From Desulfamplus sp. (GTDB taxonomy: Bacteria > Desulfobacterota > Desulfobacteria > Desulfobacterales > Desulfobacteraceae), in NCBI GenBank assembly GCA_015232555.1, contig JADFZJ010000019.1, positions 1 through 64,000 of the forward strand: a DNA stretch of 64,000 nucleotides, read 5' to 3'. This document shows positions 1 to 64,000 of the stretch, in pieces; the stretch's first letter is position 1, and the number at the start of each line of letters is the position of its first letter. The notes under the pieces are model-generated. The model was not told where the DNA came from and searched no databases. It saw nothing but the letters and a program-made list of their open reading frames with translations. A program made the position numbers and the translations under genes.

Positions 1-2
1 AG

Positions 3-120
3 GATTATATGTGTCCTGCGGAAAAAATGAATGGATTCAGATATCATGACAATTGGTTACATAATCTTTTAATTTCGGCATCTTTGGGAGGGTGTCGTTC
101 TCATCCCCCAAATCCGTTAT
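3..120 (+). CDS. Possible 3' end of an upstream gene (partial)
   Basis: One frame is open from the left edge to a TAA at 118-120, giving about 38 residues that include CPAEK and a Cys/His/Pro-rich tail (GGCRSHPPNPL). I do not recognise a family. The other + frames stop early (for example a TGA at about 28-30). An open frame of this length in AT-rich DNA mildly suggests the C-terminus of a gene that begins outside the window, but it could be chance. From 121 to 223 I see nothing further. Confidence 0.3.
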
Positions 121-223
121 AACCAGGCTTTTGTCTAAACCACAAAATGAATTAGAATCAGCATTTTTTTTAAAAACAAGATTTATCTTGAAAAGCACAT
201 ATAGTTAAAGTATAGAACAAACT

Positions 224-394
224 CCGGTTGTGCTGTCCAGATGTATCCCTTGTATGGATATTCTAATCGGTCGCCGTGCAACAGAAGGTCATGAACCTCG
301 TCAGGTCCGGAAGGAAGCAGCGATAAGTGATATCATCTGTGTCGCGGATCGATCCCGATTGTGTAATATTCTGGTGCTCTGTTCAGCCAGCCGG
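224..394 (+). ncRNA. ffs: Signal recognition particle RNA (4.5S/SRP RNA)
   Basis: The universally conserved helix-8 core CAGGTCCGGAAGGAAGCAG lies at 302-320, with the GGAA tetraloop and the asymmetric loop that binds Ffh. It is preceded by the typical bacterial ATGAACC context. The ends pair: CCGGTTG (224-230) faces CAGCCGG near 388-394, CCAGA (237-241) faces TCTGG (370-374), and AATCGG (265-270) faces CCGATT (355-360). A T-tract at 395-402 closes the gene. This pairing gives about 171 nt, longer than the roughly 100-nt small bacterial type. The 5' arm carries an extra small hairpin, TATCC (244-248) with GGATA (256-260). The RNA scaffolds Ffh for co-translational membrane targeting. The core is certain; the exact ends are inferred from pairing. 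Confidence 0.93.
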
Positions 395-402
395 TTTTTT
401 TT
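381..402 (+). terminator. T-tract at the 3' end of SRP RNA
   Basis: The GC-rich closing strand CAGCCAGCCGG is followed directly by eight T residues (395-402). This acts as an intrinsic terminator in which the SRP RNA's own terminal helix is the stem. Confidence 0.7.
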
Positions 403-538
403 ATCTTACCTATATTTTACCCTGCTCTATCATTCATTTTTATCTAAATAACCTCTATTTTTTATAAACCTTTTTTCTACTTATTCATACTTAATTTAAT
501 CTGTTAAACAGCCTTATTGTCTTCAACTTTTTTTGTTC

Positions 539-566
539 TTGACATGACATTAAATGGTCTTATTTT
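539..566 (+). promoter_or_regulatory. Putative sigma70 promoter for grpE-dnaK
   Basis: TTGACA at 539-544 and TATTTT at 561-566 are separated by 16 nt, about 75 bp upstream of grpE. The rest of 403-641 is AT-rich with no gene. No CIRCE inverted repeat (TTAGCACTC-N9-GAGTGCTAA) is present and hrcA is not adjacent, so HrcA control is not supported here. Confidence 0.5.
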
Positions 567-641
567 CTCTCCAAAAATTAATCTTATGTTTTTTACAAAA
601 TTTTAAATAGTTATACAACATATTGGACTTGGGAGAGACAA

Positions 642-1343
642 TTGGCGAAGAGAAATAAATCCATGAAACAAAATGAATCTCAAGAAATACTAACTGACAA
701 TGAAATACCGCAAGAGTCACCGAATCCACAAGAGGTAAATGTTAATACAGGACAATGTGACTCTGAACAATCTCAATCTTCAGCAGAGAACAAACCACCT
801 GATAATACATCTTCAGAACCAACCGTTGAACAGCTTCAATCTGCTCTTGCAGCAGAAAAAGATAGGGTTTTGAGACTTTCCGCAGAGTTTGATAATTACA
901 AAAAACGATCTGCAAGAGAGATGGCAGATTTCAGAAAATTTGCCAATGAGTCAGTATTCAAGCAGTTTTTAACCGTGATAGATAATTTAGAACGTGCTCT
1001 ATCTTCGGTCTCTGTATTGCCAGCAACTACAGAGGATTCTGTATCCCAGAACAGTTCTGATGCACAAAAAAACAGTATAATTCATGGTGTAGAACTGACA
1101 TGCAAGGATATTATAAAGCTGTTTGAAGCCTTTAGTGTAAAGCCTGTTGAAGCTCAAGGCAAGCCGTTTGACCCTGTGTACCATCAGGCTGTAAGCCATC
1201 AGGAATCTTCTGAATACCCTGAAAACACCGTAATTACAGAACTCCAGAAAGGTTATATTCTGCATGACAGACTTCTTAGACCATCAATGGTTATCGTTTC
1301 AAAATCTGTATCAAAACAGGAGGCTGTAGAACAACAGGGGTGA
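642..1343 (+). CDS. grpE: GrpE, nucleotide exchange factor for DnaK
   Basis: Encodes 233 residues. The acidic, low-complexity N-terminal third (Gln/Glu/Ser/Pro-rich) leads into a long coiled coil. The GrpE signature follows: the RVLRLSAEFDNYKKR segment, FKQFLTVIDNLERAL, and the C-terminal beta domain GKPFDPVYHQAVS ... GYILHDRLLRPSMV. GrpE dimers speed ADP release from DnaK. The start is a TTG at 642 preceded by GGGAGAG (631-637); an in-frame ATG at 663 has a poorer ribosome site. A Ser/Asn-rich stretch (TTEDSVSQNSSDAQKNS) interrupts the segment between coiled coil and beta domain, where many GrpE proteins are shorter. It lies 136 nt upstream of dnaK, the expected partner, and the two are probably co-transcribed. 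Confidence 0.95.
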   Translation: MAKRNKSMKQNESQEILTDNEIPQESPNPQEVNVNTGQCDSEQSQSSAENKPPDNTSSEPTVEQLQSALAAEKDRVLRLSAEFDNYKKRSAREMADFRKFANESVFKQFLTVIDNLERALSSVSVLPATTEDSVSQNSSDAQKNSIIHGVELTCKDIIKLFEAFSVKPVEAQGKPFDPVYHQAVSHQESSEYPENTVITELQKGYILHDRLLRPSMVIVSKSVSKQEAVEQQG

Positions 1344-1479
1344 ATAATTATCAGATATGTAAAAAAATTGTTGAAAATATAAAAATCATTCTTATCTTAT
1401 AAAAGATTACTAAATAGATTATAAAAAACTATCAAATATATAAAATTATAGCATACAAAATATATTGGAGGAAAACAAA

Positions 1480-3396
1480 ATGGGGAAAATAATAGGTATT
1501 GATTTAGGAACCACAAACTCTTGCGTGGCAGTTATGGAAGGCGGTGAACCAAAGGTAATTACAAATGCCGAAGGCGGGCGCACCACACCTTCTGTTGTGG
1601 CTCTTACTGAAGGCGGGGACAGATTGGTTGGTCAAATTGCAAAACGTCAGGCAATCACAAACCCTGAAAATACAGTTTTTGGCGTAAAAAGACTTATTGG
1701 AAGAAAGTATAACTCCAAAGAGATTCAGGGCGACATAAGTGTTCTGCCATTCAAAATTGAAGGTGCTTCAAATGGAGATACCCGCATCAATCTTCGTGGT
1801 AAACAGCACAGCCCTTCTGAAATATCTTCATTTATCCTTGCAAACATCAAGAAAACTGCTGAGGACTATCTTGGAGAACCAGTGACAGAGGCTGTTATCA
1901 CTGTTCCTGCATATTTCAATGACAGTCAGCGTCAGGCGACAAAAGATGCAGGAAAAATTGCAGGTCTTGAGGTTAAACGTATAATCAATGAGCCTACAGC
2001 CGCATCTCTTGCTTATGGTCTTGATAAAAAAGGCGATGAGAAGATAGCTGTATTTGACCTTGGCGGTGGAACTTTTGATGTCTCTGTACTTGAAATCGGT
2101 GATGGTGTATTTGAGGTAAAATCTACAAATGGAGATACCCATTTAGGTGGAGAAGACTTTGATTTAAGAATAATTGATTACATTGCTGATGAGTTCAAAA
2201 AAGATCAGGGCATTGATGTCAGAAAAGACAAAATGGCACTACAAAGACTGAAAGAAGCAGCAGAAAAAGCTAAAATGGAGCTTTCAACTGCTGTAGAGAC
2301 AGATGTAAATCTTCCATTTATCACTGCTGATGCAAGCGGACCCAAGCATCTTAACGTAAAACTTACTCGGGCAAAACTTGAATCACTTGTTGCTGATCTT
2401 CTTGATAATCTCACAAGACCATGCCAGACAGCCCTTAAGGATGCGGGGCTTACTGCAAACGAAATTAATGAGGTTGTGCTTGTTGGCGGTATGACCCGTA
2501 TGCCTGCTGTTCAGGAGAGAGTTGAAAAGATATTTGGGAAAAAACCTCATAAAGGTGTTAATCCAGACGAAGTTGTTGCAATGGGTGCGGCTATTCAGGC
2601 TGGAGTTCTGCAAGGCGATGTAAATGATGTGCTCCTTCTTGATGTAACCCCTCTATCTCTTGGTATTGAGACTCTTGGCGGTGTTATGACAAAGCTCATT
2701 GAGAAGAACACCACCATTCCAACCAAGAAGAGTCAGGTATTTTCAACTGCCGCAGACAATCAGCCAGCGGTTTCCATCCATGTTCTGCAAGGTGAAAGAG
2801 AGATGGCTGCTGGTAACAAGACTCTTGGTCAATTTGAGCTATCTGATATTCCACCAGCACCGCGTGGAGTCCCCCAGATTGAAGTAACATTTGATATTGA
2901 TGCAAACGGTATTGTTCATGTATCTGCAAGAGATAAAGCCACAGCCAAAGAGCAGTCAATCCGTATTACTGCTGCAAGCGGACTCTCTGACGAAGAGATA
3001 AAAAAGATGGTTCGCGATGCAGAGCTTCATGCAGATGAAGACCGCAAGAAAAGAGAGCTTGTAGATGCCAAAAACTCAGCAGAATCTTTGATAAATCAGA
3101 GCGAAAAGACCTTAAAAGAGCACGGCGACAAGGTTGATTCTGCGACAAAAGACAAGATTCAAGATGCTCTTGCAGAACTCAAAAGGGCGAAAGACAGTGA
3201 GGACACTGAAGCTATCAAGCAGAAAATTGATGCTCTGACTCAGGTATCTCATAAACTTGCAGAGGCAATGTATCAGCAGGCAGCACAAGATACAGGTGCT
3301 CAAGCAGCAGGCAGCGGCGGGGCTGGCAGCCATAGCAATACAAATAAAGATGATGATGTTGTTGATGCTGATTTTGAAGAGGTTGGTAAAAAATAA
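1480..3396 (+). CDS. dnaK: Chaperone DnaK (Hsp70)
   Basis: Encodes 638 residues from the ATG at 1480, which has GGAGG at 1467-1471; a TTG further up is too close to that site. The nucleotide-binding domain (about 1-380) shows [17 protein letters not shown], the [20 protein letters not shown] segment and [14 protein letters not shown]. The substrate-binding domain begins after [15 protein letters not shown] and ends in a helical lid. A Gly/Ala/Ser linker precedes the conserved acidic tail [15 protein letters not shown]. It refolds proteins through ATP cycles with GrpE (upstream) and a DnaJ co-chaperone; no full dnaJ is in the window, only a DUF1232-DnaJ hybrid at 41780. Length is normal for the family. 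Confidence 0.99.
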
Positions 3397-3422
3397 TTAA
3401 GATAAAACTATCTTGCAATGTT

Positions 3423-3461
3423 ATCCCGCTGTGTTCTATATTTCACAGCGGGATTTTTTTT
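3423..3461 (+). terminator. Rho-independent terminator after dnaK
   Basis: A perfect 11-bp stem, ATCCCGCTGTG (3423-3433) with CACAGCGGGAT (3444-3454), is followed by a run of T to 3461. It ends the grpE-dnaK unit. The reading frame of the next gene is open through it, so the next gene's start must lie downstream. Confidence 0.93.
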
Positions 3462-3531
3462 GATAAAGACAAATTACTCCTTGTCAGAAAAATCTTCATA
3501 CGATAACAGCATAAAAACGGATATCAAAATT

Positions 3532-5163
3532 ATGATTATCACAGAAATTTTAGCCAGAAACAGCCGTATATACAAAAATGAAATCGCGTTGATTGAACGC
3601 TCACCGTCTGAACACCTGAGACGGGAGATCACCTGGAATGAGTTTTACATATCTGCCAACCGTTTTGCCAACGCCCTTTCAGCCGCAGGAATCAGAAAAG
3701 GAGACAAAGTTGTGCAGCTTATGACCAACTGCTTGGATTGGCTGCCTATCTATTTTGGTATTCTAAGCACTGGAGCATTGGCTGTTCCATTAAACTTCAG
3801 ATTTGAATCTGACAAGATACTTCTGTGCACAGAGGTTGCTGAGGCAAAGGTCTTTATATTCGGAGAGGAGTTTATTGAGCGGCTTGCTGGTATCAGAACA
3901 ATTCTTGAGGCAACTGTTCACACATGGGTTTTTACAGGTGATCCAAAGCAGTGTCCAGGATATGCCACACCATACCATATTTTTGTTCAAAATAGTTTTG
4001 GTCAATTTTCAAATAGTTATGGTACGTTAGAAGACACTTCAGATGTTGCCTCCCTTGATGTTGAGATAAACATTGAAGATGATGCAGCTCTCTATTTTAC
4101 ATCAGGCACCACAGGGACACCCAAGGCAGTTCTTCTGACGCACCGCAATCTTGAACATGCCTGCTATGTCGAGAACAATCATCATGGACAGAGACATAAT
4201 GATGTTTTCTTATGTATTCCTCCTCTCTACCACACAGGGGCTAAAATGCACTGGATGGGAAGTTTCATTGTTGGTGGAAAGGCTGTTATTTTAAAAGGCG
4301 TAAAACCAGATTGGATACTTGAGGCTGTTTCTGATGAGAAGGTAACGATTGTCTGGCTGCTTGTTCCATGGGCACATGATATTCTAATTGCTATAGAGAG
4401 CAATAAGGTGGCTCTTGCAGATTATGAGCTTGAACAGTGGAGGCTTCTGCATATTGGTGCCCAACCTGTTCCGCCAAGCCTAATAAAGGAATGGAAAGAG
4501 TATTTCCCAAATCACGACTATGACACCAATTATGGTCTGACTGAATCTACGGGTCCTGGCTGTGTTCATCTTGGTATTGAAAACGACCATAAAGTTGGGG
4601 CAATCGGTGTACCAGGGTTTGACTGGGAGTGCAGAGTTGTTGACGGCTCTGGAAATAATCTGCCTGCTGGCGAAAGTGGTGAACTTATCGTAAGAGGTCC
4701 AGGGGTAATGAAGGAGTACTACAAAAATCCTGAAGCTACACGCAAAACAATAATAAATGGCTGGCTCTATACAGGAGATATTGCAAGATTTGATAAAGAT
4801 GGTTTTATATGGCTGGTTGATAGAAAAAAAGATGTGATTATCTGCGGCGGTGAAAATATCTTTCCTGTAGAAATAGAGCATTTTTTCATGCAGCACCCGA
4901 AAATACAAGACATAGCAGTTATTGGAGTGCCTGATGAACGCCTTGGCGAAATTCCTGCTGGTATTATCTGTGCTAAACCGGGCATGACCTTGACAAAAGT
5001 TGAGATAACAGAGTTTGGATATGGTCTTTCCCGTTATAAAAGGTTGAGAAAGATCATCTTTGCAGATGTGCCGAGAAATGCCACAGGTAAAATCGAAAAG
5101 CCAAAACTTCGGAGGCTCTATGCAAGAGACAACCGAAAAGATATTGATAAATTGTTGAGATAG
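3532..5163 (+). CDS. AMP-dependent acyl-CoA synthetase (class I adenylate-forming)
   Basis: Encodes 543 residues if started at the ATG at 3532; the frame is open from 3418, but that stretch overlaps the dnaK terminator. The P-loop-like motif YFTSGTTGTPKAV, the A5 motif NYGLTESTG, the A7 motif GWLYTGDIARFDKDGFIW, the hinge DRKKDVIICGGENIFPVEIE and the A10 lysine motif NATGKIEKPKL are all present. The enzyme activates a carboxylic acid to an acyl-adenylate and then to the CoA thioester. Sequence alone does not tell fatty from aromatic acid substrates; the overall pattern resembles medium/long-chain acyl-CoA ligases. The ribosome site before 3532 is weak, so the start is tentative. It precedes lolA by about 40 nt, possibly in one transcript. 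Confidence 0.9.
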   Translation: MIITEILARNSRIYKNEIALIERSPSEHLRREITWNEFYISANRFANALSAAGIRKGDKVVQLMTNCLDWLPIYFGILSTGALAVPLNFRFESDKILLCTEVAEAKVFIFGEEFIERLAGIRTILEATVHTWVFTGDPKQCPGYATPYHIFVQNSFGQFSNSYGTLEDTSDVASLDVEINIEDDAALYFTSGTTGTPKAVLLTHRNLEHACYVENNHHGQRHNDVFLCIPPLYHTGAKMHWMGSFIVGGKAVILKGVKPDWILEAVSDEKVTIVWLLVPWAHDILIAIESNKVALADYELEQWRLLHIGAQPVPPSLIKEWKEYFPNHDYDTNYGLTESTGPGCVHLGIENDHKVGAIGVPGFDWECRVVDGSGNNLPAGESGELIVRGPGVMKEYYKNPEATRKTIINGWLYTGDIARFDKDGFIWLVDRKKDVIICGGENIFPVEIEHFFMQHPKIQDIAVIGVPDERLGEIPAGIICAKPGMTLTKVEITEFGYGLSRYKRLRKIIFADVPRNATGKIEKPKLRRLYARDNRKDIDKLLR

Positions 5164-5205
5164 CATAAAGAATTTCACATCATAAATTTGGGGGAATTTT
5201 CAAAA

Positions 5206-5898
5206 ATGAAAACATATATAAAAATTCACAATAACGTTTTTAACACGTATAATATGATAGTTTTATTTATATCAGCCATGGCTCTTCTTCTTATCAATAG
5301 CCCTACCGCTTTTTCAGCAGAGAGTGCAGACAAAGAGAAGATATTGACAGCAATTGAACAGCGTTATTCAGGAAAAGAGTTTAGTGCATCCTATGAACAG
5401 ACATCTCTTCTAAAGGCTCTTGATGTATCAGAAACAGCGTCTGGCAGGGTGTTTTTTAGCCATCCTGGGATGATGAGATGGGAATATACAGCACCAGAGG
5501 TACATCAGATAATCAGTGATGGTGTGAATTTATGGATTTACAAGCCTGATGAGAAGCAGGTGAGCAAAGGAAGTGCAGCAAATTTTTTCAAGGAGGGGGC
5601 AGGAGGTGCTTTTTTATCTGATATCTCAACCGTTAGAAAAAATTACAATATCACAATCAACAGTGCTGATGACTCTATTATTGAGATGAACATGATTCCT
5701 AAAAAGAAAAATCCTGATATATCATCAATAACAATCACGGTCTTAAAAGACAATTACAACATCAAACGAGTTGTGACATTTAACTCTTATGGAGATGCAA
5801 CAGAGCTACTTTTCAGTAACATAACTTTTACAGATATTGATGATGCTCTGTTTGAGTTCACTATCCCTAACGGGGTAGATATTATCTATATGGATTAA
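5206..5898 (+). CDS. lolA: Outer-membrane lipoprotein carrier protein LolA
   Basis: Encodes 230 residues from the ATG at 5206, which has GGGGGAA about 10 nt upstream. A signal peptide (hydrophobic MIVLFISAMALLLI, cleavage near FSAES) directs it to the periplasm. The mature part has the LolA half-barrel signature: FSASYEQ, a basic-to-hydrophobic strand GRVFFSHPGMMRWEY, the QIISDGVNLWIYKPDEKQV segment and the LSDI stretch. LolA shuttles lipoproteins from LolCDE to LolB in the outer membrane, supporting a diderm cell. LolCDE is not in the window. It converges with yebC. Confidence 0.9.
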   Translation: MKTYIKIHNNVFNTYNMIVLFISAMALLLINSPTAFSAESADKEKILTAIEQRYSGKEFSASYEQTSLLKALDVSETASGRVFFSHPGMMRWEYTAPEVHQIISDGVNLWIYKPDEKQVSKGSAANFFKEGAGGAFLSDISTVRKNYNITINSADDSIIEMNMIPKKKNPDISSITITVLKDNYNIKRVVTFNSYGDATELLFSNITFTDIDDALFEFTIPNGVDIIYMD

Positions 5899-5940
5899 GT
5901 CTTAAACATATTTTAATAGGTCATGTTACACACTAATCTG

Positions 5941-5972
5941 CCCCAGCCCTCTCCTTACGGGGAGGGCTGGGG
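5941..5972. repeat. GC-rich palindromic repeat between lolA and yebC
   Basis: CCCCAGCCCTCTCC (5941-5954) and GGGGAGGGCTGGGG (5959-5972) form a 14-bp stem with a single wobble and a 4-nt loop. It is flanked by ATGTTAC and GTAACAT in inverted orientation, so the whole unit is a nested palindrome. It lies between convergent genes and may also stop transcription. A related unit lies at 18991-19064. The GC content contrasts sharply with the AT-rich surroundings. Confidence 0.75.
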
Positions 5973-6026
5973 AAGGGGCTTTGCGTAACATCACTTAATA
6001 GTATATATCTTCTCCTTTGAGGCATA

Positions 6027-6770
6027 TTACATAGCATTCATGACTTCATCAGGAATATCTGCGTTAGAGTAGAATTTCTGGATATCATCACAATCATCCA
6101 TAGCCTCCATGAACTTAATCATCTGCTCTGCATCCTTTCCTTCAACTCTTGTCTGAGTCTGAGGAATCATAGTGATTTCAGCGGCTTCATATTTAATTTT
6201 TGCAGCATCAACAGCAGCTTTTACAGTTTCAAAATCAGCAGGATCGGTTATAATCTCAAAGCAGTCTCCCTCATCTTTGACATCCTCAGCCCCTGCTTCA
6301 AGTGCGATCTCCATAAGGGTATCTTCGGTTGCATTGGCTTTATCTACAGAGATAAGACCTTTTTTATCAAACATCCATGAGACACAGCCGTCTGTGCCGA
6401 TGTTTCCACCTGCTTTGTTGAAGATATAACGAACATCTGCAATTGTGCGATTTTTGTTGTCTGTGAGACATTCCACAAGGACAGCTACCCCCCCTGGTCC
6501 GTATCCTTCGTAGTTGATCTCATCATATTGAACCCCTTCAAGTTCACCTGTTCCCTTTTTGATCGCCCTCTCTAAATTATCTTTGGGCATATTCTGGCTT
6601 TTTGCCTCAATAACTGCCCTTCTGAGCCTTGGGTTAGATTCTGGGTCTCCACCCCCCATTCTTGCAGCTACTGTAATCTCCTTGATGAGTTTGGTAAAAA
6701 TCTTACCCCTCTTGGCATCTGCTGCCCCCTTTTTATGTTTGATGGTTGACCATTTACTATGTCCTGACAT
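6027..6770 (-). CDS. yebC: YebC/PmpR family protein (TACO1-like)
   Basis: Encodes 247 residues, the usual length. The N-terminus [20 protein letters not shown] is the family hallmark, followed by [20 protein letters not shown] and the [15 protein letters not shown] core. The family has been described both as DNA-binding regulators and as factors that relieve ribosome stalling; which applies here cannot be read from sequence. It lies 19 nt downstream of rlmE in a probable radA-rlmE-yebC operon, which favours a translation or genome-maintenance role. Expression and start are clear, with GGAGGC just upstream. Confidence 0.96.
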
Positions 6771-6789
6771 TAAAACGCCTCCTTAAAAT

Positions 6790-7533
6790 TTATATTTTCC
6801 CTTTTCCTATTATATATATCTCTTTGCTTGCCTTTCTACAGCTATCTGGCTTGAAAATAGCATACTGCTTGAAACTTGCCTTTATACTCTGTTCAAACTG
6901 CTTGAAATCAGCTCCCTGAAAAATCTTGCAGACAAAATTTCCTCCATTTACAAGCCGTTCACAGGCAACTTTTAAAGCTGCTTCACACAGTTGAAAAGAC
7001 CTTGACGTATCAATATCTTTTCTGCCTGTTGTGGCTGGTGCCATATCGCTTAACACAACATCATAACCTTTTTCCATATTTTGAGCAAGTGAGTCATGAA
7101 GATCAGAAAGGTGGTTATCTTGATTAAAATCAAAAATATCGCCTTGAATGGCTGTTGCATTTGAAGGAAGTGGAACAGTTACCTTTTGCAGATCAATCCC
7201 AACTGCTGCTCCTGTATTCCCAACATTTTTCTCTGCACCCTGTCCAATCGTCTGAGCAGCATAGATAAGCCATGAACCAGGGGCACACCCTAAATCAAGA
7301 ACCTTGTTGCCTTTTTTCATTATGCTGAATTTTTTCTGTATCTCCATAAGTTTATAGACAGAGCGTGCTGGATAGTTATCATGTTTTGCTTTTTGAGTTA
7401 AGTGGTCTGCCCACTGCTGTTTACCTTTTTTAAACGCTTCTGTTCCGATTTTTTGTTTCTTGGAGTCTTCCCCTGTTTTCTGCTTTTTTGAAACTTGCTG
7501 CCCGTTGGGTGTGTTTATTGAAGTTTTGCTCAT
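6790..7533 (-). CDS. rlmE: 23S rRNA 2'-O-ribose methyltransferase RlmE (FtsJ/RrmJ)
   Basis: Encodes 247 residues. A Lys/Gln-rich N-terminal extension of about 35 residues precedes the FtsJ fold: DNYPARSVYKLMEIQ, the SAM motif VLDLGCAPGSWLIYAA, the catalytic-tetrad regions around DVVLSDMAPATTG and the C-terminal GNFVCKIFQG. It uses SAM to methylate a uridine ribose in the 23S rRNA A-loop (U2552 in E. coli numbering). The start codon overlaps the radA stop by 4 nt (ATGA type), indicating translational coupling. The basic extension is longer than in E. coli RlmE. Confidence 0.93.
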   Translation of the reverse strand: MSKTSINTPNGQQVSKKQKTGEDSKKQKIGTEAFKKGKQQWADHLTQKAKHDNYPARSVYKLMEIQKKFSIMKKGNKVLDLGCAPGSWLIYAAQTIGQGAEKNVGNTGAAVGIDLQKVTVPLPSNATAIQGDIFDFNQDNHLSDLHDSLAQNMEKGYDVVLSDMAPATTGRKDIDTSRSFQLCEAALKVACERLVNGGNFVCKIFQGADFKQFEQSIKASFKQYAIFKPDSCRKASKEIYIIGKGKI

Positions 7534-9017
7534 TGGAAAAGTATCTCCATCACCTGTTTTAAGGACGTTACTCCGATAATTGTAATTGTGATCTTCTGCC
7601 GCTGAATCTCAATTGACTGTATATCAGGAAGCAGCTTTTTTGTATTTTCAGGGACAATACAGCGGGTAAAACCCATCTTCAAAGCCTCTTTTACCCTTGC
7701 CTCACCATGACTTACTGCCCTTATTTCACCTGTAAGACCAATTTCACCAATTACAGTTGTCCCTTCTGGAACTGATATATCAAGAAAACTTGAGGCAAGG
7801 GCAACTGCAACCCCAAGGTCTGCTGCTGGCTCGACAACTTTCACACCGCCTGCAACATTCATAAAAATATCAAGACCAGATAGGTTAATGCCGAGCCTTT
7901 TCTCCATAACTGCTGCAATCAATGCTACACGGTTTGGATCAAGTCCAAGCACTGTTCTTCTTGCGTTGCCAAATCCTGAACTGCTGGCAAGTCCCTGAAT
8001 CTCTATCAAAATTGGTCTTGTACCCTCCATGCTTGCTGTAACTACGGAACCAGGAGCATTGATTGAACGCTCTGCAAGAAAGACTGCCGAAGGGTTTGGA
8101 ACCTCTTCAAGTCCCTTATCTTTCATCTCAAAGACCCCTATCTCATTGGTTGAGCCAAATCTGTTTTTCACAGCTCTCAATATCCTGAAAACATGGCTTC
8201 TGTCACCCTCAAAGTAGAGCACAGTGTCAACCATGTGCTCCATAATCCTTGGTCCTGCAATTGCCCCAACCTTGGTAACATGACCTACTAAAAATAGAGG
8301 AGTACCAGACTGTTTTGCCATGTTCATAAGTCTTATTGATGCCTCTCTTATCTGGGTAACGCTTCCAGGAGTTGAGGCAATTTCAGGATTATAGACAGTC
8401 TGGATAGAGTCAATAACCATAACATCAGGTTTTTCATCTTCTGCCATGCCAAGTATGGCATCAAGATCAGTTTCCGCTGCAACTAAAAGAGATGATGAGT
8501 TTGAAGAAGATAATGATGGTGGTGGATTTGTAGAAGATTGTCCTGACGATAATAAGGAGCTTGAAGAAGATGACAAAACTGGAAAATTACAGGAAGTTGA
8601 ATAGAGCCGTTGTCCTCTCATTTTTAGCTGGCGGATTGACTCCTCTCCAGATACATAGAGAGCTTTTCTTCCAGAATCGGCAACTCGCGAAAGTACCTGA
8701 AGCATAAGAGTTGATTTGCCGATACCGGGGTCTCCGCCAATCAAAACAAGCGTTCCAGCAACAATTCCGCCTCCAAGAACCCTGTCAAACTCGCCTATTC
8801 CAGTAAGAATCCTTGATTCTTGCTCAAACTCAATCTCACTCATGCGAACTGGAGATGTTCGTTTTCTTGAGAATCTTGCCCCAGGAGCTGAAGTATCCAT
8901 AGGTTTTTCAGCTATCAATGTATCCCATTCACCGCACCCGGGGCATTTCCCCATCCATTGGTGTGTTTTATAATCGCATGACTGGCATCTAAAGATCACC
9001 CGCTCTTTTTTTTTCAA
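7530..9017 (-). CDS. radA: DNA repair protein RadA/Sms with a Ser-rich insert
   Basis: Encodes 495 residues. An N-terminal zinc ribbon (CQSC ... CPGC), the RecA-like ATPase with Walker A GGDPGIGKSTL, the family-specific KNRFG motif and a C-terminal Lon-protease-like domain are all present. RadA is a branch-migration helicase acting with RecA in recombinational repair. The start is a TTG at 9017 with GGAG 7 nt upstream; no in-frame ATG exists nearby. Residues about 141-178 form a Ser/Leu/Asn/Pro-rich low-complexity insert (for example NFPVLSSSSSSLLSSG) located just after the YVSGEES strand, where other RadA proteins have a short turn. Confidence 0.97.
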   Translation of the reverse strand: MKKKERVIFRCQSCDYKTHQWMGKCPGCGEWDTLIAEKPMDTSAPGARFSRKRTSPVRMSEIEFEQESRILTGIGEFDRVLGGGIVAGTLVLIGGDPGIGKSTLMLQVLSRVADSGRKALYVSGEESIRQLKMRGQRLYSTSCNFPVLSSSSSSLLSSGQSSTNPPPSLSSSNSSSLLVAAETDLDAILGMAEDEKPDVMVIDSIQTVYNPEIASTPGSVTQIREASIRLMNMAKQSGTPLFLVGHVTKVGAIAGPRIMEHMVDTVLYFEGDRSHVFRILRAVKNRFGSTNEIGVFEMKDKGLEEVPNPSAVFLAERSINAPGSVVTASMEGTRPILIEIQGLASSSGFGNARRTVLGLDPNRVALIAAVMEKRLGINLSGLDIFMNVAGGVKVVEPAADLGVAVALASSFLDISVPEGTTVIGEIGLTGEIRAVSHGEARVKEALKMGFTRCIVPENTKKLLPDIQSIEIQRQKITITIIGVTSLKQVMEILFQ

Positions 9018-9028
9018 TGTAATACTCC

Positions 9029-9146
9029 ATAAATATCGGCTTACCTGAATGTTATGAATATTATTTTCATCCGTTCAATCAAAACATTCTATAAATATTG
9101 GCTTATCGGTGATTCTGAATATTATTAATCCGTTCAATCAGAAAAT
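9029..9146. repeat. Imperfect tandem duplication, unit about 62 bp
   Basis: A block starting ATAAATATCGGCTTACC at 9029 recurs as ATAAATATTGGCTTATC at 9091. Both run through GAATATTATT and end in ATCCGTTCAATCA. The second copy supplies the last codons and stop of the thioesterase gene. The first fills the gap to radA. It looks like a local duplication of the gene's 3' end. Confidence 0.7.
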
Positions 9147-9576
9147 GCGGCACAGGTGCTTTACACTGTTGTTTATAATTATACGTAACTATAACTGCCT
9201 CTCCTTCAGCAGCAAGTTTCTGATGAGTATGGCTTACAAGCAGATGCTTCATGGTAAATCTATCCTCCTGTATGGAGCATATTTTTGTGCCAACTGTTAG
9301 AGTATCTGGATAAACAAGCGGGATTCTGAATTTACACGAGATAGATGCAATCACAATACCTATATCTTTTGTGCTATCTCGCTGTACAAAATTAACCTGC
9401 TCAAAAAAATGGACTCTGGCTGTCTCAAAATATTGAAAATATACAGTATTGCTTACATGCAGTGCTGCATTCATATCGCCCCATGCTACTGGTATTTGAA
9501 TTACAGTTGCACAATCTTCAAGAAGTTTTGCTGCTTCTTGCCTAAGCGGATTTGCCGATTCTTCTTTTAAATTCAT
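9103..9576 (-). CDS. Acyl-CoA thioesterase, hotdog fold (4HBT/YbgC-like)
   Basis: Encodes 157 residues. The conserved segment WGDMNAALHVSNTVYFQYFE corresponds to the 4-hydroxybenzoyl-CoA thioesterase motif, with the catalytic acidic residue at the Asp of WGDMN. VARV/FFEQV and RIPLVYPDTLTVGTKI complete the hotdog helix and sheet. Such enzymes hydrolyse acyl-CoA esters. The start at 9576 has GAGG about 8 nt upstream. The last residues are encoded in the second copy of a local tandem repeat, so the C-terminus may have been altered. The substrate cannot be predicted. Confidence 0.85.
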   Translation of the reverse strand: MNLKEESANPLRQEAAKLLEDCATVIQIPVAWGDMNAALHVSNTVYFQYFETARVHFFEQVNFVQRDSTKDIGIVIASISCKFRIPLVYPDTLTVGTKICSIQEDRFTMKHLLVSHTHQKLAAEGEAVIVTYNYKQQCKAPVPHFLIERINNIQNHR

Positions 9577-9693
9577 TCAAGTATCCTCAATTTTTAAACA
9601 TATCTAAATATTTTTTGAAAATTTGTTATAATCTGACTGCCTTAGATTAATCACTAAAAAATTTTATAAGGTAAGCGAATATAATGAGAACAA

Positions 9694-9745
9694 ACAATCT
9701 TTATAATATTTCTCAAAAATTTTTAAGAAATATTATAAAGATTGT
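9694..9745. repeat. 20-bp perfect inverted repeat (hairpin)
   Basis: ACAATCTTTATAATATTTCT (9694-9713) is exactly complementary to 9726-9745. The 12-nt loop contains AAAAATTTTT, which is itself self-complementary. It lies in the 230-bp gap between the thioesterase (starts 9576) and the yqaA-like stop (9807). The stem is too AT-rich for a normal terminator and no T-tract follows. No other gene is seen in this gap. Confidence 0.8.
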
Positions 9746-9806
9746 AATTATCATTAACTATAAAAATATTATGGAGAATTGAACAGCCATGGGAGAACCG
9801 AAGAGT

Positions 9807-10391
9807 CTAAAAAAGGAATTTAATAGCAGCAAACCCTGCAATCAAAAGCACTGTAAAAGCTGTGGCTAAAAGATTAAAATATTTTTCTATAAATTTGCGG
9901 ATTCCTGCACCAAAATAGTAGATCATGCAGGCAACAAGCACAAATCTTAATGTACGGGAAGCTGCAGAAGAGATTACAAATACAGGAAAATTAACATCAA
10001 AAGCACCAGCAGATATTGTAAAAAGTTTATACGGAATAGGCGTAAATCCTGCAATGGCAACTGCCCAAGCATCCCACTGACGAAACAGCGTAGCAATATA
10101 GTCAACTTGATCTGTCAGCCCATAAAAATCAATAATCTTATTTCCAACAATATCCATGAACTGCAAGCCAATGATATATCCGAAAATACCTCCAGCTACA
10201 GACCCTACGCTGCATACTATTGCAAATCTAAAAGACTTTGCAGGAGCACCAACAGCAAGAGCAATAAGCAGAACATCAGGAGGTATGGGGAAAAATGATG
10301 ATTCGCAGAATGCCAATATAAAAAGAGCCCAAGTTCCACCTGGTCTGTCAGCCCATCTAATTACCCAGTCATAGAGTCTTTTGATCATCAA
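9807..10391 (-). CDS. YqaA family inner-membrane protein (DedA/VTT superfamily)
   Basis: Encodes 194 residues with four or five predicted membrane segments. The amphipathic start (LYDWVIRWADRPGGTWALF) and the ES[SF]FFPIPPDVLLIALAVG segment are typical of YqaA/DedA proteins, as is the later GFTPIPYKLFTISAGAF re-entrant motif. VTT-domain proteins act as lipid scramblases or flippases and help maintain the proton motive force; the YqaA branch has no defined substrate. It lies 55 nt downstream of pcm, probably in one operon. Proline pairs in the two re-entrant motifs are intact, suggesting a functional protein. Confidence 0.87.
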   Translation of the reverse strand: MMIKRLYDWVIRWADRPGGTWALFILAFCESSFFPIPPDVLLIALAVGAPAKSFRFAIVCSVGSVAGGIFGYIIGLQFMDIVGNKIIDFYGLTDQVDYIATLFRQWDAWAVAIAGFTPIPYKLFTISAGAFDVNFPVFVISSAASRTLRFVLVACMIYYFGAGIRKFIEKYFNLLATAFTVLLIAGFAAIKFLF

Positions 10392-10446
10392 AAATACCTT
10401 TTAGAACATAAGCAGCTTCGCTGCAATTATTGTTTGATTAATATTA

Positions 10447-11103
10447 TCAATCTTTCCAACCATGCATACCAATCAATTTTACAAACCTGCATCCGCCAAG
10501 ATTGTTAATTGATGTTCCGTTTCTGGTCTTTTCAAGCAGAAGCATTTCCTGAGACATCAATCCACCCACTGGCATGACAAGTTTACCGCCGACTTCAAGT
10601 TGATCAATAAGCGGCTGAGGAATTTTCTCTCCACCTGCAGTCACCATAATTGCATCAAACGGGCTTTCTTCTTTCCATCCAATGGTACCATCAGAGTATC
10701 TTGTGATAATATTATGGTATTTGAGAGAGTCAAACAGTTTTCGAGTTCGCATAAAAAGGGTGTTATTACGCTCTATTGTATAAACACGAGATACTATATG
10801 AGCAAGCACTGCGGCCTGATAACCAGAGCCAGTACCAATTTCAAGAACACGGTGATGTTTTTTAAGTTCAAGGGATTGGGTCATCTCCGCGATAATATAG
10901 GGCTGAGATATGGTCTGCCCCTCCCCTATAGGCAGGGGATAGTCCATATAGGCACTGTCGGTAAGTGCCTCGCTTACAAATAGATGTCGTGGGACAGTAA
11001 GCATTGCATTAATGACTTCTGTATCTGTAATGCCCCTGTCAATAATCTGGCGATCAACCATCTCTTTTCGCCAACGTTCATATTTTATCGGTTCTTCTTT
11101 CAT
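10447..11103 (-). CDS. pcm: Protein-L-isoaspartate O-methyltransferase
   Basis: Encodes 218 residues. The diagnostic motifs are VPRHLFV, YPLPIGEGQTISQPYI and the SAM-binding VLEIGTGSGYQAAVLA; DAIMVTAGGEKIPQPL follows. The enzyme methylates isoaspartyl residues with SAM to start repair of aged proteins. In proteobacteria pcm often sits near surE or rpoS; here it lies 12 nt downstream of a hybrid histidine kinase and upstream of the YqaA-like gene. It is probably the distal part of the sensor operon or simply read through from it. Confidence 0.96.
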   Translation of the reverse strand: MKEEPIKYERWRKEMVDRQIIDRGITDTEVINAMLTVPRHLFVSEALTDSAYMDYPLPIGEGQTISQPYIIAEMTQSLELKKHHRVLEIGTGSGYQAAVLAHIVSRVYTIERNNTLFMRTRKLFDSLKYHNIITRYSDGTIGWKEESPFDAIMVTAGGEKIPQPLIDQLEVGGKLVMPVGGLMSQEMLLLEKTRNGTSINNLGGCRFVKLIGMHGWKD

Positions 11104-11115
11104 GGCATCTTATTA

Positions 11116-13695
11116 TCAGCCGCAGTAAATCCCGTCAAGCACCTTCCTTACAGACGATGACAATTCTGCCATAGTGTGGGGTTTTAGAAGGAAACCGCTT
11201 GCCCCCATCTTTTCTGATGTACTTGCGGATGTGTCTGTTGATTGCTCATTCATCACTTTTTCGTCATAACCTGAACATACTATAATTTTTACAGAATCTC
11301 TGATCTCTTTGAGCATGGATATCAATTTTTTACCCGACATCTGAGGCATACTCATATCTGTGATAACCAGATCAAAACCTTCGGGATTCTGCCTGAATAT
11401 CTCCAGTGCTTCCAGTGGATTTGTTGTGTCTGTAACCTGATAGCCAAGTCGCTCTAATCTCATTTTACCTATTTTGACGATCATTGTTTCGTCATCAACG
11501 TATAGAATATGTTCCTTTGTCTTTAACATAGCTGATATGTTATCATCAGCATTAGAACCATTGCTGCTCTCATCTTCTGACCGCTGGTCTATTATTCTAA
11601 GTGCTGGGAAATAGCATTGGGCTACTGTTCCCTCTGCTTTGTTGCTGGTAATTTTAATACCGCCTCCATGACCTTTCATTAATCCATGCACAACAGCAAG
11701 ACCCATACCTGTCCCTTTTCCTACTGATTTTGTGGTATAAAACGGGTCAAATATTCTATCTATATTTTCAGGGCTGATGCCTTCACCATTATCCTTAATT
11801 TGGAGATAGATATAATCACCTGGGGGGAGCACATTATCAAATATATGTTCGGGTTGATTAAAAGTTACTCTTTCAACAGCAATCTCAAGCGTTCCACCAT
11901 TTTCTTCCATAGCATGGTAAGCGTTATTGGCAAGATTTATAATAATCTGGTGAATCTGGGTTTCGTCACCTGAAATAAGACAGCGTTGTGATGATATCTC
12001 TGTCATAGTATTTAACGGAATATCAACCTTAAACTGAATAGTTGACGGAATGGAGGCTCTCAAGAAATCAACTGCTTTACGTGCTGTGGCAGATAGATCG
12101 ATAACTTGATGGTTCTGCTCCGCGGGACGGCTGAAAGTTAGAAGCTGTTTTACAATCTCTTTGCCGCGAAGAGAGGCGTTGATTATCTCTTTGGCAAAAC
12201 CGCGGCTTGAGGTGTTATCTTCTATATCATCAATCAGCAGTTCTGCATGACCAAGAATGATTGCCAATAGATTATTAAATTCATGGGCGATACCACCTGA
12301 CAATGTTCCAATAGCTTCCATCTTTCTTGATTGGCGAAGCTCTGCCTCTAATTTTTTTCTTTTCTCTTCTGATGCCTTATGGTCAATAATCTCTTGATTT
12401 AGCTGTGCATTATTCATTGCAAGCTCAAGCGTTCTCTCTTCAACACGCTGTTCAAGTTCCTCATGGGCTTTACGCAGCGACAGTTCAGCATCATTGCGTT
12501 TTGTTACCATACTGTTAAAGGCTTGGGCAAGATTTCCTATCTCATCATCATTTTGCACTTCAACCTTTTGATCAAGATTTCCAGATTCTATCTCTTTGGC
12601 TGTTTTAGCAAGAGCCTGAATAGGGCGGATCACCTGACGTTCAACATATACCCATACGACAGCTCCAGAAACAATCAGGCTCAATATAACAACAGCAATT
12701 AAAATAATAGATACAAATTTTTGAGTCTCCTGAACTTTTTTTGTGCTTTTATTGACATTCTCTTTTGTATCTGACACCAATTTTTGGACTGCATTATTTA
12801 ACTTTTCTGATAGATGACGGCTTTCATGCGACACTTTCCCACCCTCTGAGATAGTTTTAATAACATCTCTTCTAAGTTCATGCAGAGAGTTAGGAGGCTC
12901 TGAATATGCTTCAAATTTTACAATAAGCTCTTTATAGGCTTTAGCAAGCTCTGGTATAAGAAGTTCACTCTGCTCTCGAATATCTGCAAAATGAGAACGG
13001 CATTTAAGATGATTAATATCCAATTGTGAAGTATCTAACTCTGTTGCTATTGAAAGTAATAGATTTGTCAGAGAGCTTGTCTTTATTCTTATCTCAACAA
13101 GAGATATAAGCTGCTGAACAGTTTGGGGCATAAGTTCAGCAGAATTATAACTGCCGTTAAAGTATGAATCAAGCCAATCATCAAACGGGGATTTGAACAC
13201 TGAAATAGCAGGATTTATTATATCCTCTGACTCTTTGTAGATTTTAAGCAGTTGGCTGTAACGAGTCTGCTCTTCTGTCATAAGCAGAAGTTTTTTTCTC
13301 ACAATACGATCTATTTTATTAATATGATTAATAAATGTCTTAAAGTTAAATTCAATCTCATTTATGACATCATGATTTATGGGAAATTGACTCAGCTCTT
13401 TGACAGATTGGGAAAGTTTCTCTATTTCAAGATTTATCTGAGCATAGATAATTTTTCGCTCATCTTCATCTATTGAGGCAATAAGAGAAGGGGCACTTGC
13501 AACGATCCGCTCGCTTTGAGTTGCAAGATTTTTAGCAAGAATAAGGGGTGGTAATCGTTTAGTAGTGATATCATCAAGAGTGTTTTGAAAAAATATAAAG
13601 ATATAGAAGTCAAGCATTGTCGATATAATTACAAATGCTGTAACAGCCATAAACGATGCTATCAGCTTTAACTTAACGCTCTTTCGAGGATTCAT
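11116..13695 (-). CDS. Hybrid sensor histidine kinase with C-terminal receiver
   Basis: Encodes 859 residues from the ATG at 13695, which has AAGGAG 5 nt upstream; a longer frame to 13725 would overlap the preceding gene. In order: TM1 (about 15-38), a roughly 290-residue periplasmic helical sensor, TM2 (VSIILIAVVILSLIVSGAVV), HAMP, a coiled coil, HisKA with the phospho-acceptor in GGIAHEFNNLLAIILGH, HATPase (N box INLANNAYHAM, G1 IKDNGEGI, G2 GKGTGMGLAVV) and a receiver with phospho-Asp in LVITDMSMPQMSG. No separate response regulator or Hpt gene is adjacent. It directly follows two DctP-type periplasmic receptors, which suggests they present ligand to its periplasmic domain. Output target unknown. 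Confidence 0.95.
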   Translation of the reverse strand: MNPRKSVKLKLIASFMAVTAFVIISTMLDFYIFIFFQNTLDDITTKRLPPLILAKNLATQSERIVASAPSLIASIDEDERKIIYAQINLEIEKLSQSVKELSQFPINHDVINEIEFNFKTFINHINKIDRIVRKKLLLMTEEQTRYSQLLKIYKESEDIINPAISVFKSPFDDWLDSYFNGSYNSAELMPQTVQQLISLVEIRIKTSSLTNLLLSIATELDTSQLDINHLKCRSHFADIREQSELLIPELAKAYKELIVKFEAYSEPPNSLHELRRDVIKTISEGGKVSHESRHLSEKLNNAVQKLVSDTKENVNKSTKKVQETQKFVSIILIAVVILSLIVSGAVVWVYVERQVIRPIQALAKTAKEIESGNLDQKVEVQNDDEIGNLAQAFNSMVTKRNDAELSLRKAHEELEQRVEERTLELAMNNAQLNQEIIDHKASEEKRKKLEAELRQSRKMEAIGTLSGGIAHEFNNLLAIILGHAELLIDDIEDNTSSRGFAKEIINASLRGKEIVKQLLTFSRPAEQNHQVIDLSATARKAVDFLRASIPSTIQFKVDIPLNTMTEISSQRCLISGDETQIHQIIINLANNAYHAMEENGGTLEIAVERVTFNQPEHIFDNVLPPGDYIYLQIKDNGEGISPENIDRIFDPFYTTKSVGKGTGMGLAVVHGLMKGHGGGIKITSNKAEGTVAQCYFPALRIIDQRSEDESSNGSNADDNISAMLKTKEHILYVDDETMIVKIGKMRLERLGYQVTDTTNPLEALEIFRQNPEGFDLVITDMSMPQMSGKKLISMLKEIRDSVKIIVCSGYDEKVMNEQSTDTSASTSEKMGASGFLLKPHTMAELSSSVRKVLDGIYCG

Positions 13696-13709
13696 GCCAC
13701 TCCTTTTAT

Positions 13710-14918
13710 CTATTTTTTCCACCATCTTCTTGGAGCAATATTTTCAGCAAGTGTATCAGGAGAAATCTCACGGGCAATTTTGAATATCTCTTGATAAATA
13801 TCAATATTGCCAGCCATTAGGTTTAACTTGTTGCACCACTCTTCCCACGCTTTTGGGTTAAACTCAGGAGAACACATCTGTTCAATTCTTTTTAACTCCG
13901 TTTCAGAAAGTCTAATATAGCGAATTTTTTGGTCAGAAAATATTGTTCTTGGCATCTGAGGAGTTGACGCTCCGACCATATTGATTAAAGAGGCTTCACC
14001 AGCAAGTTGTCCCCATATCTGTGTAAAATAGGCAGATTCCATAATTGCACTTTGAAGCTCTGGCGTTAAACTATCAAACACGCTGCTTCGTATTGCAGCA
14101 TGAGTATTACCGCTAAAAAGATGCAGATCAACAAACTGTGAAATTATATCGGGCTGTTCAAACGACATGCCGGCAACAGCAGCTTCCCATGTCTCCATAC
14201 CGTCAACCAACCCAAATTTAAGAGCATTTAAAGTTGCATTCCAATCTAACGGCACCCCATCAACTCCAATAAGTTTAAGTGCTTTATTGCCAAATTTACT
14301 TGCGGTAACACGTATCTTTGGACCAGCAATATCATCAATTGACTTGATATCAGGCTTATCTTTCCACTTTTTACCCATTGCAAAACCACGCAGCCTGCAA
14401 TGGGTAAAAAGAAGAATAAGACCATGATGTTTTGTAAGAGGTTCTCGTAATAATCTCTGGCTTTTAGGGTGGTAAAAAAAATGGTGTTGGGAGGCTCGGT
14501 TAGGAAACAGATAAGGGAAGTTAAGAACATTAAAATACTCTGCAACTCCAGCAGCATTTTGTATTGATGATGAATAGATATCAACAATTCCCTGCATAGC
14601 CTTTTTTACACAGGTCATCTCATTGCATATTTCACTACCCGGAATAAATTCAATACGAATTTCCCCATCAGTTCGTGCTTCAATATCTCTTATAAATTCA
14701 AAATAGCCAAATCCGTTAATCTGAAACAGAGTTTTGCCTGCAATGGTTATGGCGTATGTGAGAGTCTTTCTTGGGTTTTTACGCTTTTTATTAATAGATT
14801 CAGCAGCATTTGCAAGTTCTGCTAACGTCATAGGAGATGACATTGAAGTTGCAGCTAAAAAAAGAGATGTCCACCCAAATTTATTTGCAAGACGCAACAT
14901 ATCTCTGCGAGAAATCAT
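13710..14918 (-). CDS. Tat-exported TRAP-type solute-binding protein (DctP family), copy 1
   Basis: Encodes 402 residues from the ATG at 14918, which has GGAG about 7 nt upstream and overlaps the upstream stop (ATGA). A twin-arginine signal, SRRDMLRLANKFG, precedes a hydrophobic segment. DctP features follow: TDGEIRIEFIPGSEIC, the long-helix region GLRGF/LRGFAMGKKWK, the KIRVTASKFGNKALKLIGVDGVP style ligand segment, and the C-terminal helices ending RRWWKK. DctP proteins bind organic acids or similar solutes in the periplasm. No DctQ or DctM permease gene is nearby. The paralogue directly upstream is similar throughout, so the pair arose by tandem duplication. Confidence 0.9.
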   Translation of the reverse strand: MISRRDMLRLANKFGWTSLFLAATSMSSPMTLAELANAAESINKKRKNPRKTLTYAITIAGKTLFQINGFGYFEFIRDIEARTDGEIRIEFIPGSEICNEMTCVKKAMQGIVDIYSSSIQNAAGVAEYFNVLNFPYLFPNRASQHHFFYHPKSQRLLREPLTKHHGLILLFTHCRLRGFAMGKKWKDKPDIKSIDDIAGPKIRVTASKFGNKALKLIGVDGVPLDWNATLNALKFGLVDGMETWEAAVAGMSFEQPDIISQFVDLHLFSGNTHAAIRSSVFDSLTPELQSAIMESAYFTQIWGQLAGEASLINMVGASTPQMPRTIFSDQKIRYIRLSETELKRIEQMCSPEFNPKAWEEWCNKLNLMAGNIDIYQEIFKIAREISPDTLAENIAPRRWWKK

Positions 14919-16243
14919 ATTTTTCTCCACCATCTGGAAGGTTCAACATTTTCAGCAAGTGTATCTGCGGGAATCTCGCGGGCAATATTGAATATCTCCT
15001 CATAAACATCAATACCTCCTGCCATCTCATTGAGCCGTTCACGCTGCTTTTCCCAAGGTTTTGGGTTAAACTTTGGCGAACATATCTGTTCAGCTTTTTT
15101 TAGTTCGCTTTTCTCAAGTTCAACAAATCTGATACCATATTTGCCAAAAATAGTATCCTTTTTTTGTGGTTTTGTTGAACCAATAGTATTAAAAAAAGCA
15201 ACTTCGCTTGCTAACTGAGTAAACATTTGAGTTTGATATGCTGACTCCATAACAGCATTTTGCAGTTCAGGAGTCAGCCGTTGAAACACATTTTCATTCA
15301 TTGCAGTATGATCATTGGCACTAAAAAGACTTAAGTTTACAGCCTGTGAAACTGTTTCAGGTAATATTATGTTGTCAGGAATTTCAGCAGCAACTGCTGA
15401 TGAGTAGCTTTCAATACCGTCAACCATTTCATGCTTTAAAGCACCTGCAACCTCTTCCCATGCAATCGGTATTGGTTTGATATTAAGCAGCTCTAATGCA
15501 ATTTTGCCGAGTTTGCTGGCAGTAGCCCTTATTTTTAATCCTTTAAGCTCTTCTATGGAGCTGATATCAGGTTTGTCCCGCCATTTTTTCCCAAGCAGTA
15601 TCTGGCGAAGACGGCAGTTGGTAAAAAGAAATCTTATGCCGTAATGTTTAAGTAAAGGTTCGCGGAAAAGTACCTCGCTTTTTTGATGATAAAAAAAGTA
15701 GTGCTGTGCAGCTCTTGTTGGAAACATATAAGGAAAATCAAGCACATTAAAATAGGGGGCAACACCAGCAGCATTTTGTGTAGTAGAGCAATATATATCC
15801 ACCGTTCCTTCTTGTACCCGTTTTACACAGTCTAATTGAGAGCATATCTTGCTCTGATCAATTATCTCAACTCTAATTTCACCATCTGTACGCTCTTCTA
15901 AATCACGGACAAAATGTAAAATGCCAGTCGGATTAATATGCTCCAAATTACTTCCAATTCCTACACCATAAATAAGATTGACCCTTGCCTGCTTTGCTGT
16001 TCTTACCTTCTGCTCATCTTCTGCTGCCTGTGCAAGCTGTGCTAAAGAGATATTGCCTCCAAACGATGAAGAGATATCGCCATTATCTGTATTGCTTCCA
16101 AATGCTGAAGGTAAAGCAAAGGCAAAATAACTACCAAAAGATGAGGCTGCCATTAGTGTTGAAGTTGTACCAAAGCGTTTAGCAATATTTAAAAAATCAC
16201 GGCGGGTAATATTTTGAGAGGTCTTTTGATTAAGAGTTTTCAT
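14915..16243 (-). CDS. Tat-exported TRAP-type solute-binding protein (DctP family), copy 2
   Basis: Encodes 442 residues. The Tat signal TRRDFLNIAKRFG is followed by a hydrophobic stretch and a Gly/Ser-rich linker. The receptor domain matches copy 1 in order: ERTDGEIRVEIIDQSKIC, VDIYCSTTQNAAGVAPYF, NVLDFPYMFPTRAAQHYFFY, LFTNCRLR, LKIRATASKLGKIALELL, and a closing NVEPSRWWRK. The ligand is unknown. As the first gene of a three-gene unit ending in a hybrid histidine kinase and lacking a permease, it is more likely a sensory receptor than a transport component; that is inference. Confidence 0.9.
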   Translation of the reverse strand: MKTLNQKTSQNITRRDFLNIAKRFGTTSTLMAASSFGSYFAFALPSAFGSNTDNGDISSSFGGNISLAQLAQAAEDEQKVRTAKQARVNLIYGVGIGSNLEHINPTGILHFVRDLEERTDGEIRVEIIDQSKICSQLDCVKRVQEGTVDIYCSTTQNAAGVAPYFNVLDFPYMFPTRAAQHYFFYHQKSEVLFREPLLKHYGIRFLFTNCRLRQILLGKKWRDKPDISSIEELKGLKIRATASKLGKIALELLNIKPIPIAWEEVAGALKHEMVDGIESYSSAVAAEIPDNIILPETVSQAVNLSLFSANDHTAMNENVFQRLTPELQNAVMESAYQTQMFTQLASEVAFFNTIGSTKPQKKDTIFGKYGIRFVELEKSELKKAEQICSPKFNPKPWEKQRERLNEMAGGIDVYEEIFNIAREIPADTLAENVEPSRWWRKI

Positions 16244-16288
16244 AAAACACCTTAAATAGCATCTTAAATAGTCTATTTATCAGTAAAT

Positions 16289-16313
16289 AGAGGCACAGGA
16301 CTTTACGTCTCTA
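16289..16313. repeat. Imperfect palindrome upstream of the DctP/kinase unit
   Basis: The sequence AGAGGCACAGGACTTTACGTCTCT, within 16289-16313, is an imperfect palindrome ending in GTCTCTAC, like the unit at 57435-57456. It lies in the short gap between the rel stop and the first DctP gene and looks like a dispersed short palindromic repeat. Confidence 0.5.
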
Positions 16314-18479
16314 CTCAGATGTGTCAATTCTTTTTACATCGTTTATATTCTTCACTTTTCTTAATTCACTCATAACCTTTTCAAGCTGTTCAATACTGCT
16401 CACAGAGACAGTAAAATAACTTTTTACAGCACCAAATTCAGAAGTTTCTGTCTGTGCATTTATGATATTTGCCTTCACTTTGCTGATCGTAGATGCAACA
16501 TCCGCTAAAAGAGAAGTTCTGTCAGTTGCACGAATCCTTATTCTGGCTGGATAGGACTCTGCATAGCTGTCGCTCCACTCTACATCAATCTTACGTTCAG
16601 GGGGCATCTGTAAAGTATTGAGACATCCTTTTCTGTGGATTGTCACACCCTGTCCTTGAGTTATAAAACCTATAATATCATCCCCTGGAAGAGGATTGCA
16701 GCATTTGGAAAATTTAACGAGAATATCATCAAGACCTTTGACAACAACGCCTTCATTCTTTTTACGTCTTTTTTTCCTGCCAATCAATTTACCCAAAATT
16801 GAAGAGAGTTTGTCGCCTGTATCTTCTTCTTTATCCTTTTCAGCATCAGGCACAGCTCTGTGAAATAATTGGAGTGGGGTAATTTTCCCAAATCCAACAT
16901 GGGCAATCAGATCATCAACAACTTTGAAACTGAATAACTCAGCAATTGCATCAAGCTCGCCTGCTTTGACCATTGCATTAAAATTATAACCTTTTTTACG
17001 AAATAGCTTCTCGCACATCTCTTTGCCAAGTGAGATACTCCGCTCTTTTTCCTGAGCGTTAATCCAGTGTTTTATCTTGCTTCTTGCCTTGACTGTTACG
17101 ACAAAATTCAGCCAGTCAGGGGTAGGATGGTGATCTTTTGCAGTTATAATAGATACTATGTTGCCAGTCTCTAATTTATGGTTAAGGGACACCATTCTAC
17201 CATTGACTTTAGCACCTACACACTGATCCCCAACTGCTGTATGGATCATATATGCGAAATCAACTGGAGTTGCACCTTTTGGAAGAGTTTTGATTTCGCC
17301 GTCAGGTGTGAAAACATAAATTTCATCAGGATAGAGATCAATTCTGACATTCTCAAGAAATTCGTCAGGATCAGTTAACTCTTTTTGGTTATCAACAAGG
17401 TTTCTCAACCATGCAAAGGTTTTGCCAGTTTGTTCGTCAATAGCCGCACCCTCTTTATAGCTCCAGTGGGCAGCTATTCCAGATTCTGCGACCTCGTCCA
17501 TATCAAGGGTTCTAAGCTGAATCTCTACCCTTTCACCATGCGGACCAATTACTGTAGTGTGAAGCGACTGGTATCCGTTTTGCTTAGGAACCCCGATATA
17601 ATCTTTGAATTTGTAATGGATAGGTTTCCACATATTGTGAATAATACCCATCACCTCATAACACTGTGCTCTTTTATCCAAAATGATTCTGAATGCAATC
17701 AGATCATAAACCTGATTAAACTCTAAATTTTGGGAGAGCATTTTATGATAAATGCTGTAGTGCTGCTTGAAACGCCCCTTCACATCAGCCTCAATACCTT
17801 CAGCAGCCAGTTTTTCATTGAGTTTTTCCATAACCTCTTTTACATAGGCTTCTTTCTCGTCGCGGGCTTTATTTACAAGTATATCAATAGCTTTATATTC
17901 TTCTGGCATACTATAAAAAAAAGAGACATCTTCTAACTCTTGTTTGAGCCAGAAGATACCAAGGCGGGCAGCTATCGGGGCATAAATATCAAGTGTTTCC
18001 CGAGCAATTGCTTTCTGGCGATCAGGCTTCTGATAATTGAGAGTCCGCATGTTATGCAGTCTGTCAGCAAGTTTGATCAAAACAACCCTTATATCGTCTG
18101 CCATTGCAAGGATCATCTTTCTCAAACTCTCTGCTTGACGGTAAACCTTGTCAGAAAATGTCAGCTTTGACAGTTTGGTCACCCCTTCAACAATATGAGC
18201 AATATTATGACCAAACAAATTTTCTATATCCTCTTTTGTGGCGTGTGTATCTTCAACCACATCATGCAGAAGACCAGCAGCGATACTCTCAACATCAAGT
18301 TTCATTTTAGCAAGAATAAAGGCAACTGCCAATGGGTGAGACAGATACGGCTCACCCGATAGACGCATGTGTCCATCATGCACCTGTGCAGAGTAGATAT
18401 AGGCTCTCTCTACCAAATGCAGGTCGGCATCAACATTATATTCAACAATAGTATCTAAAATGTCGTTTATTCTTACCAT
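16311..18479 (-). CDS. Bifunctional (p)ppGpp synthetase/hydrolase (RelA/SpoT homologue)
   Basis: Encodes 722 residues. The HD hydrolase domain has YLSHPLAV, LLHDVVEDT and KLADRLHNMRTL. The synthetase domain has GRFKQHYSIYHKM, YDLIAFRII and the KFKDYIGVPKQNGYQSLHT loop, in which the basic KFKD matches the RxKD type found in bifunctional enzymes. Then come TGS (IYVFTPDGEIKTLPKGATP), a conserved-cysteine helical region (VKFSKCCNPLPGDDIIGF) and a C-terminal ACT domain. It makes and degrades the stringent-response alarmone. Both active sites look intact. It lies 15 nt downstream of the ferritin-like gene. I leave the symbol blank because rel/spoT naming is lineage dependent. Confidence 0.96.
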   Translation of the reverse strand: MVRINDILDTIVEYNVDADLHLVERAYIYSAQVHDGHMRLSGEPYLSHPLAVAFILAKMKLDVESIAAGLLHDVVEDTHATKEDIENLFGHNIAHIVEGVTKLSKLTFSDKVYRQAESLRKMILAMADDIRVVLIKLADRLHNMRTLNYQKPDRQKAIARETLDIYAPIAARLGIFWLKQELEDVSFFYSMPEEYKAIDILVNKARDEKEAYVKEVMEKLNEKLAAEGIEADVKGRFKQHYSIYHKMLSQNLEFNQVYDLIAFRIILDKRAQCYEVMGIIHNMWKPIHYKFKDYIGVPKQNGYQSLHTTVIGPHGERVEIQLRTLDMDEVAESGIAAHWSYKEGAAIDEQTGKTFAWLRNLVDNQKELTDPDEFLENVRIDLYPDEIYVFTPDGEIKTLPKGATPVDFAYMIHTAVGDQCVGAKVNGRMVSLNHKLETGNIVSIITAKDHHPTPDWLNFVVTVKARSKIKHWINAQEKERSISLGKEMCEKLFRKKGYNFNAMVKAGELDAIAELFSFKVVDDLIAHVGFGKITPLQLFHRAVPDAEKDKEEDTGDKLSSILGKLIGRKKRRKKNEGVVVKGLDDILVKFSKCCNPLPGDDIIGFITQGQGVTIHRKGCLNTLQMPPERKIDVEWSDSYAESYPARIRIRATDRTSLLADVASTISKVKANIINAQTETSEFGAVKSYFTVSVSSIEQLEKVMSELRKVKNINDVKRIDTSE

Positions 18480-18494
18480 TTAAATCAAACCTTA

Positions 18495-18944
18495 TTACCA
18501 CACCTCTGCATAAGCTACTTCAGTGTAGCAATTTTCCATCTTTAATTTATGTCCCTGTTCCATAGATGCAAGCTCTTCAAATAATTTTTTTGTGCTCTCT
18601 GATGATGAGTCAGCAGCAAGAAAATTATACATTTTCATAGCTCTCTCTTCATTTTTCATGGCAATGGTAAAGACATCTGCTAATGTCATCTCATCTGATA
18701 TTTTTGGCTTTACAACAGTTTCAGATATCCCATAATCAACAGTAGATTTAAAATTTAACTCAGCATCTTTATTATCAGACACTCCTCTTAATATCTGCTG
18801 ATGTTTGTTCTCCTCTTTAGCAAAATTTGCGAACATCTCCTTTAAAATCGGTTTTGATACTTTTGACTCTATCTCTTTGTAAAACATCTCTGCTTCAATC
18901 TCACGATCTATGGCATACTGTATAATATCTTTATATCCTTGCAT
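18495..18944 (-). CDS. Ferritin-like (rubrerythrin-type) diiron protein
   Basis: Encodes 149 residues forming a four-helix bundle. Diiron ligands are visible: Glu in REIEAEMFYKE, ExxH in KEENKHQQIL, Glu in MKNEERAMKMY and ExxH in MEQGHKLKMEN. There is no C-terminal rubredoxin domain (no CxxC pair), so it is the erythrin-only type. Such proteins in anaerobes reduce hydrogen peroxide or handle iron. It sits just upstream of the Rel gene. Physiological electron donor unknown. Confidence 0.87.
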   Translation of the reverse strand: MQGYKDIIQYAIDREIEAEMFYKEIESKVSKPILKEMFANFAKEENKHQQILRGVSDNKDAELNFKSTVDYGISETVVKPKISDEMTLADVFTIAMKNEERAMKMYNFLAADSSSESTKKLFEELASMEQGHKLKMENCYTEVAYAEVW

Positions 18945-18990
18945 GTTAATAGTTTCTCCTTATTTGTTTATAATTCATTTATTTAATTAG

Positions 18991-19064
18991 CCCCCACCCC
19001 AGCCCTCCCCAAAAGGAGAGGGGGAATGAATATTATAAATCCTTCCCCTTGTGGAGAGGTGGGC
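18991..19064. repeat. GC-rich nested palindromic repeat downstream of proS
   Basis: Two adjacent hairpins, CCCTCCCC-aaaa-GGAGAGGGGG and CCTTCCCC-ttgt-GGAGAGG, are bracketed by GCCCCCACC and GGTGGGC in inverted orientation. It shares the CCCCAGCCCTC...GGAGGGG core with the unit at 5941. It fills the gap between proS and the ferritin-like gene and could terminate proS. Confidence 0.7.
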
Positions 19065-19110
19065 AAAAGTAAAATATTTATCTGGAATTCTATAGCCTTT
19101 GGTAAATGTG

Positions 19111-20625
19111 TTAATAGGCTTTAGCAAAAAGAACCCTTTTAGTGCTATCACCACCGCAGTATATACATTTGCCTTTTTCTTCTCTGCTGTCAAATGGAAT
19201 ACACCGTATAGTAACAGATAGCTCTTCTTTTATTTTTGCTTCGCACTCTCTTGAGCCGCACCAGTGAGTCATTGAGAATCCTCCATGAATACGGTTTTCG
19301 GCTGATGATGTATAAAAATCGTAAAATGCCTGTTTATCGTCAATCTCAACTGTATTTGCTTTTCTGAATTCCACTGCTCTGTTAAACAGATTATTCTGGA
19401 TTTCATCAAGCACAGTAACCATACTATTTACAAAATCAGAGCGTTTAACCGCCTTTTTCTCTTTTGGAGGCTGGTCACGTCTGCCAGCAAATACAGAGTC
19501 ATGCTCAATATCTTTTGGACCTATTTCTGCTCTTACTGGAATACCTTTTTTAATCCAGTCCCAGCCCCTTGAACCTCCTGTGTCTCTATCATCAATTTCA
19601 ACCACCAATTTACGATCATGATATAAAACCTGCTTTAACTCTTTAACAAGGGAGGTTGTATATTCCATTACAGATGCTTTTTCGTTCTCATTTCTAAATA
19701 TTGGCAGAAGCACAACATGAGCAGGTGCAACTCTTGGAGGCATTATAACTCCATCATCATCGCCATGAGTCATAATCATTCCACCTATCATTCTTGTGGA
19801 GACTCCCCATGATGTTGTCCATGCAAATTGCTCTTTTTTATCTGCATCTTGAAATCTTATATCTGACCCCTTTGCAAAATTTTGACCAAGGAAATGGGAA
19901 GTGCCTGCCTGCAAGGCTTTTTTATCCTGCATCATTGCCTCAATGCAAAGAGTGTCAACAGCCCCGGGAAAACGTTCTGACTCTGTTTTAGCCCCTCTGA
20001 TAACAGGCATTGCAAGGCACTCTTCCACAAATTTTGTATAAACATCAAGCATCATCTGGGTTCGTTCTCGTGCCTCTGTCTCTGTTACGTGTGCCGTATG
20101 ACCTTCCTGCCATAAAAATTCGCTTGTTCTAAGAAAAATACGGGTTCTCATCTCCCAACGCACCACATTTGCCCATTGATTTATAAGAACAGGTAGATCT
20201 CTGTAACTTGACACCCATTTTGACATGGACTCGCCAATAATAGTCTCTGATGTTGGTCTTACAATTAGAGGTTCTGCAAGTTCTCCGGCTGGTACAAGTT
20301 TTCCGTTTGGACCCTTTTCCAATTTATGATGCGTTACAACTGCACACTCTTTGGCAAAACCCTCAACATGCTCTGCCTCTTTTTCGAGGTAACTCAAAGG
20401 TATGAAGAGTGGGAAATAGGCGTTTTTAACCCCTGTCTCTTTAAACATTATATCAAGTGTGGAAGCTATATTTTCCCAGAGCGTATATCCCCACGGTCTG
20501 ATTACCATGCAGCCTCTGACAGAAGATTTTTCAGCCATTTCTGAGGCTTTTACAACCTCTTGATACCACTGTGGATAATCATCTTCTCTGGTTGGTGAGA
20601 TTGCTGTTTGAACTTTTTTTGTCAT
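19111..20625 (-). CDS. proS: Prolyl-tRNA synthetase, archaeal/eukaryote type
   Basis: Encodes 504 residues. The class II core shows GCMVIRPWGYTLWENI (motif 1), RWEMRTRIFLRTSEFLWQEG (motif 2, includes the TRxFLRxxE type signature) and a GGMIMTHGDDDG motif 3. The C-terminal zinc-like domain with CGSREC and CIYCGG ends in the invariant Tyr (FAKAY). The insertion editing domain of the standard bacterial ProRS is absent, which identifies the short archaeal/eukaryote-like form found in some bacterial groups. It charges tRNA-Pro. It is monocistronic or first in a unit; downstream lies a palindromic repeat. Confidence 0.96.
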   Translation of the reverse strand: MTKKVQTAISPTREDDYPQWYQEVVKASEMAEKSSVRGCMVIRPWGYTLWENIASTLDIMFKETGVKNAYFPLFIPLSYLEKEAEHVEGFAKECAVVTHHKLEKGPNGKLVPAGELAEPLIVRPTSETIIGESMSKWVSSYRDLPVLINQWANVVRWEMRTRIFLRTSEFLWQEGHTAHVTETEARERTQMMLDVYTKFVEECLAMPVIRGAKTESERFPGAVDTLCIEAMMQDKKALQAGTSHFLGQNFAKGSDIRFQDADKKEQFAWTTSWGVSTRMIGGMIMTHGDDDGVIMPPRVAPAHVVLLPIFRNENEKASVMEYTTSLVKELKQVLYHDRKLVVEIDDRDTGGSRGWDWIKKGIPVRAEIGPKDIEHDSVFAGRRDQPPKEKKAVKRSDFVNSMVTVLDEIQNNLFNRAVEFRKANTVEIDDKQAFYDFYTSSAENRIHGGFSMTHWCGSRECEAKIKEELSVTIRCIPFDSREEKGKCIYCGGDSTKRVLFAKAY

Positions 20626-20763
20626 TTAATTCTCCTTAAATTTTTGTTTTAAATATCTCTATGTGTTTAATTTTACACGTAATATTTCAAAAATTAACTG
20701 TTACACTGTACAACGCGTTTAATTTTTATAATTATCATTTGTCAACAATCTTTATTATAATCA

Positions 20764-22575
20764 TCATTTATCATCAATCTTTTTAAAACAGATCCTCTCA
20801 AACCCCAAAGCCACCACCACAAATTTATGCAGCCTTAAATTGCCATATTTCTCTTCAAGATGCTTTCCATACTCTCCCGCCTGTTTTATGGCATCTTCCA
20901 ACTGCTCAATAATTTGTGGGATTATGCCTAACTCCTCTTCAGTCAGATTTTTTGCCTGCTCACCAGTCATATTGACATCTTTTAGATGCACAAACTTAAA
21001 TTCAATCAGCACATCAAGGATTTTTCCGTGCCGTTTATCTGGACGAATAATCATGGTCAAATCAGCGTATCTGCGGTCAATTTCAGGTTCTGAATCCATG
21101 ATATAGAGCAGATCGTTATAAAGCAAAGTTAAAAATGCTGTCTTGACAGTAAGTTCGTTTGCCCAGCGGTAATCGCGGTTTGCAAACACCTTGAAATACT
21201 TGTCTTCAACAAATTTGCACAAAGGTTCAATATTACCTTTGCTCCATAACTGCCTTGCAGCCTCTTTGCCATTATCTCTATCATCCGGCATCGGCAGAAA
21301 CATCTTGCAGATTCTATCAACATAAAGTCCTTTCATTACAAGATTAGGCACTCTCAAAACAGTTTGTAAATCTTCTGTATCTGACGCAATTGTAAGCACT
21401 CCAAAGTAATATAAAAATGAGACAAGAAAGGTAAGATCTTGAGATGAATCAATTAACATATCCTGAATTCCAAAACGGTCTTGGATTTCAGCAATAACAA
21501 CCTCTTGATTTTTCTCCATTAGAGTTAAAAGAAGGTCTCTTCCTTTTGGGAGGCGGGCAATATATTCAAGTTTAGATTCATCTGTTGCAAGGTTTGCATC
21601 AAGCATTTTTCTTGGATATTCGCAGTATTCCTGAAAATATTTAAAGAAATAAACGCAGAGAGTTGGATTATAAATATATTGTTTAGTCTTATAACAAAAT
21701 TTGTAACCGTTATAATAAGTTTTCATCAACTCAACAGCTTCGCTAACTTTACTTTTTTCCCAACTGCATTGTTCAATGATCTCCTGAATCACAGACTGAA
21801 CTTCTGCTTGAGTGAAACCACACAAATCATTAAATTTAGGAACAAAATAGATGTTTTCAGCAACATTATAGCCGCTTGTAATATCCGCCATAACCACAGG
21901 CGAAACACCAGTTATAAAAACGCGGTCAAACATAGTTGACGTGGTTAATGCCTTGACAGTTTTAAAAAATGTCCGCAATGGTCCCTGCTCATGCACTAAA
22001 GATTGGTATCTTTGACCATGTTCCCCAAACCCTTTATCCAACATTTGCACTCCCATCATTACGGTATTGGCAAAATTGTCGTATTCATCAATCAGAAGAT
22101 ATATTGGGTATGACGTTGCTGCGGCGGCCTTTGCTAAGGATTGGAGAGAGTATAAAGCATCGTTATGGTTAATTTCACTTGCTGGCAATTCAAAACCGTT
22201 AAATTTATAGTAAGTGGAAAATCCTTCAATACATACATTTATATGGTTAAACAACGATTGCCGAATATCATCAGCCGTACCAGTCGGATCAACGCACGAA
22301 AAATCAAGTTTTAAGATAAAGTAGGAGTTTCTAAGCGGCGTGGGATTTTTGCCAATTTTAAGATGTCCAAATAGTTGGTCAAATTCTTCTTTTTTCGCAA
22401 CATCGTAGTAGTTCTCAAGCATTGACAGCAAAAGAGACTTACCAAATCTGCGAGGACGGATAAAAAGTTGTGATTTTGAACCTTCAAGCAGAGGGATTTT
22501 GTCTGTTCGGTCAATGTAAAAAGAGCCTTCATTAATCATGCCTCTAAAGTCGCTTGAACCGTAAGCAAATTTCAT
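20764..22575 (-). CDS. AAA-ATPase/PD-(D/E)XK nuclease-like protein (PF09820/PF08011 type), intact copy
   Basis: Encodes 603 residues. The N-terminus MKFAYGSSDFRGMINEG is followed by Walker A in RPRRFGKSLLLSML (about 40-53), Walker B YLLIDEYDNF (about 157-166) and a sensor-like FITGVSP. The C-terminal part has a nuclease-like core: ADLTMIIRPD, then LIEFKFV providing ExK. These proteins are abundant in anaerobes and gut bacteria; the function is not established and a defence or mobile-element role is only suspected. AGGAGG lies 5 nt before the start. A disrupted paralogue lies at 26636-28320, on the other side of the restriction-modification genes. Confidence 0.85.
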   Translation of the reverse strand: MKFAYGSSDFRGMINEGSFYIDRTDKIPLLEGSKSQLFIRPRRFGKSLLLSMLENYYDVAKKEEFDQLFGHLKIGKNPTPLRNSYFILKLDFSCVDPTGTADDIRQSLFNHINVCIEGFSTYYKFNGFELPASEINHNDALYSLQSLAKAAAATSYPIYLLIDEYDNFANTVMMGVQMLDKGFGEHGQRYQSLVHEQGPLRTFFKTVKALTTSTMFDRVFITGVSPVVMADITSGYNVAENIYFVPKFNDLCGFTQAEVQSVIQEIIEQCSWEKSKVSEAVELMKTYYNGYKFCYKTKQYIYNPTLCVYFFKYFQEYCEYPRKMLDANLATDESKLEYIARLPKGRDLLLTLMEKNQEVVIAEIQDRFGIQDMLIDSSQDLTFLVSFLYYFGVLTIASDTEDLQTVLRVPNLVMKGLYVDRICKMFLPMPDDRDNGKEAARQLWSKGNIEPLCKFVEDKYFKVFANRDYRWANELTVKTAFLTLLYNDLLYIMDSEPEIDRRYADLTMIIRPDKRHGKILDVLIEFKFVHLKDVNMTGEQAKNLTEEELGIIPQIIEQLEDAIKQAGEYGKHLEEKYGNLRLHKFVVVALGFERICFKKIDDK

Positions 22576-22629
22576 GGTTATCCTCCTTATGCTGAATTTG
22601 TAAGAAGCAGAGTAAACAAAACTTTAAAA

Positions 22630-22830
22630 GTAACTACTCAGGCATCTAACATATTGAAATAACAGAATAAAAAATTTATAGTTTTTATCAAAATAATTTT
22701 GTATTCATATAACATATTGAAATTATTGACTGACAAAAAATTTACTTGAGTTAATCCTGTTCAGCCTAAAATCAATATTGATTAATATTTACAATATGTT
22801 AAGTCAATTTATATATGCCTGAGTAGTTAC
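22630..22830. mobile_element. MITE-like element with 16-bp terminal inverted repeats
   Basis: GTAACTACTCAGGCAT at 22630-22645 is exactly complementary to ATGCCTGAGTAGTTAC at 22815-22830, and flanking TTTAAAA tracts extend the match imperfectly. The 201-bp unit contains no gene. It is very AT-rich and carries the motif AACATATTGAAAT twice (about 22648 and 22707). It begins 3 nt past the stop codon of the specificity gene. The structure fits a miniature inverted-repeat element, but the target-site duplication is not clear. Confidence 0.6.
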
Positions 22831-22832
22831 CT

Positions 22833-24353
22833 TTAAAATTTTAATGTTATATCCACTTCTTTATCATTCGCAATGTCGTCAATTGCCTTGTTTAGGATTT
22901 CTTTTAACTGCTTCGCTGTCTTGTCCAACTCATAAATTCCTGCCGTTTCATTAAAAGTGTTGTCCTGCTCTAAAAAGTTATCCAACATAAAAGTGTCTGT
23001 TTGATAATTGCTTTCTGGATTGTGATAGAGTAAAGCAATTTCTTTTTGTTTAGTGTCATCAAATAATGGTGTTTCAATTAAGCGGAAATATGAAGGTGCA
23101 CAATGTCCACCTGAGCCACCTACACCAATAAAGTCAATCATCCCTTTTGAACGCCAAAAAGCAAGAAAGCAACGAATAAATATACTTTCGGTTAGATTCT
23201 GGTTTGTGTTAATAATTCGTATTCCGTGATAGTTAGTTGCAACATTATGGCTGTCATCAACAACAACATAAGTCCTTCCTTTTCCAAAACCTTCTCCACC
23301 AAAAATTATATCGCCTTTTTCAATAGTTTTAAGTTTTGTTGGTGTGCCTATGTAGGTTGATTTTTCCACATAACCGTATTGGCTGATATTGGTCGGTAAA
23401 ACCAACTCATAAAAGCCTTTGTGGTATTTGTCGCTATCTACTCTCGTTCCGATAAAACCTTGTTCTAAAGAAGTTCCCCTTGCCCAAGTAAAACCACGAG
23501 AAATTAAATCTTTTGAACCTTTACTGTAATTTTTTACAAGGAAATTCCAATATTTAAAATCCTTACGATACAAGCTTGTATCCAACCTTTCAACTTCTTC
23601 AATTTCTTTGATAGTCGGCAACTCAAACTTAAACTCGTTCGACTTTTGATTGCTCAAAAGTTCTTGTTCAATTAATTGCAAAATACTTTTGTGGCGTTCT
23701 TTGATTAACTGCTCTTTGTTTATGATTGATTGGGTTAGCAACTCAATGAATTTGATTGTATTTTTTGCATTATAGTTTGGAAATGGAATTTTAATATCGA
23801 GAAGAAAATTTAGCTTAAACGTATCCAGTCCTTTAATTGCTCCTTCAGGGGCAAAATTTGCCTGCTCTTTTGAGATAGTATGTTTCAAGAAGGCATATGT
23901 ATAAAAAGTGTTTTTCTTAAAATTTAATTTTAAAATGTGAGAACTAAAAACAAAATTCGGATAATCTTTGTCTACAAAAACGACAGAACCTACATTACCA
24001 CCAGTTACAAACAAAATATCTCCATATTTAAGCCCCCTTTTGGTTTTGTTGGTTTTAGTAAAATCAATAGGCTTTATTGGTTGTAAAGCTCCATTGGATT
24101 CTAAATCTAAAATAAAACCATCATCTTGTATCGCCTTTGTTCTCAGAAAATAAAAATCGGATTTATTGACATAAGCCAATGAGCCTACCTCGTATCCAGA
24201 AATTGGATTACATGCCAACATTGAATTTATTACTTCTACACTCTCATTTGCAATTTGAATTAGACGATACGATTTTGAAGATAACCTGTATTCATTTGCA
24301 GATAATTCAGCAAATGTTACTGTTGAAGGTGTTTTAATATAACTATCACTCAT
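22833..24353 (-). CDS. Restriction-modification specificity subunit (HsdS-like)
   Basis: Encodes 506 residues organised as two target-recognition halves. Each half ends in the long helical spacer typical of S proteins: INKEQLIKERHKSILQLIEQ in the first, and a C-terminal helix with ELDKTAKQLKEILNKAIDDI. Recognisable TRD strands include KYGDILFVTGGNVGSVVF and KGDIIFGGEGFGKGRTYVV. It recognises the DNA site for the methyltransferase/nuclease encoded 2 nt upstream. There is no separate hsdR gene in the window. Its 3' end abuts a MITE-like element. Confidence 0.88.
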   Translation of the reverse strand: MSDSYIKTPSTVTFAELSANEYRLSSKSYRLIQIANESVEVINSMLACNPISGYEVGSLAYVNKSDFYFLRTKAIQDDGFILDLESNGALQPIKPIDFTKTNKTKRGLKYGDILFVTGGNVGSVVFVDKDYPNFVFSSHILKLNFKKNTFYTYAFLKHTISKEQANFAPEGAIKGLDTFKLNFLLDIKIPFPNYNAKNTIKFIELLTQSIINKEQLIKERHKSILQLIEQELLSNQKSNEFKFELPTIKEIEEVERLDTSLYRKDFKYWNFLVKNYSKGSKDLISRGFTWARGTSLEQGFIGTRVDSDKYHKGFYELVLPTNISQYGYVEKSTYIGTPTKLKTIEKGDIIFGGEGFGKGRTYVVVDDSHNVATNYHGIRIINTNQNLTESIFIRCFLAFWRSKGMIDFIGVGGSGGHCAPSYFRLIETPLFDDTKQKEIALLYHNPESNYQTDTFMLDNFLEQDNTFNETAGIYELDKTAKQLKEILNKAIDDIANDKEVDITLKF

Positions 24354-24355
24354 AC

Positions 24356-26521
24356 TTACTTAGCCTTTATAAAAATGTCCTGTAATTGTTTCTCTTGGCT
24401 CAAACACCACTTTTTAAAGTCGGCAATTGTTTCAGTAAATTCTTCATCAAGCAAAGCTCTACCGTCCCTGTCAATTTCAATTTCAAAGTTTTCGTAATTG
24501 ATTTTATAGTTTGGTGAAAAAAATTTTACTCGTTTGCTTGTCTTTACTTCATAACCAACTTTTTCAATGCCCTTAAAAAATACTTGATAGTTCTGCCCTT
24601 TCAATTTTGCCAATTCTTTCTCATTTGGTTTGTATGCAACAATAATTGAAGTATTTACACCTGTTTCGGCAAAAACATTCGCAGGTAAGTCAAAAATGGC
24701 TACAATTCGCATTTTATCCATCAACCATTTACGGGCAATCTTGTGAGTGTCAATACTGGCAATAGAATTAGAAAGCACAATACCCATTCTACCGTTTTCT
24801 TTCAAAACACGGTAGGCGTTTTCAAGGAACACTACTCCTAAATCTATTTTACTTGCCTGTTTTTCGGTTTTTTTCTTTTTGCCTTCTGGTTTTTGTTCTC
24901 CTTTATTGCTATACAAGTGCCAAAGTTCGTAGCACTGTATCATTTCTAAATCTTTATCGTCTTTAGGCACAAATGCACGGTCTTCTCCAAAAGGTGGATT
25001 TGTGAGAACAACATCAAATTTTTTCAGTTGATTGTCATCTGGTCTTTCGTCCCAATTTCCTTTTTGGTTCATTGTTGGCACAAGGTCGAGAATGTCGCCT
25101 TTGTGGTCAAATTTGGAAAGTAAAGAGCCGTAACCCGATTTTGCTTTTATTTTTGCGTTTCCGTCTCCATTTAATAGCATATTCAACGTGGCAAGCATTA
25201 CCATTTGGTCGTCAATGTCCATTCCGAAAATATTGTTGTCGTCCAATCTGCTGTTTGAATTCACATAGGAAACAGAAAGGAAATCAGCGATTCCAACTGT
25301 TGGGTCAATAACTGTTTCCCCATTTCTCGGATTTATAATGTTTACCAAAAAGTCAATCAACGGAAGCGGTGTAACGAATTGAGCGTTTTGGTCTTTTGAA
25401 AATGGTGTTGCAAACTTGTAAAATACCAACTGGTAAAGGTCGGTTTTGTGTGAACGGACAAATGAATAATCTTGAAACTGATAAACTACTTCAATTAATA
25501 CTTTGATATGATTTTCATTTTTTACGTTCAGCGGATTGTCTTTTAAGATACGGTAATAATTTCCTGACGCTTCACTTCTCAAATCATTGATACGCTTAAT
25601 AAAATCTTGAAGTGGTTTATCGGCAAGAGTTTTGAAATTCTTTTCTTCGTCTGTTATGTAAAAGTCCAAAAAACGCTTTGGCGGTTTTTCGTTTCTTTTT
25701 TCATCATAGATTTTTAGAGAAAGGATTTGAATAAGGATTTCAAATCCTTTTTGATTTACCATTCCAACCTTGTCCATTGTCCGCAAAATGCTACTCATTG
25801 CGTCATTGATTTGCGTTGAATGAACACCCGAAATAATATCTAAGTCAGTAATTGCTCTTTTGGAACGGTCAATAGCAATCGTTTCTGTCCACTCTAATAA
25901 ATCTTCAAAACTTGGTAGATTTATATATGGGTCGGGAAGGTGTAATGAAAGTTCTTTGGTTTTACTGTCTTCGCCTTTGGTGTTAAATTCTTCGCTGTAT
26001 CGTAAAAATTTGTTGTTGTGCTTACGGAATAAATAAAGTCTTTCAGTGTCATACAGAATAGCTAAACAAAAAGGTCTGCGACTTTCGTTTAAATATGCTT
26101 TTAGTTGTTTATCCCAAACATCAGCAACATTCTTGTTGTCTTCCTTTTTAAATTCAAGTGAAACAATCAAGTGTTCACGAAGCCACTCTAAACTCTCATT
26201 ATTTCCGTTTTCGTGATAGTCTTTGTATTTTTCAAACCAAGAAATATCGTCAAAAATTGCTCCATCAAGTTTAAGTGGTGCAGAAGATTTGTTCCCTTTC
26301 GGGAATTGAACTTCTGTCCCGATATAGTCTTTGGCAAATAGTCCTGATTGCACAATAGAATACAGAAATTGCCATTTGTAGTATTGTTCGTTTCGTTGTC
26401 CGTTTTTCTTTTTGAAATTGGACTTTCGTCCAAAAGTCAAATGCTCTGAAAGGAAACAGTCGTATTCTGTTGCCGTTCCATATTTATTGTCAAATTCAAG
26501 TTTTGCTTCCAATAAAGCCAT
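24356..26521 (-). CDS. Fused nuclease-N6-adenine methyltransferase (BcgI-A-like RM subunit)
   Basis: Encodes 721 residues. The N-terminus has a PD-(D/E)XK arrangement: E70 (GTEVQF), D86 (KLDGAIF) and E123-x-K125 (VSLEFKKE), followed by QLKAYL, as in HsdR_N-type nucleases. A helical region leads to the gamma-class methyltransferase: QFVTPLPLIDFLV, motif I as DPTVGIADFL (about 404-413) instead of the usual DPACGTGGFL, and motif IV TNPPFGED (about 506-513). With the adjacent S subunit this matches the two-subunit BcgI-like type IIB layout, in which one polypeptide cuts and methylates. A pure type I M subunit with an accessory N-terminal domain is the alternative. Start at 26521 has AGGAG 5 nt upstream. 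Confidence 0.85.
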   Translation of the reverse strand: MALLEAKLEFDNKYGTATEYDCFLSEHLTFGRKSNFKKKNGQRNEQYYKWQFLYSIVQSGLFAKDYIGTEVQFPKGNKSSAPLKLDGAIFDDISWFEKYKDYHENGNNESLEWLREHLIVSLEFKKEDNKNVADVWDKQLKAYLNESRRPFCLAILYDTERLYLFRKHNNKFLRYSEEFNTKGEDSKTKELSLHLPDPYINLPSFEDLLEWTETIAIDRSKRAITDLDIISGVHSTQINDAMSSILRTMDKVGMVNQKGFEILIQILSLKIYDEKRNEKPPKRFLDFYITDEEKNFKTLADKPLQDFIKRINDLRSEASGNYYRILKDNPLNVKNENHIKVLIEVVYQFQDYSFVRSHKTDLYQLVFYKFATPFSKDQNAQFVTPLPLIDFLVNIINPRNGETVIDPTVGIADFLSVSYVNSNSRLDDNNIFGMDIDDQMVMLATLNMLLNGDGNAKIKAKSGYGSLLSKFDHKGDILDLVPTMNQKGNWDERPDDNQLKKFDVVLTNPPFGEDRAFVPKDDKDLEMIQCYELWHLYSNKGEQKPEGKKKKTEKQASKIDLGVVFLENAYRVLKENGRMGIVLSNSIASIDTHKIARKWLMDKMRIVAIFDLPANVFAETGVNTSIIVAYKPNEKELAKLKGQNYQVFFKGIEKVGYEVKTSKRVKFFSPNYKINYENFEIEIDRDGRALLDEEFTETIADFKKWCLSQEKQLQDIFIKAK

Positions 26522-26581
26522 ACATACTCCTAATGTACAAATATAATATTACAAGAAATTTGTCTGTTTATTCAGGCTATT

Positions 26582-26614
26582 CTTATTCTAAGAACCTGTT
26601 TAGAAATTATTGGC
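26582..26614. repeat. Short repeat AAGAACCTGTTTAGAAAT, copy near RM genes
   Basis: AAGAACCTGTTTAGAAATTATTGGCTCTTA resembles AAGAGCCTGTTTAAATATTCAGGCTTTTA at about 28399-28428 in the same orientation. The two copies bracket the AAA-ATPase pseudogene. The match is imperfect and AT-rich, so significance is modest. Confidence 0.35.
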
Positions 26615-26635
26615 TCTTATAAAGCAACGAAAAAG

Positions 26636-28320
26636 TTAAATCAATTGCCTAAAACAACCCCTCTCAAACCCCAAAGCCACAACCACAAACTTATGCAGCC
26701 TTAAATTGCCATATTTCTCTTCAAGATGCTTTCCATACTCTGACACCTGTTTTCTGGCATCTTCTAACTGCTCAATAATTTGAGGAATTTTATAAAGTTC
26801 ATCTTCTTTTAAAGCCTTTGCATGCCCGCCTGTCATGTTCACATCTTTTAGAGCCACAAACTTAAACTCAATCAATACATCAAAGATTTTGCCGTGCCGC
26901 TTGTCTGGACGAATAATCATGGTTAAATCAGCGTATCTGCGGTCAATTTCAGGCTCTGAATCCATGATATAGAGCAGATCGTTATAAAGCAGAGTCAGAA
27001 AAGCGGTCTTGACAGTCAATTCGTTTACCCAGCGGTAATCTCGGTTTGCAAACACCTTGAAATAATTCCTTTCATTACAAGATTCGGAACCTTTAAGATG
27101 CTTTGTAAATCCTCCGTATGATCTTCCATTGTCAAAACCCCGAAATAATAAAGGAATGAGACCAAAAAAGCGTGGTCTTTTGAAGCATCATCAAGCATCT
27201 CTTGAATTCCAAATCTTTTGCTTATAGCTGGAACAACTATCTGCTGATTCTCATCCATCAAACTCAATAAAAGTTCCTGTCCCTTTGGGATTTTTGCTAT
27301 GTATTCAAGTTTTGACTCATCAACTGCAAGGTTGTCATCAAGCATTTCAAACGGATATTCGCAGTATTCTTGAAATCCGTCCCAAAAATATAGGCAGAGA
27401 GTAGGATTGTATATGTAATCCTCTGCTTTATAGCTGAATCTATAACCATTATAATATGTTCTCATCAGCTCAACAGCCTCTTTAATCTTACTCTCTTTAA
27501 ACTTGCATGATTCAACAATCTGCCTTATCACATCTTCAACCTCACTATGTGTGAAACCACACAATGCATTAAATTCATCTTTAAAATATATGTTCTTTGC
27601 AACATTATATCCGCTTGTAATATCGCTCATAACCACAGGCGACACACCAGTTATAAACACACGGTCAAACATGGTTGATGTGGTTAATGCCTTAACTGTT
27701 TTGAAAAATGTCCGAAGCGGTCCCTGTTCGTGAACTAAAGATTGATAACGCTGATTATGCGTGTCTCTGCCATAATCTCTATCAAGGATCTGAATCCCCA
27801 TCATTACTGTGTTTGCAAAATTGTCGTATTCGTCAATTAATAGATATATTGGATATGGGGTTGCTTTAACAGACTCAGCTAAAGATTGAAGAGAAAACAA
27901 GGCATTCTCATAATTTATGGTGATTTTGGGAATCTCAAAACCTTTATATTTATACCATCTCTCAAACCCTTCTATCATGACATTTATGTGATCAAACATA
28001 GATTGACGAATCTGCTCAACCGTGCCAGTTGGATCAACGCACGAAAAATCAAGTTTTAGGATAAAGTAGGAGTTTCTAAGCTCTGTTGGATTTCTGCCGA
28101 TTGCAAGATGTCCAAACAGTTTCTCAAACTCATCTTTTTTGGAGACATCGTAATAATTTTCAAGCATGGAGAGCAAAAGAGATTTGCCAAATCTGCGGGG
28201 ACGGATAAAAAGCTGGGATTTTGAACCTTCTAAAAGAGGTATTTTGTCTGTTCTGTCAATATAAAAAGAGCCTTCTTTAATCATGCCTCTAAAATCGCTT
28301 GAGCCGTAAGCAAATTTCAT
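26636..28320 (-). pseudogene. Disrupted AAA-ATPase/PD-(D/E)XK paralogue (127-bp deletion)
   Basis: The first fragment (28320 to about 27065) matches the intact copy at 20764-22575 closely from MKFAYGSSDFRGM through VPNLVMKG. The second fragment resumes at YFKVFANRDYRW in another frame and ends ALGFERGCFRQLI. Comparing the nucleotides, the intact gene has 129 nt between AAAGGA and TATTTCAAGG where this copy has 2, so about 127 nt are missing and the frame shifts. Walker A (RPRRFGKSLL), Walker B (LLIDEYDNF) and the C-terminal EFKFV motif are all still encoded, so the break is recent. The start is the ATG at 28320 after TTGGAGG. Confidence 0.88.
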
Positions 28321-28337
28321 AATCAACCTCCAAGGTG

Positions 28338-28366
28338 AATAGTTCACTTATTTTTAGTGAACTATT
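28338..28366. promoter_or_regulatory. 11-bp inverted repeat upstream of the AAA pseudogene
   Basis: AATAGTTCACT (28338-28348) and AGTGAACTATT (28356-28366) are perfect inverted repeats just upstream of the ribosome site for the start at 28320. Position and symmetry suit an operator or a leader hairpin. The intact paralogue lacks this sequence. Confidence 0.45.
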
Positions 28367-28467
28367 ACAGTTCGATTTAACCAAGTTCTACTGATTTTAA
28401 GAGCCTGTTTAAATATTCAGGCTTTTAAAATAAAATGTTCATTTTGCCGTTAGGCTTAATACAACTT

Positions 28468-28929
28468 TTACTTAACCCTGAACCACTGCTGGGTTCTGTA
28501 TAAAAAACCGATATATCCCCTTAACGTCAAAACATCGCCTTTTACCCATAACTTGCAGTTGTAGGTTTTGCCGTTATCAGGGTCCATGACTGTTCCGCCT
28601 GCATACTCCTCTCCAAGCTCTTGGGCTATCTTACCTGATTTTTTCATATCTTTAAGAAAGATCATACCAACAACTGGTTTGTTTTTTAGCTCTCCATTAC
28701 ATTTATCACAAAGTGTATCCTGAGGTTTGAGAAGTAGCTGAGTTATTTTAGCAAAATAGACTCCGTTATTCTCGAATATCTCAACATAGGATTTGTCATG
28801 TCCCTTGTCACTACCTTCGTCCGAGACCGTTTTCCATCTTCCATTAATTGTATTGTCAGCTTCTACAGAAACGCTGTAAATGAGAACAGCACAAGTAAAA
28901 ATGACGATTCCCAATAAGAATCTTTTCAT
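28468..28929 (-). CDS. Exported DUF2147 family protein
   Basis: Encodes 153 residues. A signal peptide (MKRFLLGIVIFTCAVLIYSV, cleavage after VEA) precedes a small beta-rich domain. DUF2147 hallmarks are INGRWKTVSDEG near the start, the LKNKPVVGMIFLKDMKKSG segment, GGTVMDPDNGKTYNCKL and LRGYIGFLYRTQQWFRVK at the end. Function is undefined; family members are periplasmic. The start overlaps the ispG stop by 4 nt, so it is translationally coupled to ispG, though no functional link is known. Confidence 0.85.
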   Translation of the reverse strand: MKRFLLGIVIFTCAVLIYSVSVEADNTINGRWKTVSDEGSDKGHDKSYVEIFENNGVYFAKITQLLLKPQDTLCDKCNGELKNKPVVGMIFLKDMKKSGKIAQELGEEYAGGTVMDPDNGKTYNCKLWVKGDVLTLRGYIGFLYRTQQWFRVK

Positions 28930-30089
28930 GATGCTTTCACCTCATAGAGTTTATTTGTTGAATTTGCAAATTTTTCTATCTCTTCAACCAGCGTCTCCAC
29001 AAGTTTATCTTGCGGAATTTTTCTTACAACTTCACCTTTTTTAAACAAAATACCAACACCATCACCGCCAGCGATGCCAATATCAGCCTCTTTTGCCTCT
29101 CCAGGACCGTTCACCACACAGCCCATAATAGCAACTTTTATTGTAAGTGGGCATTTTAAAAGAGCCTCTTCAACTTTAGAGGCAATGTCAAACAGATTAA
29201 TTTTACATCTGCCGCAAGTTGGGCATGATATTATCTCTGGTCCCCGTTTTCTTAACCCTAACGAACGAAGAATCTCCCACCCTACCCTTACCTCTTCAAC
29301 AGGATCGCGTGTAAGTGATACCCTTATCGTGTCGCCAATTCCATCAGCTAAAATCATTCCAATGCCGATTGCAGATTTTGTAATGCCTGCATAAAGTCCA
29401 CCTGCTTCTGTAACTCCAACATGAAGAGGCACATCAGTCATGGTTGATATGAGCCTGTATGCCTCAACAGTTCGCTCCACATCAGATGCTTTGAGCGAAA
29501 TTTTTATATCATTAAAACCTAAATCTTCAAGAATAGTGATATTTCTCATGGCACTTTCTGCCATTGCTTGGGCTGTGCTGCCCATTTTCTCCAAAATATC
29601 TTTTTCTAAAGAGCCAGAATTTACACCAACGCGTATTGGAATATTGAGCGATTTTGCACAATCTGCCACAGCTTTGATTTTCCACTTCTCTCCAATGTTG
29701 CCAGGATTAATCCTCAAGCCGTCAGCTCCAGCGTCTGCTGATGCAATCGCAAGTCTGTAATCAAAATGGATATCTGCAATAATGGGAATATCAATCTTGT
29801 TGATATCTCCTGAAGCAAACCATTTTGCCGATTCTGAATCTATCTGTCTATTCTCTCCCAATCTCTTTTTAATTTTTCTGATAGCATGGGCAGCCTCAAT
29901 ATCTGGCACAGCAACTCTTACAATTTCACACCCTGCATCGTAAAGACGCTTAATTTGATCAACAGTTGCATCAACATCTTGAGTATATGTGTTTGTCATG
30001 GACTGCACAGCAACGGGTGCGTCTCCCCCGATTTTAACGCTGCCTACACTCACTTGTCTCGTAGGTTTTCTAATTTTAACTAAAGGCAT
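28926..30089 (-). CDS. ispG: 4-hydroxy-3-methylbut-2-enyl diphosphate synthase (IspG/GcpE)
   Basis: Encodes 387 residues. The TIM-barrel part begins TRQVSVGSVKIGGDAPVAVQ and includes PIIADIHFDYRLA. The [4Fe-4S] domain carries CPTCGRCKINL and MGCVVNGPGEAKEADIG, giving the conserved cysteines plus the following Glu ligand. It converts MEcPP to HMBPP in the MEP isoprenoid pathway using flavodoxin or ferredoxin electrons. Length is normal for the short bacterial form. The DUF2147 gene follows with a 4-nt overlap. Upstream, mntP is divergent. Confidence 0.97.
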   Translation of the reverse strand: MPLVKIRKPTRQVSVGSVKIGGDAPVAVQSMTNTYTQDVDATVDQIKRLYDAGCEIVRVAVPDIEAAHAIRKIKKRLGENRQIDSESAKWFASGDINKIDIPIIADIHFDYRLAIASADAGADGLRINPGNIGEKWKIKAVADCAKSLNIPIRVGVNSGSLEKDILEKMGSTAQAMAESAMRNITILEDLGFNDIKISLKASDVERTVEAYRLISTMTDVPLHVGVTEAGGLYAGITKSAIGIGMILADGIGDTIRVSLTRDPVEEVRVGWEILRSLGLRKRGPEIISCPTCGRCKINLFDIASKVEEALLKCPLTIKVAIMGCVVNGPGEAKEADIGIAGGDGVGILFKKGEVVRKIPQDKLVETLVEEIEKFANSTNKLYEVKAS

Positions 30090-30194
30090 TAATTAATATC
30101 CTCTTTAATTTACTATAACAGCTTATTCCATTTGGCAAAAGCTCTCTTAGAGCTTTGAGAGATAAAGAAGCTGAAGTTTAATGTCAATTAATTT

Positions 30195-30223
30195 TTGACA
30201 ATACGCCAATCCTACTCTATAGG
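30195..30223 (+). promoter_or_regulatory. Putative sigma70 promoter for mntP
   Basis: TTGACA at 30195-30200 and TATAGG at 30218-30223 are separated by 17 nt, about 45 bp upstream of the mntP start. I looked for the manganese-sensing yybP-ykoY riboswitch often found before mntP and did not see its conserved core; a small hairpin AAAGCTCT/AGAGCTTT lies at about 30138-30157. Confidence 0.55.
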
Positions 30224-30268
30224 ATAGTTCCAAAAATTTGATATTTAGAGTTAATTTTAAAGGAAATC

Positions 30269-30847
30269 ATGGATTTTATAACAATTTTTTTAATCGCCAT
30301 AGCCCTTGCAATGGATGCTTTTGCAGTTGCCGTTACAGCAGGATTCCAGATACGACAACTAAACATTAGGCATTTTTTCAGGCTGTCATGGCATTTTGGT
30401 CTGTTTCAGGCGATTATGCCTGTAATCGGCTGGTATTCAGGTCTTACAGTTATGAAGCTAATCGATAAATATGATCACTGGATAGCTTTTATTCTGCTTC
30501 TATGGGTTGGATTTGGAATGATAAAAGGGGCTTTTGCAGATGAGGAGGATAAAATTTTTATAGATCCGACCAGAGGCAGACGTCTTGTGATGCTCTCTGT
30601 TGCTACAAGCATTGATGCACTTGCTGTTGGTTTTAGCCTTGCAGCTTTAAAAGTTTCTATTGTGCTACCTGTTATTGTCATTGGCATAGTTGCCTTGACA
30701 TTTACCTGCATTGGACTTGTTGTTGGTAATAGGTTCAGCTCATCAACAAGAACAGGAGAACGAGCTGAAATTATTGGTGGCGTGGTGCTTATTTGCATTG
30801 GAATAAAAATTCTTTATGAACATCAAGTATTTAATCTGTTTTTTTAA
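30269..30847 (+). CDS. mntP: Manganese efflux pump MntP
   Basis: Encodes 192 residues with six predicted membrane helices in two repeats. The conserved motifs are [12 protein letters not shown] in helix 1 and [14 protein letters not shown] in helix 4, each holding the family's essential Asp. MntP exports Mn2+ from the cytoplasm. Length matches the family. The next gene starts 21 nt downstream on the same strand, so they may share a transcript, though no functional connection is evident. Confidence 0.94.
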
Positions 30848-30867
30848 CCGTTTGCGGGAGATAGAAA

Positions 30868-33800
30868 ATGACAGTTGAGAGCGAAAAAAATATAGCGGAC
30901 GCGTTCAAAAAAGAGGAAGAATCCTTCATATTTTTAGATACATTAGGAAAACGCTGGCCTAAACTTCGACTGATTATGTTGGTTTTCGGTCTAATTTTGT
31001 TTATCTCTTTGACTCTATTTGCACAGACACTGTTTGTTCCATCAGAGTTTAAACTTCCGTTGGCAGTGCAGCAAATTAAGACCAGATTAAAGGCTTTGCA
31101 AAATAATCAAGAGTCAATTAAAAATATTGTAACACTGCCATTATGGCTGAATTTCGATAAGTCTAACATCGGGGGAAAATTAAATATTGGTCAAACGGAA
31201 AAGACAGATTCAATTCTATCAGGAAACTCCGATGGTAGTAATCAGGCGGTAACCGCTTTGGTGCCCCATAAAAAAAAATACTCTGATTTTCCTGTTGATA
31301 AGGAGATAAGACTTGGATTTTATGAAAACTGGGATCCTGACAGCCTTGATTCTCTAAAGGCAAATGCAGACAAGCTGACCCACCTTTGTCCTGACTGGAT
31401 AAGCCTTGTAAATGGGCGTGGAAAGTTTAAAGTAGTAAAGGAAAAAGAGATCCTTGATATAGTGCAAGAACACGGAATTGTGCTGCTTCCCCTGCTCAAC
31501 AATATGTCTCACCTTGGCAACTGGTCGCCTGATATAGTGGAAGGATTACTCAACGGGAATGAAGTTTACCAGAATCAATTCATTGAGGAGCTTATTGCAC
31601 AGCTAAAGGAGATGGAGGCTGGCGGCACAATATTTGATTTTGAAGATGTTGATCCCTTTTATCGGGATAGCATGACAGCCTTTCTGGTAAAAGTTGCTTC
31701 TGCCCTTCATAATCAAGAGATGGAATTATGGCTTTGTGTGCCAATGGGCAAACAGCTTAAACTTTTCGATCTTGATACATTAGCAGAGCATGTTGATCGA
31801 TTTGTTGCCATGCTGCATGACCAAAATGGTGAGTTCGATTTACCAGGTCCCATTGCATCACAGGAGTGGTTCAATGGCTGGTTTAACGCCCTTGTTGATG
31901 ATTATGCAGAGCCTTTTCAGTGGGTTATAGCACTTGGCTCCTATGGCTATGACTGGGCTGATGGTAAAAAAGAGGCTGACCATCTCAGCTTTGAAGATGT
32001 TATGAGTCGGGCATTTCGTTCATCTCTTGAATCCTGCGAATTTGATAATCGAACTATGAACCCTCATTTTTTATATCAAGACGAAGGGGTTGCTCATACT
32101 GTCTGGTTTTTAGACGCAATAACATTTTTTAACCAGCTAAAAGCAGGAAGGGAGCACCATCTCGGAGGCATTGCCATATCGCGTTTGGGGACAGAAGACC
32201 CCGGTATCTGGCATGTTCTAAACTTGGATGTTACAAAGCCGCTTTCTAAAAATGATCTGGAACTGCTTGAGATAATCAAACCCGGAGATTCGGTAGCCAA
32301 TATATCCAAAGGCAATTTCCTCAGCCTTGAGGACAAACATTCTGACGGCAAGCGGCACATTACTGATATCACCGCAGCAAAAGAGGGATTGGACAACCAT
32401 AGTAAGGCGGAAGGAGTGGAGAGCCTTACAGCAAGGGTAGGAGTGATGACTGAACGGTATGAAAAATTTCCAAGTTATACCACCATTATTCATAAAGATA
32501 GTGTGGTAAAAGATGCAGTTACTATAACCTTTGATGACGGTCCTGACTCAGATTGGACGCCTCCACTACTTGATATACTTAAAGAAAAAGGTGTAAAAGC
32601 CACATTCTTTATGGTCGGTGCCAAAATGGAAGATCATCCAGATATTGTCAGAAGAATCGTCCGCGAAGGTCATACTGTCGGTGTTCATACATATACTCAT
32701 CCCAATATTGCACTTGTTTCCGAAGAGCGGGCTAACTTGGAGTTCAATGCTACCCAGCGTTTAATTGAGGCAATTACTGGTCATTCAACAATTTTGTTCC
32801 GTCCCCCTTACAATGCTGACACAAATCCTCGTGAACTTGAAGAGCTTGTGCCTATCAAGATAGCTCAGGATATGGGATATATCACAGTAAGCGAAGATAT
32901 TGACACTGAAGACTGGGATCGTCCCGGGGTGGAGGCTATGGTTGAGCGGGTCAAAGAGGGGCGTTTGATGGGGGGAAATATAGTGCTTTTGCATGATTCT
33001 GGTGGAGATCGAAGTCAGACTGTTGAGGCATTGCCTGAAATAATCGATTACTTAAGGGTTCGCGGTGACACCATTATCTCTTTGCCCGAAATGCTGGGCG
33101 TTCCATCAGAACAGCTTATGCCCATAGTGCCTAAAAATCAGCATTCAATCGTAAGGGCAATCAGCGGCTGGGGATTCACGATAATACACAACGTTACTAA
33201 TTTTTTCTGGGCATTTATGATAGTGGCTACATCGTTAGTTGTTTTGCGGACCTTGATTGTGGCGTTTTTGGCAATTAGAAACAAGCGGCAAGATATAGTA
33301 TTTCAGATAAATAAATTGGCAATTCATAAGCCCGCCCCCCTTGCCTCTGTATTTTCTCCGCCTGTGAGTGTTCTAATCGCTGCTTACAACGAGGATAAAG
33401 TGATCCACGAGACTCTAAAGGCGTTATTAGCAAGTAGCTATGCAGGCGAAATAGAGATTGTATTGGTTGATGATGGCTCAAAGGATAATACAGCACAAAT
33501 AGTTGAGGTAATGGCGAGTAGCGACAATAGAATCCGTCTTATTAGGCAGTTAAACTACGGTAAAGCCACAGCTTTGAAGAATGGGTTTAATGCCGCAAGC
33601 CATGAAATTGTAGTAACTCTTGATGCTGATACTCAATTTGAGCCAAATACAATTTACGAGCTTGTCTCTCCTCTTGCTGATCCGTCAGTAGGTGCTGTTT
33701 CAGGACGGGCAAAGGTTGGTAATACAAAGACGATGGTCGCCCGTTTTCAATCCCTTGAATACACCTGCGGGTTTAATTTAGATCGCAGAGCCTATCATCA

Positions 33801-35538
33801 ATTAAACTGCATTACCGTGGTTCCTGGTGCAGTCAGTGCTTTTAGAAAAAGTGCAGTAACTGCTGCTGGCGGAATAAGCACAGATACATTGGCTGAAGAC
33901 ACAGACCTCACTTTGAGCATGCACAAGAGTGGCTTTAAGGTGCATTACGCCTCTAAAGCCGTTGCATGGACAGAGGCACCTGAAACAATATTTGCTTTTT
34001 CCAAACAACGTTTCAGGTGGGCGTTTGGAACTTTGCAGTGTCTTTGGAAACACAGAGATATGCTCTTTGACTCAAATTTCGGGGCACTTGGGTGGTTTAG
34101 CCTTCCAAGTGCATGGTTTTTCAATATCTTTCTTGTAGCACTCGGACCTATTATTGACGCTATTTTGCTCTTTTCTCTTATAATAAGTCCTGCCAACTTA
34201 CTTCTATATTTTTATTTCGGCATCTTTTTGTTATCTGACCTGCTGCTTGCTGGAGTTGCCTGTAGGATTGAGGATGAACCACTCGCTCAAATCAAGCTCG
34301 TGGTGCCGATGCGATTTATCTACAGACCAGTATTAAGTTATGCAGTGGCAAGGGCAATTATCAAAGCTGCAAAAGGTGTGTGGGTAGGTTGGGGCAAACT
34401 TGATAGAACAGCTTCGGTAACTTATGATAAAATTATTAAGACTAATATATTGATTCTATTCTGCACCCTTTCTCTTAGTCTCTTTGCAATTGGCTGCCAA
34501 GATAATAAACCAGTTGCTGTTAAAGATGAGGGACCTGTAGAATTCGTGATGCCAGATAAAGGTGCTTATAATGGTGCTTATGTTGATTTTGGTGATGGTG
34601 AGAGCAATGTAACCTATGACGCATTAACCGACTTTGACAAAATGATCGGCAAACACCTTGCAGTAGTTGCCTTTGGTAATTTCTGGGGAGATCAGGAGTT
34701 TCCCCTGAAAACGGTCAGGATTGTCTCGGGATATGGAGCTGTTCCGCTGATCTTTTGGTCGCCGTGGGATAAACCATACGTGGAAAACAGAGGACCCGAC
34801 AGGTTTAATCTGCCAGATATTCTTGCTGGAAAGTGGGACAGCTACATTGATAAATGGGCAGAAGCCGCTCGACAGTATGACAAACCCCTTATGATAGCGT
34901 GGGGTATTGAGATGAACGGCTCTTGGTTTCCATGGTCAGGTAGAGATTATGGCGGAGGTGAGGTCATAGGAGAGAAAAATGGTAAGCCTATTTATAAAGG
35001 TCCAGAACTTGTAAAAAAGGCATACCGTTATGTGGTGGATCGAGTAAGAGCTAAGAGGGCAGATAATATAATATGGGGTTTTCATGCCAATAATTTCAGT
35101 GCCCCACAAGAGTCATGGAATGAGATTGCCAACTATTATCCCGGGTCAGATTATGTAGATTGGCTTGGCTTAAGTGTATATGGAAAAATGGGCAGGTATG
35201 ATGATTGGGCGTTATTTCATGAAGCCATGGACAGAGGCTATGAAGATATATGCAAGTTAGATTCTGTAAAACCCGTGATTGTAGCAGAGTGGGGAGTGGG
35301 AGAGTTTCCAAATAACGACAAGGCTGAGTTTATAACTTTAGCCTTCTCTGACATGAAAACTAAATACAAGAGAGTGCGTGCCGCTGTTTACTGGCATGAA
35401 CGGTGGGAAAATAAAGACGGAAGCTACAGTAATCTTCATGTGAACTCTTCGCCAAAAGCCCTTGATGCTTACCAGAGTGGTGTAGCTGATCCATACTGGA
35501 TTGGCATACCACAATTTCGTAAACGCAGCAGCAAATAA
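30868..35538 (+). CDS. Four-module polysaccharide protein: GH18-like, NodB deacetylase, GT2 synthase, GH26-like
   Basis: Encodes 1556 residues. TM1 spans about 33-56. A GH18-like barrel follows (about 140-460; acid in FDFEDVD). A NodB deacetylase follows (TFDDGP at 554-559, then HTYTHP, RPPYNAD and LLHDSGG). Then comes a processive GT2 domain (SVLIAAYNED at about 831, VDDGS, DADT, EDTD and QRFRW at 1047-1051) with several helices. After these a classical lipoprotein-like signal, ILILFCTLSLSLFAIGC with Cys1210, precedes a GH26-like domain (acid Glu in AWGIEMNGSW; nucleophile candidate in VAEWGVGE). The first three modules are a known combination suggesting synthesis and deacetylation of a beta-linked amino-sugar polymer; the GH26-like addition is unusual. 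Substrate is inferred, not shown. It could be a fusion of two former genes. Confidence 0.9.
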   Translation: MTVESEKNIADAFKKEEESFIFLDTLGKRWPKLRLIMLVFGLILFISLTLFAQTLFVPSEFKLPLAVQQIKTRLKALQNNQESIKNIVTLPLWLNFDKSNIGGKLNIGQTEKTDSILSGNSDGSNQAVTALVPHKKKYSDFPVDKEIRLGFYENWDPDSLDSLKANADKLTHLCPDWISLVNGRGKFKVVKEKEILDIVQEHGIVLLPLLNNMSHLGNWSPDIVEGLLNGNEVYQNQFIEELIAQLKEMEAGGTIFDFEDVDPFYRDSMTAFLVKVASALHNQEMELWLCVPMGKQLKLFDLDTLAEHVDRFVAMLHDQNGEFDLPGPIASQEWFNGWFNALVDDYAEPFQWVIALGSYGYDWADGKKEADHLSFEDVMSRAFRSSLESCEFDNRTMNPHFLYQDEGVAHTVWFLDAITFFNQLKAGREHHLGGIAISRLGTEDPGIWHVLNLDVTKPLSKNDLELLEIIKPGDSVANISKGNFLSLEDKHSDGKRHITDITAAKEGLDNHSKAEGVESLTARVGVMTERYEKFPSYTTIIHKDSVVKDAVTITFDDGPDSDWTPPLLDILKEKGVKATFFMVGAKMEDHPDIVRRIVREGHTVGVHTYTHPNIALVSEERANLEFNATQRLIEAITGHSTILFRPPYNADTNPRELEELVPIKIAQDMGYITVSEDIDTEDWDRPGVEAMVERVKEGRLMGGNIVLLHDSGGDRSQTVEALPEIIDYLRVRGDTIISLPEMLGVPSEQLMPIVPKNQHSIVRAISGWGFTIIHNVTNFFWAFMIVATSLVVLRTLIVAFLAIRNKRQDIVFQINKLAIHKPAPLASVFSPPVSVLIAAYNEDKVIHETLKALLASSYAGEIEIVLVDDGSKDNTAQIVEVMASSDNRIRLIRQLNYGKATALKNGFNAASHEIVVTLDADTQFEPNTIYELVSPLADPSVGAVSGRAKVGNTKTMVARFQSLEYTCGFNLDRRAYHQLNCITVVPGAVSAFRKSAVTAAGGISTDTLAEDTDLTLSMHKSGFKVHYASKAVAWTEAPETIFAFSKQRFRWAFGTLQCLWKHRDMLFDSNFGALGWFSLPSAWFFNIFLVALGPIIDAILLFSLIISPANLLLYFYFGIFLLSDLLLAGVACRIEDEPLAQIKLVVPMRFIYRPVLSYAVARAIIKAAKGVWVGWGKLDRTASVTYDKIIKTNILILFCTLSLSLFAIGCQDNKPVAVKDEGPVEFVMPDKGAYNGAYVDFGDGESNVTYDALTDFDKMIGKHLAVVAFGNFWGDQEFPLKTVRIVSGYGAVPLIFWSPWDKPYVENRGPDRFNLPDILAGKWDSYIDKWAEAARQYDKPLMIAWGIEMNGSWFPWSGRDYGGGEVIGEKNGKPIYKGPELVKKAYRYVVDRVRAKRADNIIWGFHANNFSAPQESWNEIANYYPGSDYVDWLGLSVYGKMGRYDDWALFHEAMDRGYEDICKLDSVKPVIVAEWGVGEFPNNDKAEFITLAFSDMKTKYKRVRAAVYWHERWENKDGSYSNLHVNSSPKALDAYQSGVADPYWIGIPQFRKRSSK

Positions 35539-35543
35539 AGAGC

Positions 35544-35583
35544 AAAAAAAAGGATTAGTATCACTTAAACATGATACTAATCC
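35544..35583 (-). terminator. Terminator for the small membrane-protein gene
   Basis: GGATTAGTATC (35552-35562) and GATACTAATCC (35573-35583) form a perfect 11-bp stem. On the minus strand the stem is followed by an eight-T tract (the A-run at 35544-35551 on the plus strand), so it terminates leftward transcription from the gene at 35693. Confidence 0.75.
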
Positions 35584-35692
35584 CTTAATGACTAAGACTA
35601 AACTTAAAAACAAGACTTACAATTACAATAAAAAAATCAAACAACAAGAAATTTGGGACAAAACAAAATTAAAGAGATAAGAGATAAAATAT

Positions 35693-35950
35693 CTATTTTT
35701 TGAGACCTTCAAGCTCTTTTTCAAGCTCAGCAATTCTGGCTTTATCACCGTCTGCAGGGGCATCAGTCCCCTCATCTTTTTTCCATGAATCTTTCAGCTC
35801 ATCAAATCCAAGATAGAGAGCTAAACCACCGCCGATAAGCAGAATTGGTGGAATAGCTCCTGCCAGAATCTGCAAGAATGCATTAAACCATACAGCAATA
35901 CCGATAATACCAAGAAGAACTGCAACTGCTCCGCCAATCAATGTTTTCAT
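35693..35950 (-). CDS. Small two-helix membrane protein, MamI-like pattern
   Basis: Encodes 85 residues. Two hydrophobic helices (about 3-24 and 28-48) with a Gly-rich spacing (IGGAVAVLLGIIGIAVW, then LAGAIPPILLIGGGLALYLG) are followed by an acidic linker and a short coiled coil (IAELEKELEGLKK). The spacing of Gly, Trp, GA-P and LL-G residues resembles, from memory, the magnetosome membrane protein MamI. Small proteins of this type also occur outside magnetotactic bacteria, so no function is assigned. It is monocistronic with its own terminator; an upstream GGAG precedes the start. Confidence 0.75.
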   Translation of the reverse strand: MKTLIGGAVAVLLGIIGIAVWFNAFLQILAGAIPPILLIGGGLALYLGFDELKDSWKKDEGTDAPADGDKARIAELEKELEGLKK

Positions 35951-36210
35951 AATTCATAATCTCCTTACAACGTTAATAATTGCACCTACACATTAAACTA
36001 TAAAATCAATATTTATATATCCCAATACATGGCTCTATTCTGTAATAATTAATTGGTATCACTTAACATACGAACCTTAGTAAATCAAGCCAATTTTTCA
36101 CGCTCAATTATTTTATTGCCATTAAATTAAACCTTTGATAGAGGTGCAAGCCAACTATAAATAACTCTTAAAGTTTGAACAAGACATTTAAAATCAGGTG
36201 GACATTTAAA

Positions 36211-38835
36211 ATGGGTATTTTAAAAAAAATTAGAAATATTTGGAACAATAATGTAGATAACGTAACTATAGAGGCAAATGATAATTTTGCATGTTTCTAC
36301 CCGGGGAATTCAGGTTTTTTACCATCATATATAATTAATAATTTTTTTGACAAGATAAAACTTGATCCAAAAAAGACCGAAAAGTTAAACAGACTAAATG
36401 AGAAGGGAGTTGTAATTTATGTAGGAAAATACAAGAGTCTGTTTGAGTTTCTCTATTATCACACTGCCCTTAAAAAGGCAGCCCTTCCTTACCCAGAGAT
36501 TGCATTTGAGGTTAGGTTCTTTTTCCTGCTGCCAGTAAAAAAACTAATCAGAATTGGCATATCTCAGATTGACAGCCTTCTTAGACGTTTTAAAAGAAAG
36601 AATCCGTATCACACACAATATTTTGAACGTGAGCTTTTAAAAGGTCGTGCGGGTTTCCTCTATATGGTTGAAGAGAAGAGTTTCTATAAAAGATTTGTTG
36701 AATCAAAGCCAGACCCGCTCCGCTATCTGATTGAATTCCAAAAGAACAGCATCAAACCTCTGTTTCTTGTTCCTCAGGTAATTGTTTTTGGTGCAAAACC
36801 TGTGAGAACCACCTCAACTTTCATGGATATCCTTCTTGGCAGTAATGAAAGACCAGGAAAGATTAAGCGGCTTTTAGCAATGTGGCAGAAACCTGAAAAA
36901 ATATGTGTTGAGATATCTGATCCTTTAAATCTAAAGGAGTTTTTAGATAAGCCTGATATAAGGGATATTGATGAGGATTTTCAGGCATACACGCTCAGAA
37001 CTCACCTTATTGATCTTTTAAACCGTCAAAAAAAGAGTATTACAGGTCCTATATTAAAATCACGAGAGGAGATTACAGAAGATATATTGACACAGCAGTC
37101 TCTCCAAAATTTTATGCGGGAACATTCAGAACAAGAAGGGCAATCTTTAATGGTAACGCACAAAAAAGCCACTTTATACATCAAAGAGATCGCATCCAAC
37201 TACAATCTGAATATAATATTAATATTTGAAAAGCTTCTGACATGGATTTTTAACAATATTTTTGAAGGTCTGGTAGTTGATTATGAAGGGCTTGACAGAA
37301 TCAAGGAGGAGTCAAAAAAAGCACCAGTTATCCTTGCACCGTGTCATAAGAGCCACCTTGATTACCTTCTCTTATCCTATATGATGTTTACAAATAATAT
37401 GCCTTGCCCTCACATTGCTGCTGGAAAAAATCTCTCTTTCTGGCCACTTGGTCCTATTTTTAGGGGAGGGGGAGCTTTTTTTCTCAGACGCACATTTAAA
37501 GGTGCTCTCCTCTACTCCCGTATTTTTGCAGCTTATATTGAAAAGCTCCTCTCTGAAGGATTTAATATTGAGTTTTTCATTGAAGGAGGCAGAAGCAGAA
37601 CTGGAAAACTCCTTCCTCCAAAGTTAGGTCTTCTATCAATGCTGATTAAGGGATATAGAAACGGAGCATGTGAAGACCTAATATTCATGCCAACTTATGT
37701 AGGTTACGACAGAGTACTTGAGGAGGACGCATATCTGCATGAAATCGAAGGGGGGAAAAAGAGTCCTGAAAATCTTTCACAGCTTCTTAAAGCAAGAAAA
37801 TTTCTCAAAAAAAAGTATGGTAAAGTTTATATAAAATTCAACGAGCCTTTTTCTTTAAGCGACTATATAGATCAAAGAGACCTTGATATATATTCAATGG
37901 ATAATGATCAGCACATGGCTTTATGCCGTAGCATTGGATATAGACTTTTAAATGATATTAATAAAGCATCTATCGTAACTCCTCATGGTGTGATTGCAAG
38001 TGCAGTGTTGAATACCTCTGGCAACAGTTTTTCTAAAAAAGAGCTTATGTTCAGGGTAAACTCATATATGAACCTGCTCACAATCTTGAATGTTGAGCTT
38101 GCTGATACTCTGACCATTGATCCCGATCTTGCACTCGATCATGTTCTTGGGACATTTGTATCCAGAAAATTCATTGAACTTGCTGATGAAACTGAAGAGG
38201 AGATCACTGAAAACACACGATTTTTTGTTAAAGACAACAAAAGACCTATACTTGACTACTATAAAAACAATGCTATCTGCTTTTTTATTTCAGCAGCATA
38301 TACTGCAACAGCCATACTCAAGACAGATAAATTTCAATTTTCATCAGACGATCTTACAGATACATACTGCTTTCTTGAAGGTTTTTTTATTGATGAATTT
38401 TCATTTGACGAGGAGACAACCTGTATTGAGGAGATTCACACCTGCATTAGGGCATTTATTGATGACGGCATACTTGTACCAACGCCCTCTTTTGAAGATA
38501 CATACAATCTCACTTCAGAAGGATACAGGAAACTCAAAGGCTTTTCAGAATTTTTACGACCCTTCCTTGAATCATACAAAGTAGCTTTGATGTATTTTGA
38601 AAAATACCCTAAAGACAAGCATGACGCTAAAGAAAGAATCAAAAAAATGCAGAGCAGAGGCATCAGTTGTTACAAGCGGCAAGAGATTATGCTAAAAGAG
38701 TCTCTATCAAAAATCAACTACACCAATGCTGCAATTTTCTTTATGAGCAATGGTGTTGAAGGCTCTGAAGATGTTGAAAAAATTAGAGAATATAAAGATA
38801 TTATTGACAATCTACTTTCTATTGTAACATCATAG
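36211..38835 (+). CDS. plsB: Glycerol-3-phosphate 1-O-acyltransferase PlsB
   Basis: Encodes 874 residues from the ATG at 36211, which has AGGTGG about 10 nt upstream (an in-frame TTG lies at 36175). The acyltransferase blocks are clear: block I CHKSHLDYLLLSY with the HX4D catalytic pair, block II GGGAFFLRRTFKG, block III FFIEGGRSRTGKLLPPKLGL and block IV around FMPTYVGYDRVLE. It transfers an acyl chain from acyl-ACP or acyl-CoA to the sn-1 position of glycerol-3-phosphate at the inner membrane. Length is somewhat above E. coli PlsB. It leads a + strand run with the MurU-AmgK fusion and dapB. Confidence 0.95.
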   Translation: MGILKKIRNIWNNNVDNVTIEANDNFACFYPGNSGFLPSYIINNFFDKIKLDPKKTEKLNRLNEKGVVIYVGKYKSLFEFLYYHTALKKAALPYPEIAFEVRFFFLLPVKKLIRIGISQIDSLLRRFKRKNPYHTQYFERELLKGRAGFLYMVEEKSFYKRFVESKPDPLRYLIEFQKNSIKPLFLVPQVIVFGAKPVRTTSTFMDILLGSNERPGKIKRLLAMWQKPEKICVEISDPLNLKEFLDKPDIRDIDEDFQAYTLRTHLIDLLNRQKKSITGPILKSREEITEDILTQQSLQNFMREHSEQEGQSLMVTHKKATLYIKEIASNYNLNIILIFEKLLTWIFNNIFEGLVVDYEGLDRIKEESKKAPVILAPCHKSHLDYLLLSYMMFTNNMPCPHIAAGKNLSFWPLGPIFRGGGAFFLRRTFKGALLYSRIFAAYIEKLLSEGFNIEFFIEGGRSRTGKLLPPKLGLLSMLIKGYRNGACEDLIFMPTYVGYDRVLEEDAYLHEIEGGKKSPENLSQLLKARKFLKKKYGKVYIKFNEPFSLSDYIDQRDLDIYSMDNDQHMALCRSIGYRLLNDINKASIVTPHGVIASAVLNTSGNSFSKKELMFRVNSYMNLLTILNVELADTLTIDPDLALDHVLGTFVSRKFIELADETEEEITENTRFFVKDNKRPILDYYKNNAICFFISAAYTATAILKTDKFQFSSDDLTDTYCFLEGFFIDEFSFDEETTCIEEIHTCIRAFIDDGILVPTPSFEDTYNLTSEGYRKLKGFSEFLRPFLESYKVALMYFEKYPKDKHDAKERIKKMQSRGISCYKRQEIMLKESLSKINYTNAAIFFMSNGVEGSEDVEKIREYKDIIDNLLSIVTS

Positions 38836-38869
38836 GAAATTGATATTAAATTATGGATATTAAATAAAG

Positions 38870-40864
38870 ATGAAAGCGTTGATCCTTGCTGCTGGATTTG
38901 GCACGCGCCTTTTGCCACATACTTCTGTGATACCAAAACCGCTTTTTACACTAAATAGAGTCTCTGTTTTACAACGGTGTATAGAAAAGCTAATTGAGGC
39001 TGGGTTCACAGATATCATAATAAATACGCACCATCTTCACCATCAGATTGAGCAGTTTATTGGTAAATATAAAGCTGAAAACTGCTTCACTGTCCCTGTC
39101 AATATCAATACTATCTATGAACCAGAGATTCTTGATACAGGCGGAGCAATAAGAAATGTGTACAATTTTATGGGAAACGACCATTTTATTGTTATCAATA
39201 GTGATATTGTCTCTGATATCAACCTTAAAAGAGTGTGGGAGTTTCACCTTGCTGGAGATTGGGCTGCAACTCTTGTGCTTCATGATTGCCCAGTCTACAA
39301 TAAAATTGCTGTTAATAAGGAACTTTTTATCAAAAGTTTTTCTGCTGATAGTAAGTTATTAAACTTCTCAGATGCGTATGAGCCTTTGTTCAATAAAGCG
39401 TTAGCATTTACAGGCGTTCAAGTTCTCTCTCCTAAGATTTTTGATTATATATTTAACAGCAATAATAAGAGTACAAAATCTCCACTTTTATCAGCCTCTT
39501 TGCCATTTGACACAGCCCATTTTAGCAGCATTGATCTTTACTCTTACCTTGCAGATCAGGGGAATTTAGTAAAAGCGTTTATATGCAAAGATATTTTCTG
39601 GCAGGATATTGGCACCTCTGAAGCATACCGAGATGTTGCAATAAGATTTGCAGTAGCTAACTATTTAGAGGGAAATGACTATTTAAAGGCAACTTCATAT
39701 AATAAAAATCACACCATTACAGACAGAACGAATATAAAAAATATCAAAGATATTGTGATTGAAAAACTTGCTGGAGACGGCTCAGACAGAGGATGGTTTC
39801 GCTGTAGTCGGTTTGGTACCTCTGAGCTTTCTGTTATCGTTGCGGATCATGGTATTCATCATCATAAAAATAAAATTGAAGAGATTGACTCGTTTATAGA
39901 AATTGGTAACCACCTATTAAAACAAGGTATTTCTGTTCCTAAAATCAAAGACTATGATAGATTTGCTGGCTTGGTTGTGCTTGAAGATTTGGGAGATGCT
40001 CATCTTGCAAATGTTATCCAAAACATTCACAGCAGCGAAGATAAGAGCAATGAAAAAAGAATTGATGCTGACACTCAATTCAGTCAACCACTAATTCTTG
40101 ATTATTACAAAAAATTATGCCGCCTTGCTATAGATTTTTCCATAAAAGGGATAGATGGTTTCAATGATCAGTGGGCATTTCAAACTAAATCATACTCAAA
40201 GGAGATGATTCTTGAAAAAGAGTGTCTCTATTTTGTTGAAGCATTTCTTCAAGGTTATATGAAATTAGATGTAAAATTTGATGAGTTTATTGATGAGTTT
40301 GAATTTATTGCAGATAGTGCTCTTGATGGTGCTTTTCAAGGGTTAATGCACAGAGATATGCAGTCAAGAAATATCATGGTTAAAGGCGGGGAAAATCTGT
40401 TAAAAAACCCCAATTTATCAACCAATGAAAAATATTTAAAAGATGAAAATTTCTTTTTTATTGATTTCCAATCTGCCAGAAGAGGACCGCTTCAATACGA
40501 TCTTGCCTCTTTATTAATTGATCCTTACGTGAATCTTGCAGATAATATAAAAGAGACCATTTTGTATGAGTGCATAAATGAGCTTAACAATAGACTTAAA
40601 CTAATAAATAAAGATACTTGTATCAAAAACAGATGGACTGACAATTATGAGCATAATCCTGAAAAATTTATAAAATGTTTCAGATATTGCTCACTTACCC
40701 GTAATATGCAGATGTTGGGAGCATTTGCTAATCTGTCAATTAATAAAGGTAAAAACTTTTTTAAGCAGTATATTCCCATAGCAGTAGAAAATCTAAAAAA
40801 GAACATTAATCATGTAGATAAAAATAGGATAACACGCCTTTACAGCTGCATAACAAAACTTTAA
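38870..40864 (+). CDS. MurU-AmgK-like fusion: nucleotidyltransferase plus sugar kinase
   Basis: Encodes 664 residues. The N-terminal domain (about 1-260) is a sugar-nucleotide pyrophosphorylase: LILAAGFGTRLLPHT with the GXGTRXXP signature and Lys in VIPKPLF, then VINSDIVSD. The C-terminal domain (about 285-640) is an aminoglycoside-phosphotransferase fold: GDGSDRGWFR, catalytic LMHRDMQSRNIMV and metal-binding FFIDFQSARRGPLQYDLASL. In Pseudomonas, AmgK phosphorylates MurNAc at C1 and MurU converts it to UDP-MurNAc; here both would lie on one chain. A polar insert (NIHSSEDKSNEKRIDADTQF) interrupts the kinase N-lobe. Substrate assignment rests on family analogy. Confidence 0.85.
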   Translation: MKALILAAGFGTRLLPHTSVIPKPLFTLNRVSVLQRCIEKLIEAGFTDIIINTHHLHHQIEQFIGKYKAENCFTVPVNINTIYEPEILDTGGAIRNVYNFMGNDHFIVINSDIVSDINLKRVWEFHLAGDWAATLVLHDCPVYNKIAVNKELFIKSFSADSKLLNFSDAYEPLFNKALAFTGVQVLSPKIFDYIFNSNNKSTKSPLLSASLPFDTAHFSSIDLYSYLADQGNLVKAFICKDIFWQDIGTSEAYRDVAIRFAVANYLEGNDYLKATSYNKNHTITDRTNIKNIKDIVIEKLAGDGSDRGWFRCSRFGTSELSVIVADHGIHHHKNKIEEIDSFIEIGNHLLKQGISVPKIKDYDRFAGLVVLEDLGDAHLANVIQNIHSSEDKSNEKRIDADTQFSQPLILDYYKKLCRLAIDFSIKGIDGFNDQWAFQTKSYSKEMILEKECLYFVEAFLQGYMKLDVKFDEFIDEFEFIADSALDGAFQGLMHRDMQSRNIMVKGGENLLKNPNLSTNEKYLKDENFFFIDFQSARRGPLQYDLASLLIDPYVNLADNIKETILYECINELNNRLKLINKDTCIKNRWTDNYEHNPEKFIKCFRYCSLTRNMQMLGAFANLSINKGKNFFKQYIPIAVENLKKNINHVDKNRITRLYSCITKL

Positions 40865-40904
40865 ATTTAACATTTTTTTAATTTTATATGGAGCAGATTT
40901 AGAA

Positions 40905-41756
40905 ATGAAACCAATTAATATTATGCTAAATGGAATGCCGGGAAATGTTGCGTCAATAATTGCGGGACATATTGCTGCTGATGATCGTTTTAATCTTATC
41001 CCCTTTTCTATGACAGGGGCTGAAATTGAAGCTATCACTCATAACATTAAGGGGTTGGATTTCAAGCTGCTAAAGCCAGACGAAATAGAAAATAGCGTTC
41101 TAAAAATTATAAAAGAATTTCCTGATATGATAGCAGTTGATTTTACACACCCCACAGCGGTTAATAAAAATGGAGAGTTTTACGTAAAATTTAATATTCC
41201 ATTTGTTATGGGAACTACGGGAGGAGACAGGCAAGCCCTTAGCAAAACTGTGCTCTCATCTTCAATATCAGCAGTAATAGCTCCCAATATGGCAAAACAG
41301 ATTGTTGGATTTCAAGCAATGATGGAGTATGCGGCAGAGACATTTCCTGATCTTTTCAAAGGATACACTCTTCAAATTAAAGAGAGCCATCAAAAAGGAA
41401 AGGCAGATACAAGCGGAACTGCAAAAGCTATGGTCAGATACTACAATAAACTCGGCATTCCATTTGCAGAAGATGATATTATTATGGAGAGAGACCCTGA
41501 AATCCAAAAAAGAGAATGGCATATTCCAGAAGAGCATCTTACAGGTCATGCTTGGCATACATATACTCTTACATCTCCTAATAGTACGGCAAAATTCGAG
41601 TTCTCCCACAATATAAATGGACGTGATATTTATGCTCAAGGCACTATTGATGCGGCATTATTTTTGCATAAAAAAATCAACGAAGAAATAAACCTTCAAG
41701 TAAAGGGGAAGAAAGGCACAGTTTACACCATGATTGATGTGCTAAGAGGCTTGTAA
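40905..41756 (+). CDS. dapB: 4-hydroxy-tetrahydrodipicolinate reductase, plant-like DapB
   Basis: Encodes 283 residues. The Rossmann start INIMLNGMPGNVASIIAG replaces the usual GxxGRMG loop, as in plant-type DapB. VDFTHPTAV, FVMGTTGGD and the catalytic and substrate-binding KESHQKGKADTSGTAKAM are present. It reduces tetrahydrodipicolinate precursor in lysine and meso-diaminopimelate synthesis. The link to peptidoglycan fits the adjacent MurU-AmgK fusion, 40 nt upstream. Length is close to the plant form. Confidence 0.9.
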   Translation: MKPINIMLNGMPGNVASIIAGHIAADDRFNLIPFSMTGAEIEAITHNIKGLDFKLLKPDEIENSVLKIIKEFPDMIAVDFTHPTAVNKNGEFYVKFNIPFVMGTTGGDRQALSKTVLSSSISAVIAPNMAKQIVGFQAMMEYAAETFPDLFKGYTLQIKESHQKGKADTSGTAKAMVRYYNKLGIPFAEDDIIMERDPEIQKREWHIPEEHLTGHAWHTYTLTSPNSTAKFEFSHNINGRDIYAQGTIDAALFLHKKINEEINLQVKGKKGTVYTMIDVLRGL

Positions 41757-41779
41757 TATTTAAAATATATAGGCAATTA

Positions 41780-42310
41780 ATGACTACCTACCATAAAATA
41801 CTGCTTGGACTGATTGCTGCGGCTTATTTCATAAGTCCTATTGATATCATACCTGATTTTTTTATACCGTACTTAGGCTGGTTTGATGATACTGCTGTTG
41901 TTGGTGTAATCCTATATTACATAAAACATGGACACCTTCCCGATTTTTTATATAAAAAGAGAAAGGCTTCTTTTCGCAGTAAATCGAAAAACTTTCAATA
42001 TTCAGATGCAGATGTAAAAAGAAAGCCTACGGGGCAGAATACTGCCGATAAAAATAGTCAGAACAGCTATAAAAAAGAGTCTGTGGAAAAACAAGAACAG
42101 CCGCCTAAAACCACTCCAAAATCGCCGTACCAGATACTTGGACTCTCACCAGGAGCAAGCAAAGAAGAGATACAGTCAGCGTATCGTAATGCTGTAAAAC
42201 AGTATCACCCTGACAGAGTTGCTAACCTCGGACCAGAGCTTCAAGAGATTGCAAATAAAAAATTTATTGAAATCAAAGATGCTTATAATACATTGATCAA
42301 GCAAATTTAA
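41780..42310 (+). CDS. DUF1232 membrane segment fused to a C-terminal J domain
   Basis: Encodes 176 residues. The N-terminal DUF1232 motif reads YFISPIDIIPDFFIPYLGWF and continues DDTAVVGVIL. A polar linker of about 60 residues leads to a J domain, YQILGLSPGASKEEIQSAYR ... VKQYHPDRV, with the HPD tripeptide intact. J domains stimulate DnaK. The hybrid probably recruits DnaK to the membrane. It lacks the Gly/Phe and zinc domains of DnaJ. It lies 23 nt after dapB. Confidence 0.87.
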   Translation: MTTYHKILLGLIAAAYFISPIDIIPDFFIPYLGWFDDTAVVGVILYYIKHGHLPDFLYKKRKASFRSKSKNFQYSDADVKRKPTGQNTADKNSQNSYKKESVEKQEQPPKTTPKSPYQILGLSPGASKEEIQSAYRNAVKQYHPDRVANLGPELQEIANKKFIEIKDAYNTLIKQI

Positions 42311-42344
42311 ATTTTGTTCACACTTGATAATGCGAATATTGCAT

Positions 42345-42971
42345 CTATTTTATAACCACCTCAACTCTTCGATTTTTTGGCTCTTCAACATTGTCGTCTG
42401 TCTTAACAAGAGGGTTTCCCTCACCATGAGATGTAACAACTATATTTGTAGGGGCAACACCTTTATCCACCAATATTTTATACATAACCTCTGCCCGCTC
42501 AAGTGCGAGCTTGTAGTTATAGTCCATTGATCCAACAGTGTCTGTATGACCAGAAATTATAATATCAGGCGTGCCTCTCTTTTGGATAGTCTGGATAATT
42601 TCAGGGATAACAGCGTTTGATTCAGGAGTTAATGTATCTGAATTATGGAGAAAATAGAGAACAAATTGATCTGGCACCATTGGCTGTGCTGCAAGTGCTT
42701 CAGAAAATGTTGATTTGATCTCACCATCACTAAGCACTTTTACCTTGCTAAGAGACGCTGCTTTTCCTCTTGCCTGCACAGATTGATTAGCCTCGGACAG
42801 AAGCTGTTCTCCACTATCGGTTGATACTACAACCTGCCCAACATTACCGTCAGGATTAGGTAGTATAACCACCATACTTTTAGTTCCACAACCTGCTAAA
42901 GCCAAGATAGCTGCCAAACTGACAATAATTATTATAACTTTATTTATAAATACACTATTTTTATAATTCAT
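42345..42971 (-). CDS. OmpA-family lipoprotein
   Basis: Encodes 208 residues. A lipoprotein signal ends in LAGC (Cys near 28). A linker of about 80 residues follows, then the OmpA C-terminal peptidoglycan-binding domain: FLHNSDTLTPESNAVIPEI, IIISGHTDTVGSMDYNYKLA, the RAEVM helix and NRRVEVVIK. It should tether the outer membrane or periplasmic face to peptidoglycan. It lies 85 nt downstream of the FecR-domain gene, a pairing seen in related bacteria. It is convergent with the DnaJ-domain gene. Confidence 0.9.
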   Translation of the reverse strand: MNYKNSVFINKVIIIIVSLAAILALAGCGTKSMVVILPNPDGNVGQVVVSTDSGEQLLSEANQSVQARGKAASLSKVKVLSDGEIKSTFSEALAAQPMVPDQFVLYFLHNSDTLTPESNAVIPEIIQTIQKRGTPDIIISGHTDTVGSMDYNYKLALERAEVMYKILVDKGVAPTNIVVTSHGEGNPLVKTDDNVEEPKNRRVEVVIK

Positions 42972-43056
42972 ATCTGCCCCATTTATCTATGATTTATCTG
43001 CTAAATTGCTCATAAAACGACTAAAAAAAGGTTTTAGAAAACTAAACGAATATAAT

Positions 43057-43512
43057 TTACTTGCTGCCATCTACTTTAATAAGAAATTTGGTTCCGCGAA
43101 TACCTATGGTTACATCAGGTGTGTGAATCTTTACAGACTCAGGCGACTGCCTGCCTATGATTCCTGACAGATAAGATGCAGTTCCTTTTATCATACTTGC
43201 AATCATTGATAATTTGCCTTTTTGAGGTTCAAAAACATATTCGTCAATGGCTATCTGACTTTGAGAACCTAAAGATAAAACAGTATTATCTTCAAAGATA
43301 ACTCCGACTGAACTATTCTGACCAGTTTTTATTATATCATTTTGATATAATTTATCGCCGATACTAAGAGGAATCTCTTGCCCGCTGCGGCTCACAACAA
43401 CTTCCCCTTTTGCAGTCTTTACTTTACCTATTGGTGACTCATGGCTCATTGCGAGGCAGGGCAGCAGTATTGTAATCGTCAAACAGAGTATAAATAGTCT
43501 TAGTTTTTCCAT
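43057..43512 (-). CDS. Exported FecR-domain protein
   Basis: Encodes 151 residues. A signal peptide (LFILCLTITILLPCLAMS) precedes a FecR-like domain: GKVKTAKGEVVVSRSGQEI, LYQNDIIKTGQNSSVGVIF, NTVLSLGSQSQIAIDEYVF and a final VTIGIRGTKFLIKVDG. Unlike FecR of iron transport there is no membrane-spanning anti-sigma part, so this is the stand-alone periplasmic type with unknown role. It probably forms a unit with the OmpA lipoprotein downstream. Confidence 0.87.
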   Translation of the reverse strand: MEKLRLFILCLTITILLPCLAMSHESPIGKVKTAKGEVVVSRSGQEIPLSIGDKLYQNDIIKTGQNSSVGVIFEDNTVLSLGSQSQIAIDEYVFEPQKGKLSMIASMIKGTASYLSGIIGRQSPESVKIHTPDVTIGIRGTKFLIKVDGSK

Positions 43513-43578
43513 TGTTCAACTCCTATCCTATCTTAAAAGTTAATGATAATTCGTTAACATGTTAATTTACTTAGATTT

Positions 43579-43971
43579 TTATGCTTTAACGCTTTTTCTA
43601 TTATTTTCAAGACTTTGCAAGGCTAAATAAAAAGCTCCTACAGCAAGTTCAGAACAGTGAATTTCATCTTGAGGCAAAGTTTTTAGATATGATGCAACTG
43701 ACTCTGGCGTAATCTCCCACGCCTCTTCTATTCTCTTTTTATCAACCATCTTTATAACAGTGTTAGCACAGGCATTTGTATTTTTACATCCGTTTATGTA
43801 ATACGAAATCGAATCAATTACACTATCTTTCTCCATGATAAAAAACTCAACTGTATCTCCACACTCTCCTGTTCTGATACCATACCCGTCAGGCTTCTCA
43901 ACTCTTTCCATACGATCGTAAGTAAATGCCATTTCAAGATATTCTGATGAATGATTCTGCCAAAAGTCCAT
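43579..43971 (-). CDS. IscU/NifU-N-like iron-sulfur cluster scaffold
   Basis: Encodes 130 residues. Three cysteines at the scaffold positions are visible: GECGDTVEFF, INGCKNTNACANTV and EIHCSELAVGAF. These match the IscU pattern of CGD, the GC segment and a late HC. The family assembles transient [2Fe-2S] or [4Fe-4S] clusters with a cysteine desulfurase, none of which is encoded nearby. The N-terminus (MDFWQNHSSEYLEMAF) is typical of the archaeal/delta-type IscU-like proteins. Isolated occurrence makes its role in general or specialised maturation uncertain. Confidence 0.8.
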   Translation of the reverse strand: MDFWQNHSSEYLEMAFTYDRMERVEKPDGYGIRTGECGDTVEFFIMEKDSVIDSISYYINGCKNTNACANTVIKMVDKKRIEEAWEITPESVASYLKTLPQDEIHCSELAVGAFYLALQSLENNRKSVKA

Positions 43972-44222
43972 TTTTATTTAATCTCCTTATATTATTATTG
44001 ATTGCCTTTACATTATATTCATTAACAAATATATCTATTGACAAAGAAAAACATGAGTGTTTTAGATCAAAATAGAATAAAATGCAAACAAGGTTAAAGA
44101 AAATAGATATTTATTGGAAGATATTATTATGTTTTTATTCAGGAATTTCAATCCAACAATAATTGCAGCTAAGCTACTTATTTTCTTTAGTATTTTGATA
44201 TTTTTTTAAATTGGAGATAAAC

Positions 44223-45899
44223 ATGATTTCTTTTATTAACAAAAGCATTACAATCAAAATAGTTACGGTGCAACTCTTTATAATAGTTCTGTTTTTTCTC
44301 TGTTTGTATCTTTTTAATATAAAAAGTCAAGCTGCCTTTACAATTTGTGCTTCTCTATTCTCTTTGTCTATGATTTTATCCACAGTTATTACGATAAAAT
44401 TTATACTGCTAAATCCAATCAAAGAGATATCTTTAGCTCTTAAAGATACTGCTGAAGGAGAAGGAGATTTAACTAAAAGGCTTCATGTTGCAAGAATAGA
44501 CGAAATAGGCGGTCTCCCAGGCTCTTTTAATGCTTTTATCAGCAGAATGAACAATATAATTGTTGATATAAGCCAGAACGCCCAGACTGTAACTGCTGCG
44601 TCTGCTGAAGTGCTATCTGTTGCAGAGCAGATGTCAGAAGATTCTGAAGATTTATCAATGAGGGCAAATACAGTCGCTGCAGCGTCTGAAGAGATGAGTG
44701 CAAATATGGGTTCTGTTGCAGCAGCAAGCGAACAATCTTCAACTAATCTTAGTATTGTTGCTACATCAGCAAGTGAGATGAAAGCAACTCTTAACGAAGT
44801 TGCTCAAAGCTGTTCAAGAGCAAGAGTTATCTCTGAAAAAGCGACATTAAATGTTGAGACTGCATCTAAAAAGGTGCAACTACTTGGAGAGGCTGCAAGA
44901 GAGATATCCAAAATCACAGAAGTTATTACAGAGATTGCAGCTCAAACGAATCTTCTTGCCCTGAATGCTACAATTGAAGCTGCAAGAGCTGGAGAGGCTG
45001 GTAAAGGTTTTGCAGTTGTTGCAAGCGAGATCAAACAGCTTGCAACTCAGACCACAAACGCAACTTATGATATAAGAAACAAGGTAACTGGTATCCAAAC
45101 TTCTACAGATGAAACTGTCTCAGAGGTTGGCAATATCTCTGAGGTTATTGTTGAGGTAAATGATATTGTTGCAACTATCGCAGCAGCTATAGAGGAGCAG
45201 TCAGCAGCAGCAACAGAAGTTTCTGATAATATCCAGCAGGCGTCCCAAGGAATAGCAGAGGTAAATGAAAATGTGGCACAAACATCTGAAGTTTCTGTTC
45301 AGATTGCAAAGGATATTCATGTTGTTCACAATGTTTCAGAAACGATGTCGCAAAAAAGCGGTCAGATGAATATTAGTGCAAAAGATCTTTCAGAACTATC
45401 ATATAAATTGAAAGATATGATAAGCGTCTTTAAAGTCTCGGCAGACCATCTTACTAACGACAAAAATAGAAAAGAAGCTGGTCAAACACAGATATCTGAT
45501 CTCATCACATGGGGACCAAAACTTACCACAGGTATTGAGCAGATTGATGTGCAGCACAAGGAGCTTGTAAGAATGGTAAATGAGCTTCATAAAGCTATGA
45601 AACTCAAAACAGGCATACAACAATCAGGAGCTATACTTGACAGCCTTGCACAATATACAGTTTACCATTTTGGACATGAGGAGAAGCTCTTTAAGCAGTA
45701 TCAATATCAAGAGTATGACGAACATAAGAAAATTCACGAAAATCTTGTATCAACAGTTGTTGCATTTCAAAAGGATTTTAAAAGCGGCAAGGCATCTCTA
45801 TCAGTTGATCTTATGAATTTTCTGACCCAATGGTTAAAAGATCATATAATGAAGTGCGATATGAAATATGTGCCGTTTTTTAAAAGTAAGGGCTTGTAA
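44223..45899 (+). CDS. Methyl-accepting chemotaxis protein with C-terminal hemerythrin
   Basis: Encodes 558 residues from the ATG at 44223 with GGAG 6 nt upstream. Two close N-terminal membrane helices (about 10-60) leave almost no periplasmic part. HAMP (about 60-110) and the signalling domain follow, with hairpin tip [20 protein letters not shown] bacteriohemerythrin domain ends the protein: [43 protein letters not shown] and the [10 protein letters not shown] ligand pair, giving the expected His/Glu/Asp diiron ligands. It should sense oxygen (or redox) in the cytoplasm and drive aerotaxis, fitting an anaerobe or microaerophile. A weak TTGACA (44038-44043) lies upstream. No che genes are adjacent. 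Confidence 0.95.
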
Positions 45900-45965
45900 A
45901 TTGTCAGAAAATTAAAGCGGATTATAGAAAAATTAGAGAAAATTATCGGAAATTAAAATTTAAAA

Positions 45966-47078
45966 TCAAAAAGGAATTGTTATAGAGAGCAGGGGGATTT
46001 TATGACCCCTGCTTTTTTCATAATCATTATCTTGATATTCATCACTTATAGATTTAACGCCGCTTTTTATAAGATATTTATTGTGTTTATGAACACTTGA
46101 AATTCCACCATAAATACTTCCTCCGTAAAATCCAGACCCTATAAATGCAATCAATCCTCCTAAAGCACTGTTTTCATCTTCAAATGATTCAACAGATGCA
46201 AGCACAAACGCACTATTAAGCAAAAATGCTATAAGTGCATCTTGATATCGGTTGCAGTAGGCAAAACCACCTCCTGGAATTATTGAGGCAATACCAGCGG
46301 TTATTGAACTCTTTTTTTTCTGCTCTATACCTTGTGTTGTTTGTAAAATCTTTTGCTTGATATTATCCATATTATAGCCAGCTCTCCCAGAAGGGGTCAT
46401 TTTATCTATATATTCAACTGATTTAACAAGATATTGCATAGACTCTTTGTATGGTAATTTATTATCTGCTGCTCTTTGAATATGTATCAGACAGAGCGTA
46501 TAGAGAGTTCGGTCTTCTAATGAGGGATCATCATTTAACAGAAGAAAATCTTGAAGAACCATAACGGCTGAAGCAACACGTTTCATTGCAAGAAATGTTC
46601 TGTTTAACATAAAAAGAGCCTCAATAGAGATAGAATAATCTTTTATAGCTTTGTCATTAATGGTTTGGTTTGCAGAAATAGTTTGGCTTGCAGAGTAACT
46701 ACTTGAAGATGTTCCGTTTGCTAAACAATCAAACAGAGGTGATGATAAGTCTTTGAAAACCGTGCTCGCATCTACATATTTTTGTGTGTAAAATAGAGAG
46801 AGTCCTTTTTTAAATTTTGCATCATTTATCCGTTTGTCATCAGGAAAGAAATGGATAAAGCGGTGCAACTCAACAATTGCAGTTTGAAAATCTTTACTTT
46901 GAAACTGCTTCAAAGCATAGCTATACTGCATATCTGAATTTATTATCAAAGTTTCTGATTTATCAGATGAACATCTGCCAAGGTTTATGAATAAAAAAAG
47001 CGATATGAATACAACAGAAAGAGCGTAATAAATATGTGAAGAAAAAGAAGTGCAAATAGATAATTTAATTTGAGCCAT
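45966..47078 (-). CDS. TPR-type exported protein with C-terminal membrane segments
   Basis: Encodes 370 residues if started at 47078, within the end of the yidD-like gene. An N-terminal signal or anchor segment is followed by tetratricopeptide-like helices (YALKQFQSKDFQTAIVELHR, then INDAKFKKGLSLFYTQKYVDA). A hydrophobic, Gly-rich domain near the C-terminus contains IPGGGFAYCNRYQDALIAF and LIAFIGSGFYGGSIYGGI. Family not named with certainty. The overlap with yidD and the paired layout suggest they work together. A start further upstream (47120) is possible. Confidence 0.7.
   Translation of the reverse strand: MAQIKLSICTSFSSHIYYALSVVFISLFLFINLGRCSSDKSETLIINSDMQYSYALKQFQSKDFQTAIVELHRFIHFFPDDKRINDAKFKKGLSLFYTQKYVDASTVFKDLSSPLFDCLANGTSSSSYSASQTISANQTINDKAIKDYSISIEALFMLNRTFLAMKRVASAVMVLQDFLLLNDDPSLEDRTLYTLCLIHIQRAADNKLPYKESMQYLVKSVEYIDKMTPSGRAGYNMDNIKQKILQTTQGIEQKKKSSITAGIASIIPGGGFAYCNRYQDALIAFLLNSAFVLASVESFEDENSALGGLIAFIGSGFYGGSIYGGISSVHKHNKYLIKSGVKSISDEYQDNDYEKSRGHKIPLLSITIPF
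45988..46018 (+). terminator. Rho-independent terminator for the chemoreceptor gene
   Basis: AGCAGGGG (45988-45995) and CCCCTGCT (46006-46013) form an 8-bp stem followed by six T residues. It lies inside the last codons of the convergent TPR gene, so that gene's C-terminus is constrained by the hairpin. Confidence 0.8.
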
Positions 47079-47457
47079 TAAGATCATACCACCAAAAATC
47101 ATTAGATTCCACTGGATCAAGGGTTAAGGCTCTTCCATCAGTTTGAGAAACAGCCTCAGAAATACGGCTTTCATCTCTTCCGCACCTTATCAAGCGGTCA
47201 CAGGTCATAATCCAGCCTATGAAAAAACCGTGCTTTTTAAATGCCTCTTCACCATAACTTGAACATGATGGGGACATGCCGCAACGGTCTCCATCAACTG
47301 GTGATATATATGATTTGTAAAACATAAATAAACCATTCGCTGAATCTTTTGGTTGAGATTTTTGCAATTCTGACTCAGCCTTAACAGATAGAGAAGTTAA
47401 AAATATTGATAAAAATATAAAAGATATAAATATCATAAGGTTATATTTTATCATCAC
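47065..47457 (-). CDS. YidD-like membrane insertion efficiency factor with signal segment
   Basis: Encodes 130 residues. The YidD core MFYKSYISPVDGDRCGMSPS, CSSYGEEAFKKHG and a closing RLIRCGRDE match PF01809, including the conserved Cys residues. Usual YidD is about 70-90 residues with a short amphipathic start. This one adds an N-terminal hydrophobic segment of about 20 residues (IFISFIFLSIFLTSL) ending near VKAES, so it is probably exported or anchored. The downstream TPR gene overlaps its end. A role in membrane protein insertion is thus doubtful; a periplasmic derivative is likely. Confidence 0.82.
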   Translation of the reverse strand: MMIKYNLMIFISFIFLSIFLTSLSVKAESELQKSQPKDSANGLFMFYKSYISPVDGDRCGMSPSCSSYGEEAFKKHGFFIGWIMTCDRLIRCGRDESRISEAVSQTDGRALTLDPVESNDFWWYDLNGSN

Positions 47458-47500
47458 AATATTAGTCCTATATCACAGGTTATCGTAAAGTTCAACGGGG

Positions 47501-47558
47501 CAGCCCGAAGGCGACCACCAACGCAGATTTAGACACAAAACCACACGCCGTAGGGCTG
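47501..47558. repeat. Imperfect inverted repeat CAGCCC...GGGCTG
   Basis: CAGCCCGAAGGCG (47501-47513) and CGCCGTAGGGCTG (47546-47558) pair with two mismatches around a 32-nt loop. Base content is GC-rich against AT-rich surroundings. It lies just upstream of a transposase remnant, so it may be an element end or a dispersed palindrome. Confidence 0.5.
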
Positions 47559-47589
47559 TATCGGGTAATTACAAATAAAGGAACTACTC

Positions 47590-47811
47590 ATGAAAAATAA
47601 TACATATTTGCTTTCATTACAAAAACAATTTGAAAATATTGGTTTGGATTCTGACATCAATCAAGCACTGCGGGAATTGAAACTCAGCAGTATGTTGAGA
47701 CAATCCAAAATTTTGAAGCAAAAAGGTTACAGCACATCTCTACTTATCTATTTTATGATACTACTGACATTTATAAAAAGAACTCTGTGTTCTTTTTGGA
47801 CAACAAACTGA
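47590..47811 (+). pseudogene. Truncated IS4-like transposase N-terminus
   Basis: Encodes 73 residues ending prematurely. The segment LRQSKILKQKGYSTSLLIYF followed by MILLTFIKRTLCSFW resembles the N-terminus of IS4-type transposases (a helical lead-in before the DDE domain). No DDE motif follows; the rest is absent or scrambled. The first residues (MKNNTYLLSLQKQFENIGLD) look like a transposase leader. Assignment is by family memory only. The stretch 47812-48134 shows no recognisable gene on either strand; a minus-strand frame at 47761-47949 is unrecognised. Confidence 0.5.
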
Positions 47812-48004
47812 AGCACAAGACCAGGGTTCTACATATTCAGGAATAGATTTAGCCTGAACCACCGATAATCTCACTTTAACGCCGGCTTCTGTTTGAAGTT
47901 CTTGAAGCAAATTAACCGAAGGAAACTGATGTAGCGAAAATTCGCTCACATTTCACTATATATTCAAAATTTAAGGCTTTTGCTTGGTCGATATGGAAAA
48001 TGGT

Positions 48005-48067
48005 GAGGTGAAAAATGTTTTTACCAGATAAGCTATGAAGGTAGCTGTTAAAAACATTTTTCACCTC
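48005..48067. repeat. 19-bp perfect inverted repeat (long hairpin)
   Basis: GAGGTGAAAAATGTTTTTA (48005-48023) is exactly complementary to 48049-48067. The 25-nt loop holds a second small hairpin, AGCTA/TAGCT. It lies between the transposase remnant and the unrecognised minus-strand gene at 48135. No T-tract of terminator type follows on the + strand. Confidence 0.8.
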
Positions 48068-48134
48068 AAAATTGGGAGAGGAGAGGGTGTAAAGAATATA
48101 TACAACTTCATGGATGGTGCACCAGATGTGTATA

Positions 48135-48557
48135 TTATCCCCCAAGAAATTGATTGGTTATCTTGTGTATGCAGTGGTAGATATCCTCGTCACTGCCGTA
48201 TATATCAATTACATCCTTGTGGTTGATGAGCTTTTCCACGATAAATGCTGTAATATAGAGCGAAACTATATTGGGATTTTGGACAATTGTTCTGAAAGGG
48301 GCTACCTGAAAATCAATATCAAAATCCTCAGCTCTGCAAAGAGTCTCGACACATCTTGCAATCTGTTCTTGTATAGAGTTCTTGCTTACTGTTTCAACAA
48401 GTCCATCTTCTACAAGTTTCATAGAGACTTTATTGCTGAACATATCGACATTATCCCTTATCACTTGAATAGAGCGGTATCTCTCTCTCTCTTTTGATGA
48501 CTCAATTTTTGACAGTATCGTTGCTTCCCTGTTTCCAACATGAAATGTTTTGCCCAT
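48135..48557 (-). CDS. Hypothetical protein of 140 residues, not recognised
   Basis: Encodes 140 residues, mostly helical by composition. Charged N-terminus MGKTFHVGNREATILSKIES and RERYRSIQVIRDNVDMF lead to hydrophobic VSLYITAFIVEKLINHKDVI near the C-terminus. No membrane segment or signal peptide is evident. I do not recognise a family. The frame is complete, with AAGGACAG upstream of the ATG, and the next gene (surA-like) diverges. It may be a real lineage-specific gene next to a mobile-element scar. Confidence 0.55.
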   Translation of the reverse strand: MGKTFHVGNREATILSKIESSKERERYRSIQVIRDNVDMFSNKVSMKLVEDGLVETVSKNSIQEQIARCVETLCRAEDFDIDFQVAPFRTIVQNPNIVSLYITAFIVEKLINHKDVIDIYGSDEDIYHCIHKITNQFLGG

Positions 48558-48790
48558 AAAATCTGTCCTTAAAATATTATTTTAAAAAAAACTTGAAGTT
48601 CACAAAGGTTAAGTTCAACTAATGGTTGGATTATAAACGTAAACAATAGGTTGTTTCAAGCTAAAAATCGTTTGAGTTCAATAAATATCGCTTGAAAGAG
48701 CGGGCAGTGCATGTTAGAAATTGAACCTTTCAATAAAATATCTTAGTAAAAAAAGAATTCAACAATAAATCTATATACAAAGGAATGCTG

Positions 48791-49843
48791 ATGGTTAATA
48801 TGGTCATAAAAATAAAAAGAAATTTCGTAATGAACATAGCTTTATCTGCAATTGCTATATACTTAACAGCATCTGCCGCTATCATAATCATAACTGCTAA
48901 ACCTCTCTGTGCCGAAGTATCTAATATCAAATTAATTGATAGAATTATAGCTATTGTCAATAATGACGTTATCACGCTTGTTGAGCTTAACACTGCTTTG
49001 CAGCCATATATACAAAAGCTCGAATCTTCTGGTTATGAAACAGCGAAGAAACAGGAGATTATGCGTCAGTTGACAGGGGACATGATAAACCGAATGGTTG
49101 AACGGAAATTGACAGATCAAGAGGCAAAGCGTGTTAAAATAACAGTTTCAGATAAAGAGGTTGATGCTGCAATAGAGAGACTCAAGGAGTCTCAGTTGAT
49201 GAGTCAGGAAGAGTTGGAAAAAGCTCTTAAAGATGATGGACTGACATTTGAAGACTATAGAGAGAAGTTAAGAGAGGAGATATTAAGACCAAAACTGATA
49301 AATCAGAGCATTAAATCCAAAGTGGTTATTACAGAGAGTGACATAAAAGAGCATTATGAGCGTAACAGCCAAAATTTTTCCGGTAAAAAAAGATATTATC
49401 TGAGAAATATCCTTATAAAATCAGAAGGCAAATCTAAAGAGCCTGCCGCTGGAATAACAGAGGATAAATTACAAAAAAAAGCAAAGCAGATTAAACAGCG
49501 TCTTGAGGGCGGTGAAGATTTTAAGACTGTCGCAACAGCAGAATCTGAAGCACCGAATGCTGCAGAAGGCGGGGACCTTGGTTTTTTTGACTGGGAGATT
49601 CTTTCAGATACCATTAGAGATGCTGTTGAACCACTTAAAGCAGGGGAATACACAAATGTAATTTCAACTGATCAGGGATATCAGATTTTTTATGTTGAAA
49701 AGATTGATAACCAGAATTTACCCCCATTAAATGAGGTATCCGAGTCTATATCAAAAAAACTGTATGATGATATTGTTGAGAAGAAATTCAGAGAGTGGTT
49801 AGATGCTCTGAAAGAGAAATCGCACATTAAAATCATGTTGTAA
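48791..49843 (+). CDS. SurA-like periplasmic peptidyl-prolyl isomerase
   Basis: Encodes 350 residues from the ATG at 48791 (AAGGA 7 nt upstream; another ATG 6 nt earlier is possible). Signal segment MNIALSAIAIYLTASAAIII is followed by the SurA N-domain (LIDRIIAIVNNDVITLVEL, with helical arm SDKEVDAAIERLKESQ) and one parvulin domain (YLRNILIKSEGKS, then AAEGGDLGFFDWEIL and QGYQIFYVEKI). Typical SurA has two parvulin domains; only one is seen, so this is the shorter delta-type chaperone. It assists outer-membrane protein folding in the periplasm. Confidence 0.9.
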   Translation: MVNMVIKIKRNFVMNIALSAIAIYLTASAAIIIITAKPLCAEVSNIKLIDRIIAIVNNDVITLVELNTALQPYIQKLESSGYETAKKQEIMRQLTGDMINRMVERKLTDQEAKRVKITVSDKEVDAAIERLKESQLMSQEELEKALKDDGLTFEDYREKLREEILRPKLINQSIKSKVVITESDIKEHYERNSQNFSGKKRYYLRNILIKSEGKSKEPAAGITEDKLQKKAKQIKQRLEGGEDFKTVATAESEAPNAAEGGDLGFFDWEILSDTIRDAVEPLKAGEYTNVISTDQGYQIFYVEKIDNQNLPPLNEVSESISKKLYDDIVEKKFREWLDALKEKSHIKIML

Positions 49844-49885
49844 AAGAGATAATCCAATATAACACAGTGCTCATAGGAGATGGAT

Positions 49886-51250
49886 ATGCAGCGGGATCGG
49901 AATGAAATATTGGCTGAAAGTGTCAAACGGCTTTTAAGACGGGGGGCGACTAAATCCCTGCAAAAAATTATCAGAAAAACACGTCCTGTAGATTTGGCAC
50001 TTGTTTTCAGAGAAATCTCCCGTGACAGTCGGCTTAAAATGTTCAATCTGATGCACGATCCTGAAGAGAAGGGGCTTCTCTTTTCCGAACTTGAAGAGCC
50101 AATTTTTCTTGAATTGATAGATCAGCTTAAACTTGAAGATATAGTTGAAATCTTTGAAAATATGGCTGCTGATGATGTGGCTGAACTCCTTGGATATCTT
50201 GACGAGCAGATTGCAGATACTATCCTCGAAAAGATGAAAAATGAGGATTCCCAAGAAGTTGAACATCTTATGAGCTATGGTGAAGGTACTGCTGGAAGTA
50301 TCATGGTTCCTGATTTTATTGCTCTTAAAGAGGATATGGGGGCAAGAGATGTTATTGCGGCTCTTCAAAATGACTATCTTGATGTTGAGATGCCATTTTA
50401 TATCTACGTTGTTGATGAATATGGAAAACTTGTCGGGATAAGCTCTTTAAGACAGCTTGTGGTTGTCCATCCGCAAAAACCTCTTAAAGATTTTATGATA
50501 CGTGACATTGTATCTGTAAACACATACACAGACTGTGAAAAAGTGGCAGAGCTTGTTGCTCGGTATGACTTTCTTGCAGTTCCAGTTGTAGATGATGATA
50601 ACAGGCTTGTCGGTATTGTAACTGTAGATGATGTTATAGATATTATAAGCGAAGAGGCAACTGGTGATATACTTAAAATGGCTGGCGTGGGCGAAGATTA
50701 CGTTGAGACCCAGACCATTCTTCGAGGAACACGTATAAGGCTTCCGTGGCTCTTTACAAGTTGCCTTGGCGGACTTGTTGCATCTTTGATCATCAGCGGA
50801 TTTCACGAGAGTCTCTCTAAATTTGCATATCTTGCGGTCTATATTCCTGTAATTACTGGAATGGGTGGAAATATTGGCATTCAATCCTCAACTGTTGTTG
50901 TGCGTGGTATTGCAACTGGTAGAATAAATACAAAGGATCTCTGGACAGTGGTTGTCAAGGAGATTTCGATTGGGCTGATTCTTGGGCTTATATATGGTTT
51001 TATGATTGGGCTTGTTGCTAAAATACGCTATATGGAAGAGCCTTTATCCATGATGTTTGCAATTTCTGTATCTCTTGCTGTAGTTGTCTCAATGTCCATT
51101 GCTGCTCTTATGGGTTCATTGGTTCCAATGCTATTTCAGAAAGTACATATTGATCCTGCCGTGGCAACTGGACCTTTTGTCACTACCTCTGTTGATGTGG
51201 TGAGCGTATTTTCCTATTTAACGATTGCAACGCTGCTGCTTGGGTTTTAA
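49886..51250 (+). CDS. mgtE: Magnesium transporter MgtE
   Basis: Encodes 454 residues from the ATG at 49886, which has AGGAG 6 nt upstream (an ATG at 49880 touches that site). Order: MgtE N-domain (superhelical; ADDVAELLGYLDEQIADTIL), paired CBS domains (IYVVDEYGKLVGISSLRQ and VPVVDDDNRLVGIVTVDDV), connecting helix and a five-helix pore (MGGNIGIQSSTVVVRGIATG, VATGPFVTTSVDVVSVFSY). Mg2+ binding to the N and CBS domains gates the channel. It is 36 nt after the SurA-like gene. No M-box riboswitch lies between. Confidence 0.96.
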   Translation: MQRDRNEILAESVKRLLRRGATKSLQKIIRKTRPVDLALVFREISRDSRLKMFNLMHDPEEKGLLFSELEEPIFLELIDQLKLEDIVEIFENMAADDVAELLGYLDEQIADTILEKMKNEDSQEVEHLMSYGEGTAGSIMVPDFIALKEDMGARDVIAALQNDYLDVEMPFYIYVVDEYGKLVGISSLRQLVVVHPQKPLKDFMIRDIVSVNTYTDCEKVAELVARYDFLAVPVVDDDNRLVGIVTVDDVIDIISEEATGDILKMAGVGEDYVETQTILRGTRIRLPWLFTSCLGGLVASLIISGFHESLSKFAYLAVYIPVITGMGGNIGIQSSTVVVRGIATGRINTKDLWTVVVKEISIGLILGLIYGFMIGLVAKIRYMEEPLSMMFAISVSLAVVVSMSIAALMGSLVPMLFQKVHIDPAVATGPFVTTSVDVVSVFSYLTIATLLLGF

Positions 51251-51332
51251 TTGTTCTTTCCGTATCGTCAATTCTCTTCAATGCTGATTACAATAATATT
51301 CAATATGTTATATCAAATAATTTAAGATTCTT

Positions 51333-52217
51333 ATGACTGATTCATTTTCAACTGATGCAGTTCTTTTAAGACGGATAGAGTATGGAGATTATGATCTGAT
51401 AGTAACCTACTTTACCCGTTCAATGGGAAGAATATCGGTAATAGCCAAAAATGCAAAAAAGAGCGTCCGCCGTTTTGCAGGGGCACTTGATCCTTTTATC
51501 GCTATGAATATTGAGTGCTCATTGCCCAAACGAAAAGGTTCTCTTCCTGTCTTAAACAGCGTGGATATTGAAAATCCATTTGCAAATATCCGAACCAGCA
51601 CAGCAAAGACAGGATATGCAAGTTACTGGATTGAGATAATCAACTCATGGATGGATGACGGAAAGCCTGATGTTGCAATTTATGATCTCATTTTTCATGT
51701 TCTTGAGTCGCTTAATAGTGGTAAAATTCCAGTTGAAGTTTTAAGTGTCATTTTTCAGATACGGTTTATGGGAATATCTGGATTTACACCCAATCTTATG
51801 GGTTGTGGTCAATGCGGTAAATCTCTTGATGAAATCCGTCAACACAAAGTAATATTTGATTTAGCCGCAGGCAGACTTATATGTGACAGATGCAGTGGTG
51901 TTAATAATTTCCCTAAAAACGGCTGCGAGATTAATGAGATAGTTCTAAAATATGCCTTGCCTGAACAAACATCTTTATCTTTGAATTGTCTCAATAATGT
52001 ATCAAGCCGTGGAATATCTGTCTCTAAAGGGACGCTCAAGCAGCTATCATGGATGAGTAACACAGATATAAGATGTGCAGAGAGGCTCAAATTTTCCAGA
52101 ACTGCGGTAAAAGAGGGAGAACACCTGTTAGAGGGATTTATTCCGTGCCATATTGGCAGGAGTATGAAGAGCTTGAATTTTTTGCATCAAATTAGAAAGG
52201 CAGATTTAGCCATTTAA
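51333..52217 (+). CDS. recO: DNA repair protein RecO
   Basis: Encodes 294 residues. The N-terminal OB fold reads TDAVLLRRIEYGDYDLIVTY and continues GRISVIAKNAKKSVRRFAG. The helical domain includes a zinc knuckle GCGQCGKSLDE with ICDRCSG, a four-cysteine set. RecO loads RecA onto SSB-coated DNA with RecR and RecF. The length is above average because of a Pro/Lys-rich C-terminal tail region. It lies upstream of the GHMP kinase on the same strand. Confidence 0.92.
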   Translation: MTDSFSTDAVLLRRIEYGDYDLIVTYFTRSMGRISVIAKNAKKSVRRFAGALDPFIAMNIECSLPKRKGSLPVLNSVDIENPFANIRTSTAKTGYASYWIEIINSWMDDGKPDVAIYDLIFHVLESLNSGKIPVEVLSVIFQIRFMGISGFTPNLMGCGQCGKSLDEIRQHKVIFDLAAGRLICDRCSGVNNFPKNGCEINEIVLKYALPEQTSLSLNCLNNVSSRGISVSKGTLKQLSWMSNTDIRCAERLKFSRTAVKEGEHLLEGFIPCHIGRSMKSLNFLHQIRKADLAI

Positions 52218-52245
52218 TAAACAAAATAGCAGGTTATTGCAAATT

Positions 52246-53391
52246 ATGAATTTCAAAACCATTCTTGAACAGCAAGAGATAAAATCATCAGTTCCATGCC
52301 GTATTGATTTAGGCGGAACTCTTGATATCAGCACATTTTTTTTACCGCTTGGACATTTAAACCCTGCAACATTTAATATTGCCCTTGATATGAGAACCAC
52401 AGTAACCTTATCTCCATGGAGAGACAGATATATTAAAATATCATCTAAAGGGTTTGAGAGTGCAGAGTTTGAAGCAGAAACGGCACCCTTTAACCACCCA
52501 ATGGGATTGATGTTTGCAGTGGTTAGATTTTTTAACGGAAACGGAGTTCATGTTAAGATTGAGTCAACATCACCGCCAAGAAGTGCTCTTGGAGGCTCTT
52601 CTTCTGCTGCTGTGGCTATGATTGAAGCGTTCAAATCAGCTATAAACAAAGCTCAATCATCAAACATTGAACTATCAAAACAAGATGTTGATTATATCCG
52701 CTCAATTAATATTAACTCCATGGAACCCTCACAAATTTCTATGCTTGCCCACTATATTGAATCAAGCGTGGCTGGAGTGCCGTGCGGATTGCAAGATCAA
52801 CTTGCAGCAGCTTATGGAGGTGTTAATTGCTGGTATTGGCGAATGGGTAAAAATGGAATATCTTTTACTCAAGATAACCTTGTTGTAAAGCAAAATCAAA
52901 GCGATAAATCAGATATGGGAATGATACCAGATAGTTGCCAATTTGATATAAACAACAACATTTTAGTTGCTTACTGCGGTATTCCTCATGTATCAAGCGA
53001 CATAAATAGAAGATGGGTCAACAGTTTTCTTGCTGGTGAAAATCGTGATAAATGGGAACGGATAATAAAAATTACCCATGCTTTTTCCAATGCTGTTAAA
53101 ATCCATGATTTCAACCTTGCAGCAGATTTGATGAATCAAGAAACCCAAATACGTCTTGATATGACTCCTGATGTTCTTGACAAGACAGGCAAGCTCCTTT
53201 TTGAGTGTGCAAAAAAACTTGGCTGCGGTGCAAGATTTACAGGTGCAGGCGGCGGCGGTTGCTTGTGGGCAGTTGGAGAGAAGAGCAATATCTCAGCATT
53301 GAAAAATGGGTGGAAAAATATTGTTGATAAAGAGCCAGATGCAGATATTCTCGAGACCAAGGTTGATTTTAAAGGGATTATTGTCAATTAA
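52246..53391 (+). CDS. GHMP family sugar or homoserine-type kinase
   Basis: Encodes 381 residues from the ATG at 52246 (a TTG at 52237 lies in frame). GHMP motifs: motif 1 PCRIDLGGTLDIS, motif 2 PPRSALGGSSSAAVAMIEAF (ATP loop) and motif 3 ARFTGAGGGGCLWAVG. GVPCGLQDQLAAAYGGVNCW is the substrate-side segment seen in heptose- and galacto-type kinases. It phosphorylates a small molecule with ATP; a sugar kinase is most likely, but substrate is not determined. No galactose or heptose pathway genes are adjacent. Confidence 0.85.
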   Translation: MNFKTILEQQEIKSSVPCRIDLGGTLDISTFFLPLGHLNPATFNIALDMRTTVTLSPWRDRYIKISSKGFESAEFEAETAPFNHPMGLMFAVVRFFNGNGVHVKIESTSPPRSALGGSSSAAVAMIEAFKSAINKAQSSNIELSKQDVDYIRSININSMEPSQISMLAHYIESSVAGVPCGLQDQLAAAYGGVNCWYWRMGKNGISFTQDNLVVKQNQSDKSDMGMIPDSCQFDINNNILVAYCGIPHVSSDINRRWVNSFLAGENRDKWERIIKITHAFSNAVKIHDFNLAADLMNQETQIRLDMTPDVLDKTGKLLFECAKKLGCGARFTGAGGGGCLWAVGEKSNISALKNGWKNIVDKEPDADILETKVDFKGIIVN

Positions 53392-53476
53392 AATCGTTTA
53401 AAATAATAATCCTAATTTTAATGTGTAGATGAGAGCTACAAAATTTTATAGATATACAAATCATAGATTCATATTG

Positions 53477-53776
53477 ATGGAAAAGCACATACCACACTAC
53501 TCATTGGCTGAAATTAAAGCACAAATGACAACTATAGAATCAATGAACCTTACTGTTTCCGCTATGAGTGGTATCAGAAAAATAGGTATGGCTAAGTCTG
53601 ATGCACTTTCTGTGGTGCAAGAGCTGACTTGGAAAAATTTTTATAAAAGTATGACAACCTATAACAACAACAGCATATGGCAAGACGTTTATCACACCCA
53701 GTGGAAGGATATTGGACTCTACGTTAAGTTTCAGCGGGCAAATGAATATTTTATTATATCTTTCAAGGAGTTGTAA
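53477..53776 (+). CDS. mqsR: Toxin MqsR (RNA interferase)
   Basis: Encodes 99 residues from the ATG at 53477 (the frame is open further up to 53429). It matches E. coli MqsR along its length: MEKHIPHYSLAEIKAQM, FYKSMTTYNNNSIWQDVYH, and the end YFIISFKEL. MqsR is a RelE-fold mRNA endonuclease, in E. coli cutting at GCU; the basic and aromatic segment FYKSMTTY is intact. The antitoxin gene follows after 2 nt, the usual toxin-first order. Likely a functional toxin. Confidence 0.95.
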   Translation: MEKHIPHYSLAEIKAQMTTIESMNLTVSAMSGIRKIGMAKSDALSVVQELTWKNFYKSMTTYNNNSIWQDVYHTQWKDIGLYVKFQRANEYFIISFKEL

Positions 53777-53778
53777 AC

Positions 53779-54126
53779 ATGGTAACCAAATGGAATGGAC
53801 AACCTTGCCCTCTTTGCGGGGTTGGAACACTAAATGATGGAGTCAAAAAAATTAAACAAGAGTATAAAGGACAGACTTTTAGTTCTGAAACTCATGGAGC
53901 ATTTTGCAATCATTGTGGTGATGGTTTTATAGAGTTTGACGAGGCTGAGGAAGCTGCATGGTTAGATTTTAGGGATTTGGTTGATGCTGCCGAAGCTGTA
54001 GAACTTGCTCGAAACGCTTTTGCAAGTTATGAGCGTGGAAAAAAGAGACCCTTGACTAATGTTATTAATTTTTACGGACTTATTAACAGACACCCAGAGT
54101 TGTTGAATGAGTTAAAAACTGGATAG
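53779..54126 (+). CDS. mqsA: Antitoxin MqsA with shortened helix-turn-helix region
   Basis: Encodes 115 residues. The N-terminal zinc domain is typical: CPLCGVGTL and AFCNHCGDGF provide four Cys. The linker FRDLVDAAEAVELARNAF runs directly into the C-terminal half AFASYERGKKRPLTNVI and HPELLNEL. In E. coli MqsA about 38 residues lie between FRA and AFSRYE, but only 16 here, so roughly 22 residues are absent, covering the first helices and turn of the HTH. Toxin binding (N-domain) is intact, whereas DNA binding and autorepression are probably lost or reduced. The frame is otherwise clean. Confidence 0.92.
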   Translation: MVTKWNGQPCPLCGVGTLNDGVKKIKQEYKGQTFSSETHGAFCNHCGDGFIEFDEAEEAAWLDFRDLVDAAEAVELARNAFASYERGKKRPLTNVINFYGLINRHPELLNELKTG

Positions 54127-54185
54127 AAAAAAGGTTTTAAAATAACTATATTTTTTAAATCTCAATAAAAACAAAGAGAGAAACA

Positions 54186-55067
54186 ATGAACTTTCAAGAT
54201 GTAATTTTAAATTTACAAAAATTTTGGGCAGAAAAGGGCTGTGTTCTTATACAGTCTTATGATGAGGAGGTGGGAGCAGGAACATTCCACCACGCAACGC
54301 TTTTAAAATCTTTGGGACCTGAGCCGTGGAAAGTGGCTTATGTGCAGCCGTCAAGGCGCCCAACTGACGGACGTTATGGCGAAAACCCAAACCGTCTTCA
54401 GCACTACTATCAGTATCAGGTGCTCTTAAAACCATCTCCTCCTGATGTGCAGCAGCTTTACCTTGACAGCCTTAAAGTGATTGGAATCGACCCTTTAGAG
54501 CACGATATCAGGTTTGTTGAAGATGACTGGGAATCACCAACTCTTGGAGCATCTGGACTTGGCTGGGAGGTTTGGCTTGACGGTATGGAGGTTACACAGT
54601 TCACCTATTTTCAGATGGCAGGAAGCCTTGAACTAAAGCCAGTCTCTGTAGAGCTGACTTACGGACTTGAGAGGCTTTGCATGTATCTGCAAGGAGTCAA
54701 CAGCGTATATGACCTTAAATGGAACGACACTGTAAGTTACGGAGATGTCTATCATCAGCAGGAAGTTGAGCAGTCAACGTATAACTTTGAGGTTGCAAAT
54801 ACAGAGGTTCTGTTCGATTTTTTCCAAAAATATGAGGCTGAATCTTTACGTATTGTAAAACAGGGGCTTGTTCTTCCAGCTTACGAGTTCTGCCTTAAAT
54901 GTTCGCATACTTTTAATCTTTTAGATGCAAGAGGAGCAATAAGCGTTACTGAAAGAACAGGATATATAGGAAGAATAAGAAATCTTGCAAGAGAGTGTGC
55001 AAAAGCATACACAGCACAGCGTGAAGCCCTTGGATATCCACTTTTAAAACATGTAGAACAGGTGTAG
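54186..55067 (+). CDS. glyQ: Glycyl-tRNA synthetase alpha subunit
   Basis: Encodes 293 residues. The class II catalytic core is clear: [19 protein letters not shown], then [40 protein letters not shown] and [20 protein letters not shown]. It forms the alpha2beta2 enzyme with GlyS and activates glycine. It is of the bacterial alpha/beta type. The beta gene starts about 9 nt after its stop. Confidence 0.98.
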
Positions 55068-55076
55068 GTGTAAGTG

Positions 55077-57422
55077 ATGACAAACCATGCAGTGGGAAAA
55101 GACAACTTAGCGTCAACAGATATTTCTGTTAAAAAAGACCTTTTAGTAGAAATCGGTGCAGAAGAGATACCAGCAGGCTACATTGTTCCTGCATTGGAGG
55201 CATTTAGGGATAACATTTTAAAATCTCTTGATAAATTCCGTATTGAGCATGCAGATGCCCAAATTTTTGGAACTCCACGCCGTCTCGCGGTTATTGTAAA
55301 AGATGTTGCTTTAATACAAAAAGCACAAACATCAACACTTACAGGACCTCCTGCAAGTGCAGGATTTGACAAAGAGGGAAATCCAACAATTGCAGCTCAT
55401 AAATTTGCTGAAAAAGCAGGTGTTTCAATAGAAGATATAAAAATTGTTGAGACAGAAAAAGGAAACTACCTTACTGCTGTAAAACAGGAAAAGTGTGAGA
55501 GTGCCGCAGCCATTCTTGAGTCAACTCTGCCTGAGATTATCCTTGCAACTCCATTTCCCAAAAGTATGAGATGGGGAGATTTATCTATAAGTTTTGCCCG
55601 TCCTATTATCTCTGCTTTAGCACTTTTGGGAGAGATTCCTCTTAAATTTGAAATCGGTACATCAACACCATTGAGCCAAAATATCAAATCTTCTGATTTT
55701 ACGTTTGGACATCAATTTATGTATCCAAACAAATTTAAAATATCTTCTCCATCAGAGTATAAACGGGTTCTAAGAGATGCAGGCGTAATTGTTGATATTG
55801 AAGAGAGAAAAGCACTTTTGCGGGAAAAGATTGAGGCAGTTGCAAAAGATAGTGACAGTACAATTTTGGCAGATGATGATTTAGTTGATATTGTAACCAA
55901 TCTTGTTGAATATCCCTATCCTGTTTTGGGCAGATTTGATGAAAAATTCCTTGAAGTGCCAGATGAAGCTCTGATTACTGCTATGAGAGAGCATCAAAAA
56001 TATTTTTCTCTTGTAGAGCAAAATTCTAACGATAAGGGAAACAGAAATACAGATAACTGTAATAAAGATGCAAATACGGATAAACGAGGGAGACTCAAAC
56101 CCTGCTTTATTGCTGTAAACAACACTCTTACAAAAGATATGGGTGTAGTTGCAAATGGGCATGAAAGAGTTCTTCGGGCACGCTTGTCTGATGCCCAATT
56201 TTTCTACAAGGTTGATCTTGAATCTTCTATGGATCAATTTGCTGAAAAGCTCAAAAAAGTTACTTTTCAGGCACAGCTTGGATCAATGTTTGAAAAGAGA
56301 AGGCGTTTAGTCAAACTTGTCTCTTATATAGCTGATATGATAAGCCAGTCTCAAGAGCAGCAGAATAAATCAGGCAGAGATCAGGCAGAGAGAGCAGACA
56401 GAGAGATAGATTATAAAACTCTAAAAACCAATTTGATTCGTGCTGCCCAGTTGTGCAAGGCTGATCTTGTAAGCCAGATGGTTATTGAGTTTACCAAACT
56501 TCAAGGAGTAATCGGAAGAGTTTATGCGTTAAAGGGCGGAGAAAACCAGGAGGTTGCAAATGCAATTGAGCAACACTACAGACCTATTCATTCTGGTGGA
56601 GAACTGCCAGATAATTTAACAAGCAAAATCCTTGCAATTGCGGACAAAATAGACACTATCTGCGGCTGCTTCTCAATTGATCTTATTCCAACTGGAGCTT
56701 CTGACCCTTATGCACTACGCCGCCAAAGTATCGGAATTCTCCAGATTATGATGGCTTCAAACTTTACATTCTCTTTAAGCCGGCTTGTGCAAAAGTCTGT
56801 ATCTCTATATTTATCTGAATCTGACAATGGCAATAACTCTGACGAAGCAAATAGCGAAAGTAGTAAAACTATAACCCACAATGTTATGGGATTCATAAAG
56901 ACAAGAATGAGCAACATGCTTGTTGAGCAGGGGCACTCCAAAGAGTCAGTTGCATCTGCACTTGCAGTTGGGTTTGACAATATGCCTGATGCTGTTTTGC
57001 GGATAAAAGCTCTTGATCTTCTAAGACAAGCTCCAGATTTTGAACCACTCTCTGCGGCATTTAAGCGGGTTGTAAATATCTTGAAAAAAGCAGATGTAAC
57101 CCCAAAAGCAGATATGACCGAAAAACAGGGAGTTTACGTATCTCAAAAAATAGAAGTTGATGAGGCGTTGTTTTACAGCGATTCTGAAAAATCTCTTTAC
57201 GCTGCATCAAACAGGCTGTCTGATCGAGTTCAGAGTTTTATTTCGCAAAATGATTATGATTCTGCCCTTAAAGAGGTTGCATCTATTCGACCCGACGTTG
57301 ACCGTTTTTTTGATGACGTCATGGTAATGGTTGATGATGAGGCAGTAAAAAACAACAGAATTGCCCTTCTTTCACGAGTGGCAGCAATTTTTGAAAATAT
57401 TGCGGACTTTTCACAGATATAG
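55077..57422 (+). CDS. glyS: Glycyl-tRNA synthetase beta subunit with polar inserts
   Basis: Encodes 781 residues from the ATG at 55077 (GTG immediately upstream also possible). It begins DLLVEIGAEEIPAGYIVPAL, then GTPRRLAVIV, LTGPPASAGFDKEGNPT, PFPKSMRWGD and a C-terminal DALR-type helical domain. The HD-like central region includes MREHQKYFSLVEQ. It recognises tRNA-Gly. Three stretches are unusually polar and low in complexity: NSNDKGNRNTDNCNKDANTD (near 322), SQSQEQQNKSGRDQAERADR and SESDNGNNSDEANSESSK, at loops between conserved blocks. It is co-transcribed with glyQ. Confidence 0.97.
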   Translation: MTNHAVGKDNLASTDISVKKDLLVEIGAEEIPAGYIVPALEAFRDNILKSLDKFRIEHADAQIFGTPRRLAVIVKDVALIQKAQTSTLTGPPASAGFDKEGNPTIAAHKFAEKAGVSIEDIKIVETEKGNYLTAVKQEKCESAAAILESTLPEIILATPFPKSMRWGDLSISFARPIISALALLGEIPLKFEIGTSTPLSQNIKSSDFTFGHQFMYPNKFKISSPSEYKRVLRDAGVIVDIEERKALLREKIEAVAKDSDSTILADDDLVDIVTNLVEYPYPVLGRFDEKFLEVPDEALITAMREHQKYFSLVEQNSNDKGNRNTDNCNKDANTDKRGRLKPCFIAVNNTLTKDMGVVANGHERVLRARLSDAQFFYKVDLESSMDQFAEKLKKVTFQAQLGSMFEKRRRLVKLVSYIADMISQSQEQQNKSGRDQAERADREIDYKTLKTNLIRAAQLCKADLVSQMVIEFTKLQGVIGRVYALKGGENQEVANAIEQHYRPIHSGGELPDNLTSKILAIADKIDTICGCFSIDLIPTGASDPYALRRQSIGILQIMMASNFTFSLSRLVQKSVSLYLSESDNGNNSDEANSESSKTITHNVMGFIKTRMSNMLVEQGHSKESVASALAVGFDNMPDAVLRIKALDLLRQAPDFEPLSAAFKRVVNILKKADVTPKADMTEKQGVYVSQKIEVDEALFYSDSEKSLYAASNRLSDRVQSFISQNDYDSALKEVASIRPDVDRFFDDVMVMVDDEAVKNNRIALLSRVAAIFENIADFSQI

Positions 57423-57434
57423 AAAAAAATTTTG

Positions 57435-57456
57435 GAGACGCATAGCCATGCGTCTC
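57435..57456. repeat. Short palindromic repeat downstream of glyS
   Basis: GAGACGCAT (57435-57443) and ATGCGTCTC (57448-57456) form a 9-bp stem with loop AGCC, followed by TACTAAAG. It is a dispersed-type palindrome like the one at 16289 and may end glyS transcription. There is no strong T-tract. Confidence 0.65.
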
Positions 57457-57541
57457 TACTAAAGATGACAGTCATGCCCTCACAGGCACAACAAAAAAAA
57501 CTTATAGAAATTTTCAAATAAAAACAGAAGGAGATAAATAG

Positions 57542-57805
57542 ATGGCAGGAGGCGGATTTGATCCTGAAAAGGATAAGTTGCTTAAAGAGTGGAAATGCGA
57601 AGAGACTGGATTGATTATATCAATTCATCAGTATGCAGATGGTGAGCCTAAAGTCCAGATAGGTCCAAGAGTTTTAAAGAAAAAAGATGGAACAGACAGA
57701 GGACCAAGCAAAGCTGGACGATTAACAATTGAAGATATAATGTGGTTTTATGGAATAATAGATGAGGTAAAAGATGAGCTTTCAGAGCTGGTTGGACCTG
57801 AATGA
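57542..57805 (+). CDS. Small conserved-looking hypothetical protein
   Basis: Encodes 87 residues, with a GGAG at about 57530-57533, 8 nt before the ATG. Composition is soluble: MAGGGFDPEKDKLLKEWK, TGLIISIHQYADGEPKVQIG, then IEDIMWFYGIIDEVKDELSE. A Cys (KCEETG) occurs once. I do not recognise a family. It overlaps the start of the phosphorylase gene by 32 nt, suggesting coupled translation. Confidence 0.75.
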   Translation: MAGGGFDPEKDKLLKEWKCEETGLIISIHQYADGEPKVQIGPRVLKKKDGTDRGPSKAGRLTIEDIMWFYGIIDEVKDELSELVGPE

Positions 57806-58601
57806 TCCATCTTTGATTCCCCCTCTGGGAGGTCATCATCAACCTGATTTGGGGACAGTTGCTCTTATGGTGAGCACTGCCCCTGATTTCAGGTATATTG
57901 AGTCAAACGCTGGCAAAATATCTTTTAAACAGCCCTTTTTTCTCGCAAATCTGATTCTTATTGAGCAAGATGATAAAAATCCTAAAAAGGATATAAATAG
58001 AAAAACAGATCATATTTCTTCAACAGATAGTATCTCTTCCAAAGTTGCAGTTACAGGACCTTATCTTGGTGCCCCTTCTGCTGTGATGCTATTAGAATCT
58101 CTTATCGCAAGGGGAGTGTCAAAAGTTGTGGTTACGGGTTGGTGCGGAGCTGTATCTGACGAGCTGCAGATTGGCGATATTCTCGTACCTGACGCTGCAA
58201 TCTGCGATGAAGGGGCATCACGCAACTATATGCAGATGCCTAAAGATACTGATTTTCCAACAGTTTTACCAAGTTATAAACTTTCACAAAAGATAGAGTC
58301 AGCTTTTAATTGCAAAACAGGTAAAATCTGGACAACGGATGCTATTTATAGAGAGACCTCAAAAAAAATCCATTTTTTTCGCAATATGGGTGCTGTTGCA
58401 GTTGAGATGGAGTGTTCTGCTCTGTTTGCTGTAGCAAACTATAGAAAAATTGATATCGCCTCGATTTTGATTGTCTCTGATACTCTTACATCAAATAAAT
58501 GGGTGCCTGGATTTAAAGAGCCTGCATTTAAGATATCACGAAAAAATGTATTAACTACGCTCATAAATATAGTCATAAAAAACGATTTATTAGATTTATA
58601 A
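57774..58601 (+). CDS. Nucleoside phosphorylase (PNP/UDP superfamily)
   Basis: Encodes 275 residues; start ATG at 57774 with GAGGT 5 nt upstream, inside the previous gene. The family core is present: VTGPYLGAPSAVMLLESLI, VVVTGWCGAVSDELQIGDIL, AVEMECSALFAVANYRK and SILIVSDTLTS. It cleaves nucleosides with phosphate; the pattern is closest to uridine- or purine-type phosphorylases, substrate undecided. A polar insert, DDKNPKKDINRKTDHISSTD, sits between two core strands. Probably involved in nucleoside or SAM-derived purine salvage. Confidence 0.87.
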   Translation: MSFQSWLDLNDPSLIPPLGGHHQPDLGTVALMVSTAPDFRYIESNAGKISFKQPFFLANLILIEQDDKNPKKDINRKTDHISSTDSISSKVAVTGPYLGAPSAVMLLESLIARGVSKVVVTGWCGAVSDELQIGDILVPDAAICDEGASRNYMQMPKDTDFPTVLPSYKLSQKIESAFNCKTGKIWTTDAIYRETSKKIHFFRNMGAVAVEMECSALFAVANYRKIDIASILIVSDTLTSNKWVPGFKEPAFKISRKNVLTTLINIVIKNDLLDL

Positions 58602-58674
58602 ATCAGTATTTATATCAGCCAATCTTAAAACATATTAGAACACTAAATAGTATTTATTACATAAAGGATAAAAC

Positions 58675-59187
58675 ATGGAACGTGAGCTAAAAAAAATTCT
58701 CTTTGCTACAGATCTGTCAAACAACTGCCGTAATGCCTTTACTTATGCTGCAAGCCTATCTTCTCGATATGCTGGAGCGATTACGCTTCTTCATGTCATG
58801 GAATCTCTTCCCGATAGTGTTGATGCAATAATCAGTGGATTTATCGGTCAAGAGAAATGGAAGGATATTCATAAACAGCAGCAAAACGATGCAAGAATGA
58901 CACTTATCGGCAAAAGAAATAACCAGACAATGATCCATGATGCAATGGATGCTTTTTCTAAAGATGAAAACATCACTGATTGTGCTTATACAATAGATAA
59001 AATTCTTGTTAAAGACGGTCATGTTGTTGACACTATTATCGAAACATCTATTAAAGAGAATTGCGATTTGATTATTATGGGATCGCATAAAGGACTTTTT
59101 TCGTCTGGAACAGCACTTGGTCAGGTAGCCAAAGGGGTTCTTAAACAGTCTAAAATACCAGTAATGGTTATTCCTCCAGTTGAATAA
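58675..59187 (+). CDS. Universal stress protein (UspA family)
   Basis: Encodes 170 residues. LKKILFATDLSNNCRNAFTYA begins the Rossmann-like fold, followed by ITLLHVMESL, and the ATP-binding loop is IIMGSHKGLFSSGTALGQVA with the GX2GX9G(S/T) pattern. The C-terminus SKIPVMVIPPVE is typical. Such proteins accumulate under growth arrest; the exact role is unknown. Single-domain form. No operon partner is evident. Confidence 0.92.
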   Translation: MERELKKILFATDLSNNCRNAFTYAASLSSRYAGAITLLHVMESLPDSVDAIISGFIGQEKWKDIHKQQQNDARMTLIGKRNNQTMIHDAMDAFSKDENITDCAYTIDKILVKDGHVVDTIIETSIKENCDLIIMGSHKGLFSSGTALGQVAKGVLKQSKIPVMVIPPVE

Positions 59188-59261
59188 TAACTTTAAATGA
59201 TTGGGATAAAAACCTTTTAAGACAACCATAACGATTATAAGTAACGATAAAAATAAGCAGC

Positions 59262-59289
59262 TTCACTCAATTTAAGATTGGAGTGAAAT
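59262..59289. repeat. Imperfect hairpin between uspA-like and ferredoxin-nitroreductase genes
   Basis: TTCACTCAAT and ATTGGAGTGAA are near-complementary with one bulge, giving a stem of 10 bp. It lies 75 nt after the stress-protein gene, without a T-tract. It may be a weak terminator or dispersed hairpin. Confidence 0.45.
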
Positions 59290-59322
59290 TCCTAAGTAAT
59301 AAAATAAGGAGAATAAATTTTA

Positions 59323-60141
59323 ATGGCTCTGATAACCATAGATCAGGAAAAATGTGTCAAGGATGGCATCTGTGCAGCAGAGTGTCCAGGACTTATTATT
59401 AACTTCAAAAACGGGACACCAGAAGTTGTAAAAGGTGCAGAGCATTTCTGTATTAACTGCGGTCATTGTGTGGCTGTATGTCCAACTGGGGCACTGTCTC
59501 ATAAAAATCTCTCTCCTGAAGAGTGCATGGAGATAAAAAGAGAGTTCTTACCTAATCCTGAACAGATGGAGCTTTTTTTAAGATATCGCAGATCAATAAG
59601 AAGCTACAAAAAAAAGCAGATTCCCAAAGAGCTTCTTGAACAAGTTATTGCAATTGCAAGTCATGCACCTTCTGGTCATAACCGTCAGCCAGTTCAGTGG
59701 CATGTTATTTACGAAAGAGAGGAGATTACAAAACTCTGTGGTCATGTTATTGACTGGATGAAGTGGATGATAAAAGAGAAACCAGAGATGGCAAAGCCAA
59801 TGGAGCTTGAGCTTGTAGTTACAGGATATGAGGCTGGAAACGATATTTTGACCAGAGGAACTCCCCACCTAATTCTTGCTCACGGAAACAGAAATGATTT
59901 TTCGTCTGAAAGTGCAGCTACTATTGCCCTTACATGGCTTGAGCTTGCTCTTCCATCTTTTGGTCTTGGCGGCTGCTGGTGCGGGTATTTTAACGCTGCT
60001 GCGATGTTCTGGTCCCCCTTGCAGAAGGCTTTAGGCTTACCGAAAAATCACTTAAGTTATGGCACCATGATGGTGGGATATCCCAAATACCAATATCATA
60101 GAATACCACCAAGAAATAAACCTGTGATTACTGGGCTTTAA
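59323..60141 (+). CDS. Ferredoxin-nitroreductase fusion protein
   Basis: Encodes 272 residues. Two [4Fe-4S] motifs are near the start: CVKDGICAAECPG and CINCGHCVAVCPTGAL. A nitroreductase domain follows from about residue 85: RRSIRSYKKKQIP, ASHAPSGHNRQPVQWHVIY and GLGGCWCGYFNAA. Such fusions in anaerobes reduce quinones, flavins or nitro compounds with ferredoxin-type electrons; the physiological substrate is unknown. An AAGGAG lies about 14 nt before the start. Confidence 0.93.
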   Translation: MALITIDQEKCVKDGICAAECPGLIINFKNGTPEVVKGAEHFCINCGHCVAVCPTGALSHKNLSPEECMEIKREFLPNPEQMELFLRYRRSIRSYKKKQIPKELLEQVIAIASHAPSGHNRQPVQWHVIYEREEITKLCGHVIDWMKWMIKEKPEMAKPMELELVVTGYEAGNDILTRGTPHLILAHGNRNDFSSESAATIALTWLELALPSFGLGGCWCGYFNAAAMFWSPLQKALGLPKNHLSYGTMMVGYPKYQYHRIPPRNKPVITGL

Positions 60142-60163
60142 GGTTTAAGATAAAAACATATTC

Positions 60164-60358
60164 ACAATGGTTCGGTAAGTTTTTATAATTTGAAGAATAG
60201 CAAATCATAACTATTTTAATTTATATGTAATATATCTCTCAAAGGAAGACTTTCATAATCTATTGAAATTATTGAATGTCATTTTTTTACCGCACCATTG
60301 TTATGATGAAATGCTGAAATTCGGGAGAATAGCAGCATGATTTTTACCGAACCATTGT
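60164..60358. repeat. Three copies of a 15-bp motif ACAATGGTTCGGTAA around the pbpC start
   Basis: ACAATGGTTCGGTAA (60164-60178) faces its near-perfect complement TTACCGCACCATTGT (60287-60301; one mismatch). A third copy, TTACCGAACCATTGT (60344-60358), lies inside codons 3-8 of pbpC, same orientation as the second. The first and second could be the ends of a 138-bp MITE-like unit containing TATTGAAATTATTGA, or the three could be binding sites for a regulator of pbpC. Confidence 0.65.
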
Positions 60359-62820
60359 CTAAATTAATCATGGCTTTTTCTATTATTGTACTAATTCTGA
60401 TCTCTACAGCTGTTATTACAGTGTGTTCATTTACTCGCACAGGTATAAAGGAAGTGCCAGATTCTCTTAAATATTATCTGAAGTCAGAAGCAGATATTGA
60501 GCATAAGAATATTTTCCAGCTTTTTGACAGAAATGGAGTTCCCCTTAACACTATCTATTTAACAAAATGGAACTATAACGATATTATTTCTCTCCATCAG
60601 ATACCGCAACTGCTCCAACAAATTTTTATCCTTTCAGAAGATCAAAGTTTTTACCAACATCACGGTATAGATTGGAGAGCCAGACTTTACGCTATTATCC
60701 AGAATATGAGGGCTGGTAAAGTTGTAAGAGGTGCAAGCACCATAACTGAGCAGGTTGTCAGAATGATACATCCGAGAAAAAGAACTCTATGGTCAAGGTG
60801 GATTGAGGGGTTTGAAGCTGTTAAACTGGAAAAGAGTAATACAAAAGCAGATATTTTAGAGTTTTATCTCAATCAGATACCCTACGCTTCAAACAGACGT
60901 GGTGTGGTGCAGGCAGCTCGCTTCTACTTTGACCGTAGTTTAGATACATTAAATCTCAAAGAGATGTTTGCTCTTGCCACATTAGTAAGAGCACCATCAT
61001 CATATAATCTATATAAAGCTCATTCAATGAGTGACAAAACGAGAAATGAAAATTCGCTAAGTGAGTTTCATATAAACTATTCGAGCAGGATAGATAAGCC
61101 TCTTAATCTGCTTGTAAATCGTGCTATCTCCAAGAAGATTATAACATCATCGCAGTGGGAGCCTACAAAAGAGATGCCTTTTGACTTAAAAAGTTCCAAC
61201 CTTTCTGTTGAAGCTCCCCATTTTGTAAAGCATGTTTATTACAGTGGAGCAAATCACATTAGAACAACGCTTGATGGAGCTCTTCAAAACAGAGTGAATA
61301 AAATAGTTATAACTGCTCTAAAAAATAATAGAAAACATAAGGCTGCCAATGGTGCTCTTCTGATTGCAAAAAATCATACTGGAGAAATAGCTGCATGGGT
61401 ATCTGCTTCTACTGAGTCTTCAACTAAACATATTGATGCAGTAAAATCACTACGTCAGCCAGGTTCTGCCATGAAACCTTTTTTGTATGCCCTTGCTCTT
61501 GAAAAGGGTTGGAGTGCCGCCACCATTATTGATGATTCGCCACTAAACGAAGCTGTGGGATTGGGGGTTCATACATATCATAACTACAGCAATATTCATT
61601 ACGGACCAGTTACCCTCAGAAATGCTCTTGGCAACTCACTCAACATTCCAGCAGTGAAAACAATTAGATTCACAGGAGTTGGTGAGTATCTTGAAAAGCT
61701 TAAACAACTTGGAATCACAACCCTTAACCGCCATCCTGATTTTTATGGAGACGGTCTTGCACTTGGAAATGGTGAGGTCTCTCTTTATGATATGGTTCAA
61801 GCATACAGTGTGTTTGCTAATGCTGGAAAGTTTATTCCGCTCACCTGTTTTTATGATTATGAACATAAGAAAGAGCAGTTTTCCGACTTTTTATCTCCAT
61901 ATTCAAAGTCAACTTCTGTAGGTGCAAGAAAAGTAATGTCAAATCTTTTTAAGTTGGAATCTGAACAGATATTTTCAAAAGAGATTAGTTCAATTATAGG
62001 CAATATCCTTTCTGATTCAGGAGCAAGATCGTTAGAGTTCGGAGATGGTGATCTGCTCAATTTTCCTGTTCAAACCGCTGTTAAAACAGGCACATCAAGC
62101 GATTATAGAGATGCGTGGGCAATGGGTTACAACAGCAATTATACTGTTGGAGTATGGATGGGCAATCTTGACGGCTCTCCAACTGTTGAATTGACGGGTT
62201 CAAGGGGACCAGCTTTTGTGCTGAGAAGCGTATTTGCAGAACTAAATCATATTGCGGAAAATTATGGTGGTAAAAGTGCTGCTTCTGAGAATCCTCTATC
62301 TGGCAATCGTCCATTGTATATGAGTCCAAATTTGATTAAGAAAGATATCAGTATATCTACTAAAGAGAGCAATCGTAAGAGCAGATGGAGCAAAAAAACA
62401 GAGTGGTTTATCTCTAATACAGAGCCGTTTATCTCTAATAGTGAAGTTGAGAAGGCTGATAATGAGGATAAGAAAGTTAATAGGATTGAAGATGATTTGC
62501 TATACATAGTGCAAAATCCATACATGGAACAAAATAACAGAAAAAATTTTGGCTTTGTCAATCCATTCAACGGGCTTCAGGTGGCTATGGATCCACGAAT
62601 CCCTGATGAACTTGAGTATATGGAGTTTAAGGTTAGAGGCGTATTGCCTCAAGAGCAGGTAAGGTGGTTTGTTGATGGAGAGCCTTTGCATTGTGAAAAG
62701 TTTAAAAATGATACTATTCAATGGAAAGTAGAGAAGGGAGAACACGAGGTTTATACAGAATTGATTAATAAAGCCTCTAATATAACCGCCGAAAGGAGAG
62801 TGGGTTTTTGGGTAAAATAA
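60337..62820 (+). CDS. pbpC: Penicillin-binding protein 1C
   Basis: Encodes 827 residues. An N-terminal membrane anchor is followed by the GT51 transglycosylase: EDQSFYQHHGIDWRARL, RGASTITEQVVRMIHPRKR and EFYLNQIPYASNRRG. The transpeptidase domain has SxxK as GSAMKPFLYALALEKGW (Ser near residue 384), SxN and the KTGTSSDYRDAWAMGY motif. A C-terminal BiPBP_C-like domain ends the protein. It polymerises and crosslinks peptidoglycan. The usual partner alpha-2-macroglobulin gene is not next to it. The ATG at 60337 has GGGAG near 60323-60327; part of the N-terminus is encoded within a repeat copy. Confidence 0.93.
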   Translation: MIFTEPLSKLIMAFSIIVLILISTAVITVCSFTRTGIKEVPDSLKYYLKSEADIEHKNIFQLFDRNGVPLNTIYLTKWNYNDIISLHQIPQLLQQIFILSEDQSFYQHHGIDWRARLYAIIQNMRAGKVVRGASTITEQVVRMIHPRKRTLWSRWIEGFEAVKLEKSNTKADILEFYLNQIPYASNRRGVVQAARFYFDRSLDTLNLKEMFALATLVRAPSSYNLYKAHSMSDKTRNENSLSEFHINYSSRIDKPLNLLVNRAISKKIITSSQWEPTKEMPFDLKSSNLSVEAPHFVKHVYYSGANHIRTTLDGALQNRVNKIVITALKNNRKHKAANGALLIAKNHTGEIAAWVSASTESSTKHIDAVKSLRQPGSAMKPFLYALALEKGWSAATIIDDSPLNEAVGLGVHTYHNYSNIHYGPVTLRNALGNSLNIPAVKTIRFTGVGEYLEKLKQLGITTLNRHPDFYGDGLALGNGEVSLYDMVQAYSVFANAGKFIPLTCFYDYEHKKEQFSDFLSPYSKSTSVGARKVMSNLFKLESEQIFSKEISSIIGNILSDSGARSLEFGDGDLLNFPVQTAVKTGTSSDYRDAWAMGYNSNYTVGVWMGNLDGSPTVELTGSRGPAFVLRSVFAELNHIAENYGGKSAASENPLSGNRPLYMSPNLIKKDISISTKESNRKSRWSKKTEWFISNTEPFISNSEVEKADNEDKKVNRIEDDLLYIVQNPYMEQNNRKNFGFVNPFNGLQVAMDPRIPDELEYMEFKVRGVLPQEQVRWFVDGEPLHCEKFKNDTIQWKVEKGEHEVYTELINKASNITAERRVGFWVK

Positions 62821-62847
62821 CGGTTTTTATTGCAGTTTAATTTTACC

Positions 62848-62876
62848 TTGACATAAAAGATTGTTAAAAATACAAT
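62848..62876 (+). promoter_or_regulatory. Strong sigma70-type promoter for the TPR gene
   Basis: TTGACA (62848-62853), a 17-nt spacer and TACAAT (62871-62876) lie 59 bp upstream of the TPR start. Near-consensus elements and spacing make this the best promoter match seen in the window. Confidence 0.75.
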
Positions 62877-62934
62877 ATTTAATTTCGTAGATGATTTATT
62901 TGTAACCAATTAATAACATAAGGAAAAGCATATA

Positions 62935-63618
62935 ATGACAGATGCAATAGTTTCAGAGAAGCTAAAAGCTAAAACTTCTGATGAATATATTGAACAACTT
63001 AAGTCTCAACTTAAGGGAAATACTGAATGTGGTACTACCCATTACAACCTTGCCGTTGCTCTGATGGGAAAACAGGAGTATGACGCAGCGGAAAAAGCTC
63101 TGCATGATGCTGTAGATTGCAGCCCATCCCTTGCTGAAGCTTATGTTCTGCTTGGTGGTATCTGCCTTCAAAGAGGCGATCTTGAAGGGTGTTTAAGATA
63201 CAATAAATATGCAACTAAAGCAAGAGCTGGTTTTGCCGAAGGTTATGCCAATATTGGTTTTGTGCTTCTTCAGTTGATTGATGGCAAAGACGAAAACGCT
63301 GATGAGGAAAAACTTGATCTTGCGATAAAAAATCTTCAAAAAGCTGTTATCCATAATGCTAACTTTGTGCAGGCATACACAACTCTTGCTAATGCCTATT
63401 TAATGAAAGGGCTTGTTGATGAGTCCATTAGTGCAAACCTTGAAGCTATCAGAATTCAGCCTGAATTTCCCATTGCCCACAACAATCTTGCTGTAGGATA
63501 TTTGCAGAAAAAAGAGTATGAGCTGGCTATAATCCACTGTGACAAGGCAGAATCCTTTGGGTTTCAGGTGGCAGAAGCTATGAAGCAGGAGTTGGCACCA
63601 CACAGAAGCTTAAGCTGA
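62935..63618 (+). CDS. TPR-repeat protein
   Basis: Encodes 227 residues built of tetratricopeptide repeats: THYNLAVALMGKQEYDAAEK, AYVLLGGICLQRGDLEGCLR, AYTTLANAYLMKGLVDESIS and AHNNLAVGYLQKKEYELAII. No signal peptide, so it is probably cytoplasmic. TPR proteins scaffold protein contacts; the partner is not known. It has its own promoter and AAGGAAAAG before the ATG. A glycosyltransferase starts 9 nt downstream. Confidence 0.88.
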   Translation: MTDAIVSEKLKAKTSDEYIEQLKSQLKGNTECGTTHYNLAVALMGKQEYDAAEKALHDAVDCSPSLAEAYVLLGGICLQRGDLEGCLRYNKYATKARAGFAEGYANIGFVLLQLIDGKDENADEEKLDLAIKNLQKAVIHNANFVQAYTTLANAYLMKGLVDESISANLEAIRIQPEFPIAHNNLAVGYLQKKEYELAIIHCDKAESFGFQVAEAMKQELAPHRSLS

Positions 63619-63627
63619 TTTCAAATA

Positions 63628-64000
63628 ATGACCATGCCTGAAACAAATAAAGTATCAATTATTATGCTGGCATATAATAATGTCAGATATTTAAAAACAG
63701 CAATTGACAGCATCAAAGCCCAAACATATCAAAATTGGGAACTGCTTATTAGTGATGATTGCTCGTCAGATGGCACATGGGAGTTGTCATCTACACTATC
63801 CAACTACGACCAACGAATAAAAGTTTATAAAAACGAGCAAAATATAGGTGTTGTAAAGAACCGTAGAAAAACATACCGTTATACTAACGGTGAGTTTGTA
63901 TGCCATGTGGATGCTGATGATATGCTTGAGAGATGGGCGATAGAGGAGATGTTAATAGCTTTTGATAAAGCTCCAGACACCATGCTTATATACTCCGACA
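63628..64000 (+). CDS. Family 2 glycosyltransferase, truncated at the window edge
   Basis: The frame from the ATG at 63628 (or 63634) is open to the end, giving at least 124 residues. The GT-A start VSIIMLAYNNVRYLKTAIDS, then LLISDDCSSDGTW and VCHVDADDMLE give the family's nucleotide-sugar and metal-binding residues (DDCSSDGT and DADD). Sugar and acceptor are unknown. The 3' end is missing. Confidence 0.9.
   Translation, partial: MTMPETNKVSIIMLAYNNVRYLKTAIDSIKAQTYQNWELLISDDCSSDGTWELSSTLSNYDQRIKVYKNEQNIGVVKNRRKTYRYTNGEFVCHVDADDMLERWAIEEMLIAFDKAPDTMLIYSD

Follow-up and report, generated by a model that had tools for sequence, protein, structure and literature searches.

A Desulfamplus open frame joining a GH18-NodB-GT2 synthase to a GH26 lipoprotein: very probably a run-on of two conserved neighbouring genes

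The window analysed here, a 64,000-nucleotide stretch of a Desulfamplus sp. contig, contains one open frame in which a polysaccharide synthase and a GH26 lipoprotein form a single chain. This frame very probably represents a conserved two-gene cassette (synthase plus GH26 lipoprotein) that has been run together here by a small and recent change at the gene boundary, and the single chain is probably an accident limited to a single genome or assembly, arising by mutation or by assembly error. The conserved pair is the real unit of interest: it would be a variant of a synthase-plus-hydrolase system and is compact enough for direct expression and testing. The case is a caution too: an apparent fusion that stands out in a single assembly may be no more than two ordinary adjacent genes read through.

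Features of the open frame

The frame has no internal stop codon and encodes 1556 residues (Table 1); it lies in a genome of 3.82 Mb (106 contigs, assembly 96% complete). The initial annotation, made from the letters of the sequence, had described a single 1556-residue frame with NodB, GT2 and GH26-like motifs, a GH18-like module and an internal lipoprotein signal, and these descriptions were borne out. The chain contains TFDDGP (residues 554–559), HTYTHP (607–612), VDDGS (867–871), DADT (919–922), EDTD (1010–1013), QRFRW (1047–1051), GIEMNGSW and AEWGVGE; conservation in relatives shows that these motifs are far from chance. Pfam supports the deacetylase (Polysacc_deac_1, residues 547–650, E 2.8e-35), GT2 (Glyco_tranf_2_3, residues 831–1054, E 1.6e-36) and GH26 (Glyco_hydro_26, residues 1327–1447, 44.2 bits against a cut-off of 20.2) assignments, all three being above the Pfam cut-offs. 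The GH18-like module is supported by its predicted fold and by a profile search that retrieved GH18 chains from the PDB, the part called GH26-like is assigned to GH26 by both the family search and structure prediction, and the lipoprotein signal is supported by a lipobox pattern match and by hydropathy.

Table 1. Features of the open frame and their positions in the window
Feature	Residues	Position	Strand	Evidence
Whole open frame (synthase and GH26 lipoprotein as one chain)	1–1556	30868..35538	+	
N-terminal transmembrane segment	33–51	30964..31020	+	Hydropathy 2.54
GH18-like module	about 140–480	31285..32307	+	Profile match, AF2 model, Foldseek
GH18 catalytic Glu position	E259	31642..31644	+	Aligned with DFE of 5jh8
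NodB/CE4 deacetylase	547–742	32506..33093	+	Pfam, NCBIfam, invariant residues
Transmembrane segment ahead of GT2	785–803	33220..33276	+	Hydropathy 2.47
GT2 synthase domain	831–1054	33358..34029	+	Pfam, invariant residues
Hydrophobic region past GT2	1074–1130	34087..34257	+	Hydropathy
Conserved synthase end, RTASVTY	1180–1186	34405..34425	+	24/40 relatives stop two residues later
+1-frame ATG, candidate former GH26 start		34424..34426	+	Located just ahead of the signal helix
Lipoprotein signal h-region and lipobox	ends at Cys1210	34441..34497	+	Lipobox pattern, hydropathy 2.00
GH26 domain	1211–1556	34498..35535	+	Pfam, CtLic26A matches, AF2
GH26 catalytic Glu	E1348	34909..34911	+	Invariant 41/41; aligned with HEANG of 2bv9
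GH26 catalytic Glu	E1474	35287..35289	+	Invariant 41/41; aligned with AEF of 2bv9

Relatives encode two separate genes

Thirty-five loci with a relative of the GH26 part came out of a scan that took one genome for each species. Both genes are visible at 27 of them, as separate neighbours in the same order. At L025, L036, L041, L043 and L046 the contig stops at the locus or close to it, and at L028, L037 and L044 the DNA upstream gave no synthase match. Eleven of the two-gene loci are labelled Desulfobulbaceae, Desulfobulbus or Desulfocapsaceae, 13 carry only the label Deltaproteobacteria or Proteobacteria, and the remaining 3 are verrucomicrobial; locus L034 belongs to the cultured Desulfobulbus elongatus DSM 2908. 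A search at E 1e-40 of 395 genomes of the phylum, drawn evenly from a larger group, detected the GH26 part in 18 genomes, the window genome counted. The 18 matches outside the window genome lie in open frames of 371–641 amino acids, all too short to include the synthase, and 14 of these matches adjoin a synthase encoded as a separate gene.

Forty gene pairs were inspected at their junctions (37 distinct junctions, as three pairs duplicate another; L073, apparently the same as L022, was excluded). A stop codon lies between the synthase and GH26 genes in every pair, and all three relative frames are used (19, 14 and 7 pairs). The first candidate GH26 start is located 10–20 bases past the synthase stop in 22 pairs, and in the remaining pairs it overlaps this stop or lies 2 to 114 bases off. 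A single GH18-NodB-GT2-GH26 chain was found in none of the 40 pairs and was seen only in the window. Because a separate stop and a separate GH26 gene are present in all 40 pairs, the four-module chain is not conserved, and a conserved four-module enzyme was rejected as an explanation. The suggestion of an originally independent, secreted GH26 lipoprotein agrees well with this arrangement, whereas the proposed four-module synthase machine is not supported: what related genomes have in place of the same four-module order is a separate neighbouring GH26 gene, the very result that the annotation had named as contradicting it. The broader idea of a machine that makes, deacetylates and trims one polymer is still plausible for the gene pair, and the fusion that it had included is unneeded.

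The pairwise distances among the synthases and among the GH26 proteins are strongly correlated, with an r of 0.97 over 26 sequences that includes shared species history. Pairing of the two genes was found in two phyla. The other neighbours of the pair vary and include, by sequence inspection, G6PD-, P-type ATPase-, exonuclease- and Edd-like genes; a conserved third gene was rejected, since the next most shared neighbour cluster occurs in only 8 of the 31 stretches compared.

Some loci show individual peculiarities. On the contig of L044, which is labelled Bacillota, there are two tandem GH26 relatives and no synthase match in 13 kb. In genome G129, the synthase and GH26 genes are located on different contigs (L091 and L093), and genome G179 contains a second, more distant GH26 copy (L089).

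The junction in the window

In 24 of the 40 relatives the synthase ends with RTAS(V/I)(T/P/S)Y, two further residues and a stop, and it is at this place that the window continues. Twelve further synthases stop 1–13 residues past an RTASV-like motif, and the ends of the other four (L080, L082, L085 and L086) are off the common motif. In the window, GKLDRTASVTY is followed by DKIIKTN and then by ILILFCTLSLSLFAIGC, which reads as a normal lipoprotein signal. Within the junction region the lipobox pattern is matched once, with Cys1210 as its last residue; in its strict form it was also found in 31 of the 40 relatives, in at least one of which (L018) it falls at a different Cys. The fusion point is a natural gene boundary, at which the natural end of the synthase is joined to the natural signal of the lipoprotein.

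The +1-frame ATG at 34424 suggests the position of the former lipoprotein start. An ATG in this frame within 8 codons would arise by chance in roughly one in four cases in such AT-rich DNA (a hand estimate), and the ATG, weak evidence when taken alone, could be due to chance. Given the natural ends at the joint and this ATG, a length difference of one base would part the two frames; such a difference is the most economical reading of the junction, though not a proven one.

A chimeric assembly of unrelated loci was rejected because the same two genes adjoin in the same order in relatives; it is further countered by the same-genus genome G005, in which the same GPAT gene lies downstream of the GH26 gene. 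To judge the surrounding sequence, 43 other window proteins were searched against Pfam, three being without a family, and their intactness was assessed by domain matches. One gene, accounting for two of the 43 proteins, is plainly broken: the AAA-ATPase/PDDEXK_9 gene at 26636–28347 (minus strand), which lacks about 39 residues and has a frame change when compared with a 603-amino acid paralogue at 20764–22575. With one broken gene among the 43 proteins, there is no obvious sign of a high error rate at base level.

That the stop was lost in a true, fixed fusion, and that the 1556-residue chain is made with the signal helix serving as an extra anchor or being cleaved at Cys1210, appears unlikely. 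Such a fusion would fit the uninterrupted frame across the junction, the mostly intact domain content of the other searched window genes, and the intact helix and lipobox, with which export of the tail would still be possible. However, none of the 40 pairs in relatives is fused, the lipoprotein signal is still present at the joint, and the other-frame ATG suggests a former start. In addition, the numbers of Lys and Arg within 15 residues of the signal helix are 2 and 2 on its two sides; the direction of the helix is therefore undecided, and the topology that a fixed fusion needs gains no support. It is very improbable that the locus yields two products, namely the fused chain and a separate GH26 lipoprotein started at an internal TTG (34450) or reached by frameshifting from the ATG at 34424. 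Although both the in-frame TTG (residue 1195) and the +1 ATG are located upstream of the lipobox, initiation at the TTG would give a signal that spans 16 residues to the Cys and lacks any positive charge, and neither a canonical slippery heptamer nor a strong ribosome-binding site was seen by eye.

The synthase half

No Pfam GH18 match was obtained with the window chain at E 0.01. A profile of 23 aligned N-terminal modules retrieved GH18 chains from the PDB (best E 4.6e-25), and the AF2 model of the module (pLDDT 88.7) adopts a GH18 fold, matching SleL and 5jh8 in Foldseek. The window retains the D-x-E of GH18 (D257 and E259), in which E259 would occupy the catalytic Glu position. In an alignment of 26 synthases (the window and 25 loci), this position is Glu in 16 and has been lost in 10, being Gln (9) or Gly (1) in L026, L027, L029–L035 and L038; both residues of the D-x-E are kept in 12 of the 26. 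The replacement may mark a hydrolase that is decaying within the synthase, and because the Glu is lost in 10 of 26 sequences, the GH18 module probably serves for binding in some members of the family. SleL-type GH18 (4s3k) and 5jh8 resemble the N-terminal module in fold but differ from this synthase family in that the latter has lost the catalytic Glu in these 10 members.

The deacetylase residues D556, D557, H607, H611, R645 and H709, presumably with the roles usual for the CE4 motif that they form, are invariant in all 26 synthases, as are D868, D919, D921, D1011 and QxxRW of the GT2 domain, which is of the processive type. The best NCBIfam match of the synthase is TIGR03937 (PgaC_IcaA), at 193.8 bits compared with a cut-off of 422.3.

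The GH26 lipoprotein half

The AF2 model of the GH26 domain (pLDDT 91.4) is a TIM barrel, and both this model and the search profile were built on 30 sequences. The lichenase CtLic26A was nearest among known structures in the profile search (E 3.6e-58), was matched by the single-sequence search (E 1.7e-24) and was found by Foldseek (E 7.8e-27), where ranks 1–6 are GH26 lichenase entries and rank 7 is a construct whose chain is Endoglucanase H. Both catalytic glutamates are invariant in all 41 rows of an alignment that includes short and distant sequences; we take E1348 to be the acid/base and E1474 the nucleophile of GH26. CtLic26A (Endoglucanase H, PDB 2bv9) thus shares the GH26 fold and both glutamates with the present protein, whereas the two are only 28–29% identical, and the present GH26 is a predicted lipoprotein that is genetically linked to a synthase.

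Possible function of the gene pair

The hydropathy segments (residues 33–51, 785–803, 1074–1130 and 1192–1210) suggest a topology for the two products. The first gene would encode a membrane synthase with the GH18-like and NodB modules in the periplasm and GT2 in the cytoplasm; it would polymerize a chain of N-acetylhexosamine type, move this chain across the membrane and remove part of its acetyl groups. The second gene would encode a GH26 lipoprotein whose destination is probably the outer membrane and which would cleave the polymer or clear it away during export. In the window, the two frames would have been run together at their natural boundary by a mutation or an assembly error of small size and recent date; if the product is made as one chain, the signal helix could carry the GH26 part to the periplasm, with cleavage at the lipobox.

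A hydrolase of their own is found in several polymer systems that depend on a synthase. We propose that the GH26 lipoprotein may be the cognate hydrolase of the synthase polymer, with a role like that of the hydrolases in other synthase systems, because its pair of glutamates is invariant, the Glu of the GH18 module is lost in part of the family, the divergence of the two proteins is correlated and the other neighbours vary. An amino-sugar chain with partial deacetylation is one candidate for the polymer; a glucan or a mixed polymer would be another, given the lichenase kinship of GH26.

This kinship argues against the proposal in so far as the nearest solved GH26 structures are lichenases and include no amino-sugar hydrolase. 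It would instead fit a glucanase (lichenase) with a scavenging role, encoded beside the synthase but active on foreign glucan, a reading that we consider rather unlikely. Such a role would also be consistent with loci at which no synthase match was found in the flanking DNA examined (L028, L037 and L044) or in flanks of only about 1.5 kb (L003, L087, L088 and L089; the L003 flank is extended to about 4 kb by L093), but it is at odds with the pairing in two phyla amid varying neighbours and with the correlated divergence of synthase and GH26. If GH26 is the cognate hydrolase, a partner related to lichenase points to a polymer, or to a GH26 specificity, that is undescribed in the literature searched. 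The cognate-hydrolase proposal may be taken further, to a recurrent and undescribed exopolysaccharide system of Desulfobacterota and Verrucomicrobiota. There, a GH18-NodB-GT2 synthase complete in itself would be combined with a lichenase-like GH26 lipoprotein that has assumed the hydrolase role of the decaying GH18 module and acts on a mixed polymer or on an amino-sugar polymer with part of its acetyl groups removed, with the window encoding one processable chain; in this full form it is a tentative suggestion, to which we give a low probability.

Comparison with known systems

The pair resembles PgaB/PgaC of the pga (PNAG) system in having a GT2 synthase, a CE4 deacetylase and a hydrolase role. 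According to the available part of one source, PgaB combines a deacetylase with a GH153 hydrolase, and hydrolase roles in synthase systems are described for PgaB and BcsZ (PMC5933820). Unlike in pga, the hydrolase candidates here are a GH18-like module within the synthase and a separate GH26 protein. A search of the window genome (96% complete) with the PgaB model gave no match at E 0.001, and the PgaA model gave eight weak matches, the best of 29.2 bits against a cut-off of 366.65, seven of which fall within the first 219 of the 800 model positions. A classical pga locus was rejected on these grounds, with TIGR03937 under its cut-off, no PgaB and no PgaA over the cut-off.

Divergent Gram-negative PgaB clades include GT-deacetylase fusions and operons without detectable pgaA or pgaD, as stated in the accessible portion of PMC7112194. 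Because such GT fusions occur in these clades, the synthase half is of a known kind. Both there and here, a GT is joined to a PgaB-type deacetylase; unlike here, the accessible text mentions neither GH26 nor the present module order.

As given in the excerpted text of PMC13390465, WpsE is encoded by a GH26 gene in the wps-1 exopolysaccharide cluster of Actinoplanes missouriensis. It is similar to the present GH26 in sitting in an exopolysaccharide cluster, but that cluster is described there as a predicted Wzx/Wzy-type pathway, which is of another kind than a GH18-NodB-GT2 synthase (PMC13390465). In a paper that describes a mixed-linkage glucan synthase, the terms GH26 and deacetylase do not occur in the main text (PMC10374906). 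No description of a GH18-NodB-GT2 and GH26 pair was found in the literature searched, which consisted of titles and the starts of abstracts and included few subscription journals.

Nearest relatives and possible transfer

One close relative, genome G005 of the same genus, contains the end of a GH26 gene that is 81–82% identical over the last 51–52 residues and is followed by the GPAT gene also found in the window; its contig ends inside GH26, and the junction is outside its sequence. The GT2 region was not found at E 1e-30 in nine other genomes of the genus, several of them incomplete (52–98%). The closest full relatives share about 67% (synthase) and 72% (GH26) identity with the window and are labelled Deltaproteobacteria, Proteobacteria or, for L017, Desulfobulbaceae. 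The identity of GT2 is 61% in the best genome of the same order compared with 77–78% in L012, L014, L018, L019 and L045. The GC content at third codon positions is 0.380 in the fused frame compared with 0.285–0.351 in 11 other window genes. It is a reasonable inference that the gene pair was transferred from another deltaproteobacterial lineage.

Other features of the window and genome

A Poly_export protein is encoded on contig C44 of the window genome, with no tie to the synthase gene. Elsewhere in the window, the plus-strand gene at 38870–40864 encodes a 664-amino acid chain with an N-terminal nucleotidyltransferase match and a C-terminal APH-type kinase match, an arrangement that resembles a fusion of MurU and AmgK, proteins of cell wall recycling. 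A region of about 1.7 kb (47121–48784) is without an open frame of at least 150 amino acids. The plus-strand gene at 44211–45899 encodes a chemotaxis receptor (HAMP and MCP signal domains) with a C-terminal hemerythrin domain.
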